From: a virus
Direction: 5' to 3' (one strand)
IMG/VR virus record: IMGVR_UViG_3300017960_000001
Coordinates: 1 to 64,000 of that record
Length of the DNA: 64,000 nt
Translations under genes and position numbers: made by a program
The notes under the pieces: generated by a model
What the model was told of the DNA's origin: nothing
The model's database searches: none
The model's input: only the letters and a program-made list of their open reading frames with translations
Part shown: piece by piece, positions 1 to 64,000 of the stretch
Position numbering within the stretch: position 1 is the stretch's first letter
Layout: each line of letters opens with the position of its first letter

Positions 1-31
1 AGCGCCGAGCCTACCAGCGAGGGGTGCGACG

Positions 32-211
32 ATGAATAGCGAGGACGTGAGGCTGCTCGTCGTGTTGCTGGTGGTGTTCCTCGTCATCCCGATCGCGGGG
101 TTGGTGTGGGCCGAGTTCGGACGGCGCCGCAAGGATCCGGGGAGCCTGACCGCCGACGACATCGAGCGAGGGCGGCGGGACATGATCGAACGTAGCCGGG
201 GCGACGGTTGA
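32..211 (+). CDS. small single-pass membrane protein
   Basis: Encodes 59 residues. Residues 7-27 form one strongly hydrophobic segment (LLVVLLVVFLVIPIAGLVWA), followed by a charged Arg/Asp/Glu-rich tail, so an N-out or N-in single-span inner-membrane protein is likely. The ATG at 32 overlaps the end of whatever lies upstream: frame 1 is open from base 1 to a stop at 37-39, and another frame stops at 33-35. The upstream GAGGGG is a modest ribosome site. Small one-span proteins of this kind often sit in phage lysis or membrane-takeover units, but nothing here identifies it as a holin. Confidence 0.6.
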   Translation: MNSEDVRLLVVLLVVFLVIPIAGLVWAEFGRRRKDPGSLTADDIERGRRDMIERSRGDG

Positions 212-235
212 CACCGACACGGAACCGGATACCAT
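208..235 (+). promoter_or_regulatory. sigma70-type promoter, TTGACA-N16-TACCAT
   Basis: TTGACA at 208-213 and TACCAT at 230-235 are separated by 16 bases. The start of transcription is expected near 242. A GTG at 243 opens a 31-codon frame (GTG ACA CAG ACA...) ending at 336-338, so a leaderless short ORF is possible, resembling the ATGATGAC leaders of the repeated cassettes further on. The promoter overlaps the stop codon of the preceding gene and would drive the RHH/HTH pair. Confidence 0.5.
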
Positions 236-268
236 GGATCGAGTGACACAGACAACGATTCCAGTTAT

Positions 269-329
269 GGCGGCGCCCGTCTCCCCCGGGACTTCCCCCT
301 TCGTCCCAGGCGGGCGCCGCCTCTATTTT
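269..329 (+). terminator. long-loop GC hairpin followed by T-rich tail (terminator or attenuator)
   Basis: GGCGGCGCCCG (269-279) and CGGGCGCCGCC (311-321) form a perfect 11-bp stem with a 31-base loop, followed by TCTATTTT (322-329). It lies between the promoter at 208-235 and the gene starting at 341, inside a possible 31-codon upstream ORF. It could therefore be an attenuator rather than an end-of-operon terminator. Confidence 0.5.
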
Positions 330-340
330 CGAGGTTGAAC

Positions 341-610
341 GTGAGCGAGTCCCGAGCCGAGGTGATCCGACGGGTGCACGCGATCCAATCGCAGCCGGAC
401 ACGTCACTACACGACGGGCCCCGGGATCGCTACGTGCAGATCCGCTGCACCGAGGACGAGAAGCTCAGGCTCAGGCAACTAGCGAACGGCCACCGCATGA
501 CGGTATCAGACTACCTCCGGGCCCTCGCGTTTGACGATCTATTTCGTAGAGAGCACGCCCGGTTCGAGGGACCGCTGACCCAACGGCTGAGGCGGGAGGG
601 TAAGGTGTGA
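341..610 (+). CDS. ribbon-helix-helix (MobC/CopG-like) DNA-binding protein
   Basis: Encodes 89 residues from a GTG with GAGG six bases upstream. A TTG two codons earlier is the alternative start. Residues about 30-65 run RYVQIRCTEDEKLRLRQLA then a GHRMTVSDYLRAL helix, the strand-helix-helix pattern of CopG/MobC-type proteins, in which the strand dimerises and reads DNA. The stop codon overlaps the GTG start of the next gene (GTGA), implying translational coupling. A regulator or accessory DNA binder is likely. Whether it is a transcription factor or a packaging accessory cannot be told from sequence. Confidence 0.6.
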   Translation: MSESRAEVIRRVHAIQSQPDTSLHDGPRDRYVQIRCTEDEKLRLRQLANGHRMTVSDYLRALAFDDLFRREHARFEGPLTQRLRREGKV

Positions 611-1293
611 CTAAAGGTAAGAGTAAGTCTCACACGGGCAAGAAAAAGAAGCCCGCCAAGAAGGGCGCCAAGCGTGCCCAAGGCGGGGCCAAGAAAAAAC
701 GTAGTTCGGGGGGCGTGAGGATCAAGCCGGACACCTACAACGCTCTGCAACGGGCGTACTACGAGGATCAGGACATCACCGCGGCGGCGAAGGCGGCCGG
801 GGTCACGCGGCGGACGGCGACGAAGTATATCAAGGGGAAGGGCGACCCGGCCCGCGGCATGATGCCGATCCACGATCGCTGGCTCCGGGTGCAGGCCGAG
901 GCTCAGGACCGGGCCGACCTGACCCACGCCCGGATGGTGACGAAGGCGAAGCGCATGCTCGACGGCGCGCTGGACTCTGTCACGGCCGAGCTATACCTAT
1001 ACGGGCAGGACGTGAAACGCCGGGTGAAGGCGTATCAGGAAAACCCGCAAGAGGTGGCGCCGCTACCGGCCGCGAGCTTGAAGAACTTGATCGCGGCGTT
1101 GGACCGAGCGGCGCGGTTGTTCGACCGCCTCGAGGGGGGGCCGGATCTCCGGGTCGGGTTCCAACTGGACGACCTCATGGGGCTGACCGAGGAGGAGGCT
1201 CTCGACGCGGTGACCACCGGGGTCCTACCGGCCCAGCTCGGAGCGTTCAAGGTCGGGGGCGGGGCGCCCGCGGGGGGCGACGAACCGAACTAA
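607..1293 (+). CDS. HTH protein, candidate small terminase subunit
   Basis: Encodes 228 residues from a GTG coupled to the preceding stop. The first 36 residues are a lysine-rich tail (GKKKKPAKKGAKRA). Residues about 38-76 form a helix-turn-helix (DITAAAKAAGVTRRTATKYI), and the rest is predicted helical with a Gly/Ala-rich C-terminus. An HTH followed by a helical oligomerisation region fits phage small terminases, and the neighbouring RHH gene and gene-free GC-rich gap would suit a packaging site. However, the large terminase is 12 kb away, so the assignment stays tentative. A generic phage DNA-binding protein is the alternative. Confidence 0.4.
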   Translation: MTKGKSKSHTGKKKKPAKKGAKRAQGGAKKKRSSGGVRIKPDTYNALQRAYYEDQDITAAAKAAGVTRRTATKYIKGKGDPARGMMPIHDRWLRVQAEAQDRADLTHARMVTKAKRMLDGALDSVTAELYLYGQDVKRRVKAYQENPQEVAPLPAASLKNLIAALDRAARLFDRLEGGPDLRVGFQLDDLMGLTEEEALDAVTTGVLPAQLGAFKVGGGAPAGGDEPN

Positions 1294-1760
1294 GCCCCTG
1301 CCGAGCCAGCCTGAGCAGCCCCAACAGCTACCACCGAAGGCACTCCCGAATAGTTACGCGCACTTGCGAGGACGGGCGAGCCAGCTTCAGCCAGCGGCGA
1401 GTGAGTGAAGCAGCCAGCTGCCGAGGGGTTCGGCGGTTTCTGCCGGCGTGGGCTGCCGGTGGTGCAGCCCGGGGCTCGGTGGCTGCGTCGGCGGTGTGCG
1501 GCGCCGACACGGACACGGGGCCGCCACGCGGATCAGAGGCCGCGGGGGCGGTGGCCCGGGACGTCGGACCCCCGGGGCTGCGAGCGGGGCTCAGCGAGGG
1601 GCTGAGGGGCGGGGGAGAGAGGGCGCGGCCGGCAGGCAGTTTAAGTGTATACAAGTATAAGGGGCCTAGGCGGGGTCGGCGGCGGGGCTCGCGTGTTAGC
1701 AGCCATGGCTGGCAAGGGGCTGCCCGGAACCGCGAGGCCAACGGCGGCGCGGGTTAGAGA
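1294..1760 (+). other. gene-free GC-rich region with an AT-rich palindromic island
   Basis: No convincing gene here: the open frames crossing it in several phases lack ribosome sites and family resemblance. The sequence has many short GCCAGC and GGGGCT(C/G) repeats. At 1639-1671 it contains an AT-rich island with two adjacent 8-bp palindromes, TGTATACA (1646-1653) and GCCTAGGC (1664-1671). Possible roles are a packaging or replication site, a structured RNA, or an operator; none is proven. Confidence 0.5.
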
Positions 1761-1823
1761 GAAAACGACAAGCACCTGTCTTATTTTGTTGACACGACCA
1801 GGCCAGCGGGTTACATTATCCTC
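1761..1823 (+). promoter_or_regulatory. terminator-promoter cassette, copy 1
   Basis: A-tract, then stem GACA (1767-1770)/TGTC (1777-1780) around a 6-base loop, then TTATTTT. TTGACA lies at 1789-1794, a 17-base spacer follows, and TACATT is at 1812-1817. Six bases later comes ATGATG at 1824, at the expected +1. This copy has a good -10 and no TGn extension. Copies at 3136, 4403, 7424, 9104, 60236, 60866 and 62748 share the arrangement. Confidence 0.8.
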
Positions 1824-1859
1824 ATGATGACGCACACAACAAACACCGCGGAGGACAAA

Positions 1860-2330
1860 ATGACCGACACGAAAACCCTGCACACCGTAAAGGTTACCTT
1901 CTCCAAATTCAACACCGCCCGCCGGGTGACGTTGGTCGGCCGTGACTTCGGGACGCGGGACGGGCTGTATGGTCCCTATCGGACGATCTACATGGACGGC
2001 CCCCGCGGCGCCGAGTACGGGATGCACATCTATTCGAATAACAGCTGGCGCGTCTACTCCGTCAAGTCGATGTCGATGAACGACATTGCCGGCGGCCGCG
2101 ACGCCGACACCGAGGTCGAGGTCACCGCCCGCCCCGCCACCGCGGACGAGGTCGCCGATTGCGCCCGGCTCGGATACGAGCTGAACCCCGACACGGACAC
2201 CGACACGGACGCTGACGCGGACACCACCGCCGACGCGGCGACCGACACCGACACCGACACGGACACCGGCGCCGACACCGACGCGGCGATCGTGCTGACT
2301 TGCTGGGCCGACACCGGAATGGAGGCATAG
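1860..2330 (+). CDS. hypothetical early protein with Asp-Thr repeat tail
   Basis: Encodes 156 residues from the ATG preceded by GGAGG (GGAGGACAAAATG). An in-frame ATG at 1824, at the promoter's expected +1, would add the 12-residue leader MMTHTTNTAEDK. The N-terminal about 100 residues are a compact, possibly beta-rich domain (VKVTFSKFNTARRVTLVGRDFG). The C-terminal part is a low-complexity run of Asp-Thr/Ala dipeptides coded by GACACC/GACACG repeats (about 2187-2287), ending in a short hydrophobic LTCWADTGMEA tail. No family recognised. First gene of the copy-1 cassette. Confidence 0.65.
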   Translation: MTDTKTLHTVKVTFSKFNTARRVTLVGRDFGTRDGLYGPYRTIYMDGPRGAEYGMHIYSNNSWRVYSVKSMSMNDIAGGRDADTEVEVTARPATADEVADCARLGYELNPDTDTDTDADADTTADAATDTDTDTDTGADTDAAIVLTCWADTGMEA

Positions 2331-2334
2331 AACC

Positions 2335-2577
2335 ATGACGACGATCAACGACAAGGAAATCTACGAGCTTCGATTGGCCGAGGTTGTGGGCGACCGGGAC
2401 ACGGTCGGCAACGAGTACGAGCGGGGACAGTTCAACCCGTTTTTGTACGCCTTCGCACGCGGGGTCCCGATGGTCGAGGGGCACGCGATCCGCGACCAGC
2501 TGGAAATGCACGGGCGGTACATGGACCTCGACTTGTTCCCGGGCGTGATCCTGCTCGCCCGGGGCGGGAGGGCGTAA
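2335..2577 (+). CDS. hypothetical small protein
   Basis: Encodes 80 residues. GGAGG about ten bases upstream of the ATG overlaps the end of the previous gene, and the next gene starts two bases after its stop, so it sits inside a tight operon. Mixed charged N-terminus and a hydrophobic C-terminal strand (DLFPGVILLARGG). No family recognised, no cysteines and no membrane segment. Confidence 0.6.
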   Translation: MTTINDKEIYELRLAEVVGDRDTVGNEYERGQFNPFLYAFARGVPMVEGHAIRDQLEMHGRYMDLDLFPGVILLARGGRA

Positions 2578-2579
2578 CG

Positions 2580-3113
2580 ATGCCACGGAAAACCAAGGCC
2601 GAACGGTTCGGCGATCTAGCCGGATGGAAGGACGCGCGCCGGAACAAGCTGACCGGCGGTTGGACGTCCGTATACGAGTCCGCAAAGCAAGGGTTCGACG
2701 GCGAGGACAAGTACACCGTCATCTGCGAGGCGCACGGCGCGATCGTGTCGGTGCCGAGGTACAAGGACGCGCTATACATCGCCGGCGACGCGACCGAGTT
2801 CTGCGACGATTGCCGAGCGTTGGAGCGGATCGGTGCCGGCAACATGCGCCAGCTCGAGCGGACCGACGACCACGCTGAGAACGCCTACCGATCCCGGGCC
2901 GAGTACCCTTGCGCGGTGTGCGGACGGAAGGTTAAGCACCCGGCCGGGATGCTCCACTTGATCGCCGGCGGCGACACGGTTCTGCACCCCGACGCCGAGG
3001 ATCTATACGAGCCCGACGGCGGCGACCTCGGCCTGTACCCGGTCGGGAAAGACTGCGCGCGGGCGTGGGCCGGGTGGCTCCACCCGGCGACCGACGCCGA
3101 CGGCGAGGGCTGA
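2580..3113 (+). CDS. hypothetical protein with two Cys-rich (zinc-type) modules
   Basis: Encodes 177 residues. The first half holds a C-x2-H plus C-x2-C set (VICEAHG, then FCDDC). The second half has CAVCGRKV followed about 45 residues later by VGKDCARAW, the spacing seen in phage proteins with a split CxxC...C module. Structural zinc is the likely ligand. Last gene of the copy-1 unit; the copy-2 terminator/promoter follows directly. Function unknown. Confidence 0.65.
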   Translation: MPRKTKAERFGDLAGWKDARRNKLTGGWTSVYESAKQGFDGEDKYTVICEAHGAIVSVPRYKDALYIAGDATEFCDDCRALERIGAGNMRQLERTDDHAENAYRSRAEYPCAVCGRKVKHPAGMLHLIAGGDTVLHPDAEDLYEPDGGDLGLYPVGKDCARAWAGWLHPATDADGEG

Positions 3114-3135
3114 AGCCCAACCTTCAAGCGGGCCA

Positions 3136-3202
3136 GAAAAAAAACGACAGCGGTGTGTCTTTTTTTGTTGACGCGACGGACGCAGCATGCCAGTATTTAC
3201 TC
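3136..3202 (+). promoter_or_regulatory. terminator-promoter cassette, copy 2
   Basis: Eight A, stem GACA (3146-3149)/TGTC (3156-3159), then a seven-T tract: the most terminator-like copy. TTGACG 3168-3173, 17-base spacer ending ATGC (extended -10 TGn), CAGTAT 3191-3196, ATGATG at 3203. Confidence 0.8.
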
Positions 3203-3244
3203 ATGATGACGCACACCAAAAACACCAACGCCGGGGAGGACAAC

Positions 3245-3619
3245 ATGGATAACGCGCACACCTCGAACCTCATCGACATCACCGACATGACCGCGGCCGA
3301 GCTGGACGCGCTCCTCGACACCGCCGCCGGCGACGACACCGACGACGACGACACCGACACCGACGCCGACCGCCCCGCCGGATTGACCGACCGGGTGTGG
3401 GCGGCGATCGTCGCGTCCAAGGCCGACCCGACTCTCTGCATCGAGGTCGACCACTGGTCGCGCATCGAACGAACCCAGCTGGCTAGCTACTACGGTTGGA
3501 AGCTGACCGACCCCGTAACGACCGATTGGATTTGGGGGAGCGACCGGGACACCGACACCGGCCCCGACTACGAGAAGATGATCCTCGCCCGGCAAGACCG
3601 CGAGGATTGGGGCTACTAA
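3245..3619 (+). CDS. hypothetical acidic early protein with D/T-rich run
   Basis: Encodes 124 residues from the ATG after GGGGAGGACAAC. The in-frame ATG at 3203 at the promoter +1 would prepend 14 residues (MMTHTKNTNAGEDN). An N-terminal segment rich in Asp, Thr and Ala (nt 3331-3371 repeat GACACC/GACGAC) precedes a folded-looking C-terminal half with several Trp (DRVWAAIVASKADPTL, YYGWKLTDP, DWIWGSD). No family recognised. It leads the copy-2 unit. Confidence 0.65.
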   Translation: MDNAHTSNLIDITDMTAAELDALLDTAAGDDTDDDDTDTDADRPAGLTDRVWAAIVASKADPTLCIEVDHWSRIERTQLASYYGWKLTDPVTTDWIWGSDRDTDTGPDYEKMILARQDREDWGY

Positions 3620-3632
3620 AATGGAGGGCACC

Positions 3633-3956
3633 ATGACCAACGACACCAACGCATTCGAGGCCGCGATGACGATCTGGCTCGGCATCGCTCAGGAAATCAT
3701 GGAGACGGCGCACAACCGCGCGGGGTTCAGGTTCCCGTGTCCGTCCCTCTCCACGATGTACGGGAGGCGGTACGTGCGGATCGTCCGCGAGGATTCCTCG
3801 GGGAGCAGGTCCGCTCACGCCTTTGTCGACCGCACCAACGGCGACGTGATGAAGGCCGCCAGCTGGAAGGGTCCGGCTAAGAACTTCGCCCGGGGCAATA
3901 TCTACGACGCCGCCCGCCCGGGTGTCACCGAGTACGGGGCGCACACATGCTACTAA
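3633..3956 (+). CDS. conserved phage protein with AFVDRTNGDVMKAA motif
   Basis: Encodes 107 residues. The ATG at 3633 is chosen because GGAGGGCACC immediately precedes it; the in-frame ATG at 3621 lies within that ribosome site. The C-terminal half (AFVDRTNGDVMKAASWKGPA then KNFARGNIYD) matches a small protein pattern I associate with many actinobacteriophages, a fold ending in K(A/G)PAK-x-ARGNI. No enzymatic motif is visible and its function is not known. Confidence 0.65.
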   Translation: MTNDTNAFEAAMTIWLGIAQEIMETAHNRAGFRFPCPSLSTMYGRRYVRIVREDSSGSRSAHAFVDRTNGDVMKAASWKGPAKNFARGNIYDAARPGVTEYGAHTCY

Positions 3957-3970
3957 TGGAGGGGGACAGG

Positions 3971-4381
3971 ATGCGCGTTCGAATCAGGTACAAGGTCACC
4001 GACCACGGCGAGCTTCTCGCCAACGGGTGCGAGACGGGTGTCCGGGGGTGGGCCCGCCGGGACCTCCGCGGGACGTCCGGCAACGCCAGGGTTGACGCCG
4101 CGTCGGCGGTGTTCCGCCGCGACCTGCTCCGCAAGGACGCCAGCTGCTACCCGGCGATCAAGCTCCCGCGGGGTGTCAACCCCGGCGACACGTGGGAGCA
4201 CGTGGCCGACCTCGAGGTGTTCGGGTGCGGGACGTGCCCGGGGTTGGACGGGCGCCCGGTCTACTACGAGGACCCCATCGAGGACTTCGCCGACGACGAC
4301 CCGCCCGAGACTCTGATCTGCTATCCCACGTGGGAAACGTTCCCGGTCACTCTCTCCTCGGACGACCTGCTCGATCGCTGA
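3971..4381 (+). CDS. hypothetical protein
   Basis: Encodes 136 residues from the ATG preceded by GGAGGGGGACAGG; two earlier in-frame ATGs (3947, 3956) overlap the preceding gene and lack a ribosome site. The N-terminus (MRVRIRYKVTDHGELLANG) looks like a beta strand pair, and the middle has C-x2-C (GCGTC). The C-terminus is acidic. No family recognised. Last gene of the copy-2 unit. Confidence 0.6.
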   Translation: MRVRIRYKVTDHGELLANGCETGVRGWARRDLRGTSGNARVDAASAVFRRDLLRKDASCYPAIKLPRGVNPGDTWEHVADLEVFGCGTCPGLDGRPVYYEDPIEDFADDDPPETLICYPTWETFPVTLSSDDLLDR

Positions 4382-4402
4382 ACCCCGCGCCGAGTATGGC
4401 GC

Positions 4403-4469
4403 AAAAAAATCAGCATACCCGGTGCTTATTTTTGTTGACGCGGCGGGCGAGGCGTGTCAGTATTATCTC
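4403..4469 (+). promoter_or_regulatory. terminator-promoter cassette, copy 3
   Basis: Seven A, stem AGCA (4412-4415)/TGCT (4423-4426), TTATTTTT. TTGACG 4435-4440, 17-base spacer ending GTGT (TGn), CAGTAT 4458-4463, ATGATG at 4470. The stem bases differ from copies 1-2 on both arms together. Confidence 0.8.
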
Positions 4470-4508
4470 ATGATGACGGGCACCAACAACAACGACACGG
4501 GGCACACA

Positions 4509-4763
4509 ATGACCAAAACTCAACGCAACTCTCTGGCAAGCCTCCGCGCGGTTGGTTCCGCGGACATCGTCGGGCAGGGCGGGATCTACGTTTACGACCC
4601 GGACCCCCGCGGCGACGGACCGTGCACGCCGGCCGCTACCATCGGGCACAACGTCGCCCGCGCTCTCGTCGACGCCGGGGTGGCCCACGTCGAAAAGAAC
4701 GGCCGCACCATCGAGCTTTGGAAAGTGTGCGGGGGCGGCGCGAAGCTGGTTCCGAATAACTAG
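4509..4763 (+). CDS. hypothetical small early protein
   Basis: Encodes 84 residues from the second in-frame ATG. Here the usual GGAGG is degraded to GGGG, so the ATG at 4470 (leader MMTGTNNNDTGHT, 13 residues) may be the main start. The body (TQRNSLASLRAVGSADIVGQ, then YVYDPDP...NVARALVDAGVAHVEKNG) resembles a small winged or ParE-like mixed fold, but no family is recognised. Confidence 0.6.
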   Translation: MTKTQRNSLASLRAVGSADIVGQGGIYVYDPDPRGDGPCTPAATIGHNVARALVDAGVAHVEKNGRTIELWKVCGGGAKLVPNN

Positions 4764-4776
4764 GAGGGCGTAACCA

Positions 4777-5358
4777 ATGCCGACCACACCGAAAAAATAC
4801 CGCATCGCCACCGACCGCGCGACGGGGATCCGATACTACGTCCATTCGCTAGAGTTCCCGCGCGACGGTTCGCCGGTTCGCGCGCATCTATTCGGCCGGA
4901 CGACCCGCGCCAACGAGAACGTCAAGACCGGCGGCGCCCGCTGCTGGCACACCGGGATCTTCACGGTCGACCGGGACACCGTCGACGTGTCCGACCCGAC
5001 CCCCCGCACGTTCGAGCTTGCGTTGGAAATCTACGCCGAACAGAACGCCGACCACCACCGCCGGCGAGGGTTCGTTTTCTACCGCAAATCCAAGGACGGC
5101 GCGCGTAATATCCGGTTCGGGATCCGCCCCATGACCGAGGACGAATTGATCGACGCGGCCGCCGGCGCCGAGGATGCCGGCGACGTCGAGCTTGCCATGG
5201 ACCTGCTCGACATCGCCGACCGCCGGGCCAACGACGACGACGACGACACCACGGCCGAGGATGACGGCACGTGGACCGCCGACGGCATCACCGCCGACGA
5301 CCGGCTGAACCGGTTGTTCGACGCGGTGGCCGGTGGCAATTACGGGAAGCTTTTCTAG
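4777..5358 (+). CDS. hypothetical protein with acidic C-terminus
   Basis: Encodes 193 residues with a good AGGAGGGCGTAACCA ribosome site. The N-terminal 120 residues look folded (YRIATDRATGIRYYVHSLEF; GFVFYRKSKDGARNIRFGIR). They are followed by a helix and an Asp-rich linker (DDDDDTTAEDD), then a short hydrophobic C-terminal helix (LNRLFDAVAGGNYGKLF). No family recognised. Confidence 0.6.
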   Translation: MPTTPKKYRIATDRATGIRYYVHSLEFPRDGSPVRAHLFGRTTRANENVKTGGARCWHTGIFTVDRDTVDVSDPTPRTFELALEIYAEQNADHHRRRGFVFYRKSKDGARNIRFGIRPMTEDELIDAAAGAEDAGDVELAMDLLDIADRRANDDDDDTTAEDDGTWTADGITADDRLNRLFDAVAGGNYGKLF

Positions 5359-5399
5359 GACGACGGACACCGCCGACGGACGGCGGGACGGAGGGCAGC

Positions 5400-5564
5400 A
5401 TGCACGACCACGCGACGACGACGATCGAAACCTTCACCCGCGACAATCAGCTGGTGATCCGCTACGACATGACCAACCCGACCGCCACCGAGCAAGCGCA
5501 CGCGATCCTGCTCGCGGCGACGACCTCCGGCGAGTTCGGCGGGGTCGTGCTCGAGGGGGTGTAG
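5400..5564 (+). CDS. hypothetical 54-residue protein
   Basis: Starts at the ATG after GGAGGGCAGC; upstream in-frame starts overlap the previous gene in another phase. The sequence (TTIETFTRDNQLVIRYDMTN then a helix ATEQAHAILLAATTS) suggests a small beta-alpha unit. Its stop is two bases before the GTG of the next gene. No family recognised. Confidence 0.5.
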   Translation: MHDHATTTIETFTRDNQLVIRYDMTNPTATEQAHAILLAATTSGEFGGVVLEGV

Positions 5565-5566
5565 CG

Positions 5567-5785
5567 GTGGGCCGATCACCACGGGCCCGGGCCGAGCACC
5601 TCGGCGGTACGAGGATCCGGTACTACTTCCCCTGCGGTCACTACCAAACGATCGACCACGGCAAGGGGCCGGTGGCGAAGCGCATCGGAGAGGCCGGGTG
5701 TCGATTCATCGTCAAGACCTGGGAGCGCGGCGGGGTGACCGCCGACTGCCCGACGTGCGAACGGAAAAGGAAGGGGGCCGCGTGA
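5567..5785 (+). CDS. small putative zinc-binding protein
   Basis: Encodes 72 residues from GTG, two bases after the preceding stop, with GAGGGGG upstream. CGH (residues 25-27) and a C-terminal CPTC pair give a likely CH..CC metal site. It is rich in Arg and Lys. Its TGA overlaps the GTG of the DUF3560 gene (GTGA), so the two are coupled. Confidence 0.55.
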   Translation: MGRSPRARAEHLGGTRIRYYFPCGHYQTIDHGKGPVAKRIGEAGCRFIVKTWERGGVTADCPTCERKRKGAA

Positions 5786-6561
5786 ACGACTACGAACAAC
5801 GACGGCAGGACCGGATCGATCGGTTGCGGGATCGGGTGAAGCGCAAGCGGGCCGAGTCCGCGGCGCAGCTCGACCGGGCGGGCAAGCTCGGCGACGCGAT
5901 CCCGATGGGGCAACCGATCCTCGTCGGCCACCACTCTCAACGCCGGCACGAACGGGACCTCGACCGGATCCAGAACGCGACCCGCCGCGGGGTGGACGCC
6001 GCCCGCGAGGCTGACGACCTCGAACGCCGGGCTCAGGCTGCCGAGAATAGCACCGCGATCAGTAGCGACGACCCCAACGCCCTCGTCGAGTTGCGGGCGA
6101 AGGTGGCGCGCTTGGAGGCTCGACGCGAGGACATGAAACGGACCAACCGGGAGTGGAGGCGGGGCGGGTGGGATGCCGTGTCCGGGTTGGACGACGACCA
6201 GAAAACCAAGATCAAGGAAACCCTCGCCCGGGTCGGCCGCGGCGACGGGCCGCCGTTCGCACCCTACCAGCTGACGAACCTCGGCGGGCGCATCCGACAG
6301 GCGAAAGCTCGTATCGTCCAGATGGAGACGCAACGGGCGATCCCGAGTAGCGAGTCCGAGGTCGGCGACGTGCGGATCGTGGACAACGCCGACGCGAACC
6401 GGGTGCAGCTGTTCCTGCCGGGGCGCCCGGGCCCGGACCTGAAAACGAGACTGAAGCGGAGCGGGTGGCGGTGGTCGCCGTCGCGGGGTTGCTGGCAACG
6501 CCACCGATCCACGGCCGCGCTGAACCAAGCACAAGCCCTCGCTGGCGCCTATTCCGATTGA
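5782..6561 (+). CDS. DUF3560-domain protein
   Basis: Encodes 259 residues from a GTG coupled to the preceding stop. Residues 1-125 carry the DUF3560 signature: an Arg-rich coiled coil, IPMGQPILVGHHSQRRH (40-56), then AISSDDPNALVELRAKVARL (93-112) and MKRTN. Next comes FAPYQLTNLGGRIRQAK (159-175). The C-terminus (RVQLFLPGRPG...LKRSGWRWSPSRGCWQR, 207-240) matches the module that commonly ends such proteins. DUF3560 is known from actinobacterial plasmid and phage proteins, often with methylase or antirestriction neighbours; its biochemical role is unproven. The family call is firm, the function is not. Confidence 0.85.
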   Translation: MNDYEQRRQDRIDRLRDRVKRKRAESAAQLDRAGKLGDAIPMGQPILVGHHSQRRHERDLDRIQNATRRGVDAAREADDLERRAQAAENSTAISSDDPNALVELRAKVARLEARREDMKRTNREWRRGGWDAVSGLDDDQKTKIKETLARVGRGDGPPFAPYQLTNLGGRIRQAKARIVQMETQRAIPSSESEVGDVRIVDNADANRVQLFLPGRPGPDLKTRLKRSGWRWSPSRGCWQRHRSTAALNQAQALAGAYSD

Positions 6562-6595
6562 TGGGGATGGACACACCAACCGATAGGAGGACCGG

Positions 6596-7354
6596 ATGCA
6601 GCTGGAACTGGAACGGCCGCTCGTCGTTTTCGATTTGGAAACGACCGGCGCCGACGTGAACAACGACAAGATCGTGGAGCTTGCGGCGGTGAAGCTCTCG
6701 CCGGGAGGCGGGCGGGACCAGCTTGTGCAGCGGTTCAACCCGGGCCGACGGATCCCGCCGGACGTGGTAGCGATCCACGGCATCACCAACGCCGACGTGA
6801 AGGACTGCCCTCTCTTCAGGGAGGAGGCCGCCCGGGTGCACCGGTTCTTCAAGGGGGCCGACCTCGGCGGGTTCAACGCGGACCGGTTCGACATCCCGCT
6901 CCTACAGAACGAGCTATTGCGAGCGGGCCTGAGCCTCGACCTGACCGTCTGCATTGTCGACGCATGCCGGATATACCACCAACGCGAGCCCCGGGACCTC
7001 GCGGCCGCGGTGCGGTTCTACACGGGCGGCGAGCACGTCCACCACCACGCCGCCCTCGCTGACGTCGAGGCTACGTTGGATGTGTTGCGCGGCCAGCTCG
7101 AGCAATACGCCGACCTGCCCCGCTCGGTGCAGGGGATCCACGACGCGACCCGCGACCCGGACGCGGTCGACTTCGCGGGCAAGCTGCGATGGGAGGGGGA
7201 CGCGGTGGTGCTGACCTTCGGCAAGCACAAGGGGACCCCGTTGCAACGGGTCGATCAAGGCTATCTCATCTGGGCGAAGCGTAACGGGGTGTTCGGGCCG
7301 GACGTGGTGCCGGTGATCAATTCCGCGCTCGAAGGCAGATACCCGAAACGCTAG
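6596..7354 (+). CDS. DEDDh 3'-5' exonuclease (DnaQ/RNase T fold) with C-terminal DUF3820-like module
   Basis: Encodes 252 residues with AGGAGGACCGG before the ATG. Exo I is VFDLETTG (D13, E15), Exo II GGFNADRFDIPLL (D99) and Exo III HAALAD (H151, D156), giving a complete two-metal DEDDh active site. Residues about 206-230 (LTFGKHKGTPLQRVDQGYLI) match the short DUF3820-like segment often attached to such nucleases. It acts on DNA or RNA 3' ends. Host nucleic acid degradation, repair or proofreading are all possible; no polymerase is in the window. It follows the DUF3560 gene by 34 bases in the same unit. Confidence 0.9.
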   Translation: MQLELERPLVVFDLETTGADVNNDKIVELAAVKLSPGGGRDQLVQRFNPGRRIPPDVVAIHGITNADVKDCPLFREEAARVHRFFKGADLGGFNADRFDIPLLQNELLRAGLSLDLTVCIVDACRIYHQREPRDLAAAVRFYTGGEHVHHHAALADVEATLDVLRGQLEQYADLPRSVQGIHDATRDPDAVDFAGKLRWEGDAVVLTFGKHKGTPLQRVDQGYLIWAKRNGVFGPDVVPVINSALEGRYPKR

Positions 7355-7423
7355 CCCGCGGCGCCCGCCCTCTCAAGCTCTGATCCGGCCGCCGATCGCT
7401 GCGGCCCGCTCTCCATGCGACCA

Positions 7424-7490
7424 GAAAAAATCAGCAGGACGTGTGCTTATTTTTATTGACACGGTGGGCCCCACGTGCCAGAATTTACTC
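7424..7490 (+). promoter_or_regulatory. terminator-promoter cassette, copy 4
   Basis: Six A, stem AGCA (7433-7436)/TGCT (7444-7447), TTATTTTTA. TTGACA 7456-7461, 17-base spacer ending GTGC (TGn), CAGAAT 7479-7484, ATGATG at 7491. It is preceded by 69 bases after the exonuclease stop in which I see nothing else. Confidence 0.8.
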
Positions 7491-7730
7491 ATGATGACAC
7501 GGACACAACACACGGCGACGCGCACCGAAAAGGGGACCGGCTGTCCCGCCCGCACGGGTGAGTGCTGCTTCGGCAAGGGTTCGACTCCCTCGTTCGCCTC
7601 TCAGTTTGTTTCGCGGTTGGTGTTGGCGGTGGCAATCACGGCCGGGGGCAATGCGGCTCTCGACCGGACGGCCGACTACCACGCCCGAACCCAGACCACG
7701 ACCCGCGACCACGTCGCGGGCGGGAGGTAG
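7491..7730 (+). CDS. uncertain leader ORF of cassette 4 (or untranslated leader)
   Basis: An open frame of 79 codons begins at the cassette ATGATG and ends inside the ribosome site of the next gene. Unlike other copies there is no second ATG with GGAGG. The predicted protein is Thr/Arg-rich with one hydrophobic stretch (VSRLVLAVAITAGGNAAL) and three Cys. Bases 7575-7599 resemble the T-arm and 3' end of a tRNA (AGGG, TTCGACT, CCCT), so this interval may be an RNA element rather than a gene. Confidence 0.3.
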   Translation: MMTRTQHTATRTEKGTGCPARTGECCFGKGSTPSFASQFVSRLVLAVAITAGGNAALDRTADYHARTQTTTRDHVAGGR

Positions 7731-7732
7731 CC

Positions 7733-8170
7733 ATGCACCGGAACGGCGACGAAGTGATCATCCGAACCAAGAACCACGCCCGCGGGATCGTGGTCGACGC
7801 CAACCCCGCGATCGACCGCTACACGGTCCGCCCCTACGGTGACGGGTTGGTGTTGGTAGCCGGCCACGAGTTGGACCCGGTCGACGACGACGGTTGCCCG
7901 TGCTGCGGCGCCCCGCCGACCAAGTGGGATCCCGACGTCGACACGATGGGGACGATCGTCTATTGTTCCAAGTGCGGGGCGATGTTCACGGCCCCTGGCG
8001 AGACGATCTACCGCGGCGATTCCTACAACTACGTTTCCCCCATGATGTCGAGACGGACGGACATGGACGGGGCGAAGTATTTCGATCTGATGGTGCTGGG
8101 CTCGAACGGGGTTGAGCGGCGTCACGGGTGGTTCGACCCGGACACCAAGCTGATCCTGCAAATCGGTTAG
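7733..8170 (+). CDS. zinc-ribbon hypothetical protein
   Basis: Encodes 145 residues with GGGAGGTAGCC before the ATG. A classic ribbon, C55-x2-C58 (CPCCG) and C78-x2-C81 (CSKCG), sits in the middle, flanked by beta-rich segments (VIIRTKNHARGIVVDANP; KYFDLMVLGSNGVERRHGWF). The metal site is clear but the function is not. Confidence 0.7.
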   Translation: MHRNGDEVIIRTKNHARGIVVDANPAIDRYTVRPYGDGLVLVAGHELDPVDDDGCPCCGAPPTKWDPDVDTMGTIVYCSKCGAMFTAPGETIYRGDSYNYVSPMMSRRTDMDGAKYFDLMVLGSNGVERRHGWFDPDTKLILQIG

Positions 8171-8185
8171 AAAACGGAGGGCACG

Positions 8186-8515
8186 ATGGTAGTCTACACG
8201 GACAAGAATATCCACGACGACCCCTGCGGCGGCCGCCTCTGCGACGAATGTGAGATCGCGGGTTGCCCCGGCAACGGCGGCGACGACGCGCCCCCGGTCG
8301 ACCCGGCCCGCTCGAGGGACAACGCCCGGACGGCCGCGCGGGAGTTCGGGCGCAAGCTCGGCCTCCGCGTCACGCCCGACGACGTGTCCAAGTTCGGCGG
8401 GTGGTGGGTCTACCGCCGGGTTCAGGACGGACGGCACTTCGAGTGGTGCGCCCCCTACGGGGCGGTCAGGTTGATCAACGGCACCGGCTACCCGGACGAG
8501 GTGGGAAGCTGCTAA
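8186..8515 (+). CDS. hypothetical Cys-rich protein
   Basis: Encodes 109 residues with ACGGAGGGCACG before the ATG. The N-terminus has four cysteines in C-x4-C-x2-C-x4-C (CGGRLCDECEIAGC), a plausible zinc site. It is followed by a helix (NARTAAREFGRKLGLRVT) and a Trp-rich C-terminal part (GGWWVYRRVQ, FEWCAPYG). No family recognised. Confidence 0.6.
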   Translation: MVVYTDKNIHDDPCGGRLCDECEIAGCPGNGGDDAPPVDPARSRDNARTAAREFGRKLGLRVTPDDVSKFGGWWVYRRVQDGRHFEWCAPYGAVRLINGTGYPDEVGSC

Positions 8516-8546
8516 CGGCGCCAGCTGGCGCAACATGGAGGGCAAG

Positions 8547-9062
8547 ATGCTCGAACTGAAATGGACGGACAACGGCGGATCGAGTCACACGGGGACCGCG
8601 GCGCGCGTCACGGTCGAAGCGTACAAGGATCCCGAGGGCTGGCACGCCGACGTGATCGTCACCGACGGCAGGACCGAGGACAAGTGGCCGAAATGGATCT
8701 ACGGGTTCAAGTCTCTCCGCGCGGTCAAGGATCACTGCGGCGCCGCGCTCCCGTCGACCCTCGGCGAGGACGACGTCCCGACCGACGGCGGCGTGGACGA
8801 GATGGGAGACGTTGCGAGCGGCACCTCGAACCCGCCCCCGACGTCACCGGCCGAGAACGCCGGCGGCCCGTCCGGGCTGGCTCTCACCGGCGCCGACGAG
8901 GTCACCGCCACGATGGCAGACGGGACGAAGATCCACATCGCCCTCTCTCCCAGCGGCGGCGAGCTTATCGTCGCCACCCGCCCGGGTAGCGCGACCGGCC
9001 TAGCGCTGTACCCTTCGCCGTCGTTCCGCACCCTTCGCCTGAAGCCGACGCGCGACTGCTAG
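8547..9062 (+). CDS. hypothetical protein
   Basis: Encodes 171 residues. The ATG at 8547 follows GGAGGGCAAG; the in-frame ATG at 8535 is part of that ribosome site. N-terminal half: mixed alpha/beta (VTVEAYKDPEGWHADVIVTD). Middle: Pro/Thr/Gly-rich linker. C-terminal half: beta-rich (VTATMADGTKIHIALS, GGELIVATRPG). Two-domain layout, no family recognised. Last gene of the copy-4 unit. Confidence 0.55.
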   Translation: MLELKWTDNGGSSHTGTAARVTVEAYKDPEGWHADVIVTDGRTEDKWPKWIYGFKSLRAVKDHCGAALPSTLGEDDVPTDGGVDEMGDVASGTSNPPPTSPAENAGGPSGLALTGADEVTATMADGTKIHIALSPSGGELIVATRPGSATGLALYPSPSFRTLRLKPTRDC

Positions 9063-9103
9063 CTCGCGCCGTCCTCTCTCCCCCGCGCCAAGCCCGGCCT
9101 AAA

Positions 9104-9167
9104 GAAAAAACGACAGCCACTCGCTTATTTTTGTTGACACGACCGGCGAGGCATGCAATACTGAGGC
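9104..9167 (+). promoter_or_regulatory. terminator-promoter cassette, copy 5
   Basis: Six A, short stem AGC (9115-9117)/GCT (9123-9125), TTATTTTT. TTGACA 9134-9139, 17-base spacer ending ATGC (TGn), AATACT 9157-9162, then five bases to ATGATG at 9168. Confidence 0.75.
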
Positions 9168-9203
9168 ATGATGAACGGACACAACAACACAACGGAGGAC
9201 ACA

Positions 9204-9911
9204 ATGACCGACGCCAATAGCAACACCAACGCCGCCGACAACAAGCTGGTAACCGCGGAACTGTACCGCTACGGATGGGGACGCAACAACATCGCCGACG
9301 AGCACCGCGACGCCGAGAAAAAGCGGAAGGCCGCCGTCGACACCATGCGGAAGCTGGCGAAGGCGGCCGACCTGCTCAAGACCATCGGCCACGACATCGA
9401 CGACGACCCCACGCCCGACGGCATGGACCACAACGAGTCGATGAAGGTTGCCCGGGCGATCGACAACCTCCGCTCCACGTTGGGCGACATGGAGAACCGT
9501 TGCGCCGGCACCGCCCCGGTCGTGGTGAAGCGCATCGACCGGAAGGTCCGTTGCCGGGTGTGGCGGAAGCGGGGCACCTACGGACGCGGCGCCGAAATCA
9601 AGGCCGCCGTGCTCGCCATCGTCGGCGACCGCGCTCTGGTCAGCTGGAACGAGTCCAACAAGCACGGCAAGGCGGACCGCTACTTCGTAGAGGTTCCGGC
9701 GCTCTACGACGTGTCCTCCTACGACGCCGACGACGCCAAATATGAGTTGTCCGTGTCCGTCACCGACAAGGATTGCGCCGCGTGGATCGAAACCGAATGG
9801 ACCTACCGCGCCAAGTCCACCCGCCGCCTCCCCGACGTGTGGCTGCACGCCGTCCCGACCCGGACCAAGAAATCGATCGCCGACCTCCGCGCCGCGTCCG
9901 ACAACAACTAG
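9204..9911 (+). CDS. hypothetical early protein
   Basis: Encodes 235 residues from the ATG after ACGGAGGACACA; the in-frame cassette ATG at 9168 would add MMNGHNNTTEDT. Residues about 35-110 are helical and Lys/Asp-rich (DAEKKRKAAVDTMRKLAKAA). Then a beta-rich domain begins (VRCRVWRKRGTYGRGAEI, VLAIVGDRALVSWNES), compatible with a small SH3/Tudor-like barrel. No family recognised. Sole gene of the copy-5 unit. Confidence 0.65.
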   Translation: MTDANSNTNAADNKLVTAELYRYGWGRNNIADEHRDAEKKRKAAVDTMRKLAKAADLLKTIGHDIDDDPTPDGMDHNESMKVARAIDNLRSTLGDMENRCAGTAPVVVKRIDRKVRCRVWRKRGTYGRGAEIKAAVLAIVGDRALVSWNESNKHGKADRYFVEVPALYDVSSYDADDAKYELSVSVTDKDCAAWIETEWTYRAKSTRRLPDVWLHAVPTRTKKSIADLRAASDNN

Positions 9912-9917
9912 CCCGAC

Positions 9918-9933
9918 GCCGGCGCCCGCCGGC
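9918..9933 (+). terminator. GC hairpin without T-tract after copy-5 gene
   Basis: GCCGGCG (9918-9924) and CGCCGGC (9927-9933) are perfectly complementary around two bases, immediately after the preceding stop codon. With no T run this is at best a weak or factor-assisted terminator. Confidence 0.3.
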
Positions 9934-9970
9934 ACCGCCCCCCCCCCGACACCGACTAACCGCACAACGT

Positions 9971-9999
9971 TTGACGCGACCGCCCGCCGGCGGTAGGAT
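9971..9999 (+). promoter_or_regulatory. promoter without leader cassette, likely start of the morphogenesis operon
   Basis: TTGACG 9971-9976 and TAGGAT 9994-9999 are exactly 17 bases apart, as in the cassettes. The A/T-tract hairpin and the ATGATG leader are missing, and the first gene follows with a normal GTGGAGGGAACC ribosome site. No other clear promoter is visible before 60236. Confidence 0.55.
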
Positions 10000-10033
10000 G
10001 GACCAAGAAGCTGACCCCAACGTGGAGGGAACC

Positions 10034-10354
10034 ATGCCGGCAAAGAAGAAGGACGGGCCCGCCGAGGTCTACGTTTCCAAGTTCGCGCTGACCCGCGGGA
10101 TCGAGAAATACAAAGGCGAGGTCACCAACTCAGGCGAGGGTTTCAAGTTCCAACCGGACTGGGCCAACCGCGAGTTGTTCGTGCTCAAACCGGATTGGTC
10201 GACGACGAAGAAGGCCGCGGTCGCCAACGCCGAGGACCTTCGCAAAGAGGCCCTCGCCAATCTCGCCGACCAGCTGAAAAGGGTGGGCGACAACCCGGCC
10301 CGGGTAGAGATGATCAAGGCCAAGCAGAAAGAAATCAAAGGTCTGAAGTTCTAA
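10034..10354 (+). CDS. hypothetical small protein
   Basis: Encodes 106 residues with GGAGGGAACC before the ATG. Basic start (MPAKKKDGPAEVYVSKFALT), a central domain (KYKGEVTNSGEGFKF, RELFVLKPDWSTTKKAAV) and a C-terminal Lys/Ala-rich helix likely forming a coiled coil (EALANLADQLKRVGDNPARV). No family recognised. First gene after the promoter at 9971. Confidence 0.6.
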   Translation: MPAKKKDGPAEVYVSKFALTRGIEKYKGEVTNSGEGFKFQPDWANRELFVLKPDWSTTKKAAVANAEDLRKEALANLADQLKRVGDNPARVEMIKAKQKEIKGLKF

Positions 10355-10405
10355 CCGCCCGCCCCCAACCTCTCGGGGCGACGGCATCGCCAGGAAGGGG
10401 ACCCC

Positions 10406-10654
10406 ATGAAGAAGGAAAGCTGCCCGCGTTGCGGCGACGAGCTACGGGTCGAACACGCGGACAACCACCCCGGCGCAGACTACGGCAAGAAGGAATCAGT
10501 CTTTCTGCTCCGGGTCCGGTGCCGCGACCGGTCCCGCGGCCCGTCTCGGTGCTATGGGTACTTCGCCGAGGCGGTCGGTCGTAGCAGGTCGGACGCGGTC
10601 CACCGGCTGCGGCTCGGCCTCGAACGGGAACGCAAGCGGAGGGCTGCGGCGTGA
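10406..10654 (+). CDS. small zinc-finger-like protein
   Basis: Encodes 82 residues. CPRCG (C6, C9) near the N-terminus and CRDRSRGPSRC in the middle give a four-Cys site, followed by a basic helix (DAVHRLRLGLERERKRR). It may bind nucleic acid. The stop overlaps the GTG start of the next gene (GTGA). Confidence 0.6.
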   Translation: MKKESCPRCGDELRVEHADNHPGADYGKKESVFLLRVRCRDRSRGPSRCYGYFAEAVGRSRSDAVHRLRLGLERERKRRAAA

Positions 10655-11232
10655 CCCCGGCCGACCAACGGATCGCCGACCTGCGCGACGGCATCCGGGC
10701 CGAGGCTGAGGCCCTACGGGATCGGGCGGTGAAGCTCGACGAGGCGGCCGACCACCTCGACGTCGCTCTCACGATCGCGGTCGACGATACGACCGCACAC
10801 TTACCCGAACCGAAACCGAAGCCGGAACCGACGGCCGGGGGCAAGCGAAAGCGTACCAGACGCAGCAAGAGCCCCGCCTCCCGCCGCACCTCTCCCGCGA
10901 CCGAAGCCCCGGGCAAGAAGAAGAAGCCGCAAGGCGGGCACGCTGGCGTCACTCAGCTAGCGATCCTCGCGCACCTCGGCGATTGCGTCGGAGCGTGGAG
11001 GCGGCCGGCTGACATCGGCCGGGCAATCGACCGGCCCGGGGCGCTCGTCGCCGGGGCCCTGCGCCGGATGCACAACCGGGGCGAACCGCGGTTGCAGCTG
11101 CAACGGCTCGGACCCCGGTCTTGCCAGTACCGGCTGGCCCCGGAGGGAGAGGAGTCGGACCCCGACCCGGAGCCGGAGGCGGTGCCCCCCCCATCGGGCG
11201 CCGCCGAAACGAAACCGAGGGCCACGGCCTGA
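10651..11232 (+). CDS. putative winged-helix protein with basic linker
   Basis: Encodes 193 residues from GTG. N-terminal coiled coil (IADLRDGIRAEAEALRDRAV), then a Pro/Lys/Arg/Ser linker (GGKRKRTRRSKSPASRR). A likely winged-helix domain spans residues 105-165 (VTQLAILAHLGDCVGAWRRP...GALVAGALRRMHNRG). The C-terminus is acidic and Pro-rich. The layout suggests a DNA-binding regulator or packaging accessory. The two smaller genes either side and the next gene (also wHTH-like at its end) are consistent with a small regulatory block before the packaging genes. Confidence 0.5.
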   Translation: MTPADQRIADLRDGIRAEAEALRDRAVKLDEAADHLDVALTIAVDDTTAHLPEPKPKPEPTAGGKRKRTRRSKSPASRRTSPATEAPGKKKKPQGGHAGVTQLAILAHLGDCVGAWRRPADIGRAIDRPGALVAGALRRMHNRGEPRLQLQRLGPRSCQYRLAPEGEESDPDPEPEAVPPPSGAAETKPRATA

Positions 11233-11305
11233 GGACGTCGACCCCGACGGCACCCGCACCACCGACGAACTCCCCAAGCCCGGCCGAACGGGACGACACC
11301 CGGCG

Positions 11306-11626
11306 GTGACGGGGTTCAGTGTGAGCGGGCCGCCAGCTGGCTCTGAGGCGAGGCGGACGCGGGGCCGGGCGCCGACACCCGACGCCGACATCGCGGCGAA
11401 ACTTGAGGATCTGGGACGTACTGTGTTGGACATGAACAAGGGGGCGTGGCACACGGCGGCGAGTCTGCTCGACGGAGCCGAGGCCCGGGGGTTGATCCCG
11501 GCGGGGTTCGCCGACGCATACCACCGCAAGCTCGAGGGGGCACTGGACGCCGCGGCCGACGCGGGTAGAATCGAACGAGAGTCAGATAACGAGGGGCACC
11601 GGATTCTATACCGGGTCCCGGCATAG
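11306..11626 (+). CDS. hypothetical protein, possibly winged-helix
   Basis: Encodes 106 residues from GTG 11306 (GTG 11321 is an alternative); neither has a strong ribosome site. Residues 30-106 contain helices (IAAKLEDLGRTVLDMNKGAW; LEGALDAAADAGRIERE) ending in a strand (HRILYRVPA), as in winged-helix proteins. It is preceded by 73 bases with nothing recognisable and followed by GGAGGACACC of the ParB-like gene. Confidence 0.5.
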   Translation: MTGFSVSGPPAGSEARRTRGRAPTPDADIAAKLEDLGRTVLDMNKGAWHTAASLLDGAEARGLIPAGFADAYHRKLEGALDAAADAGRIERESDNEGHRILYRVPA

Positions 11627-11635
11627 GAGGACACC

Positions 11636-12433
11636 GTGGCAGCTGGAAGCGGCAAGGCTAAGAGAAGCGGTAGCAAGAAACCTGCGAAGAAGAAGGTGGC
11701 GAAAAAGAAGCCGGCCGGCAAGGCGCCGGCGGCGAAGGGTGACGCCCCGATCCTCGCAGACGAGATCCCGGTGTTCTGCGCTCACGACGAGGTGGTGGCG
11801 ACGTCCTCGCTCGTCCCGAATCCTCGCAACCCGAACACACATCCCGACGTGCAGATCGACCTGCTCTCGAAGGTGATCCTGAATCAAGGCTGGCGGGCGC
11901 CGATCACGGTGTCGACCCGGTCCGGGTTCGTGGTCCGCGGACACGGCCGGCTCGCGGCCGCGATCAGGCTCAACGCCGAGTTGGTACCGATCGATCGGCA
12001 GGACTACGCCGACGAAGCGAGCGAGTGGGCCGACCTCGTCGCCGACAACCGGATCGCCGAGCTTGCCGAGATGGACGCGCCGGCGCTGAAGGATCTGCTC
12101 GTCGAGATGGACACCGGCGCCTTCGACATGGACCTGACCGGGTTCGATGCGACGGCGATGGAGGACCTCATGACCATGACCGAGCCCGGGTTCGGCGAGC
12201 CCTACGGTGGGACGTCGACGGGGCAGGACGGGCAGGGGGTCACGTCGCCGTGGGCCGCGGTCGGATCGCGGGACACCGTCGCGGTGAAGATCGGGCTGGT
12301 CGAGACGTCCCTGCCCGGGGCGTTGGTGAAACAGCTGGGCGACTACATGGAGGGCAAGCGGGCGGACGTCGGGCACCGCTACCACGAAACGCTTGAGAAC
12401 GTGGTGCGCGCCGGGCTGGAGAACGTCGAATGA
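11636..12433 (+). CDS. ParB/Srx-fold nuclease-like protein
   Basis: Encodes 265 residues from GTG after AGGAGGACACC. Residues 1-36 are a histone H1-like tail (KKPAKKKVAKKKPAGKAPAA). Residues 52-145 are the ParB N-terminal/sulfiredoxin fold: SLVPNPRNPNTHP, then GFVVRGHGRLAAAIRL with the GHGR signature at 102-105, then LVADNRIAELAEMD. This family can bind or cut DNA and binds CTP in ParB proper. Phage versions usually sit beside DNA methylases or terminases. Here the partner is a radical SAM gene overlapping by 4 bases (ATGA), and the large terminase follows. Confidence 0.8.
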   Translation: MAAGSGKAKRSGSKKPAKKKVAKKKPAGKAPAAKGDAPILADEIPVFCAHDEVVATSSLVPNPRNPNTHPDVQIDLLSKVILNQGWRAPITVSTRSGFVVRGHGRLAAAIRLNAELVPIDRQDYADEASEWADLVADNRIAELAEMDAPALKDLLVEMDTGAFDMDLTGFDATAMEDLMTMTEPGFGEPYGGTSTGQDGQGVTSPWAAVGSRDTVAVKIGLVETSLPGALVKQLGDYMEGKRADVGHRYHETLENVVRAGLENVE

Positions 12434-13731
12434 AGATCGGAATCGTCGACACGAACTACCCGAAACAAGAGCACCAAGGGCTCGCGGCTACGTGGCTCAG
12501 GTGGGAACTCGATCAGGCGGTGGCCCGCGGCGCCGCCGTCGAGCTGGTCGAGCCGCAGGGCGCCGAAGTCCTGCTCCTCACGACGTCGTCACCCGAGGGG
12601 GTGGCGATGGTGCGGCGCGCGATCAAGGAACACTGGAACGAGACTGCGGTCCGTATCCTCGGCGGTGGCGGGTGCACGTCGCCGCCGGTGTTCGACGATC
12701 TGGTCGAGGCGATCTGCGTCGGCGAGGGTGCACACTTTGTCCGTACACTTTTCAACGACGGACTCGACGCCGCACTAGCTCTCCCCGAGACGTGGATCCC
12801 GGGCGACGATCGGAGGGTCGTCCCCAACCTTGACTTCCCTTGGGAACTGCCTCCGCTACGCCACCCCGACGGGACGATCCGGGTGTTCGGATCGCGGGGC
12901 TGCAAGAATCGCTGCTTGTTCTGTCAGACCGGGTGGGCCAGCACCTACCGGGTCAACCCCCGGCCGAAGATCCTGCAAGCTCAGGTCGACAAGCTGCACC
13001 GGGACGGACACCGGATCGCGGTGATCACGAACGACGGCGCCGAGGCGGGCGTGCACCTCGAGGGCCAGCAGTCTTTCGTGTCCGCGATGTTCACGCACCT
13101 CAAACGCATGATGCCGATCTCTCGGAAGCGTTTCCGGTCGGTGCGGATCGGAGTCGAGGGGGTGTCCGAGCGGATCCGGCGGGCGGTACACAAGCCGGTC
13201 GGCAACGAGGAACTCCTCCGCATGACCTGGGACTTGCTCGTCGCCGGTGTCGGTGTGCGGTGGTTCTTTGTCACCGGCCTACCCGCCGAGACTCTCGACG
13301 ACTACCTCGAATTGCAGCACGTCCTACACCAACTGCGGAAACTTCCGAAGGGCGTGGTCATGATGAACTTCCACGCCTATATTCCTTGCCCCGCCACCCC
13401 GCTCTGCATTCCCCCGCTCGACGACACCTATTTCGAGAGGTATGACGAGCTGATCAAGGATTGGTTTTTCTCCGGGCCGGGGTTCACCCGGCACGTTCAG
13501 CTGGTCGGGCCGGCTAAGTACCCGACACGCTTGAAGAAAGCACGCGAGTCCATGGCGGCGAGCGCGGCCGAACTCCGGCGCGGGTGGTGGAACCACGATC
13601 CGAAGTCGTGGCGGATCGAATTCCCGGGCCACCCGGACAATCTCCGCAGGCTGGCTGCTCGCTACCTCAAACGGATGGGGGCCCCGTACCCGCCCGGGAT
13701 CTTGAAGGATGCCAGCGACGGCGACGAATAG
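12430..13731 (+). CDS. B12-binding-type radical SAM protein
   Basis: Encodes 433 residues. Residues 1-110 form a Rossmann-like domain of the cobalamin-binding radical SAM class (VRILGGGGCTSPPVF; ICVGEGAHFVRTL), without a DxHxxG lower-ligand motif. SRGCKNRCLFCQ supplies the C158-x3-C162-x2-C165 cluster motif for [4Fe-4S] and SAM. A TIM-barrel-like region follows (VRIGVEGVSERIRRAV; FFVTGLPAETLDDYL). These enzymes start radical chemistry such as methylation or methylthiolation. The substrate is unknown; DNA, tRNA and capsid protein are all possible. It overlaps the ParB-like gene upstream and the terminase start downstream, so it belongs to the packaging module. Confidence 0.85.
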   Translation: MKIGIVDTNYPKQEHQGLAATWLRWELDQAVARGAAVELVEPQGAEVLLLTTSSPEGVAMVRRAIKEHWNETAVRILGGGGCTSPPVFDDLVEAICVGEGAHFVRTLFNDGLDAALALPETWIPGDDRRVVPNLDFPWELPPLRHPDGTIRVFGSRGCKNRCLFCQTGWASTYRVNPRPKILQAQVDKLHRDGHRIAVITNDGAEAGVHLEGQQSFVSAMFTHLKRMMPISRKRFRSVRIGVEGVSERIRRAVHKPVGNEELLRMTWDLLVAGVGVRWFFVTGLPAETLDDYLELQHVLHQLRKLPKGVVMMNFHAYIPCPATPLCIPPLDDTYFERYDELIKDWFFSGPGFTRHVQLVGPAKYPTRLKKARESMAASAAELRRGWWNHDPKSWRIEFPGHPDNLRRLAARYLKRMGAPYPPGILKDASDGDE

Positions 13732-15277
13732 CTCGAGCGGGGCGACGCACCCCGACTACCGGGAACCCGTGCGGCATCTGCCGCAGGTCGACCCGCACCG
13801 CTACATCGTGTCCGAATCGCCGCGGCACCGAGCCCGGCGGGTCAGCCTGTACCGTTCGCTCTGTATCCGGCGGGCGCGGGAGGATTTCGCGGCGTTCTGC
13901 GAGTACGCGATGCGCGACCGCAAATCTGGCGAGCCGTTCGAGATCCAGTGGTTCCACCAAGAGTGGATCGACGCCCTCGGCGACCCCGACCACCCGCAAA
14001 CTCTGATCGTCGCTCCGCGGTCGCACGGCAAGACCGAGCTTGCGGTGGTGGCGCGGGTGGTCTGGGAGTTGGGACGCAACCCGAACCTGATAATCAAGAT
14101 CGTGTGCGAGGACGACAGCCTCTCGCACAAAAGATTAAAGGCGATCCGGCGCCACATCGAGCACAATCCGAAAGTCAAAGAGGTTTTCCCGAACCTCCGG
14201 CCGGACCGGACAGAGGCGTGGGCCTCGACGCAGCTGTTCGTCGAGCGGGAGATCATCGACAAGGATCCGTCGGTCGAGGCGAAGGGGATCTTCTCCGGGT
14301 CGACCGGCTCGCGGTGCGACCTACTGATCGCCGACGACGTGTGCGGAAAACGGAACGCGCTGCTCGTCCCGTCCAACCGGGCGAAGGTGAAGCTCAGCTT
14401 CTACGAGGATTGGCTCAACCTCTGCGATCCCGATTCCCGGGTGTGGTACATCTGCACCCTCTGGCACAAGGACGACCTGTCCCACGAACTGATGAAGTCC
14501 TCGGAGTGGAACGTCCTATTCTACGCCGTCGGCAAGAACTACGAATCGATCTGGCCGGACCGGTGGCCGGCGTGGGCCCTGCGTGCCCGGGCGGCGACCA
14601 TCGGATCGACTGCCTTCGCTCGCGGGTACCACAACGTATGCCGCGCCGACGAGGATCTAATCGTCCGCGAGGAGTGGCTCAGGTACATCGACCTCGAGGT
14701 GCTACCGCCGGCGCAGGAGTTGGTGTTCTTCACCAGCTACGACACCGCGAAATCGACACAACCCGGCGCCGACTACACGGCCGAGGTGGTGGTCGCTGTC
14801 CACGAACCGACCGAGCGGATCTACGTGGTCGACGCCCGGCACGGGAGAGTCTCGCGGGCCGAACAGTCAGAGTGGGTGTGGCGATCGTTCGGTAGGTTCA
14901 AGCCGTTCAAGATTCTGATCGAGGACATCGGCGCCGACCTCGCGGCGTGGGTCGAGCACGACCACCCGAAGCTCATAGGCAAGGTCGAGGCGATCAAACC
15001 GACCATCGGCAAGGAACACCGGCTGCTCGCGGTGACCCCTTTCCTCGAACGCGGCGAGGTGTTTTTCTCGTCGCGGCTCAACCCCGACGATCCAAGGTTC
15101 CGCGCCGGCCGCGGCTCTCTGATCGGAGAGCTGCTCGACTTCCCGGTCGGCGAGCATGACGACTTGGTCGACGCTTTCTCACAGGCTCTCGACGGCGCCC
15201 GGTTCTACTTGCTTGACCATTGGACCGGGCGGAATGCTACACTGGCTGCGTCGATCACCAACCTCGGCGAGGAGTAA
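13709..15277 (+). CDS. terL: large terminase subunit
   Basis: Encodes 522 residues; the start overlaps the radical SAM gene by 23 bases. ATPase: Walker A APRSHGKT (102-109) and Walker B LLIADD (D209/D210). The ATP-coupling region follows (WYICTLWHKDD). C-terminal RNase H-like nuclease: SYDTA (D345), IEDIG (E405/D406) and HDDLVDAF (D484, D485, D488). It is the motor that translocates and cuts DNA at the portal. No gene directly upstream is a clear small subunit; the HTH protein at 607-1293 is a candidate. Confidence 0.93.
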   Translation: MPATATNSSSGATHPDYREPVRHLPQVDPHRYIVSESPRHRARRVSLYRSLCIRRAREDFAAFCEYAMRDRKSGEPFEIQWFHQEWIDALGDPDHPQTLIVAPRSHGKTELAVVARVVWELGRNPNLIIKIVCEDDSLSHKRLKAIRRHIEHNPKVKEVFPNLRPDRTEAWASTQLFVEREIIDKDPSVEAKGIFSGSTGSRCDLLIADDVCGKRNALLVPSNRAKVKLSFYEDWLNLCDPDSRVWYICTLWHKDDLSHELMKSSEWNVLFYAVGKNYESIWPDRWPAWALRARAATIGSTAFARGYHNVCRADEDLIVREEWLRYIDLEVLPPAQELVFFTSYDTAKSTQPGADYTAEVVVAVHEPTERIYVVDARHGRVSRAEQSEWVWRSFGRFKPFKILIEDIGADLAAWVEHDHPKLIGKVEAIKPTIGKEHRLLAVTPFLERGEVFFSSRLNPDDPRFRAGRGSLIGELLDFPVGEHDDLVDAFSQALDGARFYLLDHWTGRNATLAASITNLGEE

Positions 15278-15280
15278 TCC

Positions 15281-17212
15281 ATGACCCGATCGCACAACGA
15301 CGAACCGGCGGCCGACGAGGCCCTCGACGAACTGCACAAAACCGAGGACGAGCGGGTCCTCGATCTGCTTGCGAAGGTGGACGTCGCCGGCGGTGATTCC
15401 CCCGATACGCTCACCGCCCTACGGACGATCCGGCGCCACTATGAGGTGTGGGAACAGGCGAAAGCTGAGAAGCCCCCCTACGACCCGGGCACCTTGTTGA
15501 AGCTCACCGAGGCGTCGAGCTTGCTCCGGCAGTGTTTCGACGCGATGGTGATGGGAGTCTGGGGCCACGGTTACCAAATCGTTCCGGTGATCGACACCAC
15601 CGACGAGGACATCGACGCGCAGATCGAGCGGGCGATCATCCTCGAACGTGAGGCCGAGGCCGCCGACGAGGCCGACGCCCTGCGCGATAGCGGCGAGGCC
15701 GACGAAGCAGAGAGTGCGGCGGCCGACGTGGACTACACCGTCACCGAGACAGAGATCAAGGAACGCCGCGACCAGCTGGAACGCCAGATCGCATCGCAAA
15801 CGTTCAAGGCTCAGCAATGGTTCAAGGAAGCTTCGGTCGATCAATCGTTCCTCGAGCTGTGTCAATGGATGGGGTGGGACCGCGAGGCGATCGGACACGG
15901 TGCCTGGGAGTTCGCCCGGGATTCTCGCGGTCGGTTGCGGGTGGTCGGGTACGTGCCCGGGCACACGGTCTACCCGTTGGCCGACGCGAGCCACTACGTC
16001 GACGTCGAGGGACAGCAGAGAGTCTCTCCGATCAAGTCCCGGCCCTACACCTACCGCCGCAAGTTCAGCCGCTACGTTCAGGTGATTGGCACCCGCAAGC
16101 TCTACTTCAAGGAGTTGGGCGATCCGCGGATCGTGTCGGGGCAAACCGGCAAGGTATACGCGGACGTCCTGACCCCGAAGGGCAAGGTCAAGATCACCGC
16201 CGAGGAACTGTTCCAGAAGAAGGAACCGGAGGCGCCGCGGGCGAACGAGATGATCTACTTCCCGATCCACTCTCCGCGATCGACCGCGGGGATCCCTCGG
16301 TACGTCGGCAACCTGCCGAACATCCTCGGCCAACGCGCCGCGGAGGAAACAACCTGGCTCTACTTCGATAACAAGTCGGTGCCGGTCGGGGCGTGGGTTA
16401 TCCTCGGCGGGACGTTGCACGACAACGTGAAGAAGCAGATCCGCGACGTCACCCGCGACCAGCTGAAAGGGGTGAAGGGATTCCACCGCGCGATGATTAT
16501 CGAGGTGGCCGCGCCCCCGACCCGCGGCGGTTCTGGCTCGGCCGAGAAGCCCGAGGTGAAGTGGATCGACCTCATGGGGGCGAACCGGTCCGAGGCGGGC
16601 TGGATCAAGTACGGCAAGGACAACCGGGACAAGGTCGGCGCGTCGTTCAGGCTCCCGCCGTTGCTACGGGGAGAGGCGCCGCAGGATCTGACCCGGGCGA
16701 ATAGCTACGCCTCGATGGAGATGGCGGACACGCAGGTTTTCTCTGCCGAGCGTATGGCGTTCGATTGGACCATGACCCGGCGCGTGCTGGCCGACCTCGG
16801 CTGCGACCTCGTCGAGTTCAAGCTGAACAGCCCGGTCACCACCGACCCGGAGGTCCAAGCGAAAGCAACCGACGTGTTCGCCAAGCACGGCGGCATGCTA
16901 CCGAACGACGTCAGGAAGATCGCCGCCCGGACTCTCAACCTCGAACTGGACAGCGTCGACGCCGATTGGGCGACGGTGCCTCTGTCCATGGCGCTGGCCG
17001 GGTTCGCCGCGCCGGCCGATGGCGAGCCGCAGGACCCGGACGAAACCACGGTGAAGCTCGCGTGGATCGAGGACATCCTCGGCGACCTGCTCGAACAACG
17101 CGGGTTGCAGGTGGTGGCCGTCGAATCGGTCGAGTCCCAGCCCGAGCAGGTCGACGGCGTGACCCTGCCCCACGACGCACCGATCAACGGCGACGAGCGA
17201 GACGAGGACTAG
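15281..17212 (+). CDS. portal protein
   Basis: Encodes 643 residues with GGAGGAGTAATCC before the ATG. Placed directly after the terminase. Shows the usual portal pattern: an N-terminal helical wing with an acidic insertion (residues 115-170, Glu/Ala/Asp-rich), a clip/stem region (YRRKFSRYVQVIGTRKLYF), and a late conserved block (IYFPIHSPRSTAGIPRYVGN; RLPPLLRGEAPQDLTRANSY) resembling PBSX/HK97-type portals. It would form the dodecameric ring at the packaging vertex. The C-terminal tail is acidic. Confidence 0.88.
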   Translation: MTRSHNDEPAADEALDELHKTEDERVLDLLAKVDVAGGDSPDTLTALRTIRRHYEVWEQAKAEKPPYDPGTLLKLTEASSLLRQCFDAMVMGVWGHGYQIVPVIDTTDEDIDAQIERAIILEREAEAADEADALRDSGEADEAESAAADVDYTVTETEIKERRDQLERQIASQTFKAQQWFKEASVDQSFLELCQWMGWDREAIGHGAWEFARDSRGRLRVVGYVPGHTVYPLADASHYVDVEGQQRVSPIKSRPYTYRRKFSRYVQVIGTRKLYFKELGDPRIVSGQTGKVYADVLTPKGKVKITAEELFQKKEPEAPRANEMIYFPIHSPRSTAGIPRYVGNLPNILGQRAAEETTWLYFDNKSVPVGAWVILGGTLHDNVKKQIRDVTRDQLKGVKGFHRAMIIEVAAPPTRGGSGSAEKPEVKWIDLMGANRSEAGWIKYGKDNRDKVGASFRLPPLLRGEAPQDLTRANSYASMEMADTQVFSAERMAFDWTMTRRVLADLGCDLVEFKLNSPVTTDPEVQAKATDVFAKHGGMLPNDVRKIAARTLNLELDSVDADWATVPLSMALAGFAAPADGEPQDPDETTVKLAWIEDILGDLLEQRGLQVVAVESVESQPEQVDGVTLPHDAPINGDERDED

Positions 17213-17217
17213 CACAG

Positions 17218-17613
17218 ATGTCATGGTATGAGGGGCCGTTCGAGCTTGTGCCCGGCGACCATCGCCGGCGCCGACCGCGACGCGGAGAGATATTCCAACA
17301 CCACCGACGGACCAACGGCCCAAACGGGCCGGGGTTGGTACCTACCGAGCACTACAGGATGAGGTGTCCGGTGTGCGGGGTGACGAGCTTGGTGACCGGC
17401 AAGCTGACCGGCCCACCGGAGTCTCCCTCGTTCACTGAGCCGGTCGCCTGCGGCTGCAAAGCTCGGTGCGGTGTGCGGTTCCGAATCACCCGCGGCAAGG
17501 CAGAGCGAGCCGATGGGGGCGGGCTGACACCGGTTGACATCCCGGCCGCCCTGCGCGATCGCGGGGTGCGCCCGCCGCCGGCCGTCGGTATACCCGAGGA
17601 CGACGACGAATGA
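17218..17613 (+). CDS. small zinc-ribbon protein in the head module
   Basis: Encodes 131 residues from the ATG at 17218 with GAGGAC upstream. MRCPVCGVTSLVTGK provides one CxxC knuckle, and CGCKARCGVRF the second. The N-terminus is very basic (HRRRRPRRGE). Stop overlaps the next start (ATGA). Small Cys-knuckle proteins between portal and MuF genes are common and usually uncharacterised. Confidence 0.6.
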   Translation: MSWYEGPFELVPGDHRRRRPRRGEIFQHHRRTNGPNGPGLVPTEHYRMRCPVCGVTSLVTGKLTGPPESPSFTEPVACGCKARCGVRFRITRGKAERADGGGLTPVDIPAALRDRGVRPPPAVGIPEDDDE

Positions 17614-17846
17614 GGAACCTTTGGAAAGAACTTGCCCCCGCCCTGCTGTTCATGTTTCTGGCGTTGGGGGTGCTATCGATCGCGGGCGGTTGGTGCGCGG
17701 CGTGCACAACGCAGCTTGAAGATCACGTCCGGGCTCGGTACCCGGACTGTCAGGTTGAGGTGGTGAACGAAACCGGCGACACGCTCGAGGTGTTGCTGCA
17801 TTGCCCGGGGAGCAATCCGACCCGGCGGACATTCACACGACAATGA
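17610..17846 (+). CDS. small membrane protein with Cys pairs
   Basis: Encodes 78 residues; ATGA overlap with the upstream gene and with the downstream one. Residues 9-27 are a transmembrane helix (APALLFMFLALGVLSIAGG) followed by CAAC and a short domain with two further Cys (YPDCQVEV, LLHCPG). Export with disulfides, or a thioredoxin-like CAAC pair, is possible. No lysis family is recognised. Confidence 0.55.
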   Translation: MRNLWKELAPALLFMFLALGVLSIAGGWCAACTTQLEDHVRARYPDCQVEVVNETGDTLEVLLHCPGSNPTRRTFTRQ

Positions 17847-18004
17847 GCAAGCGCGACGACGAGAAACGCGGCCGGCGCCGCGGCAAACCAAAGCCCCGCC
17901 CCCCCCGGACCCTCGGGACGCTCGGTGATCTACCGGCGTTCGACTCTCTGAAGGGCCTACGCAAGACGCTGCCCGACCGGCCGCCGACGACCGACAAGGG
18001 TTAG
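17843..18004 (+). CDS. short basic peptide
   Basis: Encodes 53 residues from the ATG overlapping the previous stop by ATGA. Extremely basic and Pro-rich N-terminal half (KRGRRRGKPKPRPPRTLGTL) and a short amphipathic second half. Two bases separate it from the MuF gene. It may bind DNA or act as a linker peptide in head assembly; no family is recognised. Confidence 0.5.
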   Translation: MSKRDDEKRGRRRGKPKPRPPRTLGTLGDLPAFDSLKGLRKTLPDRPPTTDKG

Positions 18005-18006
18005 CC

Positions 18007-20310
18007 ATGTGCGGGGTGTGCGAGAGGGAGCGCGCCACGGCGGCCCCAACGTGGGCCAGCCTCTGGCCGGTCCGCGACCTCGGCACTCACCGCGAGGCGG
18101 CGTTGGCGAAGGCGGGCGTGTCCCGGTTGCGGCCGCGGGCGGCGTCCGGGTTCGCGGTGCTAGTCCGGGGCAAGCCTCAGAGGTTGAGGGCCACCGCCCG
18201 GCCGGACGCGATCTTCGAGGTGGTCGCTCGGATGCCGGCGCACCCCGGCGCCGTCGCCGATCTGTACGAGGCCGAGGCGGTCGGACGCGGTGACCGGATC
18301 GTGTGGCGCTGGATCGAGCGGGTGACCCTACCCGCCGAGACGCAGCTGGTGAAGGCAGCGCAAGCTCCACAGCAGCTTCTGGACATTATCTCGACACAGC
18401 TGGCCGGGCAATTGAAACGGGTCGACCGAGGGTGGAGCAAGCCTCTCCTCCGGCGGTACCTGCAAAACCTCGACATCAATTGGGGACAGGCCACGGGCGC
18501 CGACATCGACCGCGCCTTCGCCTCGGCCGATCGGGTGTTCCGTCGGGCCAAGGTCGTGCGGTTGGCGACCCCGTGGGTCAGGCGGGTCGAGGCTCGGGCT
18601 GGCGAGATCGGTCGCCGCTCTCGGGAGTTCGTCCGCGAATCCTTCTCGCCGAGGATCGCACCGGGGTTCAGCCAACCCGACCGCCGGGCGATCGGACAGA
18701 TCGGCCAGCAACAAGGCTGGTGGCTACGAGACGAGGTCGGGCGCCGGGCCGACGGGCTCACTACCCGCGGCCGACGCATCGTGGAGGAAGGGCTCAAGCG
18801 AGGCGAAGGACGGTACGCGATCGGGCGCCAGCTGCGCGAACAATTGCCCGGCATGTACCAGATCCGATCGGGTAATTACGCGGTGGTGTCAGCCTCGGTG
18901 GCGATGCAACGCGCCCGGAACTTCTCGCACGTGTCCGGCTACCGGGATGCCGGGTTCGAGTTCATGGAGGTTTCGAACCCCGTCGACGAGCGGACCACCG
19001 AAATCTGCCGGTTCATGGACGGACAGATCATCAACGTGAATCAGGCTTACGATCTATCGATGGACGCCTCGATGGTCGCAACTCCCGAGGACATTAAGAA
19101 GGTCAATCCCTTTATGCGGACGGTGAACGAGCGGGGCCGCCGGTACATCGAGACTGCGCGCGGTACCCGGATGGCAGAGATCACCCGATCCGGCATGGGG
19201 ACGAGGGACGACGCCGGGCAACACCGACAGATGCTCTCCTCGAAGCAGTTCCCGCAGGTCGCCGCGGTCGGGCCGCCACCGTACCACCACCTTTGCAGAT
19301 CGATCACCGTGCCGGTGTCCGGGTTGATGCAGGTTCCGCGGGGCACCATGCCGATCGCGTTGCCGATGCGTCCACCGACGCCACCGAAACCACCACCGGC
19401 CGCGCCGGGCAAGCCGGTCGCCGGTCTACCTCGAGCGGCGGTCGACCGGACCCTCATGGAGCCGGCGACGCCGAGGGCTCGCGGTGTGGTGCAGTTGAAC
19501 CGGCCGATCGACTTCGTCCGCGAACCGACCCCGGGGCACCCGACCGCGATCGGCTGGGATCCAGACATGGCTCCACCGTTCCGAGACATGGGGGTCGTTC
19601 GCAACGTCCCGCTGAAAACACAGGTCCTCGACCGGGCGAAGTACGAGGTGCGGGTGGTGAACGAGGCGATCGCCAAAGCGCAGGAGGCCAACGGCGGGCG
19701 CGTGCTCTCTCCCAAGGCCCTCGGCGAAACGATTCAGGGTGTGGTCCGAGGGTACGCGGCACCGAAGGCGCCGACCGCCCGCTCGATCAAGGTCGCCCGC
19801 CAGAAAGGGCTGACCGGGCAGCTGGGCCGGCGCGAAGCTCAGCGTCGGTATAGCCGGGCCATGACGTCGCTATCGAGCAGGTTCCAGACCGAGGCCCTCA
19901 AGCGAGACTTCCCGACGATCGCCGTGCGCCCCGGCGCGGGGGAATACACCCCGGCTGCGATTTTCCTACCGGTCGGCGGTTCGGCTGCTCAGGAACGGAT
20001 GCTGATCCGATTGATGACGCACCACCTTGACGGCATCGGTAGCAACGCCGACGCCGCGGCCGCCGTCCGCGAGGCGTTCAAGCTCACGGGCCAGCTGGGC
20101 CGGACGGACGACTACACGATCATCCGGGGGCGGTGGGGGGACGTGACCGCTGGCAAGGTGTACCACGACGACCCGACCCGGACCGACATCACCGCCACGG
20201 CACACGCGGCGACGGTGCCGGCCCTCGCAACGAAGCTCGCGCACCTCTGGGGAGCGAACCCTACTCACATCGGGTTCCTCTTGTCGTGGCTACGGGGGGC
20301 GTTCTTCTAA
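18007..20310 (+). CDS. MuF-type minor head protein with long C-terminal extension
   Basis: Encodes 767 residues. The N-terminus has CGVC (2-5). Residues about 200-445 carry the phage Mu gpF-like region, with NPVDERTTEICRFMDGQ (324-340) and PPPYHHLCRSITVP, the usual D-x2-T..C and H-x2-C-R signature. This fold attaches inside the head near the portal. A Pro-rich linker (about 450-480) leads to roughly 300 extra residues, ending in a compact domain (AIFLPVGGSAAQERMLIRLM...HIGFLLSWLRGAFF). MuF proteins with variable C-terminal cargo, some toxic, are known. Which enzyme, if any, this tail is cannot be told. Confidence 0.8.
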   Translation: MCGVCERERATAAPTWASLWPVRDLGTHREAALAKAGVSRLRPRAASGFAVLVRGKPQRLRATARPDAIFEVVARMPAHPGAVADLYEAEAVGRGDRIVWRWIERVTLPAETQLVKAAQAPQQLLDIISTQLAGQLKRVDRGWSKPLLRRYLQNLDINWGQATGADIDRAFASADRVFRRAKVVRLATPWVRRVEARAGEIGRRSREFVRESFSPRIAPGFSQPDRRAIGQIGQQQGWWLRDEVGRRADGLTTRGRRIVEEGLKRGEGRYAIGRQLREQLPGMYQIRSGNYAVVSASVAMQRARNFSHVSGYRDAGFEFMEVSNPVDERTTEICRFMDGQIINVNQAYDLSMDASMVATPEDIKKVNPFMRTVNERGRRYIETARGTRMAEITRSGMGTRDDAGQHRQMLSSKQFPQVAAVGPPPYHHLCRSITVPVSGLMQVPRGTMPIALPMRPPTPPKPPPAAPGKPVAGLPRAAVDRTLMEPATPRARGVVQLNRPIDFVREPTPGHPTAIGWDPDMAPPFRDMGVVRNVPLKTQVLDRAKYEVRVVNEAIAKAQEANGGRVLSPKALGETIQGVVRGYAAPKAPTARSIKVARQKGLTGQLGRREAQRRYSRAMTSLSSRFQTEALKRDFPTIAVRPGAGEYTPAAIFLPVGGSAAQERMLIRLMTHHLDGIGSNADAAAAVREAFKLTGQLGRTDDYTIIRGRWGDVTAGKVYHDDPTRTDITATAHAATVPALATKLAHLWGANPTHIGFLLSWLRGAFF

Positions 20311-20609
20311 TGGGAGCAATCTACATCGAGCGCGACGGAATCTCGCTCGCCAAGATGCTATGGAACGGCGGTCGGTACAGCGGGAGCGGCCGGGTGATTG
20401 CGATCGACGGACACCGGGCCGAGGCGAAGCAAATCCGCGACGCAATCTCAGCACGTGATGATCTGCGGCGCGTGCGGTTCGACACACCGCGGGGAGATAC
20501 TCCTGGGTGGAGGGGGTTCGACGGAAATCTCAACGCTCTGATCTATGTGGTGCCGACGCTCGGCTTCGAGATTGGGCTTGTGGAATGGCCGCCGGACCGG
20601 CTAAAGTAG
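20310..20609 (+). CDS. hypothetical protein
   Basis: Encodes 99 residues; its ATG shares a base with the MuF stop (TAATG). Helix (SLAKMLWNGGRYSG), then alternating strands ending in VVPTLGFEIGLVEWPP. It could be an immunity or partner protein for the MuF C-terminal domain by position, but that is only a suggestion; no family is recognised. Confidence 0.5.
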   Translation: MGAIYIERDGISLAKMLWNGGRYSGSGRVIAIDGHRAEAKQIRDAISARDDLRRVRFDTPRGDTPGWRGFDGNLNALIYVVPTLGFEIGLVEWPPDRLK

Positions 20610-20619
20610 GGAGGAGAAC

Positions 20620-20976
20620 ATGCCGAATATCATAATCAAAGACCGCCCGGTCGACGACGTTTTAGAGGACCTGGGACTTGACACCGACCAGCGTCGCCGT
20701 GCTACAGAGATGATCAGAGATTTGGTGGAGGAGTCTTTTGGTGAACGGCGCGATGCGTACCCGCGGACCGAAGTATTGCACCGGATCAGAATCTTGGTCC
20801 GGTGGTTCTGCGTCATGTACGCGGACCTTGAATACACGATCGAACGGTGTCGCAACTCCCTACCATCGGCGCTCGCTTGCGAGCTTGCAGGAATGCAGTA
20901 CGTCCCGGCCGAGCACGTAGCCGGCCAGGGGTACAAGAAACACAAACGAGGAGCAATTCCATGGACACGGCTTTGA
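20620..20976 (+). CDS. hypothetical helical protein
   Basis: Encodes 118 residues with GGGAGGAGAAC before the ATG. Mostly helical (DVLEDLGLDTDQRRRATEMI; RIRILVRWFCVMYADLEYTI) with a basic C-terminus. The last 16 bases overlap the next gene's start. Base composition is a little less GC-rich than its neighbours, which may reflect recent acquisition. No family recognised. Confidence 0.5.
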   Translation: MPNIIIKDRPVDDVLEDLGLDTDQRRRATEMIRDLVEESFGERRDAYPRTEVLHRIRILVRWFCVMYADLEYTIERCRNSLPSALACELAGMQYVPAEHVAGQGYKKHKRGAIPWTRL

Positions 20977-21875
20977 GGATCACGGAGCTAAGCAAGCGAG
21001 TGCTGGACGGCGAGGCCAACGACGACGAACGCGCCGAGCTGGACGGACTCCTGAAGGACGCGGGCAACCGCCCCGCCACCGTCGAGCGCACCATGCCCCT
21101 GCGCGACTTCATGAAGTTCGCCGCGGCCGAGGCCGCCGCGCTCGAAGCGAAGCCGGACGCGCACCGCGCCGCCCTGCTGAAAGCCGCCACCGCGAAGGCC
21201 GCCGGCGTCGAGTCGCTCGACGACGAGGTCACGGTCGAGGTGGTGAAGGAACCCGACACCGCCGACACGATCGCCAACCTGCTCTCCGCGATCGAGGACC
21301 TCGGCAAGAAGGTCGACGCGATCACGGCCCCGGCCGACGACGCGCCGACCGCCGACGACCTCGCGGCCGCCGTGGCGAAGGCCGAGGACGGGATGCTCGC
21401 GGTTCAGCTGGCGTCCGAGGTTCTCGCCGCCTACGCCGACCGACTGCTCTCTCTCAAGGGGATGCTCGACGGCGGGTCCGAGATCGATCCCGACGACGTC
21501 CGCAAGACCTTCGACTCGATGTGGGACGTCCGCAACGCGGTCGACTTGGCGATCGCCGCCATGGGCAAGCGCGACGACGCGCCCGACGCCGAGGCTCTGA
21601 AGAGAGCCGGCGCCCTGATCGTCAAGTCCGACGACGCCGACACCGGTGACGAGGGCGAGGGCGAGGGGGACGACGCCGCCGACGCCGGCGACGACGCTGG
21701 CGACGACACCGGCAACGACGACGGCGCCGGGCCGGACGACACCGGCGAGGGCGAGCCCGCCGCGGGCGACGACGCGGACGACGCGGTCGAGAAGCACGCC
21801 GAGCACCCGACCGATTACGCCGAGTTCGCAAAGCGACTCGAAGCCGAGGCCGCCGAGGGCGGGGACGCCGAGTAG
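20961..21875 (+). CDS. acidic helical protein, scaffold-like
   Basis: Encodes 304 residues from the ATG preceded by GAGGAGCAATTCC. N-terminal 200 residues are Ala/Glu/Asp/Lys helices (LRITELSKRVLDGEANDDER; AVAKAEDGMLAVQLASEVLA). About 70 Gly/Asp/Glu-rich residues follow, then a short C-terminal helix. High helix and acidic content just before the protease and capsid genes fits an internal scaffold or protease-substrate protein. No specific family recognised. Confidence 0.5.
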   Translation: MDTALRITELSKRVLDGEANDDERAELDGLLKDAGNRPATVERTMPLRDFMKFAAAEAAALEAKPDAHRAALLKAATAKAAGVESLDDEVTVEVVKEPDTADTIANLLSAIEDLGKKVDAITAPADDAPTADDLAAAVAKAEDGMLAVQLASEVLAAYADRLLSLKGMLDGGSEIDPDDVRKTFDSMWDVRNAVDLAIAAMGKRDDAPDAEALKRAGALIVKSDDADTGDEGEGEGDDAADAGDDAGDDTGNDDGAGPDDTGEGEPAAGDDADDAVEKHAEHPTDYAEFAKRLEAEAAEGGDAE

Positions 21876-22601
21876 TTGAAGCTGCTCCGGGGAATAGGCG
21901 CAGACTCCCGCGCCGTTGTATTCCTGGCCGACGCCGACTCTCCTCTGAGCAAGCAGCTCGAGGCGTGGGCCGGCGACCCGGTCGGCGCACCGTCGCCGGG
22001 GACCATCGCCCGGGAGATCGCCGACGTCCGCCTCGCGTTCGACCCGATCGACGACGGCGCCGAACTGCTACTCCAACAGGACCCGACCCCACCCGAGCCC
22101 GCCGACGTACCCGAATCGGTACGGCTGTTCAACAAGGCTCTGATCGAGCGCAAGCCTCGACACTTCATCATGAAGTCCGAGGACGGCGACGACGACGATC
22201 AAGGTCTATCGACCATGATCGTTATGGAGCCGAACGACGGCGCCGACGGTGCCGACCTGAACCCCGACACGCAGGGCGACGTGTTCTCGAAGCAAGATGT
22301 CGAGGATGCTTGCTACTACTGGTTGGAGAACGGCGGGCAGGTCGATTTCATGCACAACTTCGAGCCGCTCGAAAGGAACGTGGTCAAGGTCGCGGCGTCC
22401 GACGTGACGCGCGGCCCGGTCACTCTGGGCGAGGGCGAGGAGGCTTACGAGTGTGCGGTCGGTACGTGGCTGGTAACCCTCCGGTGGGACACCGATTCGG
22501 TCTACTGGAAAGGGTTGAAGGAGGGGGCGTTCAAGGCGGTGAGCCCGGGCGGGCTGGCGCAACGGGTCCCGCTCGAGGAAGGCGCGGCCGATGGATCCTG
22601 A
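21876..22601 (+). CDS. XkdF-type prohead protease
   Basis: Encodes 241 residues from a TTG directly after the upstream stop (TAGTTG), so translation is probably coupled. Residues about 63-234 match the XkdF (S78-like) family: TMIVMEPNDG, DVFSKQDVEDACYYWLENGG, VDFMHNFEP with the likely catalytic His, a GTWLVTLRWD strand, and WKGLKEGAFKAVSPGGLA with the likely catalytic Ser. It would process scaffold and capsid during maturation. It overlaps the next gene by 11 bases; that gene looks like the remainder of the family architecture. Confidence 0.75.
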   Translation: MKLLRGIGADSRAVVFLADADSPLSKQLEAWAGDPVGAPSPGTIAREIADVRLAFDPIDDGAELLLQQDPTPPEPADVPESVRLFNKALIERKPRHFIMKSEDGDDDDQGLSTMIVMEPNDGADGADLNPDTQGDVFSKQDVEDACYYWLENGGQVDFMHNFEPLERNVVKVAASDVTRGPVTLGEGEEAYECAVGTWLVTLRWDTDSVYWKGLKEGAFKAVSPGGLAQRVPLEEGAADGS

Positions 22602-23817
22602 GATCCGCAAAACCGACGACGACGCCCCGACCCGGCTGGTCAACATCCGGCCATTGATGCTGAGCCTCGTAGACTACGGGGCGAATTGGGGAGGACAGAA
22701 TCACTTCCCGGTGCTGAAGGCCGCCGACCTGAGCAAGCGGGTGCCGGGTCCCGACGCCGGCGACGACGAAAGGCTCGCGGCTCAGGCGTCCCGTGCGGGG
22801 CAATACGGAATCGAGCAGCTGGCCGACGGCGGCAACCTCTCGTACCCGGACGACGGACCGACGGCCGAGGCACTCTACGCCGACCCGGTCAACCTGCTAT
22901 TCCCGATCGGCAAGTCCGACGACGAACCCGACACCGACGCGATCACCGCGGCCCTCGGGAGCCGGGGCACCGTCGCCGACCTGTACGAGAAGGACGCGAG
23001 CAAAACGAAGGTGCTCGACCGGATCGTCCGGGCCGCGCTTGCGAAGGGGATCGACATCGGCGAGGCCGACCCGGTCGACGCCCTGCTACCCGGTGATCTG
23101 AGGGACCGGCTGGCGAAGGCGGTGGGCGACATCACGATCACCAAGCCGAAGGTCGACCGGGCACCGCCCGCCGACGCCGCCGGCGAGATGGTGACGCAGT
23201 CCGTGGTAATGCCGAAGGATTCCTTCACGTTGGAAGAGGCTCGCGCCTGGGTCGGAGGACACGACGGCGTCGGGGACTACGGGCACGAAGAAACCGATTC
23301 GAGCTTTCGTTTCCGTCAATACGATCCCGAGCATTTCGAGGCCGGGTCGTTCAAGAATCTCAAGCTGGACAACGGCGTGACGCTGGTCCGGGGCAAGGTG
23401 AAGGACGGCGGCACCGATACCGACACCGACGCCGACACCGACACGGACGCGAAGAAGATCGCCGACGAGCTTGCCCGGTTGCATGTCCGAGCGGAGCTAG
23501 CCGAGCTTGCTGCCCGGGCCGACGCGGTTCTATCCACGCTGAGCAAGCGTGAGCCGCCAGCCTGTCCACGTCCGGCACCTGACGCGACACCTGACCCGTG
23601 CGATCAGAACCCCGCCCCAGAGGGGGCGCTGGACGCCTTGGAGAAGAAACACCTTGCGGCCGAGGAAGAGTCCCGTAGACTCCGGGCCGAGCTTCGGAAG
23701 GCGCGGGCGGAATCCGCTCGCAGGAATACCCAGATCGACACGCCGACCGGGATGACCCCGAGCGGTGCGGGCGGACAAACGGCCAACGCTGCCTATCCGC
23801 TGGATTACAATCCGTAA
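22591..23817 (+). CDS. protease-associated scaffold protein (XkdF C-terminal-type segments)
   Basis: Encodes 408 residues. The start (NIRPLMLSLVDYGANWGG, then FPVLKAAD) is the SLVD..AN..F.VLK block normally found at the end of XkdF-type proteases. FTLEEARAWVGGHDG...FRFRQYDPEHFEAG (about 211-252) is a segment common in phage protease and scaffold proteins. A DTDTDADTDTD run (nt 23409-23453) precedes a long coiled coil (LEKKHLAAEEESRRLRAELR). The protein therefore looks like the second half of a split protease plus a scaffold, ending 12 bases before the capsid gene. Confidence 0.65.
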   Translation: MDPEIRKTDDDAPTRLVNIRPLMLSLVDYGANWGGQNHFPVLKAADLSKRVPGPDAGDDERLAAQASRAGQYGIEQLADGGNLSYPDDGPTAEALYADPVNLLFPIGKSDDEPDTDAITAALGSRGTVADLYEKDASKTKVLDRIVRAALAKGIDIGEADPVDALLPGDLRDRLAKAVGDITITKPKVDRAPPADAAGEMVTQSVVMPKDSFTLEEARAWVGGHDGVGDYGHEETDSSFRFRQYDPEHFEAGSFKNLKLDNGVTLVRGKVKDGGTDTDTDADTDTDAKKIADELARLHVRAELAELAARADAVLSTLSKREPPACPRPAPDATPDPCDQNPAPEGALDALEKKHLAAEEESRRLRAELRKARAESARRNTQIDTPTGMTPSGAGGQTANAAYPLDYNP

Positions 23818-23829
23818 AAGGAGGAGAAG

Positions 23830-24765
23830 ATGCCCCTCGGTAACGACGAAATCATGGCGAAAGCGGAGATGCAGCTGAGTGACCTCCGCACCAACGGCGG
23901 CGAGTTGGCCCCGCACAAGTTCGACGAGTTCATCGCCCGGGCCACGGTCGCAACCCCGTTGCTCTCTCTGGCGCGGACCACCTCGCAGCAGTCCACCGTG
24001 GACGTGATCCCGAAGCTCCGCTTCACGGGTCGCGTGGCGCACCGGGCGACCGACGGCGTGGCCCTCTCTGAGGCGCAGCGCACGGCTCCGATCACGTCCG
24101 AAGTCGAGATCGAAACGACCGAGTTCGTGGCCGAGCTTCCGCTGACCGACTCGATCCTCGAGGACAACGTGATGCGCGGCAACCTGCTCAACCTCGTCGA
24201 GCAGGAAATGCCGAAGCGGATCGGCCGCGACACGCAGGAGAACATGATCCTCGGCGACACCGGCTCGGCCGACTACGACCTCGCCGGGTTCGACGGGATG
24301 CGCGCACTGGCGACGACCAACAACGTCGACGCCTCGGGGACCAAGCTCTCCCTCGCGCACATCGCATCCTCGCGGTTGGCGATGCCGGAGGAGTTCCGGT
24401 CGGACCTGACCATGCTCAGGCTGCTCATGGCCGACAACGTCGAGGTGCGCTACCGGCAAGACCTCGCCGCTCGCATGGGTGCTCTCGGTGACGCGATCCT
24501 CCAGGGGAACGACCCGATCAAGCAGCTGTCGATCGCGTTCGAGGTGATCACCGAGTGGCCGATCACCCTGACCCCGGGCAACTACTCCGATGCGTTGCTG
24601 CTCGACCCCAAGAACTTCATCATTTCGTACTGGCGGAAGATCACGATGGAGTCCGAGCGGTCGGCACGCGCCCGCAAGACCACCCTCATCTGGTCGTACC
24701 GGGTCGGATGCAACTACGAGGAGGAAGAGGCCGTGGTCACGATCGACAACCTGCTCGTCAGCTAG
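23830..24765 (+). CDS. major capsid protein (HK97 fold)
   Basis: Encodes 311 residues with AAAGGAGGAGAAG before the ATG. Position after protease/scaffold and the layout fit HK97-fold capsids. An N-arm is followed by TPLLSLARTTSQQSTVDVIP, an E-loop region with VALSEAQRTAPITSEVEIET, a spine helix (LNLVEQEMPKRIGRDTQENM), and a P/A-domain C-terminus (ALLLDPKNFIISYWRKITME; WSYRVGCNYEEEEAVVTIDN). There is no long N-terminal delta domain, consistent with the separate scaffold gene. Confidence 0.85.
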   Translation: MPLGNDEIMAKAEMQLSDLRTNGGELAPHKFDEFIARATVATPLLSLARTTSQQSTVDVIPKLRFTGRVAHRATDGVALSEAQRTAPITSEVEIETTEFVAELPLTDSILEDNVMRGNLLNLVEQEMPKRIGRDTQENMILGDTGSADYDLAGFDGMRALATTNNVDASGTKLSLAHIASSRLAMPEEFRSDLTMLRLLMADNVEVRYRQDLAARMGALGDAILQGNDPIKQLSIAFEVITEWPITLTPGNYSDALLLDPKNFIISYWRKITMESERSARARKTTLIWSYRVGCNYEEEEAVVTIDNLLVS

Positions 24766-24791
24766 TCGATCGACCAACGGTAGGACCGCCA

Positions 24792-24810
24792 CGGGGGGCA
24801 CCGCCCCCCG
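24792..24810 (+). terminator. very stable GC hairpin after the capsid gene
   Basis: CGGGGGGC (24792-24799), loop ACC, GCCCCCCG (24803-24810), with CC/GG partly extending the stem. No T-tract follows, so read-through termination, pausing or mRNA stabilisation of the capsid message are the likely roles. The rest of 24766-24864 shows no gene. Confidence 0.45.
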
Positions 24811-24864
24811 CGGCCTGAACGACACGACGAACCCGGGGCAACCGGGAAGAACAGGAGTGAGCAA

Positions 24865-25197
24865 ATGACTCTCGGAACCATCACCGTGAACACCCGCGGC
24901 GGCGACGACCCCGCGGCACCGATCCGCCAGGACGCGATGTCGATCCAAGGCGACGACTCGTACCCGACGGGCGGCACGCCCGCGGCCGAGATCACGCCGT
25001 TGCTCGAGGCTCAGCTGGGCGTCGACCCGACGATCCTCGACATTTCCGGCATGGACACCACCGGGCGCTACGCGCTCGACTGGGACTCCGGCAATCAGGC
25101 GTTGAAGGTGATCGACCTGAACCCGACGCCGCCGGCCGAGGTGAGCCCGGGCGACATCAGCTCGCTGGAATTCAACGCGCTTGTCGTGAGCAAGTAG
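24865..25197 (+). CDS. putative capsid decoration/accessory protein
   Basis: Encodes 110 residues starting at ATG after ACAGGAGTGAGCAA. Gly/Pro/Asp-rich and beta-prone (GTITVNTRGGDDPAAP; YALDWDSGNQALKVIDLN), without cysteines. Its place directly after the capsid gene, with its own leader behind a hairpin, suits a small head decoration protein. Family not recognised. Confidence 0.5.
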   Translation: MTLGTITVNTRGGDDPAAPIRQDAMSIQGDDSYPTGGTPAAEITPLLEAQLGVDPTILDISGMDTTGRYALDWDSGNQALKVIDLNPTPPAEVSPGDISSLEFNALVVSK

Positions 25198-25263
25198 GGG
25201 CACCGCCGGGCGCGATCCTGGGGCTGATCCGTCGCCGCCCCTCAAGATGCCGGGCGACGGTGA

Positions 25264-25286
25264 AGCCCCTTCTTCACTGAGGGGCT
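25264..25286 (+). terminator. hairpin in the leader of the next gene
   Basis: AGCCCCT (25264-25270) and AGGGGCT (25280-25286) form a 7-bp stem with a 9-base loop, ending about 18 bases before the next start codon. There is no T-tract. It may modulate translation or cap an mRNA end. Confidence 0.35.
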
Positions 25287-25303
25287 GAAGAAAGGAACGA
25301 CCG

Positions 25304-26125
25304 ATGATCCATGCAGTACGAATGATTCCACACAACCCGACCGCCGGTTACAGACGCCGACGGTACGTCTCGCCGAGCGGACAGCTGTTCGAGGCCGGCG
25401 AGGCTGCACCGGGCCGCGTTCCGACGCCGTCGCCGGTGTACCGGGTGACGGCCGCCGAGGCGAAGCGGCTGACCGAACGGCACCCCGACGACCCGGGGAT
25501 CTTCCGGGTGGCGCAACCTCGCAACCATCACCTCCCGGTGTTCGAGCTAATCGAATTCAAGACCGAGGAGGAGTTCGCCGCGTTCCTGCAAACGGACATG
25601 GAGCGGCGGGCGCACAAGGGCTTGCCCGCGGTCAAGGCTGCGGTGAAGGAACCCGCGAAGGGGATGTCGGTCGAGGGGCCGCCGTCCGCACCACGGGGGG
25701 GCGAGGCCCTCGCGGAGTTGGGGGCCGAGAACGCGGCGCTACAAACCCGGCTCGCTGAGTCGGAGGCGGCGCGCGAACAGCAGGCGAACGTGATCGCCCG
25801 GCTCGAAGCAAGGCTCGACGATGTCGAGTCTGAGCTACGCGACACCCGGACAAAGGCACCGCCGTCCGAGGCGGGCCCGTCCGGGTCGGTGGCCGACCTC
25901 GTCGACCCCGACGGCGGCGGTGAGGATGACGGCGGGGAGGACGGCGAGGAGGACGGCACTGGCAGCGACGAGGAACCGACAACGGAACCCGCCGCACCCG
26001 AGGACCCGCCCCCGTCGAAGCAGGGCAAGAAACCGCGAAGGGCGGCCAAGAAGAAGGCGGGCAAGAAGAAGCCCGCCGCCAAGAAAAAGCGCGGCGGCCG
26101 CAAGGCTACTGACAAAAAGAAATAG
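25304..26125 (+). CDS. structural protein with H1-like lysine tail
   Basis: Encodes 273 residues. N-terminal 100 residues are folded (YRRRRYVSPSGQLFEAGEAA; YRVTAAEAKRLTERHPDD). A coiled coil follows (LAELGAENAALQTRLAESEA), then an acidic Gly/Asp/Glu linker, and finally about 35 residues of alternating Lys/Ala/Pro (KKAGKKKPAAKKKRGGRK). Opposed acidic and basic tails suggest interaction with DNA or other head proteins. The lysine tail resembles those on the HTH, ParB-like and 27085-27477 proteins. Function unknown. Confidence 0.55.
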   Translation: MIHAVRMIPHNPTAGYRRRRYVSPSGQLFEAGEAAPGRVPTPSPVYRVTAAEAKRLTERHPDDPGIFRVAQPRNHHLPVFELIEFKTEEEFAAFLQTDMERRAHKGLPAVKAAVKEPAKGMSVEGPPSAPRGGEALAELGAENAALQTRLAESEAAREQQANVIARLEARLDDVESELRDTRTKAPPSEAGPSGSVADLVDPDGGGEDDGGEDGEEDGTGSDEEPTTEPAAPEDPPPSKQGKKPRRAAKKKAGKKKPAAKKKRGGRKATDKKK

Positions 26126-26186
26126 GACGGGGCCGGGGGCGTGATCGAACACTGAACCGACGGCCCCCGGACCGATGGAGGTTACC

Positions 26187-26627
26187 ATGGGGCAGAGGTT
26201 CAACGACTCGGCCGACGTCGACGACAGGCGGATCGCCGATCTCGCATTCCGCGCCACCGGCGGGGCACCCGCAGTACCACCGACAACAGAGGACCAAGGC
26301 GGCGATTGTCGCCGCTACGCTCAGGTCACTTTCTGGATCACGAACGACGACGCGACGAAGGCCGGGTTGTGCGACGTGACGCCGTGGCTGAGGATCCCGG
26401 TCGAGGAGGATCCTCTCGGCGGCGCGCTCACCTACTTCTGGCTCCCGCTGGACATGGTGCAAATCGACATGACCGCGATCGGTTCGGACCGGCGCATCGA
26501 CATCAACTGCGAGATGGGGGATCGGTTGTTCGTGCAGCTGGACCCCGCGGCGGCAGGGCTGGCGTGGGTCCGTGCTGACGGGTTCGTCCGGCACGAACGG
26601 GCCGAGGCTCAGGTCGTTTCGTCGTAG
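26187..26627 (+). CDS. hypothetical head-region protein
   Basis: Encodes 146 residues from the ATG after GGAGGTTACC (an in-frame ATG 12 bases earlier lies in that site). Beta-rich with a few Trp (YAQVTFWITNDDATKAG; LTYFWLPLDMVQIDMTAIG), and no recognised family. It lies between two proteins that may decorate the head. Confidence 0.5.
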   Translation: MGQRFNDSADVDDRRIADLAFRATGGAPAVPPTTEDQGGDCRRYAQVTFWITNDDATKAGLCDVTPWLRIPVEEDPLGGALTYFWLPLDMVQIDMTAIGSDRRIDINCEMGDRLFVQLDPAAAGLAWVRADGFVRHERAEAQVVSS

Positions 26628-26656
26628 GCCGCGGTGCACGGGGCAGATGAACGACC

Positions 26657-27085
26657 ATGAAGCGACGCAACGCCCTCTCGGGTGCCCGCGCAGAATACCT
26701 GTTTGCACCACGGGTGGTCGACGTCGCTTGCCTCATTTCGGACGCGGTCGGCGATTGCATGTGCATCCGGGGCGATCGCATCGGCGACCGGTGGCGAGTC
26801 ACAGAGGCGGACCCGTTCGACGAGGCGAAGATGCCGGCCGTCGGGATCCTTCTCTCGAAGCTCACACCGACCACCGGCGAGATGCAGATCCTGGGGCCGT
26901 GCGACTTGTTCACCGGGTTGGATTGGGCGAGCCCGGGCTACTTCGTCGGCGCGTCTGGTATCACGGACACCGCCCCGGCTCCGGCCCCGGGCGGTTGGGT
27001 TTTGGTGCAGCACATCGGCAAGCCGGTCGCCGATGATCTGCTGTTGTTGACCGGCGAAAACATTCTAGTGAAGCGGAGGGGTTAA
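26657..27085 (+). CDS. putative beta-rich head decoration protein
   Basis: Encodes 142 residues. Strand-rich layout with VVDVACLISDAVGDCMCIRG, AVGILLSKLTPTTGEM, then GYFVGASGITDTAPAPAPGG and WVLVQHIGKPVADDLLLLTG. It reads like the small barrel of capsid cement proteins and like the C-terminal 70 residues of the fibre gene at 27497-28927. The stop overlaps the next ATG (TAATG). Family not certain. Confidence 0.5.
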   Translation: MKRRNALSGARAEYLFAPRVVDVACLISDAVGDCMCIRGDRIGDRWRVTEADPFDEAKMPAVGILLSKLTPTTGEMQILGPCDLFTGLDWASPGYFVGASGITDTAPAPAPGGWVLVQHIGKPVADDLLLLTGENILVKRRG

Positions 27086-27477
27086 TGGCACGCGACACGG
27101 GAAAGAAAAAGACGGCAGGGAAGAAGAAGCCAGCAAAAAAACGACCGGCCCGCAAGCCGGCGACGACGCCGGAGCCGGAGCAGACTCTGGCCCTCACCGG
27201 CGACGAGCTTAACGCGCTGAACTTGCACGAAGCCCGCGCCCGGATGCAGGCGACGGTGCTGACGAATCTGACCCTGCGACAAGAGATTTTGAACCGCGAT
27301 TACAAAGAGCAGAAAGCGGGGCTGGACGCCAAGCAGCGGGCGACCAAGCTAAGCCTCGCCGAAGCGCAGAACAACTATAACGAAACGGTGGCGGCGATCG
27401 AAATCCGTCTCGGGATCAAGCTAGCCGACCACCGACTAGAGGACGACGGGACGCTAGTTTTCCAACCCGTCGACTAA
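27085..27477 (+). CDS. helical protein with N-terminal H1-like lysine tail
   Basis: Encodes 130 residues. Residues 1-35 are Lys/Ala/Pro/Arg repeats (KKKTAGKKKPAKKRPARKPA), and residues 45-115 are a long helix pair (LHEARARMQATVLTNLTLRQ; AKQRATKLSLAEAQNNYNET). The tail could bind DNA; the helices could oligomerise. Coupled to the upstream gene by TAATG. No family recognised. Confidence 0.55.
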   Translation: MARDTGKKKTAGKKKPAKKRPARKPATTPEPEQTLALTGDELNALNLHEARARMQATVLTNLTLRQEILNRDYKEQKAGLDAKQRATKLSLAEAQNNYNETVAAIEIRLGIKLADHRLEDDGTLVFQPVD

Positions 27478-27496
27478 CAGCACAGGAGGCCCCAGA

Positions 27497-28927
27497 ATGA
27501 CCGAGCGACGTGTAGTCTACATGGACGACAACTACCACTATCCCGAGGAACAGGATCTAACCAGCGACACCTTCACGTTGTTCGGTCTGACTATCGGGGC
27601 CGGCAACCTCGACGTTAACGGCAACCGCATCACGCAGGTGCCGGACGTGCCGTCCGACGGGCAGGACGCGGTCAATCAGAACTACGTCGACTCGGTCGCC
27701 ACCGGGTTGCAGTGGCGCGAGCCGGTGACCGTGCACAACCTGATCGGCAACGCCACCGTGGCGACGCTGAACGGGCTCGGTGCGAGCGCGGGGGCCGCCT
27801 ACGTCGTGACCGACGCCGGCACGCTGACCCGCGGGTCGGTGGCCGTCGCCGCCGGAGACTTGGTGCAGGACGACGGATCGAACTGGGTTCTCGTCGTGAC
27901 CAACTCCGGCGGGTTCGTCCCGTCCGGCACGCGGGCAACGCTGTCCACCTCCACGGCTCTGATCTCTCCGTACACCGACGGATCCGACGACGGCAAGATC
28001 GTCGACTTCGACGGGGCGAGCAACACCGGCTCGGACACGTCCGAGGCCACCGACGGATCGGCCTTCATCGTGAACGGTGACGGGGGCTACTACGAGAATA
28101 ACGGTTACGTTTTCGACGGCACCGTCCCTACCGGCACGTGGATCCAGTTCACCGGCGCCGGACAGATCAACGCCGGGGCCGGACTCACCAAGGACGGCAA
28201 CACGATCGACGTCGGCAACGGCGACGGGATCAAGGTCAACGCCGACTCCATCGAGGTCGAGTTGTCGTCCTCGAACCCCGGCCTCGAATTGGTCGGGACG
28301 TCGCCGAACAAGACGCTCCAAGCTCTCGCCGGTGGCGCGAACGGAATCGTGATCGGGGCGACCGGCATCGAGGTGGAGATCGACGACAGCCCGGACACCC
28401 TCGACGTCGACGCCGACGGCCTAAAGGTGGTCGGCCTGCCGTCGCTGTTCAAGGTGAACGACGTCGCCGTCGGCGCCACCGTCACCGCGGCGAATCTCGA
28501 CGACCTGACCGACGGGTCCAACGCCGACGCGCTGCACACGCACGCCGGGTCCGCGGCGACCGAAGCTCCGAAGGTCGAGGACACGCACACGTGCAACACG
28601 GCTGTCACCACCGGCCGCGCGGTGTGCTGGTCGTCCACCGCCGAGGAGATCGAGCACGCCGACAACGGTGCGGACCTCACCGCTCAGGCGATCGGTGTGG
28701 CGCGTGTTGGGGCCGGCGCCGGGTCCGACGCCGAGGTGGTCAAGCACGGAATCTGCGACGGGCTCTCTGGGTTGACGGTGCAGACCGCGTACTACCTCGG
28801 AGGATCGGGGCAGCTGGTCGTCGCCGGCTCGATCCCGCGACCGGGGCGCGTGGTCCGCATGGGATACGCTCCCGCTGCGACCAAGCTCGACGTGCAGATC
28901 ATGGACTTCGGTCGACGGGCTGCCTAG
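27497..28927 (+). CDS. fibre protein (head or tail fibre)
   Basis: Encodes 476 residues. After a short N-terminus, residues 35-75 carry the fibre module GNRITQVPDVPSDGQDAVNQ then NYVDSVATGLQWRE. A long beta-repeat shaft follows (INAGAGLTKDGNTIDVGNGD, IKVNADSIEVELSSSNPGLE, IVIGATGIEVEIDD), then a globular C-terminal domain (AIGVARVGAGAGSDAEVV...YYLGGSGQLVV). These are typical trimeric fibre features. Its location between capsid and connector genes, far from the tail tip genes, favours a head fibre or whisker. Confidence 0.7.
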   Translation: MTERRVVYMDDNYHYPEEQDLTSDTFTLFGLTIGAGNLDVNGNRITQVPDVPSDGQDAVNQNYVDSVATGLQWREPVTVHNLIGNATVATLNGLGASAGAAYVVTDAGTLTRGSVAVAAGDLVQDDGSNWVLVVTNSGGFVPSGTRATLSTSTALISPYTDGSDDGKIVDFDGASNTGSDTSEATDGSAFIVNGDGGYYENNGYVFDGTVPTGTWIQFTGAGQINAGAGLTKDGNTIDVGNGDGIKVNADSIEVELSSSNPGLELVGTSPNKTLQALAGGANGIVIGATGIEVEIDDSPDTLDVDADGLKVVGLPSLFKVNDVAVGATVTAANLDDLTDGSNADALHTHAGSAATEAPKVEDTHTCNTAVTTGRAVCWSSTAEEIEHADNGADLTAQAIGVARVGAGAGSDAEVVKHGICDGLSGLTVQTAYYLGGSGQLVVAGSIPRPGRVVRMGYAPAATKLDVQIMDFGRRAA

Positions 28928-28946
28928 CAGCTGAAAGGGGTTAGAC

Positions 28947-29510
28947 TTGGCACGGGATCGCGTTCGACCGCTGAAGCTCGAGGATCCCGCCACCGGCGGG
29001 ACGCAGCTCGACCCGTTCCCGTCCGAGGCTGACCCTACCGAGGACTACCTCGACACCCGCGGCGTCACGCTCCAAGAGGGCGGCTCGGACGACGAGCAGG
29101 TCTACATCGAGCGCGACGCCAGCGGGAACATGGTGTTCGAGGATCCGATCGTCGGCGCACCGTACACGCTCGCCAACCTGCTAGCCGGCGCTGGCGGCCT
29201 GACCGAGAACGCGCACAAGGTGCTGCGCCAGCTGATTCACTTCATCGACGACGGCCCGGCCGAGGGGTTCACTACCGGCGCGTTCCGTGAAACGTCGGGC
29301 GGGATCTTCCCGACAGCGATCATCTGGTACGAGGACGCGACCAAGGCGAAAAAGATAGTGGAGCGTTCGCTGACGTGGACCGGGATCCTCGTCACGACTG
29401 ACGAGTGGAAGGTCTACGACACCGACGGCTCGACGGTGCTTGCGACGGTGACGGATACGATTTCTTACACCGGGATTTTCGAAACGAGCAGAACGAGGGC
29501 GATCGCATGA
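28947..29510 (+). CDS. fibre/whisker-associated protein
   Basis: Encodes 187 residues from a TTG with AAAGGGG upstream. GVTLQEGGSDDEQVYIERDA, then LTENAHKVLRQLIHFIDDGP and FPTAIIWYEDATKAKKIVER, match a small protein pattern often found beside phage fibre genes; its exact function is not known to me. The stop overlaps the next start (ATGA). Confidence 0.55.
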   Translation: MARDRVRPLKLEDPATGGTQLDPFPSEADPTEDYLDTRGVTLQEGGSDDEQVYIERDASGNMVFEDPIVGAPYTLANLLAGAGGLTENAHKVLRQLIHFIDDGPAEGFTTGAFRETSGGIFPTAIIWYEDATKAKKIVERSLTWTGILVTTDEWKVYDTDGSTVLATVTDTISYTGIFETSRTRAIA

Positions 29511-30211
29511 CACTGTCACCGGCTGCTATTCTGTACGATGCCGACGGCCACGCGGTCGGGGTGGTGCAGGACGACACGCTCTACCGCCTTCAAGCTGACG
29601 CCAAGATCGCGGTAAAACAGACGTCCGGCGATCTGGCCCACCTGACCGTCCTCGACGATACGGGGGCGGCGAAAACTACGATCTACACCGCGGCCGGAGA
29701 CTTGGTTAATTTTCCGGTTGCCCCCGGCGATGCGAGCGGGCTCGTTAGAGAGTTCTTGCGTCAGTCCGGGTCCGTGCCGGACACGGCTGATCTGAGGGTG
29801 GACGGAAGCTCCTCACCGGTCGATTTCGTGCTGGCAGCTGACCCCGCGGACGACATCGTGATCAACGAAATTTCTGTGGTGATGGTCGCCAACTCAATCA
29901 CGTCGGGGGCAGAGAAATTCGCGGGGTTGTCCGCCCTGACCAACGGGTTGAACGTGTATTTCTACGACGGGTCAAGTGAGGTGTTCCTCGGCGGACTACA
30001 CCAGAATGAGGATTTCATGCACTTCTCCTCGCCCGGTGGCTATGGGTTCTGGGCACTTAGCAAGGATCAGGTGCTCGCTTCGCAGTACGTGAACGGGGCG
30101 GTCGTGCTCGCCGGTGGGACGTCGGAGGAATTGCGGTTACGGGTCGCCGATGATCTGGGCAGCGGGATCGACTATCTTAAGTGCAGGATCAAGGCAGTGA
30201 AGCGAGGATAA
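29507..30211 (+). CDS. putative structural protein with beta-rich C-terminal domain
   Basis: Encodes 234 residues from the ATG overlapping the upstream stop. The N-terminus (SPAAILYDADGHAVGVVQDD) resembles the lead-in of phage fibre-attached proteins. The C-terminal half (FVLAADPADDIVINEISVVM; GLNVYFYDGSSEVFLGGLHQ) is jelly-roll-like. It begins a run of three genes with similar sandwich-type domains. Receptor or glycan contact is plausible but not shown. Confidence 0.5.
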   Translation: MTLSPAAILYDADGHAVGVVQDDTLYRLQADAKIAVKQTSGDLAHLTVLDDTGAAKTTIYTAAGDLVNFPVAPGDASGLVREFLRQSGSVPDTADLRVDGSSSPVDFVLAADPADDIVINEISVVMVANSITSGAEKFAGLSALTNGLNVYFYDGSSEVFLGGLHQNEDFMHFSSPGGYGFWALSKDQVLASQYVNGAVVLAGGTSEELRLRVADDLGSGIDYLKCRIKAVKRG

Positions 30212-30212
30212 A

Positions 30213-31313
30213 ATGCCAACACGTGTAGAGGGGAACATCGATCTTGCCGTTGCGATTTCCACCGGTCGCGTCACAATGGCGGGGTTGCTAACGGTCGACG
30301 TCGGCGGGTTCGGCTACAACCTCGGCGGTGTCTATAAGGAATTCGTTGGCGCCGCCGGTCAGGCCGTGACGCCGTCCGAGGTCAACTACGTTTACGTCGA
30401 CGACGCTAACGAGCTGCAAGCCAATACGACCGGCTACCCTGCGGGAGAGCACATCCGGCTCGCTCGAGTGGTGGCTGACGCGAGCGTCATCACCGCGATC
30501 GTCGACGACCGCGCGTTCTTGAGTTGCACCGCCGAGGACGGTTCGGCCGACATCTACAAGCTCGACCCGTACCAAGTGACCGACGACTACGCGCCGACCT
30601 ACGCTCAGCTGATGTCGAACGGCCCGGTGATCATCGTCGACTCGACGGCGGGCGACGTGACCGTGACGCTCCCCGCGGCGGACACGGCGCCGGCCGATAG
30701 CAAGATTCACCGAGCCTGGGTCCACCACCTCGGGGGTGGGAACTTGTGTCAGGTCGAGGTCGCCGGTTCAGAAAACTTCTTCGACGGGCTGGTGGAGCTT
30801 CATCTGCCGGTCGGCAAAACGGCGCAGCTTGGCGTGATGAACATGGGGGACGACGCGCCGGGGTGGCTGAGAATCAGCGACATCGATACGGTGTGCGCGG
30901 CGCGCCGTCAGGCGACGTGGGCCGCGGCTAACTTTTCGTCGTGGACCTCGATCCCGTTCGACCAACAGACGGCTGAGGACAACCCGCACGTAATCGAGTG
31001 GGCGCCGGGACAACCGACCCGGATCACGGCGAAGCTCACCGCACGATACTGGGTTCAATACGTGTGTTCACTGGACAGCACCGGAGGCGGCGGGGCGTGG
31101 TCGATTCTATCCCGAATCCTGCTCAACGGATCCGACATCCCGCAACCCGGCAAGCTGAGGAGCGGAAACTACTCGAACGAGGACGCTAGCATCTCGCACC
31201 CCGGGTTCCCGTTGGACCTCAACGCCGGCGATTACATCGAGCTTCAGCTAAACCACAACGGGCTCGTCGGCAACATGAACAGCGCGCTTTTGTCGGTGCG
31301 GATCGAGGTGTAG
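30213..31313 (+). CDS. fibre-type protein with C1q/TNF-like C-terminal sandwich
   Basis: Encodes 366 residues. N-terminal beta region (VAISTGRVTMAGLLTVDVGG, YVYVDDANELQANTTGYPAG) is the usual attachment module of phage fibres. Residues 150-220 are a middle strand-rich domain. The last 130 residues (WTSIPFDQQTAEDNPHVIEW; ITAKLTARYWVQYVCSLDST) have the spacing of C1q/TNF-like jelly rolls used as trimeric tips. Likely part of the capsid-side fibre block. Confidence 0.55.
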   Translation: MPTRVEGNIDLAVAISTGRVTMAGLLTVDVGGFGYNLGGVYKEFVGAAGQAVTPSEVNYVYVDDANELQANTTGYPAGEHIRLARVVADASVITAIVDDRAFLSCTAEDGSADIYKLDPYQVTDDYAPTYAQLMSNGPVIIVDSTAGDVTVTLPAADTAPADSKIHRAWVHHLGGGNLCQVEVAGSENFFDGLVELHLPVGKTAQLGVMNMGDDAPGWLRISDIDTVCAARRQATWAAANFSSWTSIPFDQQTAEDNPHVIEWAPGQPTRITAKLTARYWVQYVCSLDSTGGGGAWSILSRILLNGSDIPQPGKLRSGNYSNEDASISHPGFPLDLNAGDYIELQLNHNGLVGNMNSALLSVRIEV

Positions 31314-31314
31314 C

Positions 31315-31794
31315 ATGGCGGAATATCTGAAGGAAAACCTGAGCGGCGAACTGGACCTCGCCAAGTTCGAGCACGACATCGCCGCGGCAGGGTTCGGCGC
31401 GACCATGACCGACCATAGCTACGACCCCGTCGAGCACTGGATCAGGACGTCGTGGTCAGGCGACCTCACCGCCGGAGAGCAGACGCAGCTTGACGGGTTG
31501 ATCGACGGGGCGATCGACCTGCCGGTCAAGTTCGAGCGGGACGCCGGTTCGGAATACTTCGAGCTAACGATCCGGCAGGGGCGGCGATGGCATCGGCATC
31601 GCCAGCGGGTCCGGTTTCACTCGCCGTTCAGCGGTGTGCCGACGGTAGCAATCGGCGCGCATTCCTTCGACGGCGCCGCCGACCTCTCGATCCGGGCAAT
31701 TACGCCGACGTCGTTCGATTTCGTAATCCAAGCCCGCGGCCGCAACGGCGGTTTGTCCGTGGTATCCTTCGATTGGGAGGCAACATATGTCTAA
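31315..31794 (+). CDS. putative small lectin-like structural protein
   Basis: Encodes 159 residues, starting one base after the previous stop. An N-terminal alpha/beta half (AKFEHDIAAAGFGATMTDHS) precedes a C-terminal strand-rich domain (RVRFHSPFSGVPTVAIGAHS; SFDFVIQARGRNGGLSVVSF) that resembles H-type-lectin/agglutinin sandwiches attached to phage fibres. Carbohydrate binding is an inference. Overlaps the next gene by 8 bases. Confidence 0.45.
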   Translation: MAEYLKENLSGELDLAKFEHDIAAAGFGATMTDHSYDPVEHWIRTSWSGDLTAGEQTQLDGLIDGAIDLPVKFERDAGSEYFELTIRQGRRWHRHRQRVRFHSPFSGVPTVAIGAHSFDGAADLSIRAITPTSFDFVIQARGRNGGLSVVSFDWEATYV

Positions 31795-32332
31795 GCAACT
31801 CAGCGATCTGCCGGCCGAGGCCGACAGCTGGGAATCGATCCCGACGCACGAATTCACCGACCCGGACACGTGGCAACGCAAGCCGGAGGGGGGCTGGGTC
31901 GATCCGCCGAACGACTACGATAGCACGTTCGAGCTTGAGCCTCCCGAGGGGAAAGCCTACGCGATCCATTCGGTGCGGATCAGGTACAGCGCGCACGCAA
32001 AACTCCACGCCGCGTTGATCGTGGAGTATTGGGCCGGCGAGTTGAAGGTGGGCGAGACGGTCTACGCAAGCAAGGCTGACTTCATCGACCGGTGTCCCGA
32101 TTTCGAGGTGCTCGACGTCACCGGCAACGGCGACTACACCTCGCCGATCTGGGCGCACTCCTACGAGTTCCAAGAGCCCCTCGTCCTGTGGTCGACGCCG
32201 GGCCCCGGCCGGCTCACCAAGATGGTGCTTAAGATCGAGGACCACCAACCCTTCAAGCAGGAAGGCGGGGCCGACGCCGAGGCGGTCAAGGTCCGCTACC
32301 CGGACATCGCGGTTTATACGGAGCCGAGCTAG
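31787..32332 (+). CDS. hypothetical structural-region protein
   Basis: Encodes 181 residues. Beta-rich (YAIHSVRIRYSAHAKLHAAL; YTSPIWAHSYEFQEPLVLWS; RLTKMVLKIEDHQPFKQ), compatible with a sandwich fold like its neighbours. The stop TAG shares a base with the GTG of the papain-like enzyme gene, so the two are coupled. Not recognised. Confidence 0.45.
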   Translation: MSKQLSDLPAEADSWESIPTHEFTDPDTWQRKPEGGWVDPPNDYDSTFELEPPEGKAYAIHSVRIRYSAHAKLHAALIVEYWAGELKVGETVYASKADFIDRCPDFEVLDVTGNGDYTSPIWAHSYEFQEPLVLWSTPGPGRLTKMVLKIEDHQPFKQEGGADAEAVKVRYPDIAVYTEPS

Positions 32333-32865
32333 TGATCGACGATCCGAAAGTCCTGATCTGCCTGTCCGCCTCCGATGCGTGGTACGGGCGGATCATCCGG
32401 TGGGCCTCGCGGTCGAGGGTCAATCACACCTTCTTGCTCTACCGGTCCGACGTGTGGGGTTGGTTCGCTGTCGAGATCAACGAGAACGGCGTGCAATTGA
32501 TCCCGCCCTCCCGGCTGACCCGGGTCGATTACCTCGAGTGTTGGAGGTGCGACGAGGACCTCCTCCACGGGCTCGCTGGCATGCGCCGATGGATTGGGGC
32601 GGGCTACGATTGGCGGGGACTCTTGAGCGGTCTGGTGCGTCTGGTGGTGCGTCGACTGTTCGGCATGTCGATCGACGGCGCGTCACACTCTGCCAAGCGG
32701 CTGTTCTGCTCTGAGGCAGCTGCGGTGGTCCTCCGTAACGCCGCGGCGCCGGGGTCCGATAGCATCGACCCGCCGAACACTTCACCCGGCGACCTACGCC
32801 GGCTGTTCCGGGCGCACCCGGCCTACCACAAGGTCAGCTGCCCGGTCACCCGATACGGGGGCTGA
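32332..32865 (+). CDS. permuted NlpC/P60-type (YiiX-like) cysteine hydrolase
   Basis: Encodes 177 residues from GTG. The circularly permuted papain-like pattern is visible. WASRSRVNHTFLLY gives the catalytic His (H32) near the N-terminus. WFAVEINENGVQLIPPS is the following strand pair, and YDWRGLL precedes KRLFCSEAAAVVL with the nucleophile C126. The tail, DPPNTSPGDLRRLF, is the usual P-x-DL end. Members cleave peptides, amides or lipids. Here it could be a virion-borne cell-wall or envelope enzyme, or a lysis enzyme. It is the only hydrolase seen among the structural genes. Confidence 0.7.
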   Translation: MIDDPKVLICLSASDAWYGRIIRWASRSRVNHTFLLYRSDVWGWFAVEINENGVQLIPPSRLTRVDYLECWRCDEDLLHGLAGMRRWIGAGYDWRGLLSGLVRLVVRRLFGMSIDGASHSAKRLFCSEAAAVVLRNAAAPGSDSIDPPNTSPGDLRRLFRAHPAYHKVSCPVTRYGG

Positions 32866-32868
32866 GTC

Positions 32869-33471
32869 GTGAGCCTGAGCGTCGCATACGGGGCCGGGGT
32901 CGTCGACCAATTCCCGGCCTACGAAACCGACGGATACACCAAGCGGTCGGGGCTGACAGTCGGTGGCGGCGACCTCTCCGTGACGGTGTGGCACGACGGC
33001 GTCGAGCAATCCGGGTACCCGGTGACGATCACCGAGGACGGGACGTCAGGCGAGTACGCGGTGACCTACACCCCGAGCGACGTGGGGCTTTGGTTGGTCG
33101 AGGTTCTGATCGATTTCAGCAAGGACGTGTGGGCCGGTGAGCACGTCGTCCGCCGGACCTTCACCAAGGTCGACGCCTCGCTCTCTGACAACGCCACGAA
33201 CTGTCGGTTCGCGGTCTGGTTCGAGGACGAGGGCCAACCGCGGACCGACCTCGATCAGGTGGCGGCGAAAGTCTACGAACCGGACGGCACCGAGAAGAAG
33301 GACCTCGGGATCAAGCTCGCCGCGGCGATGTCGCCGCAGGGTGTGTTCGAGTTCGTCGAGCCTAGCGGGGACTTCGATCCACACGTGCCCTATATGCTCG
33401 AGGTGGTGGCGACCAAGGGATCTTTCACGTGGACCTCGCAAACCGGATTCGTGAAGGTGCCCGATGCTTAA
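32869..33471 (+). CDS. putative Ig-like structural protein
   Basis: Encodes 200 residues from GTG, three bases after the hydrolase stop. Two beta-sandwich-like halves: residues 1-95 (YPVTITEDGTSGEYAVTYTP; VGLWLVEVLIDFSKDVWAGE) and residues 105-200 (DQVAAKVYEPDGTEKKDLGI; YMLEVVATKGSFTWTSQTGF), both with Ig/macroglobulin-like strand spacing. Probably a virion surface or adaptor protein. No specific family. Overlaps the next start by 8 bases. Confidence 0.45.
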   Translation: MSLSVAYGAGVVDQFPAYETDGYTKRSGLTVGGGDLSVTVWHDGVEQSGYPVTITEDGTSGEYAVTYTPSDVGLWLVEVLIDFSKDVWAGEHVVRRTFTKVDASLSDNATNCRFAVWFEDEGQPRTDLDQVAAKVYEPDGTEKKDLGIKLAAAMSPQGVFEFVEPSGDFDPHVPYMLEVVATKGSFTWTSQTGFVKVPDA

Positions 33472-33946
33472 CGCCCGCCGGCTCAGAGTGATCGGTGGCG
33501 GGCTGGCGAACCGGGTCCGGGCGGTCACGTTCTGGCGTGTGCCGCTCGGCTTCGGCGCGCAACTGGAAGGACTGCCCCCGGTGATGACCCGGGTCCGCGA
33601 CTTGATCCCGGCGGTACGGCATGCAATCGAGCCGAGGCCGCGGGTTCAGAGGTTGCGGGCGGACCTCGCGGCGGCGATGAGAGCTGCGTCCTGTCCTGCG
33701 CCGCAGCTGGCCTCTGCTTCTGCCCGGCTACGCCCGGCGGTGGTGTCGGTCGGATCGGCGGTGGTCCGTATGCAGTCCGCGTCGGCGCCCGCTGAACCCG
33801 AGCCCACGTCCGCGAAGCAGCTGCGCCCCAAAGCTTCGAGCGCAGCTGTGGTAGGATCGGTCGAGATGCAGAGCGGCAAGGCGCCGCGACCGAAGGCGCC
33901 GCGGCGGCCGGTGCCCCTGCGGCCCCGCATGACAAAGGTGAGGTGA
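33464..33946 (+). CDS. hypothetical basic Ala/Arg/Pro-rich protein
   Basis: Encodes 160 residues overlapping the upstream stop by ATGCTTAA. The composition is dominated by Ala, Arg, Pro, Ser and Val, and the C-terminus is very basic (GKAPRPKAPRRPVPLRPRMT). No secondary-structure signature or family is clear. GC-rich third positions match its neighbours, so I keep it as a real gene. Confidence 0.45.
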   Translation: MLNARRLRVIGGGLANRVRAVTFWRVPLGFGAQLEGLPPVMTRVRDLIPAVRHAIEPRPRVQRLRADLAAAMRAASCPAPQLASASARLRPAVVSVGSAVVRMQSASAPAEPEPTSAKQLRPKASSAAVVGSVEMQSGKAPRPKAPRRPVPLRPRMTKVR

Positions 33947-33950
33947 CCCG

Positions 33951-35246
33951 ATGGCGACCGTAATCAAGCTCCGGTGGGAAGTCCCAGAGCTAGAAAACAT
34001 GCTGACTCTCTACAACACGCAGAAGGTGTACCGGTCCACCACCGGGCCCGGCGGGGCGTGGACGGAGATCACGACGCCGGCGACGCGGATCCCTCTCGTC
34101 GAGGGGCAGGAGAGCTACCTATACGACGACACCGCGGGCGACCTGACCTATTGGTACTGCGTTGCGTTGTTCAACACCGACACCCTCGCCGAAGGGGAGA
34201 AGGCAGAGCCGATCCAAGGCGAGGCGGTGGTGACCCCGCTCAGGCTGGCGTGGGAGGTCGAGAACCTCACCACGATCTACGACGCCGGGTACACCGAACA
34301 ACGCATCGAGCGCAGCACCGACAACGGCACAAGCTGGACGGAGATCAGCCGGTCGACCACGCGGATCCCGTTGGTGACCGAGGTCGAGCGGTACGTGTAC
34401 GCTGACCCCCGCGGACATCGCTCGTACCTGTACCGGGTCCAGTTCTACGACGCCGACGGGAACGACAACGGCTCGCCGCAGACCATCGCAGAGATCGACC
34501 TCGACGGCTACTGCTCTCTCGGTGAGATCCGGGCCGAGGGGTTGACGCCGGACGACGCGGACAGCGACGCAGTCGAGCGCGCGATCACCGCGGCGAACGC
34601 CTATATCGATCGGTACACTCGCAGGTACTTCACGCCGCGGTTCGCTCGGAAACGGTTCGACGGTGTCGGCCGGGGCGACATGCTGCTCCTCGGCGACGTG
34701 CCCCTCATCGCTCTGATCGGAGTGTACGTCGACGGAACCGAGGTCCCGCGGACTTCGCTGGTGGTCTACAACCGCCACCTTCGCGCCGAGCAGATCGACG
34801 ACCGGGCGTCACCGAAGATCATGATTTCGGACGACATCCTCTATGACGACGAAGGAGAGCGGCGGGTCACGTGGAGCTACTTCGAAAAGGGGACACAGAA
34901 TATCGAGGTGGTGGGGATCTGGGGCTACACCGAGCTACCGCCGGGCGCCGTCGCCGGCGACACCGACACCGACTCGCAGACCCCGATCGAGTACGGTGAG
35001 ACGCCGGACCTGATCCGGTGGGCCGCTCGCAAGTTGGTGGTCGACCGTGCGGCCGGCATGGCGTCCGCCGAGGCAGAGGAGGCGGTGGCGTCGTCCCGGT
35101 TGAAACGGCTCAAGACCAGGGACCAAGAGGTCGAGTATTTCGAGTCGGGATCGGCCACCGCGGCGGGCGGGTCGTTCGCTATCGATCCCGCTGTCCATGA
35201 GGTACTCGAAGGGTTCCGGCTGACGTTCGGAGTGGAGGCGATCTAA
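33951..35246 (+). CDS. head-tail connector with two N-terminal Fn3-like domains
   Basis: Encodes 431 residues. Two related sandwich repeats come first: residues 5-95 (KLRWEVPELENMLTLY, GGAWTEITTPATRIPLV) and 98-185 (RLAWEVENLTTIYD, GTSWTEISRSTTRIPLV). From about 187 comes a gp6/gp15-like connector: CSLGEIRAEGLTPDDADSDA, AITAANAYIDRYTRRYFTPR, then strand pairs and IRWAARKLVVDRAAGMASAE. The connector would dock under the portal, while the repeats would project from the neck. Fused Fn3-like domains on a connector are unusual. Ends on the ATG of the next gene. Confidence 0.65.
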   Translation: MATVIKLRWEVPELENMLTLYNTQKVYRSTTGPGGAWTEITTPATRIPLVEGQESYLYDDTAGDLTYWYCVALFNTDTLAEGEKAEPIQGEAVVTPLRLAWEVENLTTIYDAGYTEQRIERSTDNGTSWTEISRSTTRIPLVTEVERYVYADPRGHRSYLYRVQFYDADGNDNGSPQTIAEIDLDGYCSLGEIRAEGLTPDDADSDAVERAITAANAYIDRYTRRYFTPRFARKRFDGVGRGDMLLLGDVPLIALIGVYVDGTEVPRTSLVVYNRHLRAEQIDDRASPKIMISDDILYDDEGERRVTWSYFEKGTQNIEVVGIWGYTELPPGAVAGDTDTDSQTPIEYGETPDLIRWAARKLVVDRAAGMASAEAEEAVASSRLKRLKTRDQEVEYFESGSATAAGGSFAIDPAVHEVLEGFRLTFGVEAI

Positions 35247-36046
35247 TGGTGGCATCCTGGCTGATCGAGCGGTTCACGGTCGAGATCCGGCGCCTCGCGT
35301 CGTCCCTCTCCGCGGCGGCGTCGGTCGCGTCGGACGCCACCGCACCCTTCGACTTCTCCGGGGGCGACGTCGACCTCGAGCTTGAGGTGGACGGCGGGGC
35401 TCAGACTGTCACGATCGCGGTCGCCGGCATGGCCGCCCCGTCGAACGCCACCGCCGACGAGGTTGCAGCTGCGATCATCGCCGGGGGGCTGACCGGGGGC
35501 ACCGCCTACGTCACCGAGTCCGGGGCGGTGATCGTTAGCACCAACACGGTGGAGGGGGGCAGCATAGAGATCACCGGCGGGGCGGCGAACGCGATCCTAG
35601 ACTTCCCTGAGACGCTCGCAGAGGACCCCTACGACGACGTTTTCGGAGGGTTGCGGCGGGTACCCGGCAACACGCAGGAAGGGCAAAGCGCGAGGCGTGA
35701 GCACCCGCTGGTGACCCTCCCCTGCCAGGTTGACCGGGGGAACTGGGGCCAGATCAGTTTGAACGCCGCCGGCGGGCAGACTGTCGTCGAGCTTGTGCTG
35801 ACGTTGGACCGGCGCAACGTGGTCGCCGCGGGGCTGGTCAGGGGGGACGGAACGCCGATGCTGAAACGCGGCGATCGGATCGTTCGGATCCGCAACCGCG
35901 AGGGCGAAATCGAGGAGGAGTTCTCGGTCGACGATCCGGTGTTCGTCGAACGGGTCGAGCGGTCGGGCCACGGGCTCAGCCTCCGGCGGCCGAGGTTCAA
36001 CCTGTTCTACCTGCACTGCGCCCGACCGGACAAGGGGCCGGCGTGA
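35246..36046 (+). CDS. connector/neck protein with inserted beta-rich repeat domain
   Basis: Encodes 266 residues. Residues about 34-122 are an inserted domain (FDFSGGDVDLELEVDGGAQT; SNATADEVAAAIIAGGLTGG; GGSIEITGGAANAILDFPE). The same domain recurs in the sheath (37767-40046) and in the gpI-like protein (54362-56650). The remainder (QISLNAAGGQTVVELVLTLD; DRIVRIRNREGEIEEEFSVD) is a small beta structure suited to a head-tail stopper-type protein. Coupled to both neighbours (TAATG; GTGA). Confidence 0.5.
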   Translation: MVASWLIERFTVEIRRLASSLSAAASVASDATAPFDFSGGDVDLELEVDGGAQTVTIAVAGMAAPSNATADEVAAAIIAGGLTGGTAYVTESGAVIVSTNTVEGGSIEITGGAANAILDFPETLAEDPYDDVFGGLRRVPGNTQEGQSARREHPLVTLPCQVDRGNWGQISLNAAGGQTVVELVLTLDRRNVVAAGLVRGDGTPMLKRGDRIVRIRNREGEIEEEFSVDDPVFVERVERSGHGLSLRRPRFNLFYLHCARPDKGPA

Positions 36047-36687
36047 CGCAGATCATGATCAGGCCGCGCGGTCTACTGGCCGGCGCGATGGCTCTCCAAC
36101 GATGGAAGCTGAAGGTAAAGAACGGCGTCCGGCGGGCGGTCGAACGTGAAGCCAATTTGTGCAGACGAACCATGGTTGAGGGGTTGAAGATGCAAGCCCC
36201 GGGCGGGAACCAGATCCGCCCGTTGTCCGCTATGACGATGCAGCTGCGCCGGCTCGGCAAGGGGGGCGACTCCGGCAAGCGGCGCGGGCGGTTGGGGACC
36301 GGATCCTCCAAGGCCCTGATCGATTCCGGGGACCTGCTCGCTTCGATCAACGTACAGGACGCAGGTCAGGACGGCATGGCGTACACCGTCGGAGTCCACC
36401 GCGGCACGCGGGGCAACCGCGGCGGAAAGGACATGGTCGACCTCGCTCGGGTCCATGAGTACGGGACCGGAAAGTACACCGTCCGCGTCACTCGAAAAAT
36501 GCACAAGTTCTCGAAATTCTTGGTGCACATGGGGATCCTCAGAGTGCCGTGGCGCGAGGGGCAGATCCTGCGCCGCGAGGTCCCGGCGCGTCCGTTCCTG
36601 CGACCGGGCTATGAGTTGTGGCGCGAGGAGGCGGACGAACGCTTCGACCGAGAGATCCAGCGGGTGCTATCGACGGGAGGCTTCTAG
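36043..36687 (+). CDS. HK97 gp10/Mu gpG-like tail completion protein
   Basis: Encodes 214 residues from GTG overlapping the previous stop. ALIDSGDLLASINVQDAG, then VHEYGTGKYTVRV and VPARPFLRPGYELWREEADE, are the conserved blocks of phage virion-morphogenesis/gp10-like proteins (DTG..SI, HE.G, iPaRPFl). The family sits between connector and tail tube and completes or joins the tail. Basic N-terminus with helices. Confidence 0.75.
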   Translation: MTQIMIRPRGLLAGAMALQRWKLKVKNGVRRAVEREANLCRRTMVEGLKMQAPGGNQIRPLSAMTMQLRRLGKGGDSGKRRGRLGTGSSKALIDSGDLLASINVQDAGQDGMAYTVGVHRGTRGNRGGKDMVDLARVHEYGTGKYTVRVTRKMHKFSKFLVHMGILRVPWREGQILRREVPARPFLRPGYELWREEADERFDREIQRVLSTGGF

Positions 36688-36688
36688 C

Positions 36689-37687
36689 ATGGCGACACCG
36701 ACAGTGAGCAGCGCCACGCCGGACGGCGGGCTGACCCGCGGCGGCGAAGTGATTGAGATCGCGGGCACGAACTTCCGCACGGTGCCGACCCCGCCGGACG
36801 GATACCTCGGCGGCGAGGAGCAGCAAACGGTGGCGGTCTACTTCGGGGACGACCGGGCGCCGTTCGCCGCCACCGTCACCGACTCTCTGATCCACGCGAA
36901 AGCTCCGACCTACACCGGCGACTACCAGACTAAGCAGACGGTGGACGGCGAGCAGAAAGTGGTCGACGCGCTCCCGGCCGCGGTCGATCTGCGGGTGGTG
37001 AACCTCGACGACAACGGCGATCCGATCGTGGGCGAGGAGGCGACGCTCGCCGGCGGGTACGAGTTCCGCCGGGTGGATCTCCAACAGACGGGCCAAGCCG
37101 AGCAGGTAATCCGCGAGTTTATCGAGATGCTCCGGCGCCATATCCACCGAAATACTTGGTGGACCATGCACCGGGATTATGACTCGACCCCGGAGGACTT
37201 GCTCGAATACCTGCAAGCGAAGGGGCTGCCGTTGGTGCGGTTGCAGGGGCCGACGTGGGAGGAGGACCGCGACCGGTGGATCCAAGAGGCCACCCCGGAG
37301 GACCACCCCACCGAGGCTGACCAGTACATCCGAAACCAGCGCGAGCGGTGCGTGATTTTCGAGTTCGTGCTGGACGTGTGGTCGAACGCCGAACACCCGG
37401 CCGAGCTACTGAACCTCTCGACGGCGGTTGTGCAGATGTTCCACGATCTGCCGTGGGTCACGCTCGAGGTGAACGGAGAGCCCTGGCAATGGGAGCTTGA
37501 TATGCCCCCCGACGGACACCCCGTTTTCGACATCGGGCCGAACCTCGACGGGCTCACGAACTTCAGGTGCACGGCGATGATCAAGGGGATCGACATCTCC
37601 GGCGCGGAGCTTGCTATCATCGAGCGCGGGTGGACGGTGTCCGATCCTGATTCACCAAAGGTCGAGGACGAGGGGCTATCGCTATAG
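36689..37687 (+). CDS. tail-terminator-like protein with N-terminal IPT/TIG domain
   Basis: Encodes 332 residues from the ATG after GGGAGGCTTCTAGC. Residues 1-115 look like an IPT/TIG Ig domain (PTVSSATPDGGLTRGGEVIE; VAVYFGDDRAPFAATVTDSL). The rest contains helices and strands (QVIREFIEMLRRHIHRNTWW; RERCVIFEFVLDVWSNAEHP; LPWVTLEVNGEPWQWELDMP), placing it in the slot of a tail terminator or neck protein before the sheath. The domain call is moderately sure, the role inferred from position. Confidence 0.5.
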   Translation: MATPTVSSATPDGGLTRGGEVIEIAGTNFRTVPTPPDGYLGGEEQQTVAVYFGDDRAPFAATVTDSLIHAKAPTYTGDYQTKQTVDGEQKVVDALPAAVDLRVVNLDDNGDPIVGEEATLAGGYEFRRVDLQQTGQAEQVIREFIEMLRRHIHRNTWWTMHRDYDSTPEDLLEYLQAKGLPLVRLQGPTWEEDRDRWIQEATPEDHPTEADQYIRNQRERCVIFEFVLDVWSNAEHPAELLNLSTAVVQMFHDLPWVTLEVNGEPWQWELDMPPDGHPVFDIGPNLDGLTNFRCTAMIKGIDISGAELAIIERGWTVSDPDSPKVEDEGLSL

Positions 37688-37766
37688 AGATCAAAGACTA
37701 GACGCGGGGGCTTGGTTCCTGCTAGGGTCGAAGAAAGCGGCCCCCTGACGGGCAACGGAGGAGAGC

Positions 37767-40046
37767 ATGGCAACCGGACGATCAAGAGTCACTTCGAAAT
37801 TCCGGCAGGGTACGCGCAACGTTACCGGCCTGCCGACGAGTCAAGGCGGGGTGGTGGCGATTACCGAGCGGGGCCCGGTCGGGCAGCGGACCGCGGTCAC
37901 CTCGGCGGAATCTTTCAAACGGACATTCGGCGGCATCACCGAGGAGGGCACGCTGGCCCACCTCATGGAGGCGTTCTACGCCCTCGCACCCGGCGCCGAG
38001 CTTTACGTGACGCGGACCTGTCACTACACCGACATCACCGACCCGAACAGCTTCACCGCGGTCGCGGCGACGCTCATGCTCGACACCGCAGGGGCGTTCG
38101 CGTCTGCCGCGTCGGTCGACGGTACGATCGCCGGGCCATGGAACCTGCTTCCCGCGGCGCCGGACATGGACATCACGACCAACCTCGGCGGTCCGAACAG
38201 CGCGCAGATTACCTACGCCCCGGCCGCGTTCTCGAGCTTCGTCGTGTTCCCGATCGCCCCACTAGCCGGTGGCGAGAACATGACGATCGACACCGGCGAC
38301 GGCAACGGGCCGCAGACGATCACCGCGGCCGGCGGCGAGGTGTCGTTGCTGGACATGATAAACCTGATCAACGGACAGCTGCTCGGCGGTGCCGCGAAGG
38401 ACGTTGGCGGGCAGCTGACCGTCGAAACCGATCAGCACGGTTCCGGCGCCACGCTGACCTTCGCCGCGGGGGCCCCCGACCTCGCCGTGCTGCTGGGGTT
38501 GGCACCGGCGGTGCACAGCGGAACGGGCAACGTCGTCGACGCATCGGCCGCCACCCCGGCCGAGTTGGAGACGATCATCGAGGCCGCTGACGGCAACGTC
38601 GCTGTGACCGTGAACGGGGACGACACGATCACGATCGCCACCGTGGCAACCGGCGCCACCGCGACCTTGCAGATCGGCGCCGGGTCGCCGGATCTGTCAA
38701 CCATCCTCGGGATCGACAACGTGCTGCACTCCGGCTCGGACGCCGCGGCGCAGAACACCCTCAAGGTCGACGGCAAAACCCCCGGCACCTATGCGCACGA
38801 TTTGGAGATCCTGATCGCCACCGCGAGCAACGGCAACGCCGATTACTTCGACCTGTCGGTGATGAAGGACAGCGTCGCGCAGGAGGTGTTCAAGAACGTC
38901 ACGATGGACACCTCGGCTTTGCGCTACGTCGAGACGGTGATCAACGCGGCCGGGATCGGGTCGGACCTGATCGCGGTCACCGATCAGGGAGTCGGTGCGC
39001 CATGGTCGGACGCCAAGCCCGCGAGCGGGACGACCGGTCCTCTCGCCGGAGGCGACGACGGCCTCACCTCGCTGGACGATAACGACTTCATCGGAAGCTC
39101 GGCCGGCGCAACGGGGCTCTACTCGTTCGACACCCTCGAAACCCTCAGGCTGTACGCGATCCCGTACCGGGCGAGCACGGCGGTCCACGCGGCGATCAAC
39201 ACCTACACCGAGTCGAGGGGGAATGACTGCTACGGGTTGCACCCGACGCCGGACTCTCCGAACGACTCCGTAAACACCGCCGACCTCATGGTCACGTGGG
39301 CGCAGTCGAACACGTTCGGGCTCACCGAGTTCGCGGCGCCGCCGTGCTGGCCGTGGCCGGCGATCGCCAACCCGGACGCCGCGATCTACACCCCCTCGAA
39401 TCAGTACGTCGACGCCGACGACGACAGCTTGCTGTACGTCGAGCCGAGCATGTTGAAGATGGCGAGGTTCATCGGCAACGACCGCCAACACCCCGACGGC
39501 CTATACACCTCGGCGGCGGGCCTGGACAACGACCAGGGGATCCTGCCGATGGTCGTGGGGTTGCAGTTCTTCGACGAGGTCATGGACGCCGGCAAGCGCG
39601 ACCGGCTGGCAGACGTGAACGTCGAGCCGATCGTGAAGTTCGAGGGGACCCCGTACCATTTCGACGGCGGCGACAACTGCAAGACCACCGGCGACTGGCC
39701 GCGGCAGTGGCATACCCGCGCATCGATTCACATCGTCGAATCGATCAAGGCTGCGTGGATCGTTTACAAGCACGTGAAGAACACCACGACGATGCGACGC
39801 GAGGCTGCTCGCAACGCGGAGAAGTGGGTCAACGCAGAGGTTCCCGAGGACGCCTGGGAGACGAACGACGACGGGGCGATCGCGTACCTCGAAGAGGACG
39901 CGCCGCTGTTCTACGTCGACACGTCCGACGAGCTGAACCCGTCCGAGGTTCGGGCGCTCGGGGAGTTCCGAGCGCGGATCGGGCTCGGGTGGGCCTACGA
40001 CGCGAAGTTCATCGAGATCGAAGTCTCGCGCCCGGCGCTGCCGTAG
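37767..40046 (+). CDS. contractile tail sheath protein
   Basis: Encodes 759 residues with AACGGAGGAGAGC before the ATG. N-terminal PTSQGGVVAITERGPVGQRT and FKRTFGGITEEGTLAHLMEA are the classic start of phage sheath proteins. The C-terminal 250 residues form the sheath core (YTESRGNDCYGLHPTPDSPN...; YHFDGGDNCKTTGDWPRQWH; RIGLGWAYDAKFIEIEVSRP). Residues about 165-322 hold one complete and one partial copy of a beta-rich insert domain (ENMTIDTGDGNGPQTITAAG; GATLTFAAGAPDLAVLLGL), so this sheath is longer than a minimal one. It proves a contractile tail. Confidence 0.88.
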   Translation: MATGRSRVTSKFRQGTRNVTGLPTSQGGVVAITERGPVGQRTAVTSAESFKRTFGGITEEGTLAHLMEAFYALAPGAELYVTRTCHYTDITDPNSFTAVAATLMLDTAGAFASAASVDGTIAGPWNLLPAAPDMDITTNLGGPNSAQITYAPAAFSSFVVFPIAPLAGGENMTIDTGDGNGPQTITAAGGEVSLLDMINLINGQLLGGAAKDVGGQLTVETDQHGSGATLTFAAGAPDLAVLLGLAPAVHSGTGNVVDASAATPAELETIIEAADGNVAVTVNGDDTITIATVATGATATLQIGAGSPDLSTILGIDNVLHSGSDAAAQNTLKVDGKTPGTYAHDLEILIATASNGNADYFDLSVMKDSVAQEVFKNVTMDTSALRYVETVINAAGIGSDLIAVTDQGVGAPWSDAKPASGTTGPLAGGDDGLTSLDDNDFIGSSAGATGLYSFDTLETLRLYAIPYRASTAVHAAINTYTESRGNDCYGLHPTPDSPNDSVNTADLMVTWAQSNTFGLTEFAAPPCWPWPAIANPDAAIYTPSNQYVDADDDSLLYVEPSMLKMARFIGNDRQHPDGLYTSAAGLDNDQGILPMVVGLQFFDEVMDAGKRDRLADVNVEPIVKFEGTPYHFDGGDNCKTTGDWPRQWHTRASIHIVESIKAAWIVYKHVKNTTTMRREAARNAEKWVNAEVPEDAWETNDDGAIAYLEEDAPLFYVDTSDELNPSEVRALGEFRARIGLGWAYDAKFIEIEVSRPALP

Positions 40047-40069
40047 CGTAAAAGAGGAGGCAACCAACC

Positions 40070-40525
40070 ATGGCGAAGCCGAGGACCTATTACGACGCAT
40101 TCCGCTTCCGGGCGGAGATCGCGGGCGTGACCGCCGGACACTTCTGGAATGTCGGCCCGTTCAAAATGACCGTGAGCGGGGTCGAGGTTCCGGTGCCGCA
40201 CGGCGCCGTGCTCGAGGACCTTCCCGGTCAGGCGAAAATGCAGCCGTTCACCATCGAGGGACCGTTGTCCGAGTTGGTGGATCTCTACAATCTCTTCAAG
40301 CAGACGGTCGACGTGGCGACCGGCCTCGGAGAGACGGAGCCGAACCTGTATCAGGACATCGACTTCGTGCAGCTGGACCGCGACGGATCCGACCTCGAAA
40401 TCGTCCGGGTTTTCAAAGCCTGGGGTATCGATTACGAGATGACGAAGTTCGACAAAAAGGAGAACGACAAGCGACGGGAACTGCTCGAAATGCGGGGGCA
40501 GTATTTCCAGCGGCTACCCGTCTAA
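40070..40525 (+). CDS. tail tube protein (T4 gp19-like)
   Basis: Encodes 151 residues with GAGGAGGCAACCAACC before the ATG, directly after the sheath. PRTYYDAFRFRAEIAGVTAG, then PFKMTVSGVEVPVPHGAV and IVRVFKAWGIDYEMTKFDKK, follow the phage tube family (ligand strands, then the late AWP/AW segment). Length is typical. It would polymerise into the inner tube. Confidence 0.85.
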   Translation: MAKPRTYYDAFRFRAEIAGVTAGHFWNVGPFKMTVSGVEVPVPHGAVLEDLPGQAKMQPFTIEGPLSELVDLYNLFKQTVDVATGLGETEPNLYQDIDFVQLDRDGSDLEIVRVFKAWGIDYEMTKFDKKENDKRRELLEMRGQYFQRLPV

Positions 40526-40576
40526 CCAACGTCCACCAACTCCCAACGAGGGGCAATCGGCAGAGGGAGGTAACCC

Positions 40577-41380
40577 ATGACCCAAGGCACACTTGCCAGC
40601 GGGCTCGTCGTCGAGTTCCGCGGCACCAAAAACCGCGAGCTTGCAGCGTTCCGCAAAACCCTGGAGGAAAAGGGGCACGCGGTCGCGCTCACCGAGATGC
40701 TGAACGCTTGCACCGAGCAGGTAGTCGACCCCGGGCCGACGAACATTCTCGACGAGGACGGCAAACCAGACTGGTCGAAGGCGTTGTCCGGCGACCGGCT
40801 ACAAGCTGCGATCCTCTTGCGGATCGCGTCGTTCCCAGAGGGGCACAAGTACAAGCTGGACCTGAAGTGTCCGCGGTGTCCCGCGTCGCGTCCGTCGTTC
40901 CCGAAGGTGCTCGACCTGCGCGCGATCCCGAACGGCGATCTTCTGTGGTATCCGATGCCGGAGGAGGCGATCGAGTCGGTGCGGAAAGAGCAGCCGTTCG
41001 TGTGCACCGTCGACGGCAAGATGGTGAGCTTCCTGCTATCCGACGGGCGCATGGAGGCCCAGCTGGAAGAAGTCTCTCGGGGCGACCGGGTCGAGGACGC
41101 GGCGATCGCTCAGGCCCGGCTACGGATCACCGAGGTGGAGGACGTGCACGCGAACGACGTGCACCGGTGGCTCGGTGATCTGACCGTGGCCGAGTACGAG
41201 GTGCTCGAGGATGCAATGGACGCGGTCGAGGGAGGCGTCGACATTGCGATCGAGGCGGTGTGTCCCGAGGGTCACGAATTCCAGGCCGCGGTCCCTTTCG
41301 ACGTGTCGTTCTGGCGGCCGCAAGAGGGGATGCGGAATCGGCGGAAGGAGAGGCTGGCCGCAGCGCGATCTGGGGTGTGA
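40577..41380 (+). CDS. tail assembly chaperone / T4 baseplate gp26-like family
   Basis: Encodes 267 residues with GGGAGGTAACCC. Positioned between tube and tape measure, the slot of tail chaperones. A Cys pair (LKCPRCPASRP, about 99-109) and a late CPEGHEFQAAVPFDVSFWRP block resemble the T4-baseplate/gp26-like family common in myoviruses. The stop TGA overlaps the GTG start of the next small gene, so the two may also act as a frameshift-type pair; no obvious slippery heptamer is visible. Confidence 0.6.
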   Translation: MTQGTLASGLVVEFRGTKNRELAAFRKTLEEKGHAVALTEMLNACTEQVVDPGPTNILDEDGKPDWSKALSGDRLQAAILLRIASFPEGHKYKLDLKCPRCPASRPSFPKVLDLRAIPNGDLLWYPMPEEAIESVRKEQPFVCTVDGKMVSFLLSDGRMEAQLEEVSRGDRVEDAAIAQARLRITEVEDVHANDVHRWLGDLTVAEYEVLEDAMDAVEGGVDIAIEAVCPEGHEFQAAVPFDVSFWRPQEGMRNRRKERLAAARSGV

Positions 41381-41676
41381 ACGAAGCGATCCGGGTCAGC
41401 TGGACCCGGGCCCTAGCGACCGTCGTCGGCGCCGAGCCTCTGTTCGAGTTGTTCGACGAGATGGAGGTCGCAAAGTTGCAGCTGGAACTGTCCTACACCT
41501 CGCCGCTCGGCGGTGGCGGGATCATGAGCTACGCCGAGGCGGGCGAGCTTTCAACGCGGGAGAGTTTCGTAATCCTCGACGTGCTCGCCGACCGGCGGGA
41601 GGCCGAGGCTGACCTGTCCGTGCGACCGTTCGAGTACGTGGTGAAATCGATCGCCAAGATGTTCGGAGGTCGGTAG
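41377..41676 (+). CDS. small second chaperone-type tail protein
   Basis: Encodes 99 residues from a GTG coupled to the previous stop (GTGA). Helical (AIRVSWTRALATVVGAEPLF; DEMEVAKLQLELSYTSP) with a conserved-looking C-terminus (FEYVVKSIAKMFGGR). It is separated from the tape measure by no bases (TAGGTG). By position the partner of the upstream chaperone, binding tape-measure protein before tube assembly. Confidence 0.5.
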   Translation: MNEAIRVSWTRALATVVGAEPLFELFDEMEVAKLQLELSYTSPLGGGGIMSYAEAGELSTRESFVILDVLADRREAEADLSVRPFEYVVKSIAKMFGGR

Positions 41677-44226
41677 GTGGCTAGCTCGTTCAAGACTTTC
41701 TTCGACGTAATCGGCCGCGACCTTGCGACTCCGGTTTTCGCCAAGGTCGGCGCCGGCCTCCGCGCTCTCCAAGGACAATCGGCCGCGGCCCAAAAGACTG
41801 CGATGGGGGCCGGGGCGGCGACGGCCAAAGCTCATAACATGATGGCAAAATCGTTCTCGACCATGGCGGTCGGGGGCGGTTTCCTCAGTGTCGGCCGCGG
41901 GCTGATCGACGCCCTAGGCAGGACCACCGAGATCGCGGGCGAGTTCGGGCTCGGACTCGCGGCCGTCGGTGCCGTCACCCGGGCCACCGCCGACGAGATG
42001 AGGCAGCTCGAGGACGCCGCGATCCAAGCCGGTATCAAAACGCAGTTCTCGCCGGTCGAGGCGATCCAAGGGTTGCAGGACTTGGCGACCGCGGGGCAGG
42101 TTTCCGCCGACGCTATCACGTCCCTGGATCACGTCCTGAACCTCGCGGCTGGGTCGTTGGGGCAAATGACCGTGTCCGAATCGGCGCAGGCTGTGGTGGG
42201 CTCTCTGAACGCCTACGGGATGGGGGCGGAAAAGGCCCGGGTGGTCACCGACAAGCTGCTAAGGATCACGCAGCTGACGAACTTCCAAGCGCGTGACTTT
42301 GCGGTCGGTCTGTCCAAGGCGGCGGCCGCCGGTGCGACGTTCGATCAGAAGATGGACGACGTCCTGATCACGATGGGTCTGATCAGAAACAGGAACATCG
42401 ACGCCTCGGTGGCGGCGACCGCCTACCGAGCTTCGCTACGCCGGCTCGGTGCCCACCAGGGAGCGCAACAAGCTCTCCAAAAGAAGGGCATCGAGGTGTT
42501 CGAGGGCGAGGAGCGGCAGATGCGATCCGCGGTCGACATCATGCTCGACCTCGCCGAGAAAACAAAGACGTGGACCGACGAGGAACGAAACCGGATTGTG
42601 GTGCAGTCCTTCGGCGCTCGCGGGTTGTTCGCGTTCAACGCGATCCAGAAGGCAACCTATACCCGGATGATCCACGGGACCAAGGTCACCCTCGAAGGAC
42701 GCGAGGCGATCGCCGCTCTCCGCGAGGAAATGGAGAACGCCGGGGGCACCGCGGTCGCGTTCAAGAAGAAGCTGCTCGAAACCTACGCCGGCCAGAAAAC
42801 TCTCCTCCGCGGGACACTCGAAACGATTCAGGTCGTGGTCGGCAAGCCGCTCACCAAGTTGCTCGGACCTGTCGTCGGGTTCGTCACCGAGATGCTGAAC
42901 AAGTTCATCAAAGCTTGGCAGGGTCTACCCGAGCCTGTGCAGAAAGCGGTGATCGGTTTCGTGGGGATCGTCGGTGTCGTGTCCGCGATCGCCGGCGGGT
43001 TCCTCATCCTCCACGGCATCATGAACCTGCTCGGGATTTCGTTCACCGGGTTGGCGATCACGATCGGCAAGGTGCTGCTACTCGCGGGCCCGTTGGTGCT
43101 GGCGATCTCGGCCCTCGGCCTCGGCGCCGGCGGCATCATTCGAACGCTACAAAAGAACCTCGGCGGGTTGGGGGAATCCTGGGATTCAATGGCGGACAAG
43201 GCGAAGCTCGGAATGCAGGGAGTGATCGAGCTATTGCGGACCGGCGCGCTCGCAGAGGACACCTTGAAGAAGCTCGGCGAGGACCGCAACAAGGGGGTGG
43301 CGAAGTTCCTCGAAATGATGACCGGTGTAATAGGGAAAGCGAAGGCGTTTTTCAAAGGAGTTAAGGAGGGTTACGACTCCGCTCTCGCCGGACTACAGGA
43401 ACCGTGGAACCGACTGAAACAGGCGATCGAAAGTGTGTTCGGCCGGTGGTTCGACCTCACCGGTCAAGGCACCAAGTCGGTGGACGGCTGGGCGGCGAAG
43501 GGGCGCAAATTCGGAGGGGTGATCGCCGGTGCAACCGAGGGCGTGCTCGAACTGGCTACGCACATGATCGAGCTTGGCGGGCAGATTCAGGAGGCAATGG
43601 CCGACGTCACGATGGAGGACATCATAGCCGGCGCGCAGGAGTTGTTCGAACTACTGAAGCAGATCGCGTCCGCGTTGGGGACGATCGCCTCTGGTGTGAA
43701 CAAAACCGCCTCGGTGCTCGGCGGCGGCGGTGGCGAACTACGATCCGCGTTGCTCGGCGACGCCTCGGAGATGTCGCTTCAGCAGATGCACCAAGCGATC
43801 GATTTCGCGGCGACGCAGGGCGACGCGCCGCAGGTCCGCGAGGCGTGGCGGACGCAGGTCAAGGCCCTCGAATTGATGAAGCAAACCCGGGGGTTCGGCG
43901 CCGGCGAAGCTGGCGAACAGCGATACCGCAAGGCCCTCGAATCTGTGTTCCGACGTCAGGCCGCGGCGGGCTACATGATCGCCACCGGCGACGTGGAGAA
44001 AGGCACCCGGGCGCAGGACACGGTGACGCAGCTTGTCGACATGATGCTCGCCCGCCAGGCTCAGTTCTACGCGCAGCAATTGAAACGCCCTCTGAAAATC
44101 GATTTGAAGGTGGGCACCCGCGAGCTTGGAAACATCGTCACCGACCTGCAAGAGGAGGTGATCGAGGAAGGGCTCGCCGGCGGTGCGGCCGGGACGCCAG
44201 CACCGGCGCCGGCGGGAGGTCAGTAG
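41677..44226 (+). CDS. tape measure protein
   Basis: Encodes 849 residues from GTG right after the previous stop. Residues 80-270 match the TP901-type minor tail/tape measure domain ([80 protein letters not shown]). Two hydrophobic segments around 425-490 ([40 protein letters not shown]) may insert in the membrane during infection. The C-terminal third is helical with Ala/Pro-rich end. Tape length implies a medium tail. Confidence 0.9.
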
Positions 44227-44229
44227 GCT

Positions 44230-44787
44230 ATGCCGGACCCCAAATTTTATAAGCGATACAAGACCGGCGACGAGGCTTGGCTGGTCGATACCGAGGGGCT
44301 GTCCGGGGTGCGGTTCCCGTGGCCGCCGAAGGTGTCAGGGCAGACGGGAGCGAACTACGAAGAGGCGGCGCCGATCGGGGGGGCCTCGGCGCACCTCGAC
44401 TTCGGCCACACCGGCAATCGGGTGGTGAACCTCGAGGCGACCTACAACCGGATCCACCTCGCACACGCTCGGCCGAACGGCAAACCCCTGACCCCGACCG
44501 AGGCGACGCAGGTTATCCTCGACCATTGGTCATATTTCGAGGCGGTGATGGTGCCCTACGAGTTGCCCGACGGATTCACCGGGGGCGAGGCGCCGTTGCT
44601 GGTGTTGACCGTTCCCGGTGTCGTCGAGATGTACTGCCGGCTCGTTTCTCTCAGCTGGGACGTGATTCGAAAAGATCCGCGGGGGCGGATCGTGCACATG
44701 GTTTTTCGGCTGCAATTCAAGGAGGATCCGCAGGTGAGGTTCACCACGCAGAGCATCCTCGAACGCGGCATCGTGAGCAGGGCGTAG
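44230..44787 (+). CDS. baseplate/tail tip protein next to tape measure
   Basis: Encodes 185 residues, three bases after the tape measure. FPWPPKVSGQTGANYEEAAP, then a beta-rich end (VVEMYCRLVSLSWDVIRKDP; GRIVHMVFRLQFKEDP). The order tape measure, this gene, LysM protein, gpD-like protein follows contractile-tail operons (PBSX/T4-like), where the gene in this slot is a baseplate component. Precise family uncertain. Confidence 0.5.
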   Translation: MPDPKFYKRYKTGDEAWLVDTEGLSGVRFPWPPKVSGQTGANYEEAAPIGGASAHLDFGHTGNRVVNLEATYNRIHLAHARPNGKPLTPTEATQVILDHWSYFEAVMVPYELPDGFTGGEAPLLVLTVPGVVEMYCRLVSLSWDVIRKDPRGRIVHMVFRLQFKEDPQVRFTTQSILERGIVSRA

Positions 44788-44790
44788 GCG

Positions 44791-45165
44791 ATGGCATTCC
44801 GAACGGACAGCAGGTTTCGCAATAGCTACGAGACGATCGACGACGACGGGCTCACGTTCGTCGCGGAGGCGGACCCGTTCGAGTACGAGGACCTCCCCGA
44901 CAACGCGGTGCACCAAGTCGCAGAGGGCGAGACGTGGCACTCGATCGCGGGCGACCGGTTCGCGGCGTTGCTGCGTCAGCCGGAGGCGGCCCGGTTCAGC
45001 CAGCGGTTGAAACCCTCCGGGTTGTTCTGGATCATCATGGACTTCCAACCGGTGCCCTACCTCGACCCGTACACCCCGCCGGCACCCGGCACCGAGCTTT
45101 TCGTGCCGTCGGTCCGCACGGTGATCGAGCGCATCTTTGATTCCGACCGACAAAGGCTGGCGTAA
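44791..45165 (+). CDS. LysM-type baseplate protein (XkdP/gp53-like)
   Basis: Encodes 124 residues, starting three bases after the upstream gene. A LysM-like segment is visible: HQVAEGETWHSIAGDRFAAL, then LFWIIMDFQPVPYLDPYTPP and PGTELFVPSV, with the usual start-helix-strand pattern. LysM proteins between tape measure and hub help baseplate docking or bind peptidoglycan. The ATG of the next gene overlaps its stop (TAATG). Confidence 0.7.
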   Translation: MAFRTDSRFRNSYETIDDDGLTFVAEADPFEYEDLPDNAVHQVAEGETWHSIAGDRFAALLRQPEAARFSQRLKPSGLFWIIMDFQPVPYLDPYTPPAPGTELFVPSVRTVIERIFDSDRQRLA

Positions 45166-46544
45166 TGGGTAGCGGCCCCGTCATCTGGCTGTCGTTGATC
45201 CAATCCGACGAGGGCGGGGACGAAACGCTCGAGCTGGTACAGGACCGGCTCGAATCCTTCACCTTCATCGACCGCGACCGGGGCAAGGATGTGTGCGAGC
45301 TTCGGTTCCGCGATCGGGACATGGCGCTGCTCGACAACCCCGCTTTCCGCAAGGGACAGAAGCTCGCGGTGACGTGGGGTTGGCCGGACAACATCGCCAC
45401 CCCGCGACGGATGATCGTGAAGCGCACAAAGGAAGTGAACCTCGTCAAGCTGCTCGACGAGTCCGTGCTGCTCGACCGCTCTCGGAAGTCCCGGGTGTGG
45501 CACGATGTCTACGACTCTGATGTGGTCTACCAGATTGCCGAGGAGAACGGCTACGAGGGGATTCTGGCGGACGTACTCCAAACGTTTGTCATCCGTCACG
45601 CGATCACGCAGGAGGGCACAGACGCCGCCCTGCTCAACCAGCTGGCGCGTCGCAACGGGTTCGTCTGGTACATCGACGCAGCCGGGCTCCATTTCCACCC
45701 TCGGCGGTGGGGCGTCGAACCGACTCACTTCTTCACCTACGTGAACGCGCCCGGGCTCGGCGACGTGCTCTCGCCGCCGGTGATTCAGGGGAATGTGCAG
45801 GACGTCTCGAAGATCCGGGTGGTCGCGCGGGACCCGATCACCAAGGAAACCGTCGAGGCCGAGGTCGGCGCCACCACCGACGACGAAACCCTCGGCGACT
45901 ACCTCGAACACTACTACTCGCTCGGCGACGACGAGGAGATCGGCGACCCCGACAACCCGGACGGGCGACGGCAAGCGAGGGCGTCGTCGAAGGAAACGAT
46001 CAACATCGGCCTCGCCACGCAGGAGGAGGTGTCGAACGAGGCCGCGGCCCGGTATTTCGAGACGGCTCAGGGACGGTACAAAATGGAGGTGACGCTGCGC
46101 GGTAACCCGCAGGTCGGGGCGAAGCAGCTGCACTATTTCAAGCTTCCGTCCGAGGCTTTCACCGGGCTATACTACTGCACCGAGGCGCGCACCGAAATCA
46201 CTCCCGGTAGCTACAAAATCATGGGGAAATACAGGAAGGACGCGCTCGGAAAGTTGGCGGCGAAGAAGGTCCTCTCGGTCGGCCGGAAGAAGAACAAGAA
46301 ACCGGCCGACGTTCCGCTCGACGAGAACGGTCAACCGGCGGACACGTCGTCCCTCGAAAAGATGCTGACGTGGGGAGAGGAGAACGGGCAACCTGTGCCG
46401 AAGTGGCAATACAAAGACAAGTCGGGGACGTCGGTCGGTAGCAGTACAGCGGTCACCGCGGCCGAATGGTCGGCGCTACCGGCGAACCAACGCGACGACC
46501 TGATCAGCAAGTCCGCGGGCGGGCTCGTCCTGCCGGGAGAATAG
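45165..46544 (+). CDS. baseplate hub protein, gpD/XkdQ-like
   Basis: Encodes 459 residues. WLSLIQSDEGGDETLELVQD, then FTFIDRDRGKDVCELRFRDR and DAALLNQLARRNGFVWYIDA, are the typical blocks of phage late-control gene D/T4 gp27-like hub proteins. The middle holds an acidic region, and the C-terminus a Lys-rich low-complexity segment (KKVLSVGRKKNKKPADVP). It would form the trimeric hub binding the spike (next gene). Coupled to both neighbours. Confidence 0.8.
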   Translation: MGSGPVIWLSLIQSDEGGDETLELVQDRLESFTFIDRDRGKDVCELRFRDRDMALLDNPAFRKGQKLAVTWGWPDNIATPRRMIVKRTKEVNLVKLLDESVLLDRSRKSRVWHDVYDSDVVYQIAEENGYEGILADVLQTFVIRHAITQEGTDAALLNQLARRNGFVWYIDAAGLHFHPRRWGVEPTHFFTYVNAPGLGDVLSPPVIQGNVQDVSKIRVVARDPITKETVEAEVGATTDDETLGDYLEHYYSLGDDEEIGDPDNPDGRRQARASSKETINIGLATQEEVSNEAAARYFETAQGRYKMEVTLRGNPQVGAKQLHYFKLPSEAFTGLYYCTEARTEITPGSYKIMGKYRKDALGKLAAKKVLSVGRKKNKKPADVPLDENGQPADTSSLEKMLTWGEENGQPVPKWQYKDKSGTSVGSSTAVTAAEWSALPANQRDDLISKSAGGLVLPGE

Positions 46545-46547
46545 GCG

Positions 46548-47135
46548 ATGGAGCTTCCTCACTGGGGCCCCTACATGGGGACGATCCTGAAGCGGGAGAA
46601 TGACCCGGACGACGACCCGGCGACCACCTTCGCCGAGGACGATTTGATCGGCCGGATCAAGGTCAGCATCCCGGGGTGGATCGAGGAGACAGCCTGGGCC
46701 CAGCCGCTCGGATGGGGCGGGTCTGCACAATTCGGGATCAACGCGGTTCCGCCGATCGGTGCAGACGTGGCGGTGTTCTTCCCGAACGGCAAGATCGACC
46801 GGCCGCTTTGGATCGCCGGGCCGCCCGGACGGGGCGAGGTGTTTCCTGAGTTCGTCCACCCGGACGTGATGGTGATGGGGACCGAGAGCTTCCGGTTCGT
46901 GCACGACCAACGCGAGGGCCAGCGGTTCGCCGCGTTGCGGGTAATCAAAACGATCGGCGACGCCGAGGAGGCCGTCGTCGAGGTGCTGTTCAATATTGAG
47001 GAAAACGGTCTACGGGTGTTCTGCGAGTCGGCGCTCGGGCTCGAAAGTGGGAGCCTGATCAACGCCGACGCCAACGGCGGGGACATCCAGATTCGAGGTC
47101 GGAAAGTGCTGCCGAGCAGCAAGCCGATCCAATGA
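46548..47135 (+). CDS. baseplate spike protein, gpV/gp5 OB-fold type
   Basis: Encodes 195 residues. An OB-fold start, YMGTILKRENDPDDD...LIGRIKVSIPGWIEE, followed by WAQPLGWGGSAQFGINAVPP and IGADVAVFFPNGKIDRPLWI, matches the Phage_base_V/VgrG N-terminal domain. The C-terminal beta repeats (EEAVVEVLFNIEENGLRVFC) likely form the short triangular spike. It punctures the cell envelope with the hub protein upstream. No enzymatic domain visible. Confidence 0.8.
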   Translation: MELPHWGPYMGTILKRENDPDDDPATTFAEDDLIGRIKVSIPGWIEETAWAQPLGWGGSAQFGINAVPPIGADVAVFFPNGKIDRPLWIAGPPGRGEVFPEFVHPDVMVMGTESFRFVHDQREGQRFAALRVIKTIGDAEEAVVEVLFNIEENGLRVFCESALGLESGSLINADANGGDIQIRGRKVLPSSKPIQ

Positions 47136-47144
47136 GGTAGCGAC

Positions 47145-47924
47145 GTGCCAGTGTGGGCCCCCAGCGGTGACGTGATCTGCTTCCCGGTGCCGGACATCCC
47201 GAGCACCGACGACCTCTGCTTCCCGGGCGGGTTCTGCCTGTCCCACGTGTGGAACGGGATCAATCAGATTCCGAGCGCGGCCGACGTGTGGCTGCAATTC
47301 TACTCGCAGATCGGGCCGGCGATGTCATTCCTGGCTCCGTTCTTCAACGTGCTCGACACGTGCCTCGCAATCTTCCGCTGCGTGCAGGCGGTGCCCGACG
47401 CGATCACGAATCTCGACCCCACCGAGTTGTTCCAGTGTGTCCCCGAGCTTGTCGAAAAAATCAACGATCTGCTCGGGTTGATTCCCCAACTCTCGATCCC
47501 GCGAATGGTGAAACGGATCCTCGAAGGGTTGGCGACTCTGCTCCGGGCGGTCGCGTCGGACCTGCAATACATCCAACAGCAACTAGCCAGAATCGCAGAC
47601 CAAATCGATCGGGCCGCGGACCTCAACGACGTGACTATGTCGGGGTTCCTCAGCTGCGCCGAGTCGACGGTGAACGACACCACGTTGAGCACCGCCGAGG
47701 CGTTGAAGGGGATCGGCCGGATCATCCTCCTCTGCAACCTGCTAATTTCTCTGTTCGGCGGCCCAGAGATCCCGTGCTTCTCGTCGTTGTTGGAGGACCT
47801 CGACGTGCTCGACACGGTGATCGATGCGTTGCTATTGCTGGCGAATTTGATCGACGAGATCGCCGACATGATACCGGACCCGCAGCTGGCGATCACGTTG
47901 CTGCTCGAAAGTCAGGAGTGCTAG
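47145..47924 (+). CDS. Cys-rich hydrophobic helical baseplate-region protein
   Basis: Encodes 259 residues from GTG. Rich in Leu/Ile helices (AMSFLAPFFNVLDTCLAIFR; IGRIILLCNLLISLFGGPEI; IDALLLLANLIDEIADMIPD) with about ten Cys spread along the chain. No membrane prediction is certain, but at least two segments could span a membrane. Its place between spike and gp25-like genes suggests a baseplate or membrane-interacting role. Family not recognised. Confidence 0.5.
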   Translation: MPVWAPSGDVICFPVPDIPSTDDLCFPGGFCLSHVWNGINQIPSAADVWLQFYSQIGPAMSFLAPFFNVLDTCLAIFRCVQAVPDAITNLDPTELFQCVPELVEKINDLLGLIPQLSIPRMVKRILEGLATLLRAVASDLQYIQQQLARIADQIDRAADLNDVTMSGFLSCAESTVNDTTLSTAEALKGIGRIILLCNLLISLFGGPEIPCFSSLLEDLDVLDTVIDALLLLANLIDEIADMIPDPQLAITLLLESQEC

Positions 47925-48302
47925 ATGTCAAGTGACCGACACGGATTCGGGATCGCGGTTCCGCTGACCGTCGGGTCGACCGACCTGATCCTCGTCCGCG
48001 GCAACGACCTGCTCGCGTCGGCGGTGCTCATGTCGCTGTCGATCCACCGGGGCGAGCTACGCTACGACACCACAAAGGGATCGCGGCTCCGCGAGTTGAA
48101 GCACAGGCACTTCCCGGGGACCACCGGCGACGCCGTGGCGACCTCGCTTGTGTCCGAGGTGCTGACCCGCGAGGAACCGGCGATCCAAGTGTCGCCGGCC
48201 GAGGTCGACCGGGACAAGGACGAGTTCAAGGTCTTGGTGTCCTACACCGAAAAAAGCTATGATGGGGCAGACTCGCGTCGCACCGTAACCTTGGAGGTTT
48301 AG
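47925..48302 (+). CDS. baseplate wedge protein, gp25/gpW-like
   Basis: Encodes 125 residues with CAGGAG before the ATG. SIHRGELRYDTTKGSRLREL carries the conserved gp25 core, followed by a late strand (EFKVLVSYTEKSYD). Usual length. gp25-like proteins form the sheath-baseplate interface with a gpJ-like partner, which indeed follows immediately. Confidence 0.8.
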   Translation: MSSDRHGFGIAVPLTVGSTDLILVRGNDLLASAVLMSLSIHRGELRYDTTKGSRLRELKHRHFPGTTGDAVATSLVSEVLTREEPAIQVSPAEVDRDKDEFKVLVSYTEKSYDGADSRRTVTLEV

Positions 48303-48303
48303 C

Positions 48304-49815
48304 ATGGCCGCACCCGCGATCGACTACGACCGCACCGCCCGGGACTTCGACAGTCTCGACGATCGGCTGTGGGATCTCATGTTGTCGGTGTTTCCCAACC
48401 TGACCGACCGCGACCGCAACAACACTCTCAACCTGCTACGGTGGGCCTTCTCGGACGCCGGCAACAACAACGACTATTACATGAGCAGGTTGTTCCGTCA
48501 GGCATTCGTGCCGACCTGCACCGAGCGAAAATGGATGCAGATCCTGGGTCGCCGGACCGGGTACGAGTTGGGCGGCGTCGGGGCGGCGTCGGTGGACCTC
48601 ACCATAACGCTTCAGAATGGCCCCCTCGCCGGCGATGTGACGATCCCGGCCGGTACATTGATCCGAACGAAGGACGCGACTGCGCCGGTGATAGGAGAGC
48701 TTCAGGCGGACGTGGTGATCACCGCGGGCTCGACCTCGGCGACCGGCAGCTGGCGCCACGCGCAGAGCCGAACGTACACCGCGACGTCGAACGGGCTCGC
48801 CGATCAGGAGTTCTACCTGCCGGAGGGATCCTACATCGACGGGTCGGCCGCTTTCTCGACGGTGCTCGGCGCATGGGAGGAGCAGGACACGCTGGCCTTC
48901 TCGTCCGGCATCGATCGGGACTTCACGATCCGGGTCGACCAGAACGATCGCGCCACCGTCCGCACCGGCGACGGGGTTAACGGGGCGATCCCTCAGGCTG
49001 GCAGCTTCACCATCTCCTACGAGATTGGAGGGGGCGAGGCCGGCAACGTCGACCCGGGCTCGCTCGAGCGCATGCCGTCCGGGTTCACCGATTCCTTCGG
49101 GACGACCGCGGTGCTGACCGTCACCAACGCCGAGGCGGCCGACGGCGGGACGGCGCGCGAGACTGTGAACGCGGCGCGGATCCAGATTCCGCTGACCAAC
49201 ACGGCGGCGAGAACGTCGACCACCCGCGAGGACTTCGAGGTTCACGCGCTGGAAATCGTCGGGGTCGCCCGGGCGCTCATGTTGACCGCCGACGAGGCGA
49301 GCTTCGTCCCCGAAAACGAGGGCCGGCTGTACGTCGTCCCGACCGGCGGCGGCACCCCGTCCTCTGACCTACTCGCTCTGGTCGAAACGGCGGTGACGGA
49401 AACCTACCCACCGCCCCCGACGTTCGAGACTCTCGTCGTCGCTCCGACCTACCTCGACATCGACGTGGTCGCGTGGATCTGGCTGGCCGAGGGCTACTCC
49501 GCGGCGGCGGTCAAGGCATCGATCGAGGCGAACCTCGAGGCGTGGTTCTCTCCGCTCGACACCGACGGATCGCCAAACGCCAACGTCGACTTCGGCTACA
49601 ACTTCAAGGACGCCGACGGGGCGCCCTCCGGCGAGGTTCCGTGGTCGGACATCTTCAACGAGGTGCGCGATACGACCGGGGTGAGGAAGGTGGGCGCCGG
49701 CGCCGACGACTTCACCCTCAACGGCGCGCGAGCGGACGTGTCGATCGCAAACCATGAGTTCCCGCGGCTCGGCACGGTGACGATCTACAACGGGGAAACC
49801 GGGACGGTGATCTAA
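48304..49815 (+). CDS. baseplate protein J-like
   Basis: Encodes 503 residues, starting one base after the gp25 stop. LVVAPTYLDIDVVAWIWLAE and AVKASIEANLEAWFSPLDTD with VPWSDIFNEVRDTTGVRKV form the conserved C-terminal Baseplate_J block. The N-terminal portion holds LNLLRWAFSDAGNNNDYYMS. The middle has a large beta region (DVTIPAGTLIRTKDATAPVI). It would be a wedge subunit connected to gp25 and to the gpI-like protein. Confidence 0.85.
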   Translation: MAAPAIDYDRTARDFDSLDDRLWDLMLSVFPNLTDRDRNNTLNLLRWAFSDAGNNNDYYMSRLFRQAFVPTCTERKWMQILGRRTGYELGGVGAASVDLTITLQNGPLAGDVTIPAGTLIRTKDATAPVIGELQADVVITAGSTSATGSWRHAQSRTYTATSNGLADQEFYLPEGSYIDGSAAFSTVLGAWEEQDTLAFSSGIDRDFTIRVDQNDRATVRTGDGVNGAIPQAGSFTISYEIGGGEAGNVDPGSLERMPSGFTDSFGTTAVLTVTNAEAADGGTARETVNAARIQIPLTNTAARTSTTREDFEVHALEIVGVARALMLTADEASFVPENEGRLYVVPTGGGTPSSDLLALVETAVTETYPPPPTFETLVVAPTYLDIDVVAWIWLAEGYSAAAVKASIEANLEAWFSPLDTDGSPNANVDFGYNFKDADGAPSGEVPWSDIFNEVRDTTGVRKVGAGADDFTLNGARADVSIANHEFPRLGTVTIYNGETGTVI

Positions 49816-52800
49816 TGAGGCGACCGTATATCGACTGGGACCCCGCCGAGAACCGCGAGCTTGTGCTGGCGCGGGACGGCGGGCCCTACGTGTTCACGGC
49901 CGACGACCACCAAACTCTGAGGAAGCTCGTCACGTTCAACGGCGGGCCCCGATCGATCAACTACGACTCGCCTGTCCACGCGATCCAGAGGTTGCGGTTC
50001 GCCGCCGGTTCGCCCGGCGGGGTGATCGTTGATCAGTGGCCGGTGATGCCGAACAAGTGGGGCTACGCCGGGCACCCGTCCGGCGAGCCTGAGCCTCAGT
50101 TCCTCTGCAACAACTACGGCTCTCCCTACACCCGATCTGGGGCGCGACTTCCCCTGCGTGGCTACCTCGCCACGGGGCTCGGCGGGATCGAAACATCGAT
50201 CGCGGCGAAGTGGACCGACGCGCTCCTGCGCGACGCACCCGAGACTCCGGTCCGCGGGGCGTGGACCGGGGTGGTGCTGTCCGCGCTGAACCTGACCTCG
50301 ATTTTCCCGGGGTCGCACGTCGACTTCTATTCGGTCCACGGCAAGCGCGCCGGCGACACCGGATGGAAGCACAGGGGCGGCGACACGTTCACCACCGCGG
50401 AGTCGATCGCGGTGGCGAACGACATCTTTTCGAGCGGCAACAAGGTGGTGGTCGACCCCGGTCCTCTGGACGACATCACAGTCCGCGCCCTGTACGAGTC
50501 CGGGGGATGGCAACCCCTCCACACCACCGCCAACGGGGACGCGACTCAGGGGGGCGCTCACGCGGCCGAGGACATCGCCGCGGTGGCGGCGTTGGTGCAA
50601 GGTGGAGCGGCGGTTTACGGGGGCTATCCTCCCGCGGATCCGCAGACCCGCTATTACTTCACCGAGCTTGAGCTGGCGCAGTTCGAGCCGTTCGTGATGA
50701 ACAAGGCGGTGTGGGAATATCGAGACTTCCTCGACGCATTCAATCACCTCTACTTGTTCCCGTTTCCTCCTCCGTATGCGGCATTTGGGAGCACGGTCTA
50801 CTCGTACCCGGACCTGATCCACCCGCCGCTCGGATCGACGCACGCCCCGCTGAACCTGCGGGTCAACGACCCCGACCTCGGGTGGTGCGTCGAGATGGGG
50901 CAGGACTCCTACTTGTTGGGCTACGGTGCCGACGAATTCTGGCCGGTGGACACGCAGTCTCCGACCGAGCTTTGCACGTCTGACCCGTGGACGTTTACCG
51001 ACGATGCACCGTTCGCTTTCGCTATCAGGCTGAAGCTCGAAGGGGCGTCGTTCGAGTACCCGGAAAAGAACATCTTCAGCTTCGGCGACGTGTACCAACG
51101 GGGCAGCAATTTCAGCAACGGGATCGGCATTGCGATCCAAGTCGGTTTTATCAACGTCCGCTATTGGGACAACGGTTTCTGGAATCTGCTACAGGCGCAG
51201 GTCTCTCCCGAGGTGCTCTCGTCGGCGCCGCTCGACCTCGCGGTGGCGTGGACCGGGGCCGATGGTGATCGGTCCGGCTACGGTCCGAGGATCCTGCGGT
51301 TGCTGGTGAACGGGCGCACGGTCGCCGCCGTCGAGACGTCCGGTGTAAATCAATACTTCGCCGGGACGGCTCGCGCCTTCATCGGGCACTCGCCTGAGTC
51401 TGGACCGTACCCGGGTTTCGAGGGCAAGTTCCGCCGGGCCCGGGTGTGGTGCTACGACCTGTCCGACGACGAGCTTCGCCGGGCGTTCGACGACGCTGAG
51501 TCTCCGGTGGTGACGTCGGGGAACTTCGACGAGCCGGCGGCCGACGGCGCACCGGGAGAGGCCGAGGGGTGGACGTGGTCCGAGCACGGATCGGAGAACC
51601 CGCTCGCCGCGTTCCGTAGCAGCCCGTGGGCGACGCCGGAGGAGGAGTTCGGGTGGGGAGACGAGGCTCCGTCGGTCACGTTCGAGGGGCCGACATGGGA
51701 TCTGAGGATCGCGGTTCAGCATTCGGTGGGGGCGGTGACCCCGGCGCCCTCGAATCGGATCATCCTCTACAACAACGACTATCGACAATACCTCAGGACC
51801 GGGTGCGGGATCAGGATCCAAGGGTCGACCGGGCTCGACGGATACTGGACCGTTTCGTCTTTCTGGTATGCCGGTTCGCACACCTACATCGAGACGGTCG
51901 AGGACATCCTGACCACGACGGCCGACGGGCTCTGTGAGATCCCGCGGGTGGCCGATTTCTCGTCGCACGTGTTCACCGGGCAGTGGGCTCAGTTCTGGGA
52001 TATTTGGTTCGACGACCCGGCCGCGGTCACCGCCGACGAGCTTGCCCTCGTCCTGAACTCCTACTTGCAGCACACCACCGCCCGGGCGCGTGGCGACAAC
52101 GTGACCCTGCGATCGAACTACGCCGGGTCGACGGTCCTACTGCAATGGGATTTCGAGGGGAACACTGGCTCGGATTGGGGGGTGGACGACGTCGGGATCG
52201 CCGACACCTGGGACGACGTGTCCGCGATCGCAGCTGTGTTCGCCGAGGGGTCGGACATCGCCGGCACCGCCGAGACGTTTTTCTGGTTCGAGCAATACGA
52301 CGATTTCGAGAGCGCGGGCCCCGTCGAGGCCGAGTTCCTCTCCTACTACGAGGTGCTCAACGGTGTCGGTGTGCCGCGGGTCCTGCCCCGCGACGCGGAC
52401 ACGTTCGGCGAGGGGTGGAACGACGACCCGCTCTCGCTACCGGTGGGGGACTGGTACTCGCCGCAGCAACGCAACGGCAGGATCTACGGGGACCCGGTCA
52501 GCTTCCCGTTGCAGATCAAGGCGAACCGCGATCAACTCTGGGCCTGGGACTACTCCGATCCGACCAACCTGTACGAGGTGGCGGTGACGTCGGGGATCTA
52601 CGACACACCGGCCGCGCTGCTCACCGACCTGCAAACTCTGTGGGCGGCGCAATTCCCTCTGTCGCCGAACACCTTCGGCGCCGAGGAGCAGCCCGACGGG
52701 ACCTACCGGATCTGGCTCGGGTGGGACGGGGTGACCGCGGTTCCGACGGTCGCCGCGGCGCAGCTTTACGCGGGGCCGAATCTGTCCTACGAGGAGGGAG

Positions 52801-53177
52801 CCCGCGAAGCTCTCGGGTTCAACGGCACCGGACCGAACGACACCACCGGAGAGATCCGGGCACCAGAGGAGGCGATCGAGGGGACGTCGCCGCCGTGGGA
52901 CGAGAGCGAGCTATACGGATCGGACAAGTGGACCCTCGCCTCGTACTCGCTATATGCGATCGGAGGCGGACATCAGGACGACCCGATCTGGCCGGGGCTA
53001 CAACCGGCGATCTTCGACGTGTCGATCGGTTCACCTCAGGGCGTCGAGCTGATCGACCCGGCGGGGTGGGGCGGCGCGTTGATCGATCCGCTGACCTACG
53101 TGTGGACAGATGACTGCTTGTTCGATACCGACGTCGGGCCGGGCGAGTTGTTCGAGGACTTCGAGGAAGGATGGTAA
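49815..53177 (+). CDS. very large baseplate/adhesin protein with LamG-like domain
   Basis: Encodes 1120 residues, coupled by TAATG to the gpJ gene. Beta-rich throughout, with many Trp, Tyr and Gly. Residues about 390-565 read as a concanavalin/LamG sandwich (FAFAIRLKLEGASFEYPEKN; FEGKFRRARVWCYDLSDDEL). Later parts hold an acidic WDDVSAIAAVFAEGSD region and repeats of DDP/DTTG turns. A role in host-surface binding at the tail tip is likely. Middle and end match no known family. Confidence 0.5.
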   Translation: MRRPYIDWDPAENRELVLARDGGPYVFTADDHQTLRKLVTFNGGPRSINYDSPVHAIQRLRFAAGSPGGVIVDQWPVMPNKWGYAGHPSGEPEPQFLCNNYGSPYTRSGARLPLRGYLATGLGGIETSIAAKWTDALLRDAPETPVRGAWTGVVLSALNLTSIFPGSHVDFYSVHGKRAGDTGWKHRGGDTFTTAESIAVANDIFSSGNKVVVDPGPLDDITVRALYESGGWQPLHTTANGDATQGGAHAAEDIAAVAALVQGGAAVYGGYPPADPQTRYYFTELELAQFEPFVMNKAVWEYRDFLDAFNHLYLFPFPPPYAAFGSTVYSYPDLIHPPLGSTHAPLNLRVNDPDLGWCVEMGQDSYLLGYGADEFWPVDTQSPTELCTSDPWTFTDDAPFAFAIRLKLEGASFEYPEKNIFSFGDVYQRGSNFSNGIGIAIQVGFINVRYWDNGFWNLLQAQVSPEVLSSAPLDLAVAWTGADGDRSGYGPRILRLLVNGRTVAAVETSGVNQYFAGTARAFIGHSPESGPYPGFEGKFRRARVWCYDLSDDELRRAFDDAESPVVTSGNFDEPAADGAPGEAEGWTWSEHGSENPLAAFRSSPWATPEEEFGWGDEAPSVTFEGPTWDLRIAVQHSVGAVTPAPSNRIILYNNDYRQYLRTGCGIRIQGSTGLDGYWTVSSFWYAGSHTYIETVEDILTTTADGLCEIPRVADFSSHVFTGQWAQFWDIWFDDPAAVTADELALVLNSYLQHTTARARGDNVTLRSNYAGSTVLLQWDFEGNTGSDWGVDDVGIADTWDDVSAIAAVFAEGSDIAGTAETFFWFEQYDDFESAGPVEAEFLSYYEVLNGVGVPRVLPRDADTFGEGWNDDPLSLPVGDWYSPQQRNGRIYGDPVSFPLQIKANRDQLWAWDYSDPTNLYEVAVTSGIYDTPAALLTDLQTLWAAQFPLSPNTFGAEEQPDGTYRIWLGWDGVTAVPTVAAAQLYAGPNLSYEEGAREALGFNGTGPNDTTGEIRAPEEAIEGTSPPWDESELYGSDKWTLASYSLYAIGGGHQDDPIWPGLQPAIFDVSIGSPQGVELIDPAGWGGALIDPLTYVWTDDCLFDTDVGPGELFEDFEEGW

Positions 53178-53180
53178 CTC

Positions 53181-53885
53181 ATGAGCAGTGTTGATTGGAC
53201 GGAGCAAGGAAACTCACTCTCGGCCGGCATCGTGGCCCGCGGGGCGACCGGCGGGATCACGCCGCCGAACGGTGGAGGCTCCGCGGTGTACGCGATGAAC
53301 TGTCTGGACGGGACGGTGATCGGCGGCGTCGCTCTCCGCGTCGCGCTGTCGGACTACAACCCGACCGCGAAAGGTGCGTCGGTCCGGGGCACGGTGAAGA
53401 AGCTTTCGAGCGCGTCCAACACAGGCTTCACCCCGTTCCTATTCTGCATGTGCGGGGGCACGGACATCGACGACAACGCCTATATTCTCGGCCTCGAAAA
53501 CCGGCACCCGTACCGGATCGTTTTGGTGAAGGGATCGCTGCTCGCCGGTGTTCCCGAGGCGGTCGACGGTGCCTACCTGCGACGGTCCTCCGACGAGTAC
53601 CAGATCACCGAGGACAAGCACCACCACCTCAGGCTCGACGCGATCGCACAACCCTCCGGGGACGTGTACTTGCAGGTCTACGAAAACGACCTCGACGTCA
53701 ACCCTGTCACCGCCCCGGTGTGGACGGCGATCCCGGGAATGGCTCAGTTCGTGGACGACGTCGCGGGGATCAACTCTGGCTCGGTACCGTACACCGCCGG
53801 TTACCTGGGGTTCGGGTCGATCTTCCAAGAGGCGGTGTCAACCCGTGTAGCGTTCGACCACTTCCAAGCTCTGAGGCAGACCTAG
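53181..53885 (+). CDS. putative jelly-roll structural protein
   Basis: Encodes 234 residues. Strand-rich with a hydrophobic core pattern (VIGGVALRVALSDYNPTAKG; NTGFTPFLFCMCGGTDIDDN; HHHLRLDAIAQPSGDVYLQV), reading like a LamG/concanavalin domain similar to that in the large neighbour upstream. It may be an accessory tip protein. No exact family. Confidence 0.45.
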   Translation: MSSVDWTEQGNSLSAGIVARGATGGITPPNGGGSAVYAMNCLDGTVIGGVALRVALSDYNPTAKGASVRGTVKKLSSASNTGFTPFLFCMCGGTDIDDNAYILGLENRHPYRIVLVKGSLLAGVPEAVDGAYLRRSSDEYQITEDKHHHLRLDAIAQPSGDVYLQVYENDLDVNPVTAPVWTAIPGMAQFVDDVAGINSGSVPYTAGYLGFGSIFQEAVSTRVAFDHFQALRQT

Positions 53886-53887
53886 CG

Positions 53888-54358
53888 ATGGGGATCACTC
53901 CACCACTCCCGGGGACGCCGTCCGACGGGCAGCTGCCCCCGATGCCGGACCCGCCGAAGGGTGACCCGACGGTGTACCGCGGAGACGGTACCTTCTTCAA
54001 AGCGAGCCGGGCAATTCTGACCGGTCGCCGCGAGGACGCGGATGGGGTTTATCGGTTCATCCTCGGCGCCGACGATCCGAACGAGGTTGTCGAGCTTTCC
54101 GAGGGCGGATCGGAGGTGTCGGCGGTGATCGACTTGACCGACGCCGACCTGATCAGCTTCAACGCCGAGGCGGTGGTGCCTGCGGTGCCGGCCGGGGCGA
54201 GTGAGGCGTGGGTTGTCAGCATCCTGATCGACGGGGTTCTGCTCGCCCGGCACGACCTCGCCGCCGAGCAAACCACCGATCTCTCTGACCTCGGCGCGCC
54301 GGTTCGTCGGTACACCGGCGAGCACGAAGTAACGCTCCGCTTTTGGTGGCAGGTGTAG
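53888..54358 (+). CDS. small structural protein
   Basis: Encodes 156 residues from the ATG two bases after the preceding stop; in-frame starts further upstream fall inside the previous gene. Pro-rich N-terminus (PLPGTPSDGQLPPMPDPPKG) and a beta-rich remainder (ILTGRREDADGVYRFILGAD; GEHEVTLRFWWQV). By position a tail-tip connector between adhesin and gpI-like protein. No family recognised. Confidence 0.45.
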   Translation: MGITPPLPGTPSDGQLPPMPDPPKGDPTVYRGDGTFFKASRAILTGRREDADGVYRFILGADDPNEVVELSEGGSEVSAVIDLTDADLISFNAEAVVPAVPAGASEAWVVSILIDGVLLARHDLAAEQTTDLSDLGAPVRRYTGEHEVTLRFWWQV

Positions 54359-54361
54359 ACC

Positions 54362-56650
54362 ATGGGAATCACGACCGGACAGCTGCTCGCAATGCTCTCC
54401 TCGGAGGAGGCGAGCGTCGCAACGATCGTCGGGGACTTCGCGCTCGTCATGCGGGCCCCGTTGCCCGACGAAGTGCAGGTCCCGCTCGGGTCGACGGTGG
54501 CGCTCAGGGTGGTCGCGCTCGAGGGGGATCCGGTCGTCGCCGGCGAGGGGGTTTCCGAACTGGAAATCCGGGTCGACGGGACTCTCGTTTTCGACCTCAC
54601 CGGAGGGTTGTTCGTCGACGTGGATTGGCAGGGGGCCGGGAACGCTCAGGCTCCGCACACCGCAACCGATCCGTACACCTTTCATGAGGTGACGCTGGAC
54701 CCGACGTCGCCGCCTCAATGGACCACCGAGCAGGTCGTGACCGTCGAGGTGTCCGGCGAGGATCACCTGTCGAACACGTTCTCGGAGAGCTACAGTTTCA
54801 CCGCGCTGGACGTCACACCGCCGCAGGTTGTGTCGGCCGAGGCGATCGATCGACAGCAGGTCCGGGTCACGTTCTCGGAAGCAATGGCGACGACCCCGCA
54901 GAACGGCGCCGCGGAGGTGACGTCGACGAACGCCGGCCCGTTCAACCTCTCTGGCGGTGAGACTCTCATCGTGGCGATCGGGGGCGAGCAGCAAACGCTA
55001 ACCTTCGATGCGCCGATGTTCCTCGCTCCGGGGGCGGCGACCGACGCCGAGGTCGCGTTCGCTATCTCAGCCTTGCTGGACGGCGCCGCTGGCTCAGAGG
55101 CCGCGGGCGGGGGTGTCACCATCGCCACCGACGACCGCGGCGACTCAGTCTCGCTTCAGGTCCTCGGAGGGACGGCGAATGCAGTGCTCGGGTTTCCGGT
55201 CGCGGCGGCCTACGGATCCTCGGCCTACGTGCTCGCGGCCGAGAACTTCACGTTCACCCGGCACAACGTCTTTCCAGAGGTGGCGGTCAGCCTGACGGCC
55301 GAATCGGTGCAGCTGGTCGACGGGTCCGGCGATACTCAGGTGGACGTCTCGACGCAGTGGGCCATGACCCCGGGCGCACCCTACCGCGTGACGGTCGACG
55401 ACGACGTCGAGGACGCGCATTCTGTGCCGATCGACCCCGACTACCTATCGGCCGAGTTCGACGGTTGGAGCCCGCCGTGGCCGGCGAGGCGGGACGCGAG
55501 CCTCGAGGTCCCGGCTGACCTGTACGAAAAGGACGCCACCGGGCACGCGACCGCGATCATCAATTGCTTCCAAGAGGTCGAGGACCTGATCCTCTACGAC
55601 ATCGACACGCTGATCGATCCGATCGACCCGGACCTTGCGTCGGACGCGGAGATCGACCTGCACCTGACCGAGTTGGGGAACCCGTTCGATTGGGCCGACC
55701 TCGACCTGACCGCGGCGCAACGACGCAAGCTCGCCGAGTTGTTGCCGACCCTGTACCAGTACCGCGGGACGGCGCAGGGGATAGAGGCTGCGATCCGGTT
55801 GCTACTGGAAATCGAGGTCGAGGTGGTGCCGCATTGGGCCGAGGTCTGGGTGCTCGGCGAGGACCTCCTCGGAGATTACTACCCGGCGCAAGTATTGTCG
55901 GCCAACCCGCAGACCTACAATCTTTCGGCGGCGTCGCTCGACCTTTGGATTGCGGTGGACGGGGGGCACACGATCCAGGGAGTCGACACCGGCGCGCCGA
56001 GCTTCACGGTCCCGGGGCCGGTGGCCTCCCTGTTCACCGCCGGCACGATCTTCCGGGTGGTCGACTCTACTGGCAACGACGCGACCTATGAGGTCGACGC
56101 GGCCGGCTCGACCGACACCGGCGACGAGACGATCATCCCGCTGACCACCACCCCGCCGAGCGCGCTGGCGGACGGGCGCATCGTCGACCGGATCGAGTTC
56201 TCGAACGTGGCGGGGATCGACTTCGCCACCCCGACCGCGGCGACGGCCGACGAGGTCGCCACGGCGATCGCGGCCCGCACGGAAGCAGGCGCAGCTGCGC
56301 TCGATCCCGGGGGCGGTACGGTGGTCGCTGTGATCTCGACCAACCCGACGGGAACGATCCAAGTAGTAGGGGGCACCGCCAACGCGGTGCTCGGTTTCGA
56401 TACGAGTCTGCACAGTTCGACGGGCGGTTGTGTCCTCGGTCCGACAGACTCTCGCGGGATTCGAACCTTTGACATCGTGACGAACGAAACGCTATCGTCT
56501 TTGGAGGAGTCGTTGATCGAACGGATCGCGGTTCGCTTCAAGATGGTCAACGAACACTTCGGCAGGATCCGCACCGGCTACGTGGTTTCCGACGACGGAA
56601 TCTGGCGGCTCGGATCAAGCCGGCTAGGGGACGACACGGTCCTCGGCTGA
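54362..56650 (+). CDS. gpI-like tail protein with Ig-like and repeated insert domains
   Basis: Encodes 762 residues. An N-terminal sandwich (1-150) is followed by SbsA-type Ig (DVTPPQVVSAEAIDRQQVRV) at 155-193. An insert domain follows, ending GGTANAVLGF (269-278). Residues about 385-495 carry the P2 gpI-type region: DLHLTELGNPFDWADLDLTA, LLPTLYQYRGTAQGIEAAI. A second sandwich precedes another insert domain copy, ending GGTANAVLGF (670-679). gpI caps the wedge and holds fibres, so the added domains would face outward. Confidence 0.7.
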   Translation: MGITTGQLLAMLSSEEASVATIVGDFALVMRAPLPDEVQVPLGSTVALRVVALEGDPVVAGEGVSELEIRVDGTLVFDLTGGLFVDVDWQGAGNAQAPHTATDPYTFHEVTLDPTSPPQWTTEQVVTVEVSGEDHLSNTFSESYSFTALDVTPPQVVSAEAIDRQQVRVTFSEAMATTPQNGAAEVTSTNAGPFNLSGGETLIVAIGGEQQTLTFDAPMFLAPGAATDAEVAFAISALLDGAAGSEAAGGGVTIATDDRGDSVSLQVLGGTANAVLGFPVAAAYGSSAYVLAAENFTFTRHNVFPEVAVSLTAESVQLVDGSGDTQVDVSTQWAMTPGAPYRVTVDDDVEDAHSVPIDPDYLSAEFDGWSPPWPARRDASLEVPADLYEKDATGHATAIINCFQEVEDLILYDIDTLIDPIDPDLASDAEIDLHLTELGNPFDWADLDLTAAQRRKLAELLPTLYQYRGTAQGIEAAIRLLLEIEVEVVPHWAEVWVLGEDLLGDYYPAQVLSANPQTYNLSAASLDLWIAVDGGHTIQGVDTGAPSFTVPGPVASLFTAGTIFRVVDSTGNDATYEVDAAGSTDTGDETIIPLTTTPPSALADGRIVDRIEFSNVAGIDFATPTAATADEVATAIAARTEAGAAALDPGGGTVVAVISTNPTGTIQVVGGTANAVLGFDTSLHSSTGGCVLGPTDSRGIRTFDIVTNETLSSLEESLIERIAVRFKMVNEHFGRIRTGYVVSDDGIWRLGSSRLGDDTVLG

Positions 56651-56663
56651 GGGAGAGCACGGC

Positions 56664-59099
56664 ATGGACAAACGAGATTTCTATTACCTCGAGCGGGTTT
56701 TGGAGAGCGACTTGGATCAGGTCCAAGCGTTCGTCGAGACTGCGATCAAGGCGTCGCGCTCGGACCTCGGCGAGTTCGGGATCCACGACGGCGGCGACGT
56801 GGTGCAGAACGCCCCGCCGGATCTCAATGTGTTGGTCGGCGGACCGGCGCAGCTGTCCGACGCCGAGGGCAACCGGATCGCGTGGTCGACTCAGCAAACC
56901 GTCGACTGCTCGCAGGACTACCTCGGGTCGCCGACGACGGTCACCAACCCCGCCAACGAGAGATGGATCGCGGTGGTCGCCGAGTACGATCAGACGTTGT
57001 CCGATCCCGAGACGGACGGCAACGGAGTGATCGTCTATACGAGGGTTTACGATAGCTTCAATATCTACGTGGTGATGGCAACCGAGCAAGCTCTGGGCAC
57101 GGGGCTGAAGGCGTCGGTCCCGTCCGACGCGGTGCTGCTCGCCGACATCCTTTTGGTGAATGCCCAGACTCAGATCCTCAACGCCGACATCGACGAGGAC
57201 CGCCGCGAGGACTACACCCGGGAGACGGGCACCACGATCGCGGACCTCGTCGCCGGCACCCCGGCGGCCGCTATCACATGGCTCTACGGAGTGCTCGACG
57301 GCGTCGCGTCCGCGTCGGGGATCGTGTTCACCCCATCCGGCACCTGGCACGACGGCTCCGCTCTGGTGGCGACCAACGTCGAGGACGCGATCAACGAGGT
57401 GGTGGCCGACCTCGCCAGCGACACCGCGGCCGACGCCGGCGCTGACCGCGTCGGCGCCGAGGCACACACCACCGCCGGGGGCTACGCCGACCTCGCGCAG
57501 GGATCGGTCGAGGACCAGCTGCAATCGGTGGCCGACGACGTCGACGGACACATCGGAGGCGGGGCACCCCAGCACGCCGCGTCGGTGATCACGTTCTCGC
57601 CGGTGGGGATCATCGCGGCGACCGACGTTCAGGCTGCGATCGCCGAGTTGCTGACCGACCTCGCGGCGCAATCGGCGCCGACCGGAGCAGCTCAGGTCGG
57701 GTACCTCTCGCCGTGGGCCGTCGGGATGACGGTCAACTCCGCGCTGAACCTCAGGCCGGAACGTGACAAGCGCGAAGCACTGACCGGCGATTGGATCTCA
57801 CACGCCGACCACCCGCTCGACAAGACCCGCCTCGGCGGTACCGTCCCGCCGGGGCTCGGACTCTCCGAGGAGCTACCGCGTCAAGGGTTCTGGAATGAGA
57901 ACTGGTCCAATCCTTTCTCGGGTCGGAACAGCTACCAGCTGACCGCCTTCAATCACCCGGACGTGTGCATGCTCTGGCACTCGGAGGAAGGGCTGACCGG
58001 TTCCGGCTCGACGGTGCTCCGGCCGTTCATCGCTGTACTACAGCAGATCGACGGCGGCGGCGCCGGCAACTATCCGCACATCCTGATCTTCGATCCCGAG
58101 GACATCGCCGGCGGAACGATCGCCGACTTCACTCTGTCCGGTTTCACCGGGCACACCACCGGCCCGCTCTACGGTGAGGCGATGTGCTCGAACGGCGGCG
58201 AGCTTCTCGTCTGCATCAACGACGGCGCGGCGGACTTCGTCGGCAAGTTCACGATCGCCTCCGGCGTGGGCACACACGGCTGGGTGTTCAACTTCGGAGC
58301 GAACGTGTACGGGGCCTATCCGTCCAACCGGATCAGGATCGTGAACGACAACGGCGACATGGTGATCGCGCTCGGAGGAGTCGCCACCGGTGGCGCGGGC
58401 GTGCTCCAATGCCTCGACAAAAACGGGGCGTCGAACTGGCGAGCGGACGGTGACGCCGGCGCGGCGCAGGGCAACCCGTCCGGCGGGCTCTGTTCCGACG
58501 GGACGAACGTCTATTTCACCACCGACGCCACCGGCACCGCGACGCAATACTCGCTCTGCTCGGCGACCATCGCCGCGGGTGCCGACCCGGGGATCGTCCT
58601 GCCGCAGAACATGGCGAACAGTCGAACCCTCCTCGATTGCTGTTTTGATGGTCGGTTCGTGTGGTTCGTCACCGGCGCCGACACGATTGGACCGGGGGCG
58701 GCCTACATCGGCTGGTATGACCCGACCACCGACGCGGTGCAGCTGCCGGCGCACACGATCGGAGCGGCCGGCGCCGCGGCGATCGATCAACGTCATTCGG
58801 GGATGTGCTGCACCGACGGGCTGAACCTTTGGTTCCACGACTTCAACGAGCTTGCCGCAGTGGCGAACGCGATCTCGCGGTTGTCGGCGGTGCCGCTCGG
58901 CAATATCTACGACCGGCTGCAACCGGGCGACGACCCCGGCGGTTCGTGCCAGTACCTGAAGCTCCCGGGCAACGGGATCGGAGCGAAGGCGAGGCTCGGC
59001 CGGTTGGCCTTCGACGGCGACGCGATGTATGCGATCGTCGACAACGGAACGAACACGAACATCTTGCAGAGAGTACCGCGGGCCGGCTCGCGGAATTAG
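56664..59099 (+). CDS. tail fibre with beta-propeller-like C-terminus
   Basis: Encodes 811 residues. N-terminal attachment part (YYLERVLESDLDQVQAFVET) is followed by fibre-type strand repeats and a helical bundle (FTPSGTWHDGSALVATNVED; AATDVQAAIAELLTDLAAQS). The last about 420 residues show repeated blades with GG...YPHILIFDPED and LLDCCFDGRFVWFVTGADT-type motifs, suggesting a propeller receptor-binding head. Following the gpI-like gene, this is the likely host-recognition fibre. Confidence 0.65.
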   Translation: MDKRDFYYLERVLESDLDQVQAFVETAIKASRSDLGEFGIHDGGDVVQNAPPDLNVLVGGPAQLSDAEGNRIAWSTQQTVDCSQDYLGSPTTVTNPANERWIAVVAEYDQTLSDPETDGNGVIVYTRVYDSFNIYVVMATEQALGTGLKASVPSDAVLLADILLVNAQTQILNADIDEDRREDYTRETGTTIADLVAGTPAAAITWLYGVLDGVASASGIVFTPSGTWHDGSALVATNVEDAINEVVADLASDTAADAGADRVGAEAHTTAGGYADLAQGSVEDQLQSVADDVDGHIGGGAPQHAASVITFSPVGIIAATDVQAAIAELLTDLAAQSAPTGAAQVGYLSPWAVGMTVNSALNLRPERDKREALTGDWISHADHPLDKTRLGGTVPPGLGLSEELPRQGFWNENWSNPFSGRNSYQLTAFNHPDVCMLWHSEEGLTGSGSTVLRPFIAVLQQIDGGGAGNYPHILIFDPEDIAGGTIADFTLSGFTGHTTGPLYGEAMCSNGGELLVCINDGAADFVGKFTIASGVGTHGWVFNFGANVYGAYPSNRIRIVNDNGDMVIALGGVATGGAGVLQCLDKNGASNWRADGDAGAAQGNPSGGLCSDGTNVYFTTDATGTATQYSLCSATIAAGADPGIVLPQNMANSRTLLDCCFDGRFVWFVTGADTIGPGAAYIGWYDPTTDAVQLPAHTIGAAGAAAIDQRHSGMCCTDGLNLWFHDFNELAAVANAISRLSAVPLGNIYDRLQPGDDPGGSCQYLKLPGNGIGAKARLGRLAFDGDAMYAIVDNGTNTNILQRVPRAGSRN

Positions 59100-59114
59100 C
59101 GGAGGAACGGCGAC

Positions 59115-59660
59115 GTGACAGGGGGAGCGGAGGACGGATTGAACGGTGACGCCAAAGCTGTAATTGACCACGTCGACACCTTGTTCGAGGGGTTCGACAA
59201 GCGCATGCTCGAACTGCAAAAGCTCACCGGCGAGGGGGCCACGGCGATCGCAGGGATCTCAAGGGATGTCAAGAACCAAGGACGAGAGATCGGCGAATTG
59301 AAAACGGCGACGAACGACCTCCGGCGCAAGACCGAGGCGTTCCCGGGGATGATCGCTCAGGCGATCCGCGAGCACAAGCACGATTGCCCGGTGGTGGTCG
59401 CGCCGACGGTGGCGCCTCGCGGCGACGAACCGAGCCAGGTTGTCCCGGTTCCAGTTGGACCGGTCCGGCCGGACGTGGTGCCGACGGCAAGCTCGTCGTT
59501 CTTGCCATCGTCGACCGCGGTGAGGTATGTGATCCTCGTCGGGCTGTTCGTCGGGACCATGATCGCCGGCATCGTGATCGGCTCGGTAGTAAAAGCGAAC
59601 GCCCCTGAGTTGGGGCCAACACCGCCGGCCGCAGGAACGGCCGCGCGAGCAGAGGAGTAA
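59115..59660 (+). CDS. coiled-coil protein with C-terminal membrane segment (XhlA-like layout)
   Basis: Encodes 181 residues from GTG after GGAGGAACGGCGAC. N-terminal helix coil (AKAVIDHVDTLFEGFDKRML; IGELKTATNDLRRKTEAFPG), Pro/Val-rich linker, then TM about 136-159 (VRYVILVGLFVGTMIAGIVI) and a short polar tail. The layout matches small phage lysis accessory membrane proteins, but no catalytic lysin is nearby, so lysis is only one option. Confidence 0.5.
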   Translation: MTGGAEDGLNGDAKAVIDHVDTLFEGFDKRMLELQKLTGEGATAIAGISRDVKNQGREIGELKTATNDLRRKTEAFPGMIAQAIREHKHDCPVVVAPTVAPRGDEPSQVVPVPVGPVRPDVVPTASSSFLPSSTAVRYVILVGLFVGTMIAGIVIGSVVKANAPELGPTPPAAGTAARAEE

Positions 59661-59665
59661 GGGAT

Positions 59666-60055
59666 ATGACGATCGAGAATTTGACCAACGAGCAGGCCGC
59701 CGGCACTGGCTTCTCGGAAGCACACGGCGCGATCGAGGGCGGGCACCTCGCCAAAATCAACGAGATCATCGACACGATCAACGGGTTGGACACCCCGAGC
59801 GAGTTCCCGTACACCCCGACCACCGAGGCCGATTGGCCCGACCCCGACCCGACCACGTTGCAGGAGGGGCTCGACCAGCTGGCCGCTCGCCTCGAGACGA
59901 CCACGACCGCGCTCGAAGCGATCGACACCGCGGCCGAGTATCCGTTCGTCGAGGGGACCCCGGGAGATTGGGCGGTGCCGAACACCAACTTGCAGCAAGC
60001 GATCGACCGGATCGCGGCGCAAGTGGCGATCCTGCTCGGCGTTCCGATTCCGTAG
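59666..60055 (+). CDS. helical acidic protein at end of tail operon
   Basis: Encodes 129 residues with GAGTAAGGGAT upstream. Helical with a repeated W-(P/A)-x2-(D/N)-(P/T) type motif twice (PTTEADWPDPDPTTLQEGLD; GTPGDWAVPNTNLQQAIDRI), the duplicated half suggesting a two-fold repeat. It ends the long operon. Followed by 181 bases without a gene: one short hairpin (CCCGG/CCGGG, 60069-60081) before the copy-6 cassette. Confidence 0.5.
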   Translation: MTIENLTNEQAAGTGFSEAHGAIEGGHLAKINEIIDTINGLDTPSEFPYTPTTEADWPDPDPTTLQEGLDQLAARLETTTTALEAIDTAAEYPFVEGTPGDWAVPNTNLQQAIDRIAAQVAILLGVPIP

Positions 60056-60235
60056 GACTCTCCGCGGGCCCGGCGACCGGGTCCACTTCTCCACCCCCGC
60101 ACGGCAACGCCACGGGGACGCACACCGGCTCGGTAGGGTCGACCCGCGTCCTTGCCCCCGTCACAGAGAACGGCCCTCAGATTGGCGTACAGGCTGCCTC
60201 AGAGCGAGGTGGCCGGCACCCCGCCACACGCCCAG

Positions 60236-60300
60236 GAAAAACGACAGGCACCTGCTTATTTTTGTTGACACGGCCGGCGGACCGCGTTACATTCCTACAC
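60236..60300 (+). promoter_or_regulatory. terminator-promoter cassette, copy 6
   Basis: Five A, CAG...CTG stem (CAGGCACCTG, 60245-60254), TTATTTTT. TTGACA 60265-60270, 17-base spacer, TACATT 60288-60293, seven bases to ATGATG at 60301. Like copy 1 it has the better -10 and lacks the TGn extension. It resets transcription after the tail operon. Confidence 0.8.
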
Positions 60301-60333
60301 ATGATGACGCACACACAAACCCCGGAGGATGCC

Positions 60334-60534
60334 ATGGCCGACGACATCAATCACGTTGAGCTGGAAATGAAAGCCCGCAACTGCACCGACGCCGAACTGA
60401 TATTCATGCGGGACGACGCCGGCGCCGCGTGGCGCGCGATGCCGGACAATCCCAAGGCCAAATTCTACCGGTGGGAAATGTGCTACGCCTGCAACGAAAT
60501 CGCCCGCCGCGGGTTGTCCGCGGACGGTTGCTAG
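60334..60534 (+). CDS. hypothetical small early protein
   Basis: Encodes 66 residues from the ATG after GGAGGATGCC; the cassette ATG at 60301 is in frame and adds MMTHTQTPEDA. Helical pattern (VELEMKARNCTDAELIFMRD; KFYRWEMCYACNEIARRG) with a C-terminal CxxC pair. Function unknown. Confidence 0.6.
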   Translation: MADDINHVELEMKARNCTDAELIFMRDDAGAAWRAMPDNPKAKFYRWEMCYACNEIARRGLSADGC

Positions 60535-60546
60535 AAAGGGGGCGCC

Positions 60547-60852
60547 ATGCGCGCACCGATCGATTCCGTCGCCCGTTTCTGTAACGCCCTGCTGGACCGC
60601 GTCGTTTCCGCGGTCCTAATCGCCGGGCCCGACACCCGGATCGGCCGGGCGCGCGTCGCGCTCGGCAACGACCAGCTGGCAGCGATCACGTCGGACGTGA
60701 TGCGCCCGCTGCTCAAGGACGCGCTCCACGGCGACCGCTACGCCGAGGACCGGGCCGCCGTGGTCGACGGGATCTACGGGGCCGAGGCTGCGTTCGCCGC
60801 GGCGATCATCGCCGACGCGGTCAAGGGGATCGGCGACCGCTGCCCCGCGTAG
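60547..60852 (+). CDS. hypothetical helical protein
   Basis: Encodes 101 residues with GAAAGGGGGCGCC before the ATG. Mostly helix (SVARFCNALLDRVVSAVLIA; AAVVDGIYGAEAAFAAAIIA). No family recognised. Second and last gene of the copy-6 unit. Confidence 0.5.
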   Translation: MRAPIDSVARFCNALLDRVVSAVLIAGPDTRIGRARVALGNDQLAAITSDVMRPLLKDALHGDRYAEDRAAVVDGIYGAEAAFAAAIIADAVKGIGDRCPA

Positions 60853-60865
60853 AGCCTACCCTTCA

Positions 60866-60930
60866 GAAAAAACGACAGGCACCGTATTCTTTTTGTTGAC
60901 ACGGCGGGCGGGGCGTGCAATGATGTTCTC
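60866..60930 (+). promoter_or_regulatory. terminator-promoter cassette, copy 7
   Basis: Six A, weak or no stem (CAGGCACCG), then ATTCTTTTTG. TTGACA 60896-60901, 17-base spacer ending GTGC (TGn), AATGAT 60919-60924, ATGATG at 60931. This is the one copy with a decayed stem. Confidence 0.75.
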
Positions 60931-60969
60931 ATGATGACGGACACACAAACCAACGCAACGGAGGAAAAA

Positions 60970-61488
60970 ATGCCGACCCTGACCAACGACGAAGCCGCCC
61001 TGGCAATCACCGCGATCGAGCACTACATCAACACGCTTCACCACATGGCGGGGGACACCAACCCCGACCACGCCAAGGCGTTGCACGCCCGCGCCGACGA
61101 GTTGCGGGGGGTCCACCGCTCGCTGCTGAAGTCCGACGAGCCGGGGACCGACGCGGACACCGACGCCGACACGAACACCGCCCCCGACGAGGACGCGATG
61201 AAGGACGCCGCCGCGGCCGAGTTCGGGATCACCCGGACCAGCCTCGATGTGCTGCTCGACTACGCCGGCGACGCCGGAAATTGGAGCGGGTCGCCGTTGG
61301 TCGGTGGCAACGTCGGCGGGACGAAAGAAGAACGGGGCAACCTGACCCAACTGAAAAAGGCCGGGCTGATTTCGACGTGGGTGGAGGAGGGGAATTCGTG
61401 GGTGGACTTCACCCCGAAGGCCGCCGACGCGATCCGCGCCGCCGGCGACACCAAGCTGGCCGACTACATCGCCACCGTTGCCCGCTAG
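60970..61488 (+). CDS. hypothetical protein with D/T linker and C-terminal winged-helix-like domain
   Basis: Encodes 172 residues from the ATG after CGGAGGAAAAA; the cassette ATG at 60931 adds MMTDTQTNATEEK. N-terminal helices (ALAITAIEHYINTLHHMAGD), a DADTDADTNT linker (nt 61150-61184), then a C-terminal wHTH-like part (DVLLDYAGDAGNWSGSP; EERGNLTQLKKAGLISTWVE; WVDFTPKAADAIRAAG). May regulate phage genes; no family firmly assigned. Confidence 0.6.
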   Translation: MPTLTNDEAALAITAIEHYINTLHHMAGDTNPDHAKALHARADELRGVHRSLLKSDEPGTDADTDADTNTAPDEDAMKDAAAAEFGITRTSLDVLLDYAGDAGNWSGSPLVGGNVGGTKEERGNLTQLKKAGLISTWVEEGNSWVDFTPKAADAIRAAGDTKLADYIATVAR

Positions 61489-61497
61489 GAGGACACG

Positions 61498-62151
61498 ATG
61501 CGAAACGCAATAGGGAACAAGTACGAAGCGACCAAGGACGAACCCGCCACGGCGATCGCCAAGCGGATCCGCACGGACATCCGAGCCGCGGTCCGCGCCG
61601 GCGATCTCCCGGCCGAGCTTCGCGTGTCGGTCCGCACCGACCGGAGCACCTACCACGAATCGATCAGGATGGAGGTCACCGCCTACGACGGGCCGATCTG
61701 CAACCGGGTGTGGTTCGCCCGCAAGATGACCGGCGAGCACTTGCTGCTCAACGATTGCAACCGGCACGGGGTCGAGGCCGACGCGCTCCTCGCCAAGCTC
61801 ACCGCGATCGGCGACGCCTACAACTACGACAAGTCCGAGCCGGAAACGGACTACTGGAACACGCGCTTTTTCCAGACGGTGGATTACGCCCTCGCGCTCA
61901 CCGAGGACGACTACATCGCCGCCGCTCACGACGTCGCCGGGTGGACGTTGGGGGTGGAGAAAACGGCGCCCCGTTACGACGACGACGACCTGCTCTGGAC
62001 GGTGTTCGCCGAGCTACCCGGGGAGGTGATCCCGGGCAAGCCGGCGCCGGTCAAGCTGGCACTGGCGACGACCCCCGAGGCGGCCGACGAAACCGCCGAC
62101 TCGCTGGCCCGTCTGCCCCAGCTTGCGCTCGAGGGGGACCTGCCATGGTAA
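61498..62151 (+). CDS. LPD29-like (large polyvalent protein-associated) domain protein
   Basis: Encodes 217 residues with GAGGACACG before the ATG. TAIAKRIRTDIRAAVRAGDL, then ELRVSVRTDRSTYHESIRME and VTAYDGPICNRVWF, follow the LPD29 pattern I know from polyvalent proteins of phages and conjugative elements. The remainder holds WNTRFFQTVDYALALTEDDY and an acidic tail. LPD domains have no proven activity; they accompany early takeover or defence-evasion proteins. The next gene overlaps by 7 bases. Confidence 0.55.
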   Translation: MRNAIGNKYEATKDEPATAIAKRIRTDIRAAVRAGDLPAELRVSVRTDRSTYHESIRMEVTAYDGPICNRVWFARKMTGEHLLLNDCNRHGVEADALLAKLTAIGDAYNYDKSEPETDYWNTRFFQTVDYALALTEDDYIAAAHDVAGWTLGVEKTAPRYDDDDLLWTVFAELPGEVIPGKPAPVKLALATTPEAADETADSLARLPQLALEGDLPW

Positions 62152-62363
62152 CCGGTGATTGGATCGTCGAACGGGTCGATCGGACGGACGACATTCGCTA
62201 CCCGTTCAGGGTGATCGGCAGGTTGCGCGAAACCGGCGAGCTGTTCCGGTGGTGCGTCCCGTCGGTCGCCTCGAAACGCTACGACCTAAGGCTCGCTGAG
62301 ATGGACCAGAAAACGAGGGCGGCGGTGGACGTCGCCCGCTATCAACCGGAGGCTCAACAATGA
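62145..62363 (+). CDS. hypothetical small protein
   Basis: Encodes 72 residues; ATG at 62145 inside the end of the previous gene. Beta-rich start (DWIVERVDRTDDIRYPFRVI) and a helical C-terminus (LRLAEMDQKTRAAVDVARYQ). The stop overlaps the start of the response-regulator gene (ATGA). Partner or adaptor role unknown. Confidence 0.5.
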   Translation: MVTGDWIVERVDRTDDIRYPFRVIGRLRETGELFRWCVPSVASKRYDLRLAEMDQKTRAAVDVARYQPEAQQ

Positions 62364-62731
62364 AGCGGATTCTCTTGGTGGACGACAACGACCTCGTCCG
62401 GCGGTCCCTAGCCCGGGTGCTGTCCAGCACCGGCGTCGAGGTCGACACGGCGGACGACCTCACGAAAGCGGTGCTGCTCATGTGCGTCGCCGCCGACCTC
62501 TCTCCCTACGACGCAGTGATCTCCGACATGGACCTCGGCAACGGCCACGACGCCGGCGGGCTCGCCGTGCTCGAGGTGGCGCGTCGGATCCTGCCCGGCG
62601 CCCGCCGGGTGCTGGTTTCCGGGTCGACCTTCGAGGAGGGGCCGGTGCGGGAGGCGATCGACACCGGCGCCTGTGATCGGTTCCTCCCCAAACCATGCCG
62701 GGCGGACGACTTGCTGAAGGCCCTACTCTAA
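62360..62731 (+). CDS. stand-alone response-regulator receiver (CheY/Spo0F-type) protein
   Basis: Encodes 123 residues, only a REC domain. Acidic pocket D8 and D9 (ILLVDDND), phospho-acceptor D56 (DAVISDMDLGNG), switch Ser87 (VLVSGS) and Lys111 (FLPKPC) are all present, so a phosphorylatable receiver is expected. There is no output domain. Stand-alone receivers relay or drain phosphate from histidine kinases. In a phage this could intercept a host phosphorelay. ATGA overlap with the small gene upstream; the copy-8 cassette follows. Confidence 0.88.
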   Translation: MKRILLVDDNDLVRRSLARVLSSTGVEVDTADDLTKAVLLMCVAADLSPYDAVISDMDLGNGHDAGGLAVLEVARRILPGARRVLVSGSTFEEGPVREAIDTGACDRFLPKPCRADDLLKALL

Positions 62732-62747
62732 GCGGCCCACCGACCTC

Positions 62748-62805
62748 GCAAAATTTATTGCTTATTTTTGTTGACACGGCCGGTGCTGCGTGCCAAGATT
62801 TACTC
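62748..62805 (+). promoter_or_regulatory. terminator-promoter cassette, copy 8
   Basis: Stem GCAA (62748-62751)/TTGC (62758-62761) then TTATTTTT; the A-tract is reduced. TTGACA 62771-62776, 17-base spacer ending GTGC (TGn), CAAGAT 62794-62799, ATGATG at 62806. Here the leader ends at an own stop codon (see uORF). Confidence 0.78.
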
Positions 62806-62841
62806 ATGATGACGGACACACACACAACGGAGGGCAACTAA
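62806..62841 (+). CDS. 11-codon upstream ORF of cassette 8
   Basis: ATG ATG ACG GAC ACA CAC ACA ACG GAG GGC AAC, then TAA at 62839-62841, two bases before the next start. It encodes MMTDTHTTEGN. The GGAGG of the next gene lies inside it. In the other cassettes this leader is fused in frame to the gene, so this copy separates the leader from the protein and shows it need not be part of the product. Confidence 0.45.
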   Translation: MMTDTHTTEGN

Positions 62842-62843
62842 CC

Positions 62844-62942
62844 ATGGCGCTGAAAAAGAACGACCGCTCCCGCAAGACCCGCAAGTCTCACCACAAGAAG
62901 CTGCGCCGCCGCGCCGACCGCGCCGCGTGCGCCGGCCGCTAG
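62844..62942 (+). CDS. 32-residue very basic peptide
   Basis: ATG at 62844 with GGAGGGCAACTAACC upstream. Translates to MALKKNDRSRKTRKSHHKK and a second half LRRRADRAACAGR. About half the residues are Arg, Lys or His, with one Cys. It could bind nucleic acid or inhibit a host factor. Too short for family recognition. Supported by the strong ribosome site, cassette promoter and tight spacing to the next gene. Confidence 0.6.
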   Translation: MALKKNDRSRKTRKSHHKKLRRRADRAACAGR

Positions 62943-62952
62943 GGAGGGCACC

Positions 62953-64000
62953 ATGTACGCCGACACCAACGACACCAACACCGACCCCGCCGCCGACGCC
63001 GCGGCGGTGGTCGCCACCCCGGAAGCTCCCCCGACGTTTTGGTTCACCGCGGGCGAGCTAGATCACATCGACGACCTGCTGAAGCTGACCACGACGGGCA
63101 CCCCGTTCGCCGGGGCCAGCTGGCGCCGCACCGGGGAAAAGACCCACGTCGACCGGTACGGATACGAGGTCACGGTGTACGCGGTCGAGCTAATCGCCGA
63201 CGTGACCAGCTACCTTGAGATTCCAGACCACACGTTGATCGCCACCGCCAAGGCCGCGGCCGAGGGGGAATGGTTTGTGAACCTGCTCGGCGAGACGACC
63301 TACGCCGACATCGCCGAGGATTTGGACCCGCGGCGGTGCGATGTGTGCGGCATCCGGCACAACCGGACCAAGCTCTACATCATGGTCGAGGACGCCACCG
63401 GGGATCACGTTGTCACCGGCGGAACGTGCGCGCGGAAGTTCCGCAACGTCGACCTGCTCTCCGCGGTCGATGCGTGGTTCCGGCTCCGGTCCGAGGTCGC
63501 CGGCGACATCGACGAGAAAATGGACAAGCTCCGCGGGGCCCGCGACTTCTGGATCGAGCTTGCTGCGGCGGAACACATCGTCACCGAGCGCGGCTACGTT
63601 TCGGCCGCCGACGCCGAGGAAAAACGGACCACGTCGACCACCTCTGAATTGGTCTACTGGTGTGACCGCGGGTGGAAAGAAATGGACGCGAAAACCGCCC
63701 GCGGGATCTACACCCGGGCGACCGAGCTTATGGACGGCGGCGCCGCTGAACTGCTCGCTTGGATCGACGCCCGGAACGCCGATCGCCCGTCGTCGTTCTG
63801 GCACAATTGCGGGGTGGCACTCCGCACCGGCGACCCCGGCCGCGGCCGCGGGTTGGTAGCGTTCCTCGGTAGCGTCAAAATGAGGATCGCCGAGGACGCG
63901 ATCCGGGCCGCCCGCCCGCCGGCGAAAAACTACGCCGACGCCCCGCTCAAAAAGATGATCGACCTCGACGGGTGGTGGACGGTGCTCCGCTCCAAATGGT
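62953..64000 (+). CDS. partial phage protein with CxxC...C motif module (runs off the window)
   Basis: ATG at 62953 after GGGAGGGCACC; open to the end (349 codons, no stop). An N-terminal Asn/Asp/Thr/Ala linker is followed by a domain with FWFTAGELDHIDDLLKLTTT. RRCDVCGIRHNRTKLYIMVE and VVTGGTCARKFRN then make a CDxCG...GxxC module common in phage and plasmid proteins of unknown function. The rest is helical with several Trp (DFWIELAAAEHIVTERGYVS; WCDRGWKEMDAKTARG). Truncated by the window; function unknown. Confidence 0.6.
   Translation, partial: MYADTNDTNTDPAADAAAVVATPEAPPTFWFTAGELDHIDDLLKLTTTGTPFAGASWRRTGEKTHVDRYGYEVTVYAVELIADVTSYLEIPDHTLIATAKAAAEGEWFVNLLGETTYADIAEDLDPRRCDVCGIRHNRTKLYIMVEDATGDHVVTGGTCARKFRNVDLLSAVDAWFRLRSEVAGDIDEKMDKLRGARDFWIELAAAEHIVTERGYVSAADAEEKRTTSTTSELVYWCDRGWKEMDAKTARGIYTRATELMDGGAAELLAWIDARNADRPSSFWHNCGVALRTGDPGRGRGLVAFLGSVKMRIAEDAIRAARPPAKNYADAPLKKMIDLDGWWTVLRSKW

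Follow-up and report, generated by a model that had tools for sequence, protein, structure and literature searches.

The 64-kb window analysed here, taken from the start of an uncultivated virus record of 94,119 bp and 66% G+C, carries eight copies of a compact promoter cassette, each built of a -35 hexamer, a -10 hexamer and a tandem ATGATG. A search with the pattern TTGACR-N17-NANNNT-N5..7-ATGATG returned exactly the eight sites that the initial annotation had listed, and none in 100 dinucleotide-preserving shuffles used as controls; therefore, chance can be excluded for the eight window copies. Beyond the window, the remainder of the 94-kb phage that contains it (G000) holds four further copies, with -35 hexamers at 65358, 76738, 86251 and 88197, so that the genome total is 12, and every one of them is on the + strand. 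The structural block (~10-59 kb) is free of cassettes; it contains the terminase, portal, head and tape-measure genes. A broad motif scan additionally gave many matches inside coding sequence, which are attributed to chance.

All eight window cassettes are preceded by an element of A- and T-tracts. The first cassette (1762-1862, + strand) is composed of this element (1762-1787), a -35 at 1789, the -10 TACATT, ATGATG at 1824, a T-free leader, GGAGG and the in-frame main ATG at 1860, and its first gene ends at 2330. The second (3137-3247, +) has the element at 3137-3166, the -35 at 3168, ATGATG at 3203 and an in-frame ATG led by a Shine-Dalgarno (SD) sequence at +43, with the ORF ending at 3619. 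The third (4403-4511, +; element 4403-4433, -35 at 4435, ATGATG at 4470, ORF end 4763) has its in-frame ATG at +40 preceded by GGGG in place of GGAGG. The fourth (7425-7496, +; element 7425-7454, -35 at 7456, ATGATG at 7491) leads into a tRNA-like RNA and no clear protein gene. The fifth (9105-9206, +; element 9105-9132, -35 at 9134, ATGATG at 9168) carries an in-frame SD-led ATG at +37 and an ORF ending at 9911. Near the other end of the window, the sixth (60237-60336, +; element 60237-60263, -35 at 60265, -10 TACATT, ATGATG at 60301) has an in-frame SD-led ATG at +34 and an ORF end at 60534, and the seventh (60867-60972, +; element 60867-60894, -35 at 60896, ATGATG at 60931) has one at +40 with the ORF end at 61488. 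The eighth (62750-62846, +; element 62750-62769, -35 at 62771, ATGATG at 62806) is the sole out-of-frame copy, in which an 11-codon ORF, MMTDTHTTEGN-stop, ends just 5′ of an SD-led ATG at +39 that opens a 32-aa basic protein.

About 12 non-structural transcription units of the phage are predicted to start from one cassette type. The cassette-led units encode mostly small proteins of unknown function, as well as a DUF3560 protein and a 3′-5′ exonuclease; a PD-(D/E)XK nuclease and a DnaB helicase follow the 65358 cassette, and at 86286 a zeta-toxin-like AAA protein is encoded. It is from this gene content that we infer an early timing of the units. A gene with a response-regulator receiver domain (window 62360-62731; Pfam PF00072, E 2e-13) was also observed in a cassette-led unit. 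The earlier statement that all early-type units of the window use the cassette holds only roughly, as the sites at 9971 and 208 do not. The former is a leadered promoter-like site, TTGACG-17-TAGGAT. At window 208-250 lies a possible leaderless GTG promoter (TTGACA, 16 bp, TACCAT, then GTGACACAGACAACG), and the CA-rich stretch after its GTG start codon resembles the cassette leader.

A terminase search retrieved ~25 related contigs, and the cassette recurs in two of these relatives. In G005 (IMGVR_UViG_3300029258_001506, 98 kb, terminase 49% identical) there are eight cassettes, diverged and of the type TGTCACACTGTAACCATGATG; the 8.4-kb G021 (terminase 35%) has two. The motif is thus present in related genomes; it was not found in the other long relatives G006, G010 and G011. 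Three loci are orthologous between G000 and G005, namely 1824/37235, 60301/38794 (70% identity) and 7491/40015, and a fourth pair, 9168/27515, is a weak match. This sharing indicates that the cassettes are old and retained rather than solely recent duplications, and the 12 copies in G000 and eight in G005 at partly orthologous loci uphold the proposal of a phage regulon. Among cultured phages, the terminase and portal have distant matches only, and no DNA match to cultured relatives was found for the cassette region or for the regions of two further contigs, G053 and G054. Saccharomonospora phage PIS 136, which is similar in size and encodes a remote homologue of one G005 cassette gene, was considered as a cultured relative and set aside, the cassette not being found in it. 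As a host candidate, a 22-kb contig binned as Deltaproteobacteria gave the best genome match (terminase 40%); it has no cassette and is possibly a phage contig itself. An actinobacterial-type leaning to leaderless mRNA cannot be assumed for the host.

The promoter anatomy is highly constrained. The -35 and -10 hexamers are separated by exactly 17 bp in all 22 copies (12 in G000, 8 in G005 and 2 in G021), which lies within the 16-18 bp spacing of sigma-70 promoters. The distance from the -10 hexamer to ATGATG is 5-7 nt throughout and 6 nt in 20 of the 22 copies; within the window it is 6 nt in six of eight, 5 nt at 9134 and 7 nt at 60265. With this gap, the expected +1 falls on the first A of ATGATG, where the RNA start is accordingly predicted, and the constancy of the spacing over three diverged lineages supports the initial annotation in locating the ATG at the predicted transcription start. 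Its further suggestion that an extended -10 (TGn) offsets a poor -10 hexamer describes the eight window copies correctly, with TGn in the six that have a weak -10 and missing from both TACATT copies, but it generalizes weakly. The 76738 copy has the -10 TACGAT and yet carries TGn too, leaving only a weak trade-off over the 12 genome copies (Fisher P 0.045), and the relatives' cassettes have TGn in 10/10 regardless of the -10.

Immediately upstream of the -35, 10 of the 12 genome copies carry the A-tract...T-tract element, which the 76738 cassette (ATGATG at 76773, followed by a 19-codon ORF) is without. The initial annotation regarded the element as a terminator, that is, a hairpin before each -35 that would end the upstream transcript. 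In favour of this, an A-tract, a short stem and a T-tract form a convincing hairpin in about half of the copies, with best folds of -7 to -8.4 kcal/mol, and in an unrelated phage, G051, a terminator-like hairpin, made of a distinct stem followed by T5, occupies the equivalent site. However, the RNA folds are weak over the set (-2 to -8.4 kcal/mol, mean z ~ -0.7), several being no better than shuffles, and several copies have no real stem. The mark of an intrinsic terminator, a stable G+C-rich stem with a U-tract behind it, is thus not a feature of the set, stems being weak or absent in about half of the copies. No covariation of the left and right arms was detected between copies (permutation P 0.75), and a terminator reading based on covariation was abandoned because arm pairing within copies was no better than between copies. 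Moreover, 10 of the 11 occurrences of the element genome-wide abut a cassette on its 5′ side, and it is never a stand-alone terminator. Finally, the upstream region of G005 has no hairpin-then-T-tract at the element's place, but A-tracts at ~-45 to -40 and ~-55 to -50 in 8/8 copies, about one helical turn apart, and at ~-65 to -59 in three. We therefore consider termination an unlikely function of the element, although it would be compatible with the dual-start explanation developed below, and the terminator claim is not supported and should be dropped or left open.

The G005 A-tracts coincide in 8/8 copies with the positions of UP elements (~-46 to -38 and ~-57 to -47), while in G000 a T-tract occupies ~-44 to -36 and the A-tract is situated further up, at ~-67 to -58. 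Given the weak, non-covarying folds of the element and the G005 A-tracts at the same place, an UP-type promoter element appears to fit better than a terminator. A third possibility for the element is that it binds a phage-specific regulator as an operator or activator site, making the set a switchable regulon of the kind discussed for the ESAS repeats of cluster K mycobacteriophages. The element is indeed repeated, promoter-linked, partially dyadic and confined to non-structural units; however, it is wholly different in G005, where promoter and leader are kept, no regulator was identified, and the -35 and -10 hexamers appear sufficient for the host polymerase. We regard this reading as improbable, and retain a putative UP-type function as the preferred one for the upstream element.

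Downstream of the predicted start, two features that the initial annotation did not mention both point to translation, namely a T-free stretch and a second, in-frame ATG. T is absent for about 21-23 nt or more after ATGATG in all 22 copies, where T first appears between +30 and +52; only 3 T occur in the 533 nt up to the main ATGs, versus 15% T genome-wide. The stretch consists of 45% A and 36% C and is ACA-rich, with 1-4 ACA motifs per leader, and the predicted fold of the first 45 nt is -3.1 kcal/mol versus -8.7 kcal/mol at SD-led gene starts (P 1.5e-6). Being T-free, it contains no stop codon in any frame, so that a ribosome starting at AUGAUG would reach the gene; selection would then require retention of the frame between AUGAUG and the gene.

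The second ATG lies 33-42 nt downstream of ATGATG in 17 of the 22 copies, usually behind a GGAG(G) that resembles the ordinary gene starts of the phage; given the predicted +1, a 5′ ATGATG is thus combined with an SD-led second start in 10/12 copies in G000, 6/8 in G005 and 1/2 in G021, and in five copies the usual distance brings no second ATG with an SD. In 16 of the 17 it is in frame with ATGATG, at 33, 36, 39 or 42 nt (P 2.7e-7 if copies were independent, which serves only as a guide and is overstated because the copies are paralogues). The single exception is 62806, with a distance of 38 nt and an in-frame TAA directly before the main ATG. The reading frame from the 5′ AUG into a gene is interrupted or lacking at 62806 (11 codons), 7491 (RNA) and 76773 (19 codons). 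For the G005 gene at 45469, no alternative plausible start exists upstream of its conserved CxxC region. The leaderless mRNAs proposed by the initial annotation are therefore supported indirectly, by the frame continuity of the segment after ATGATG, but the description was incomplete: most copies add the SD-led ATG and resemble mRNAs with two starts, one leaderless and one SD-led. Leaderless starts are likely, but the term to use for them is dual starts.

The cassette at 7456 heads a tRNA-like RNA (7514-7598, + strand) with an acceptor-type stem, a canonical T-arm at 7576-7590 (GGGTTCGACTCCC) and two internal hairpins that replace the D and anticodon arms. It is 76% identical to G005 40035-40125, with three compensatory pairs between both phages. 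ARAGORN at normal settings did not report a tRNA anywhere in the window, 7514-7598 included, nor at the scanned loci, and at relaxed settings gave inconsistent cloverleaves only; the Rfam match was far below threshold, and a tRNA-pattern scan of viral contigs returned no match. The ORF at 7491, which aligns with G005 40015 from the ATGATG onward, was not counted as protein proof of a leaderless start, because the conserved stretch resembles the tRNA-like RNA. Retention of ATGATG before this RNA and before the 19-codon ORF of 76738 indicates that it can be kept without a long ORF, and since both copies also keep the T-free stretch, these sequences may additionally contribute to transcription or to the stability of the RNA 5′ end.

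When contigs were scanned for a promoter with ATGATG and a T-free stretch, others of ~34-69% G+C also showed the layout. One is the 39-kb G053 (IMGVR_UViG_3300039106_000480), which is not among the terminase relatives of G000 and carries ten cassettes within ~6 kb, with the second ATG after 18-27 nt and in frame in 10/10. A GTTGT...ACAAC inverted repeat was seen shortly 5′ of the -35 in most of these ten cassettes. A broader scan yielded at least 99 distinct leaderless-type ATGATG starts, at least 81 of which head an ORF of 40 codons or more. Among the matches listed, SD-preceded internal ATGs were in frame in 21 and out of frame in 14, the first ORF being very short in most of the out-of-frame cases. 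ATG is the second codon at 15/68 leaderless-position starts versus 5/435 SD-led starts, a comparison biased by the choice of contigs for carrying cassettes. Two other contigs, G035 (IMGVR_UViG_3300037119_004150) and G027 (IMGVR_UViG_3300044691_000169), have four and three repeated near-consensus promoters, respectively, whose ATGATG at +1 opens ORFs; as most of them lack the T-free stretch and a nearby second ATG, these are apparently plain leaderless sets. A stretch of G035 gave a single 47-nt match, to a Cellulosimicrobium phage. In G029 (IMGVR_UViG_3300009702_000017), identical ATGATG promoter copies, one at each end of the contig and oppositely oriented, hint at inverted terminal repeats.

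The leader could also belong to ordinary SD-led genes, in which transcription starts at ATGATG, only the downstream ATG is used, and ATGATG with the A/C-rich segment is an untranslated, unstructured leader with ACA enhancers or a ribosome standby site. The GGAG(G) or similar sequence before most second ATGs is what such genes would have, and ATGATG may then be merely the first transcribed bases. Besides, in enteric bacteria ACA motifs raise the translation of SD-led genes (PMC3879156), and in E. coli ptrB the 5′-AUG counts more than its translation, for which a standby site was proposed (PMC4965119). Against this explanation stand the distance between the starts, which moves in steps of 3 in 16/17 copies with a stop in the lone exception, the equally strict frame in the apparently unrelated G053, and the five copies where an SD-led second start is missing from its usual place. 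We hold it to be somewhat unlikely, and prefer the dual-start explanation.

Based on these findings, we propose, as the probable explanation, that the cassette is a portable early-type module combining an AUGAUG leaderless start with a usually SD-led, in-frame second start. The host sigma-70-type RNA polymerase would read the cassette through its near-consensus -35, 17-bp spacer and usually extended -10, with the A/T-tracts upstream serving as a kind of UP element, and transcription would begin at the first A of ATGATG to give an mRNA with AUGAUG at its 5′ end. A 70S ribosome could then initiate at this AUGAUG as on leaderless mRNA, and in most copies a U-free, A/C-rich and unstructured stretch of ~27-36 nt would lead in frame to the usually SD-led AUG, where a second initiation would produce a short protein form. 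The two starts could keep the genes efficiently translated under varying ribosome conditions, possibly giving two isoforms 11-14 residues apart. With slightly more doubt than confidence, we further suggest a recurrent phage design in at least two apparently unrelated lineages (G000/G005/G021 and G053), in which an early-type gene set shares the 5′ AUGAUG, the U-poor in-frame spacer and the second start, and leaderless 70S together with SD-led 30S initiation makes two protein forms. If this is true, the tandem AUG would let the leaderless start cope with transcription that begins 3 nt off.

Leaderless translation is so far known mostly from single genes and host genomes. A phage regulon of AUGAUG starts, most of them paired with an in-frame SD-led start, would supply one design in many naturally occurring versions across several genomes, and would make the role of leaderless starts in infection directly testable. 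Automated annotation favours the SD-led ATG and may therefore call the wrong, or just one, of two N-termini. A search of the open-access literature brought up no phage cassette that is repeated and joins a tandem 5′-terminal AUG to a U-free spacer and an in-frame second start. The nearest experimental precedent comes from E. coli mRNAs that have a 5′-terminal AUG in addition to an SD-led gene, in which many 5′-AUGs bind 70S ribosomes and some alter main-gene expression (Beck, Fleming and Janssen 2016, PMC4965119). The cassette resembles these in having a 5′ AUG with an SD-led AUG close downstream, both being able to bind ribosomes in the E. coli case; however, the latter are scattered host genes whose 5′ ORFs were taken as separate upstream ORFs (PMC4965119), whereas the cassette is repeated, has a tandem AUGAUG and a U-free spacer, and almost without exception keeps the two starts in frame. 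Translation is enhanced by CA repeats and by ACA motifs close to the start (review PMC9031893; PMC3879156), and the A/C-rich stretch likewise adjoins the start codon or SD, but that work concerns single genes in enteric bacteria, and the cassette stretch is additionally U-free and in frame. The start-associated sequence (SAS) of cluster K mycobacteriophages is a 13-bp GGGATAGGAGCCC translation-start repeat (PMC3203893); like the cassette, SAS/ESAS is a short repeat at the starts of a gene subset, about half with an upstream inverted repeat (PMC3203893). The 13-bp GGGATAGGAGCCC near a start codon is absent from the cassette sequences examined, and unlike SAS the cassette is a promoter with AUG at +1. 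Leaderless promoters have also been predicted in cluster O mycobacteriophages, and they are sigma-70-type phage promoters whose predicted +1 is the first base of the start codon; as described, they occupy a few sites per genome, and the passages on them mention no repeated AUGAUG leader or in-frame second start (PMC4351075), the features by which the cassette described here is set apart.
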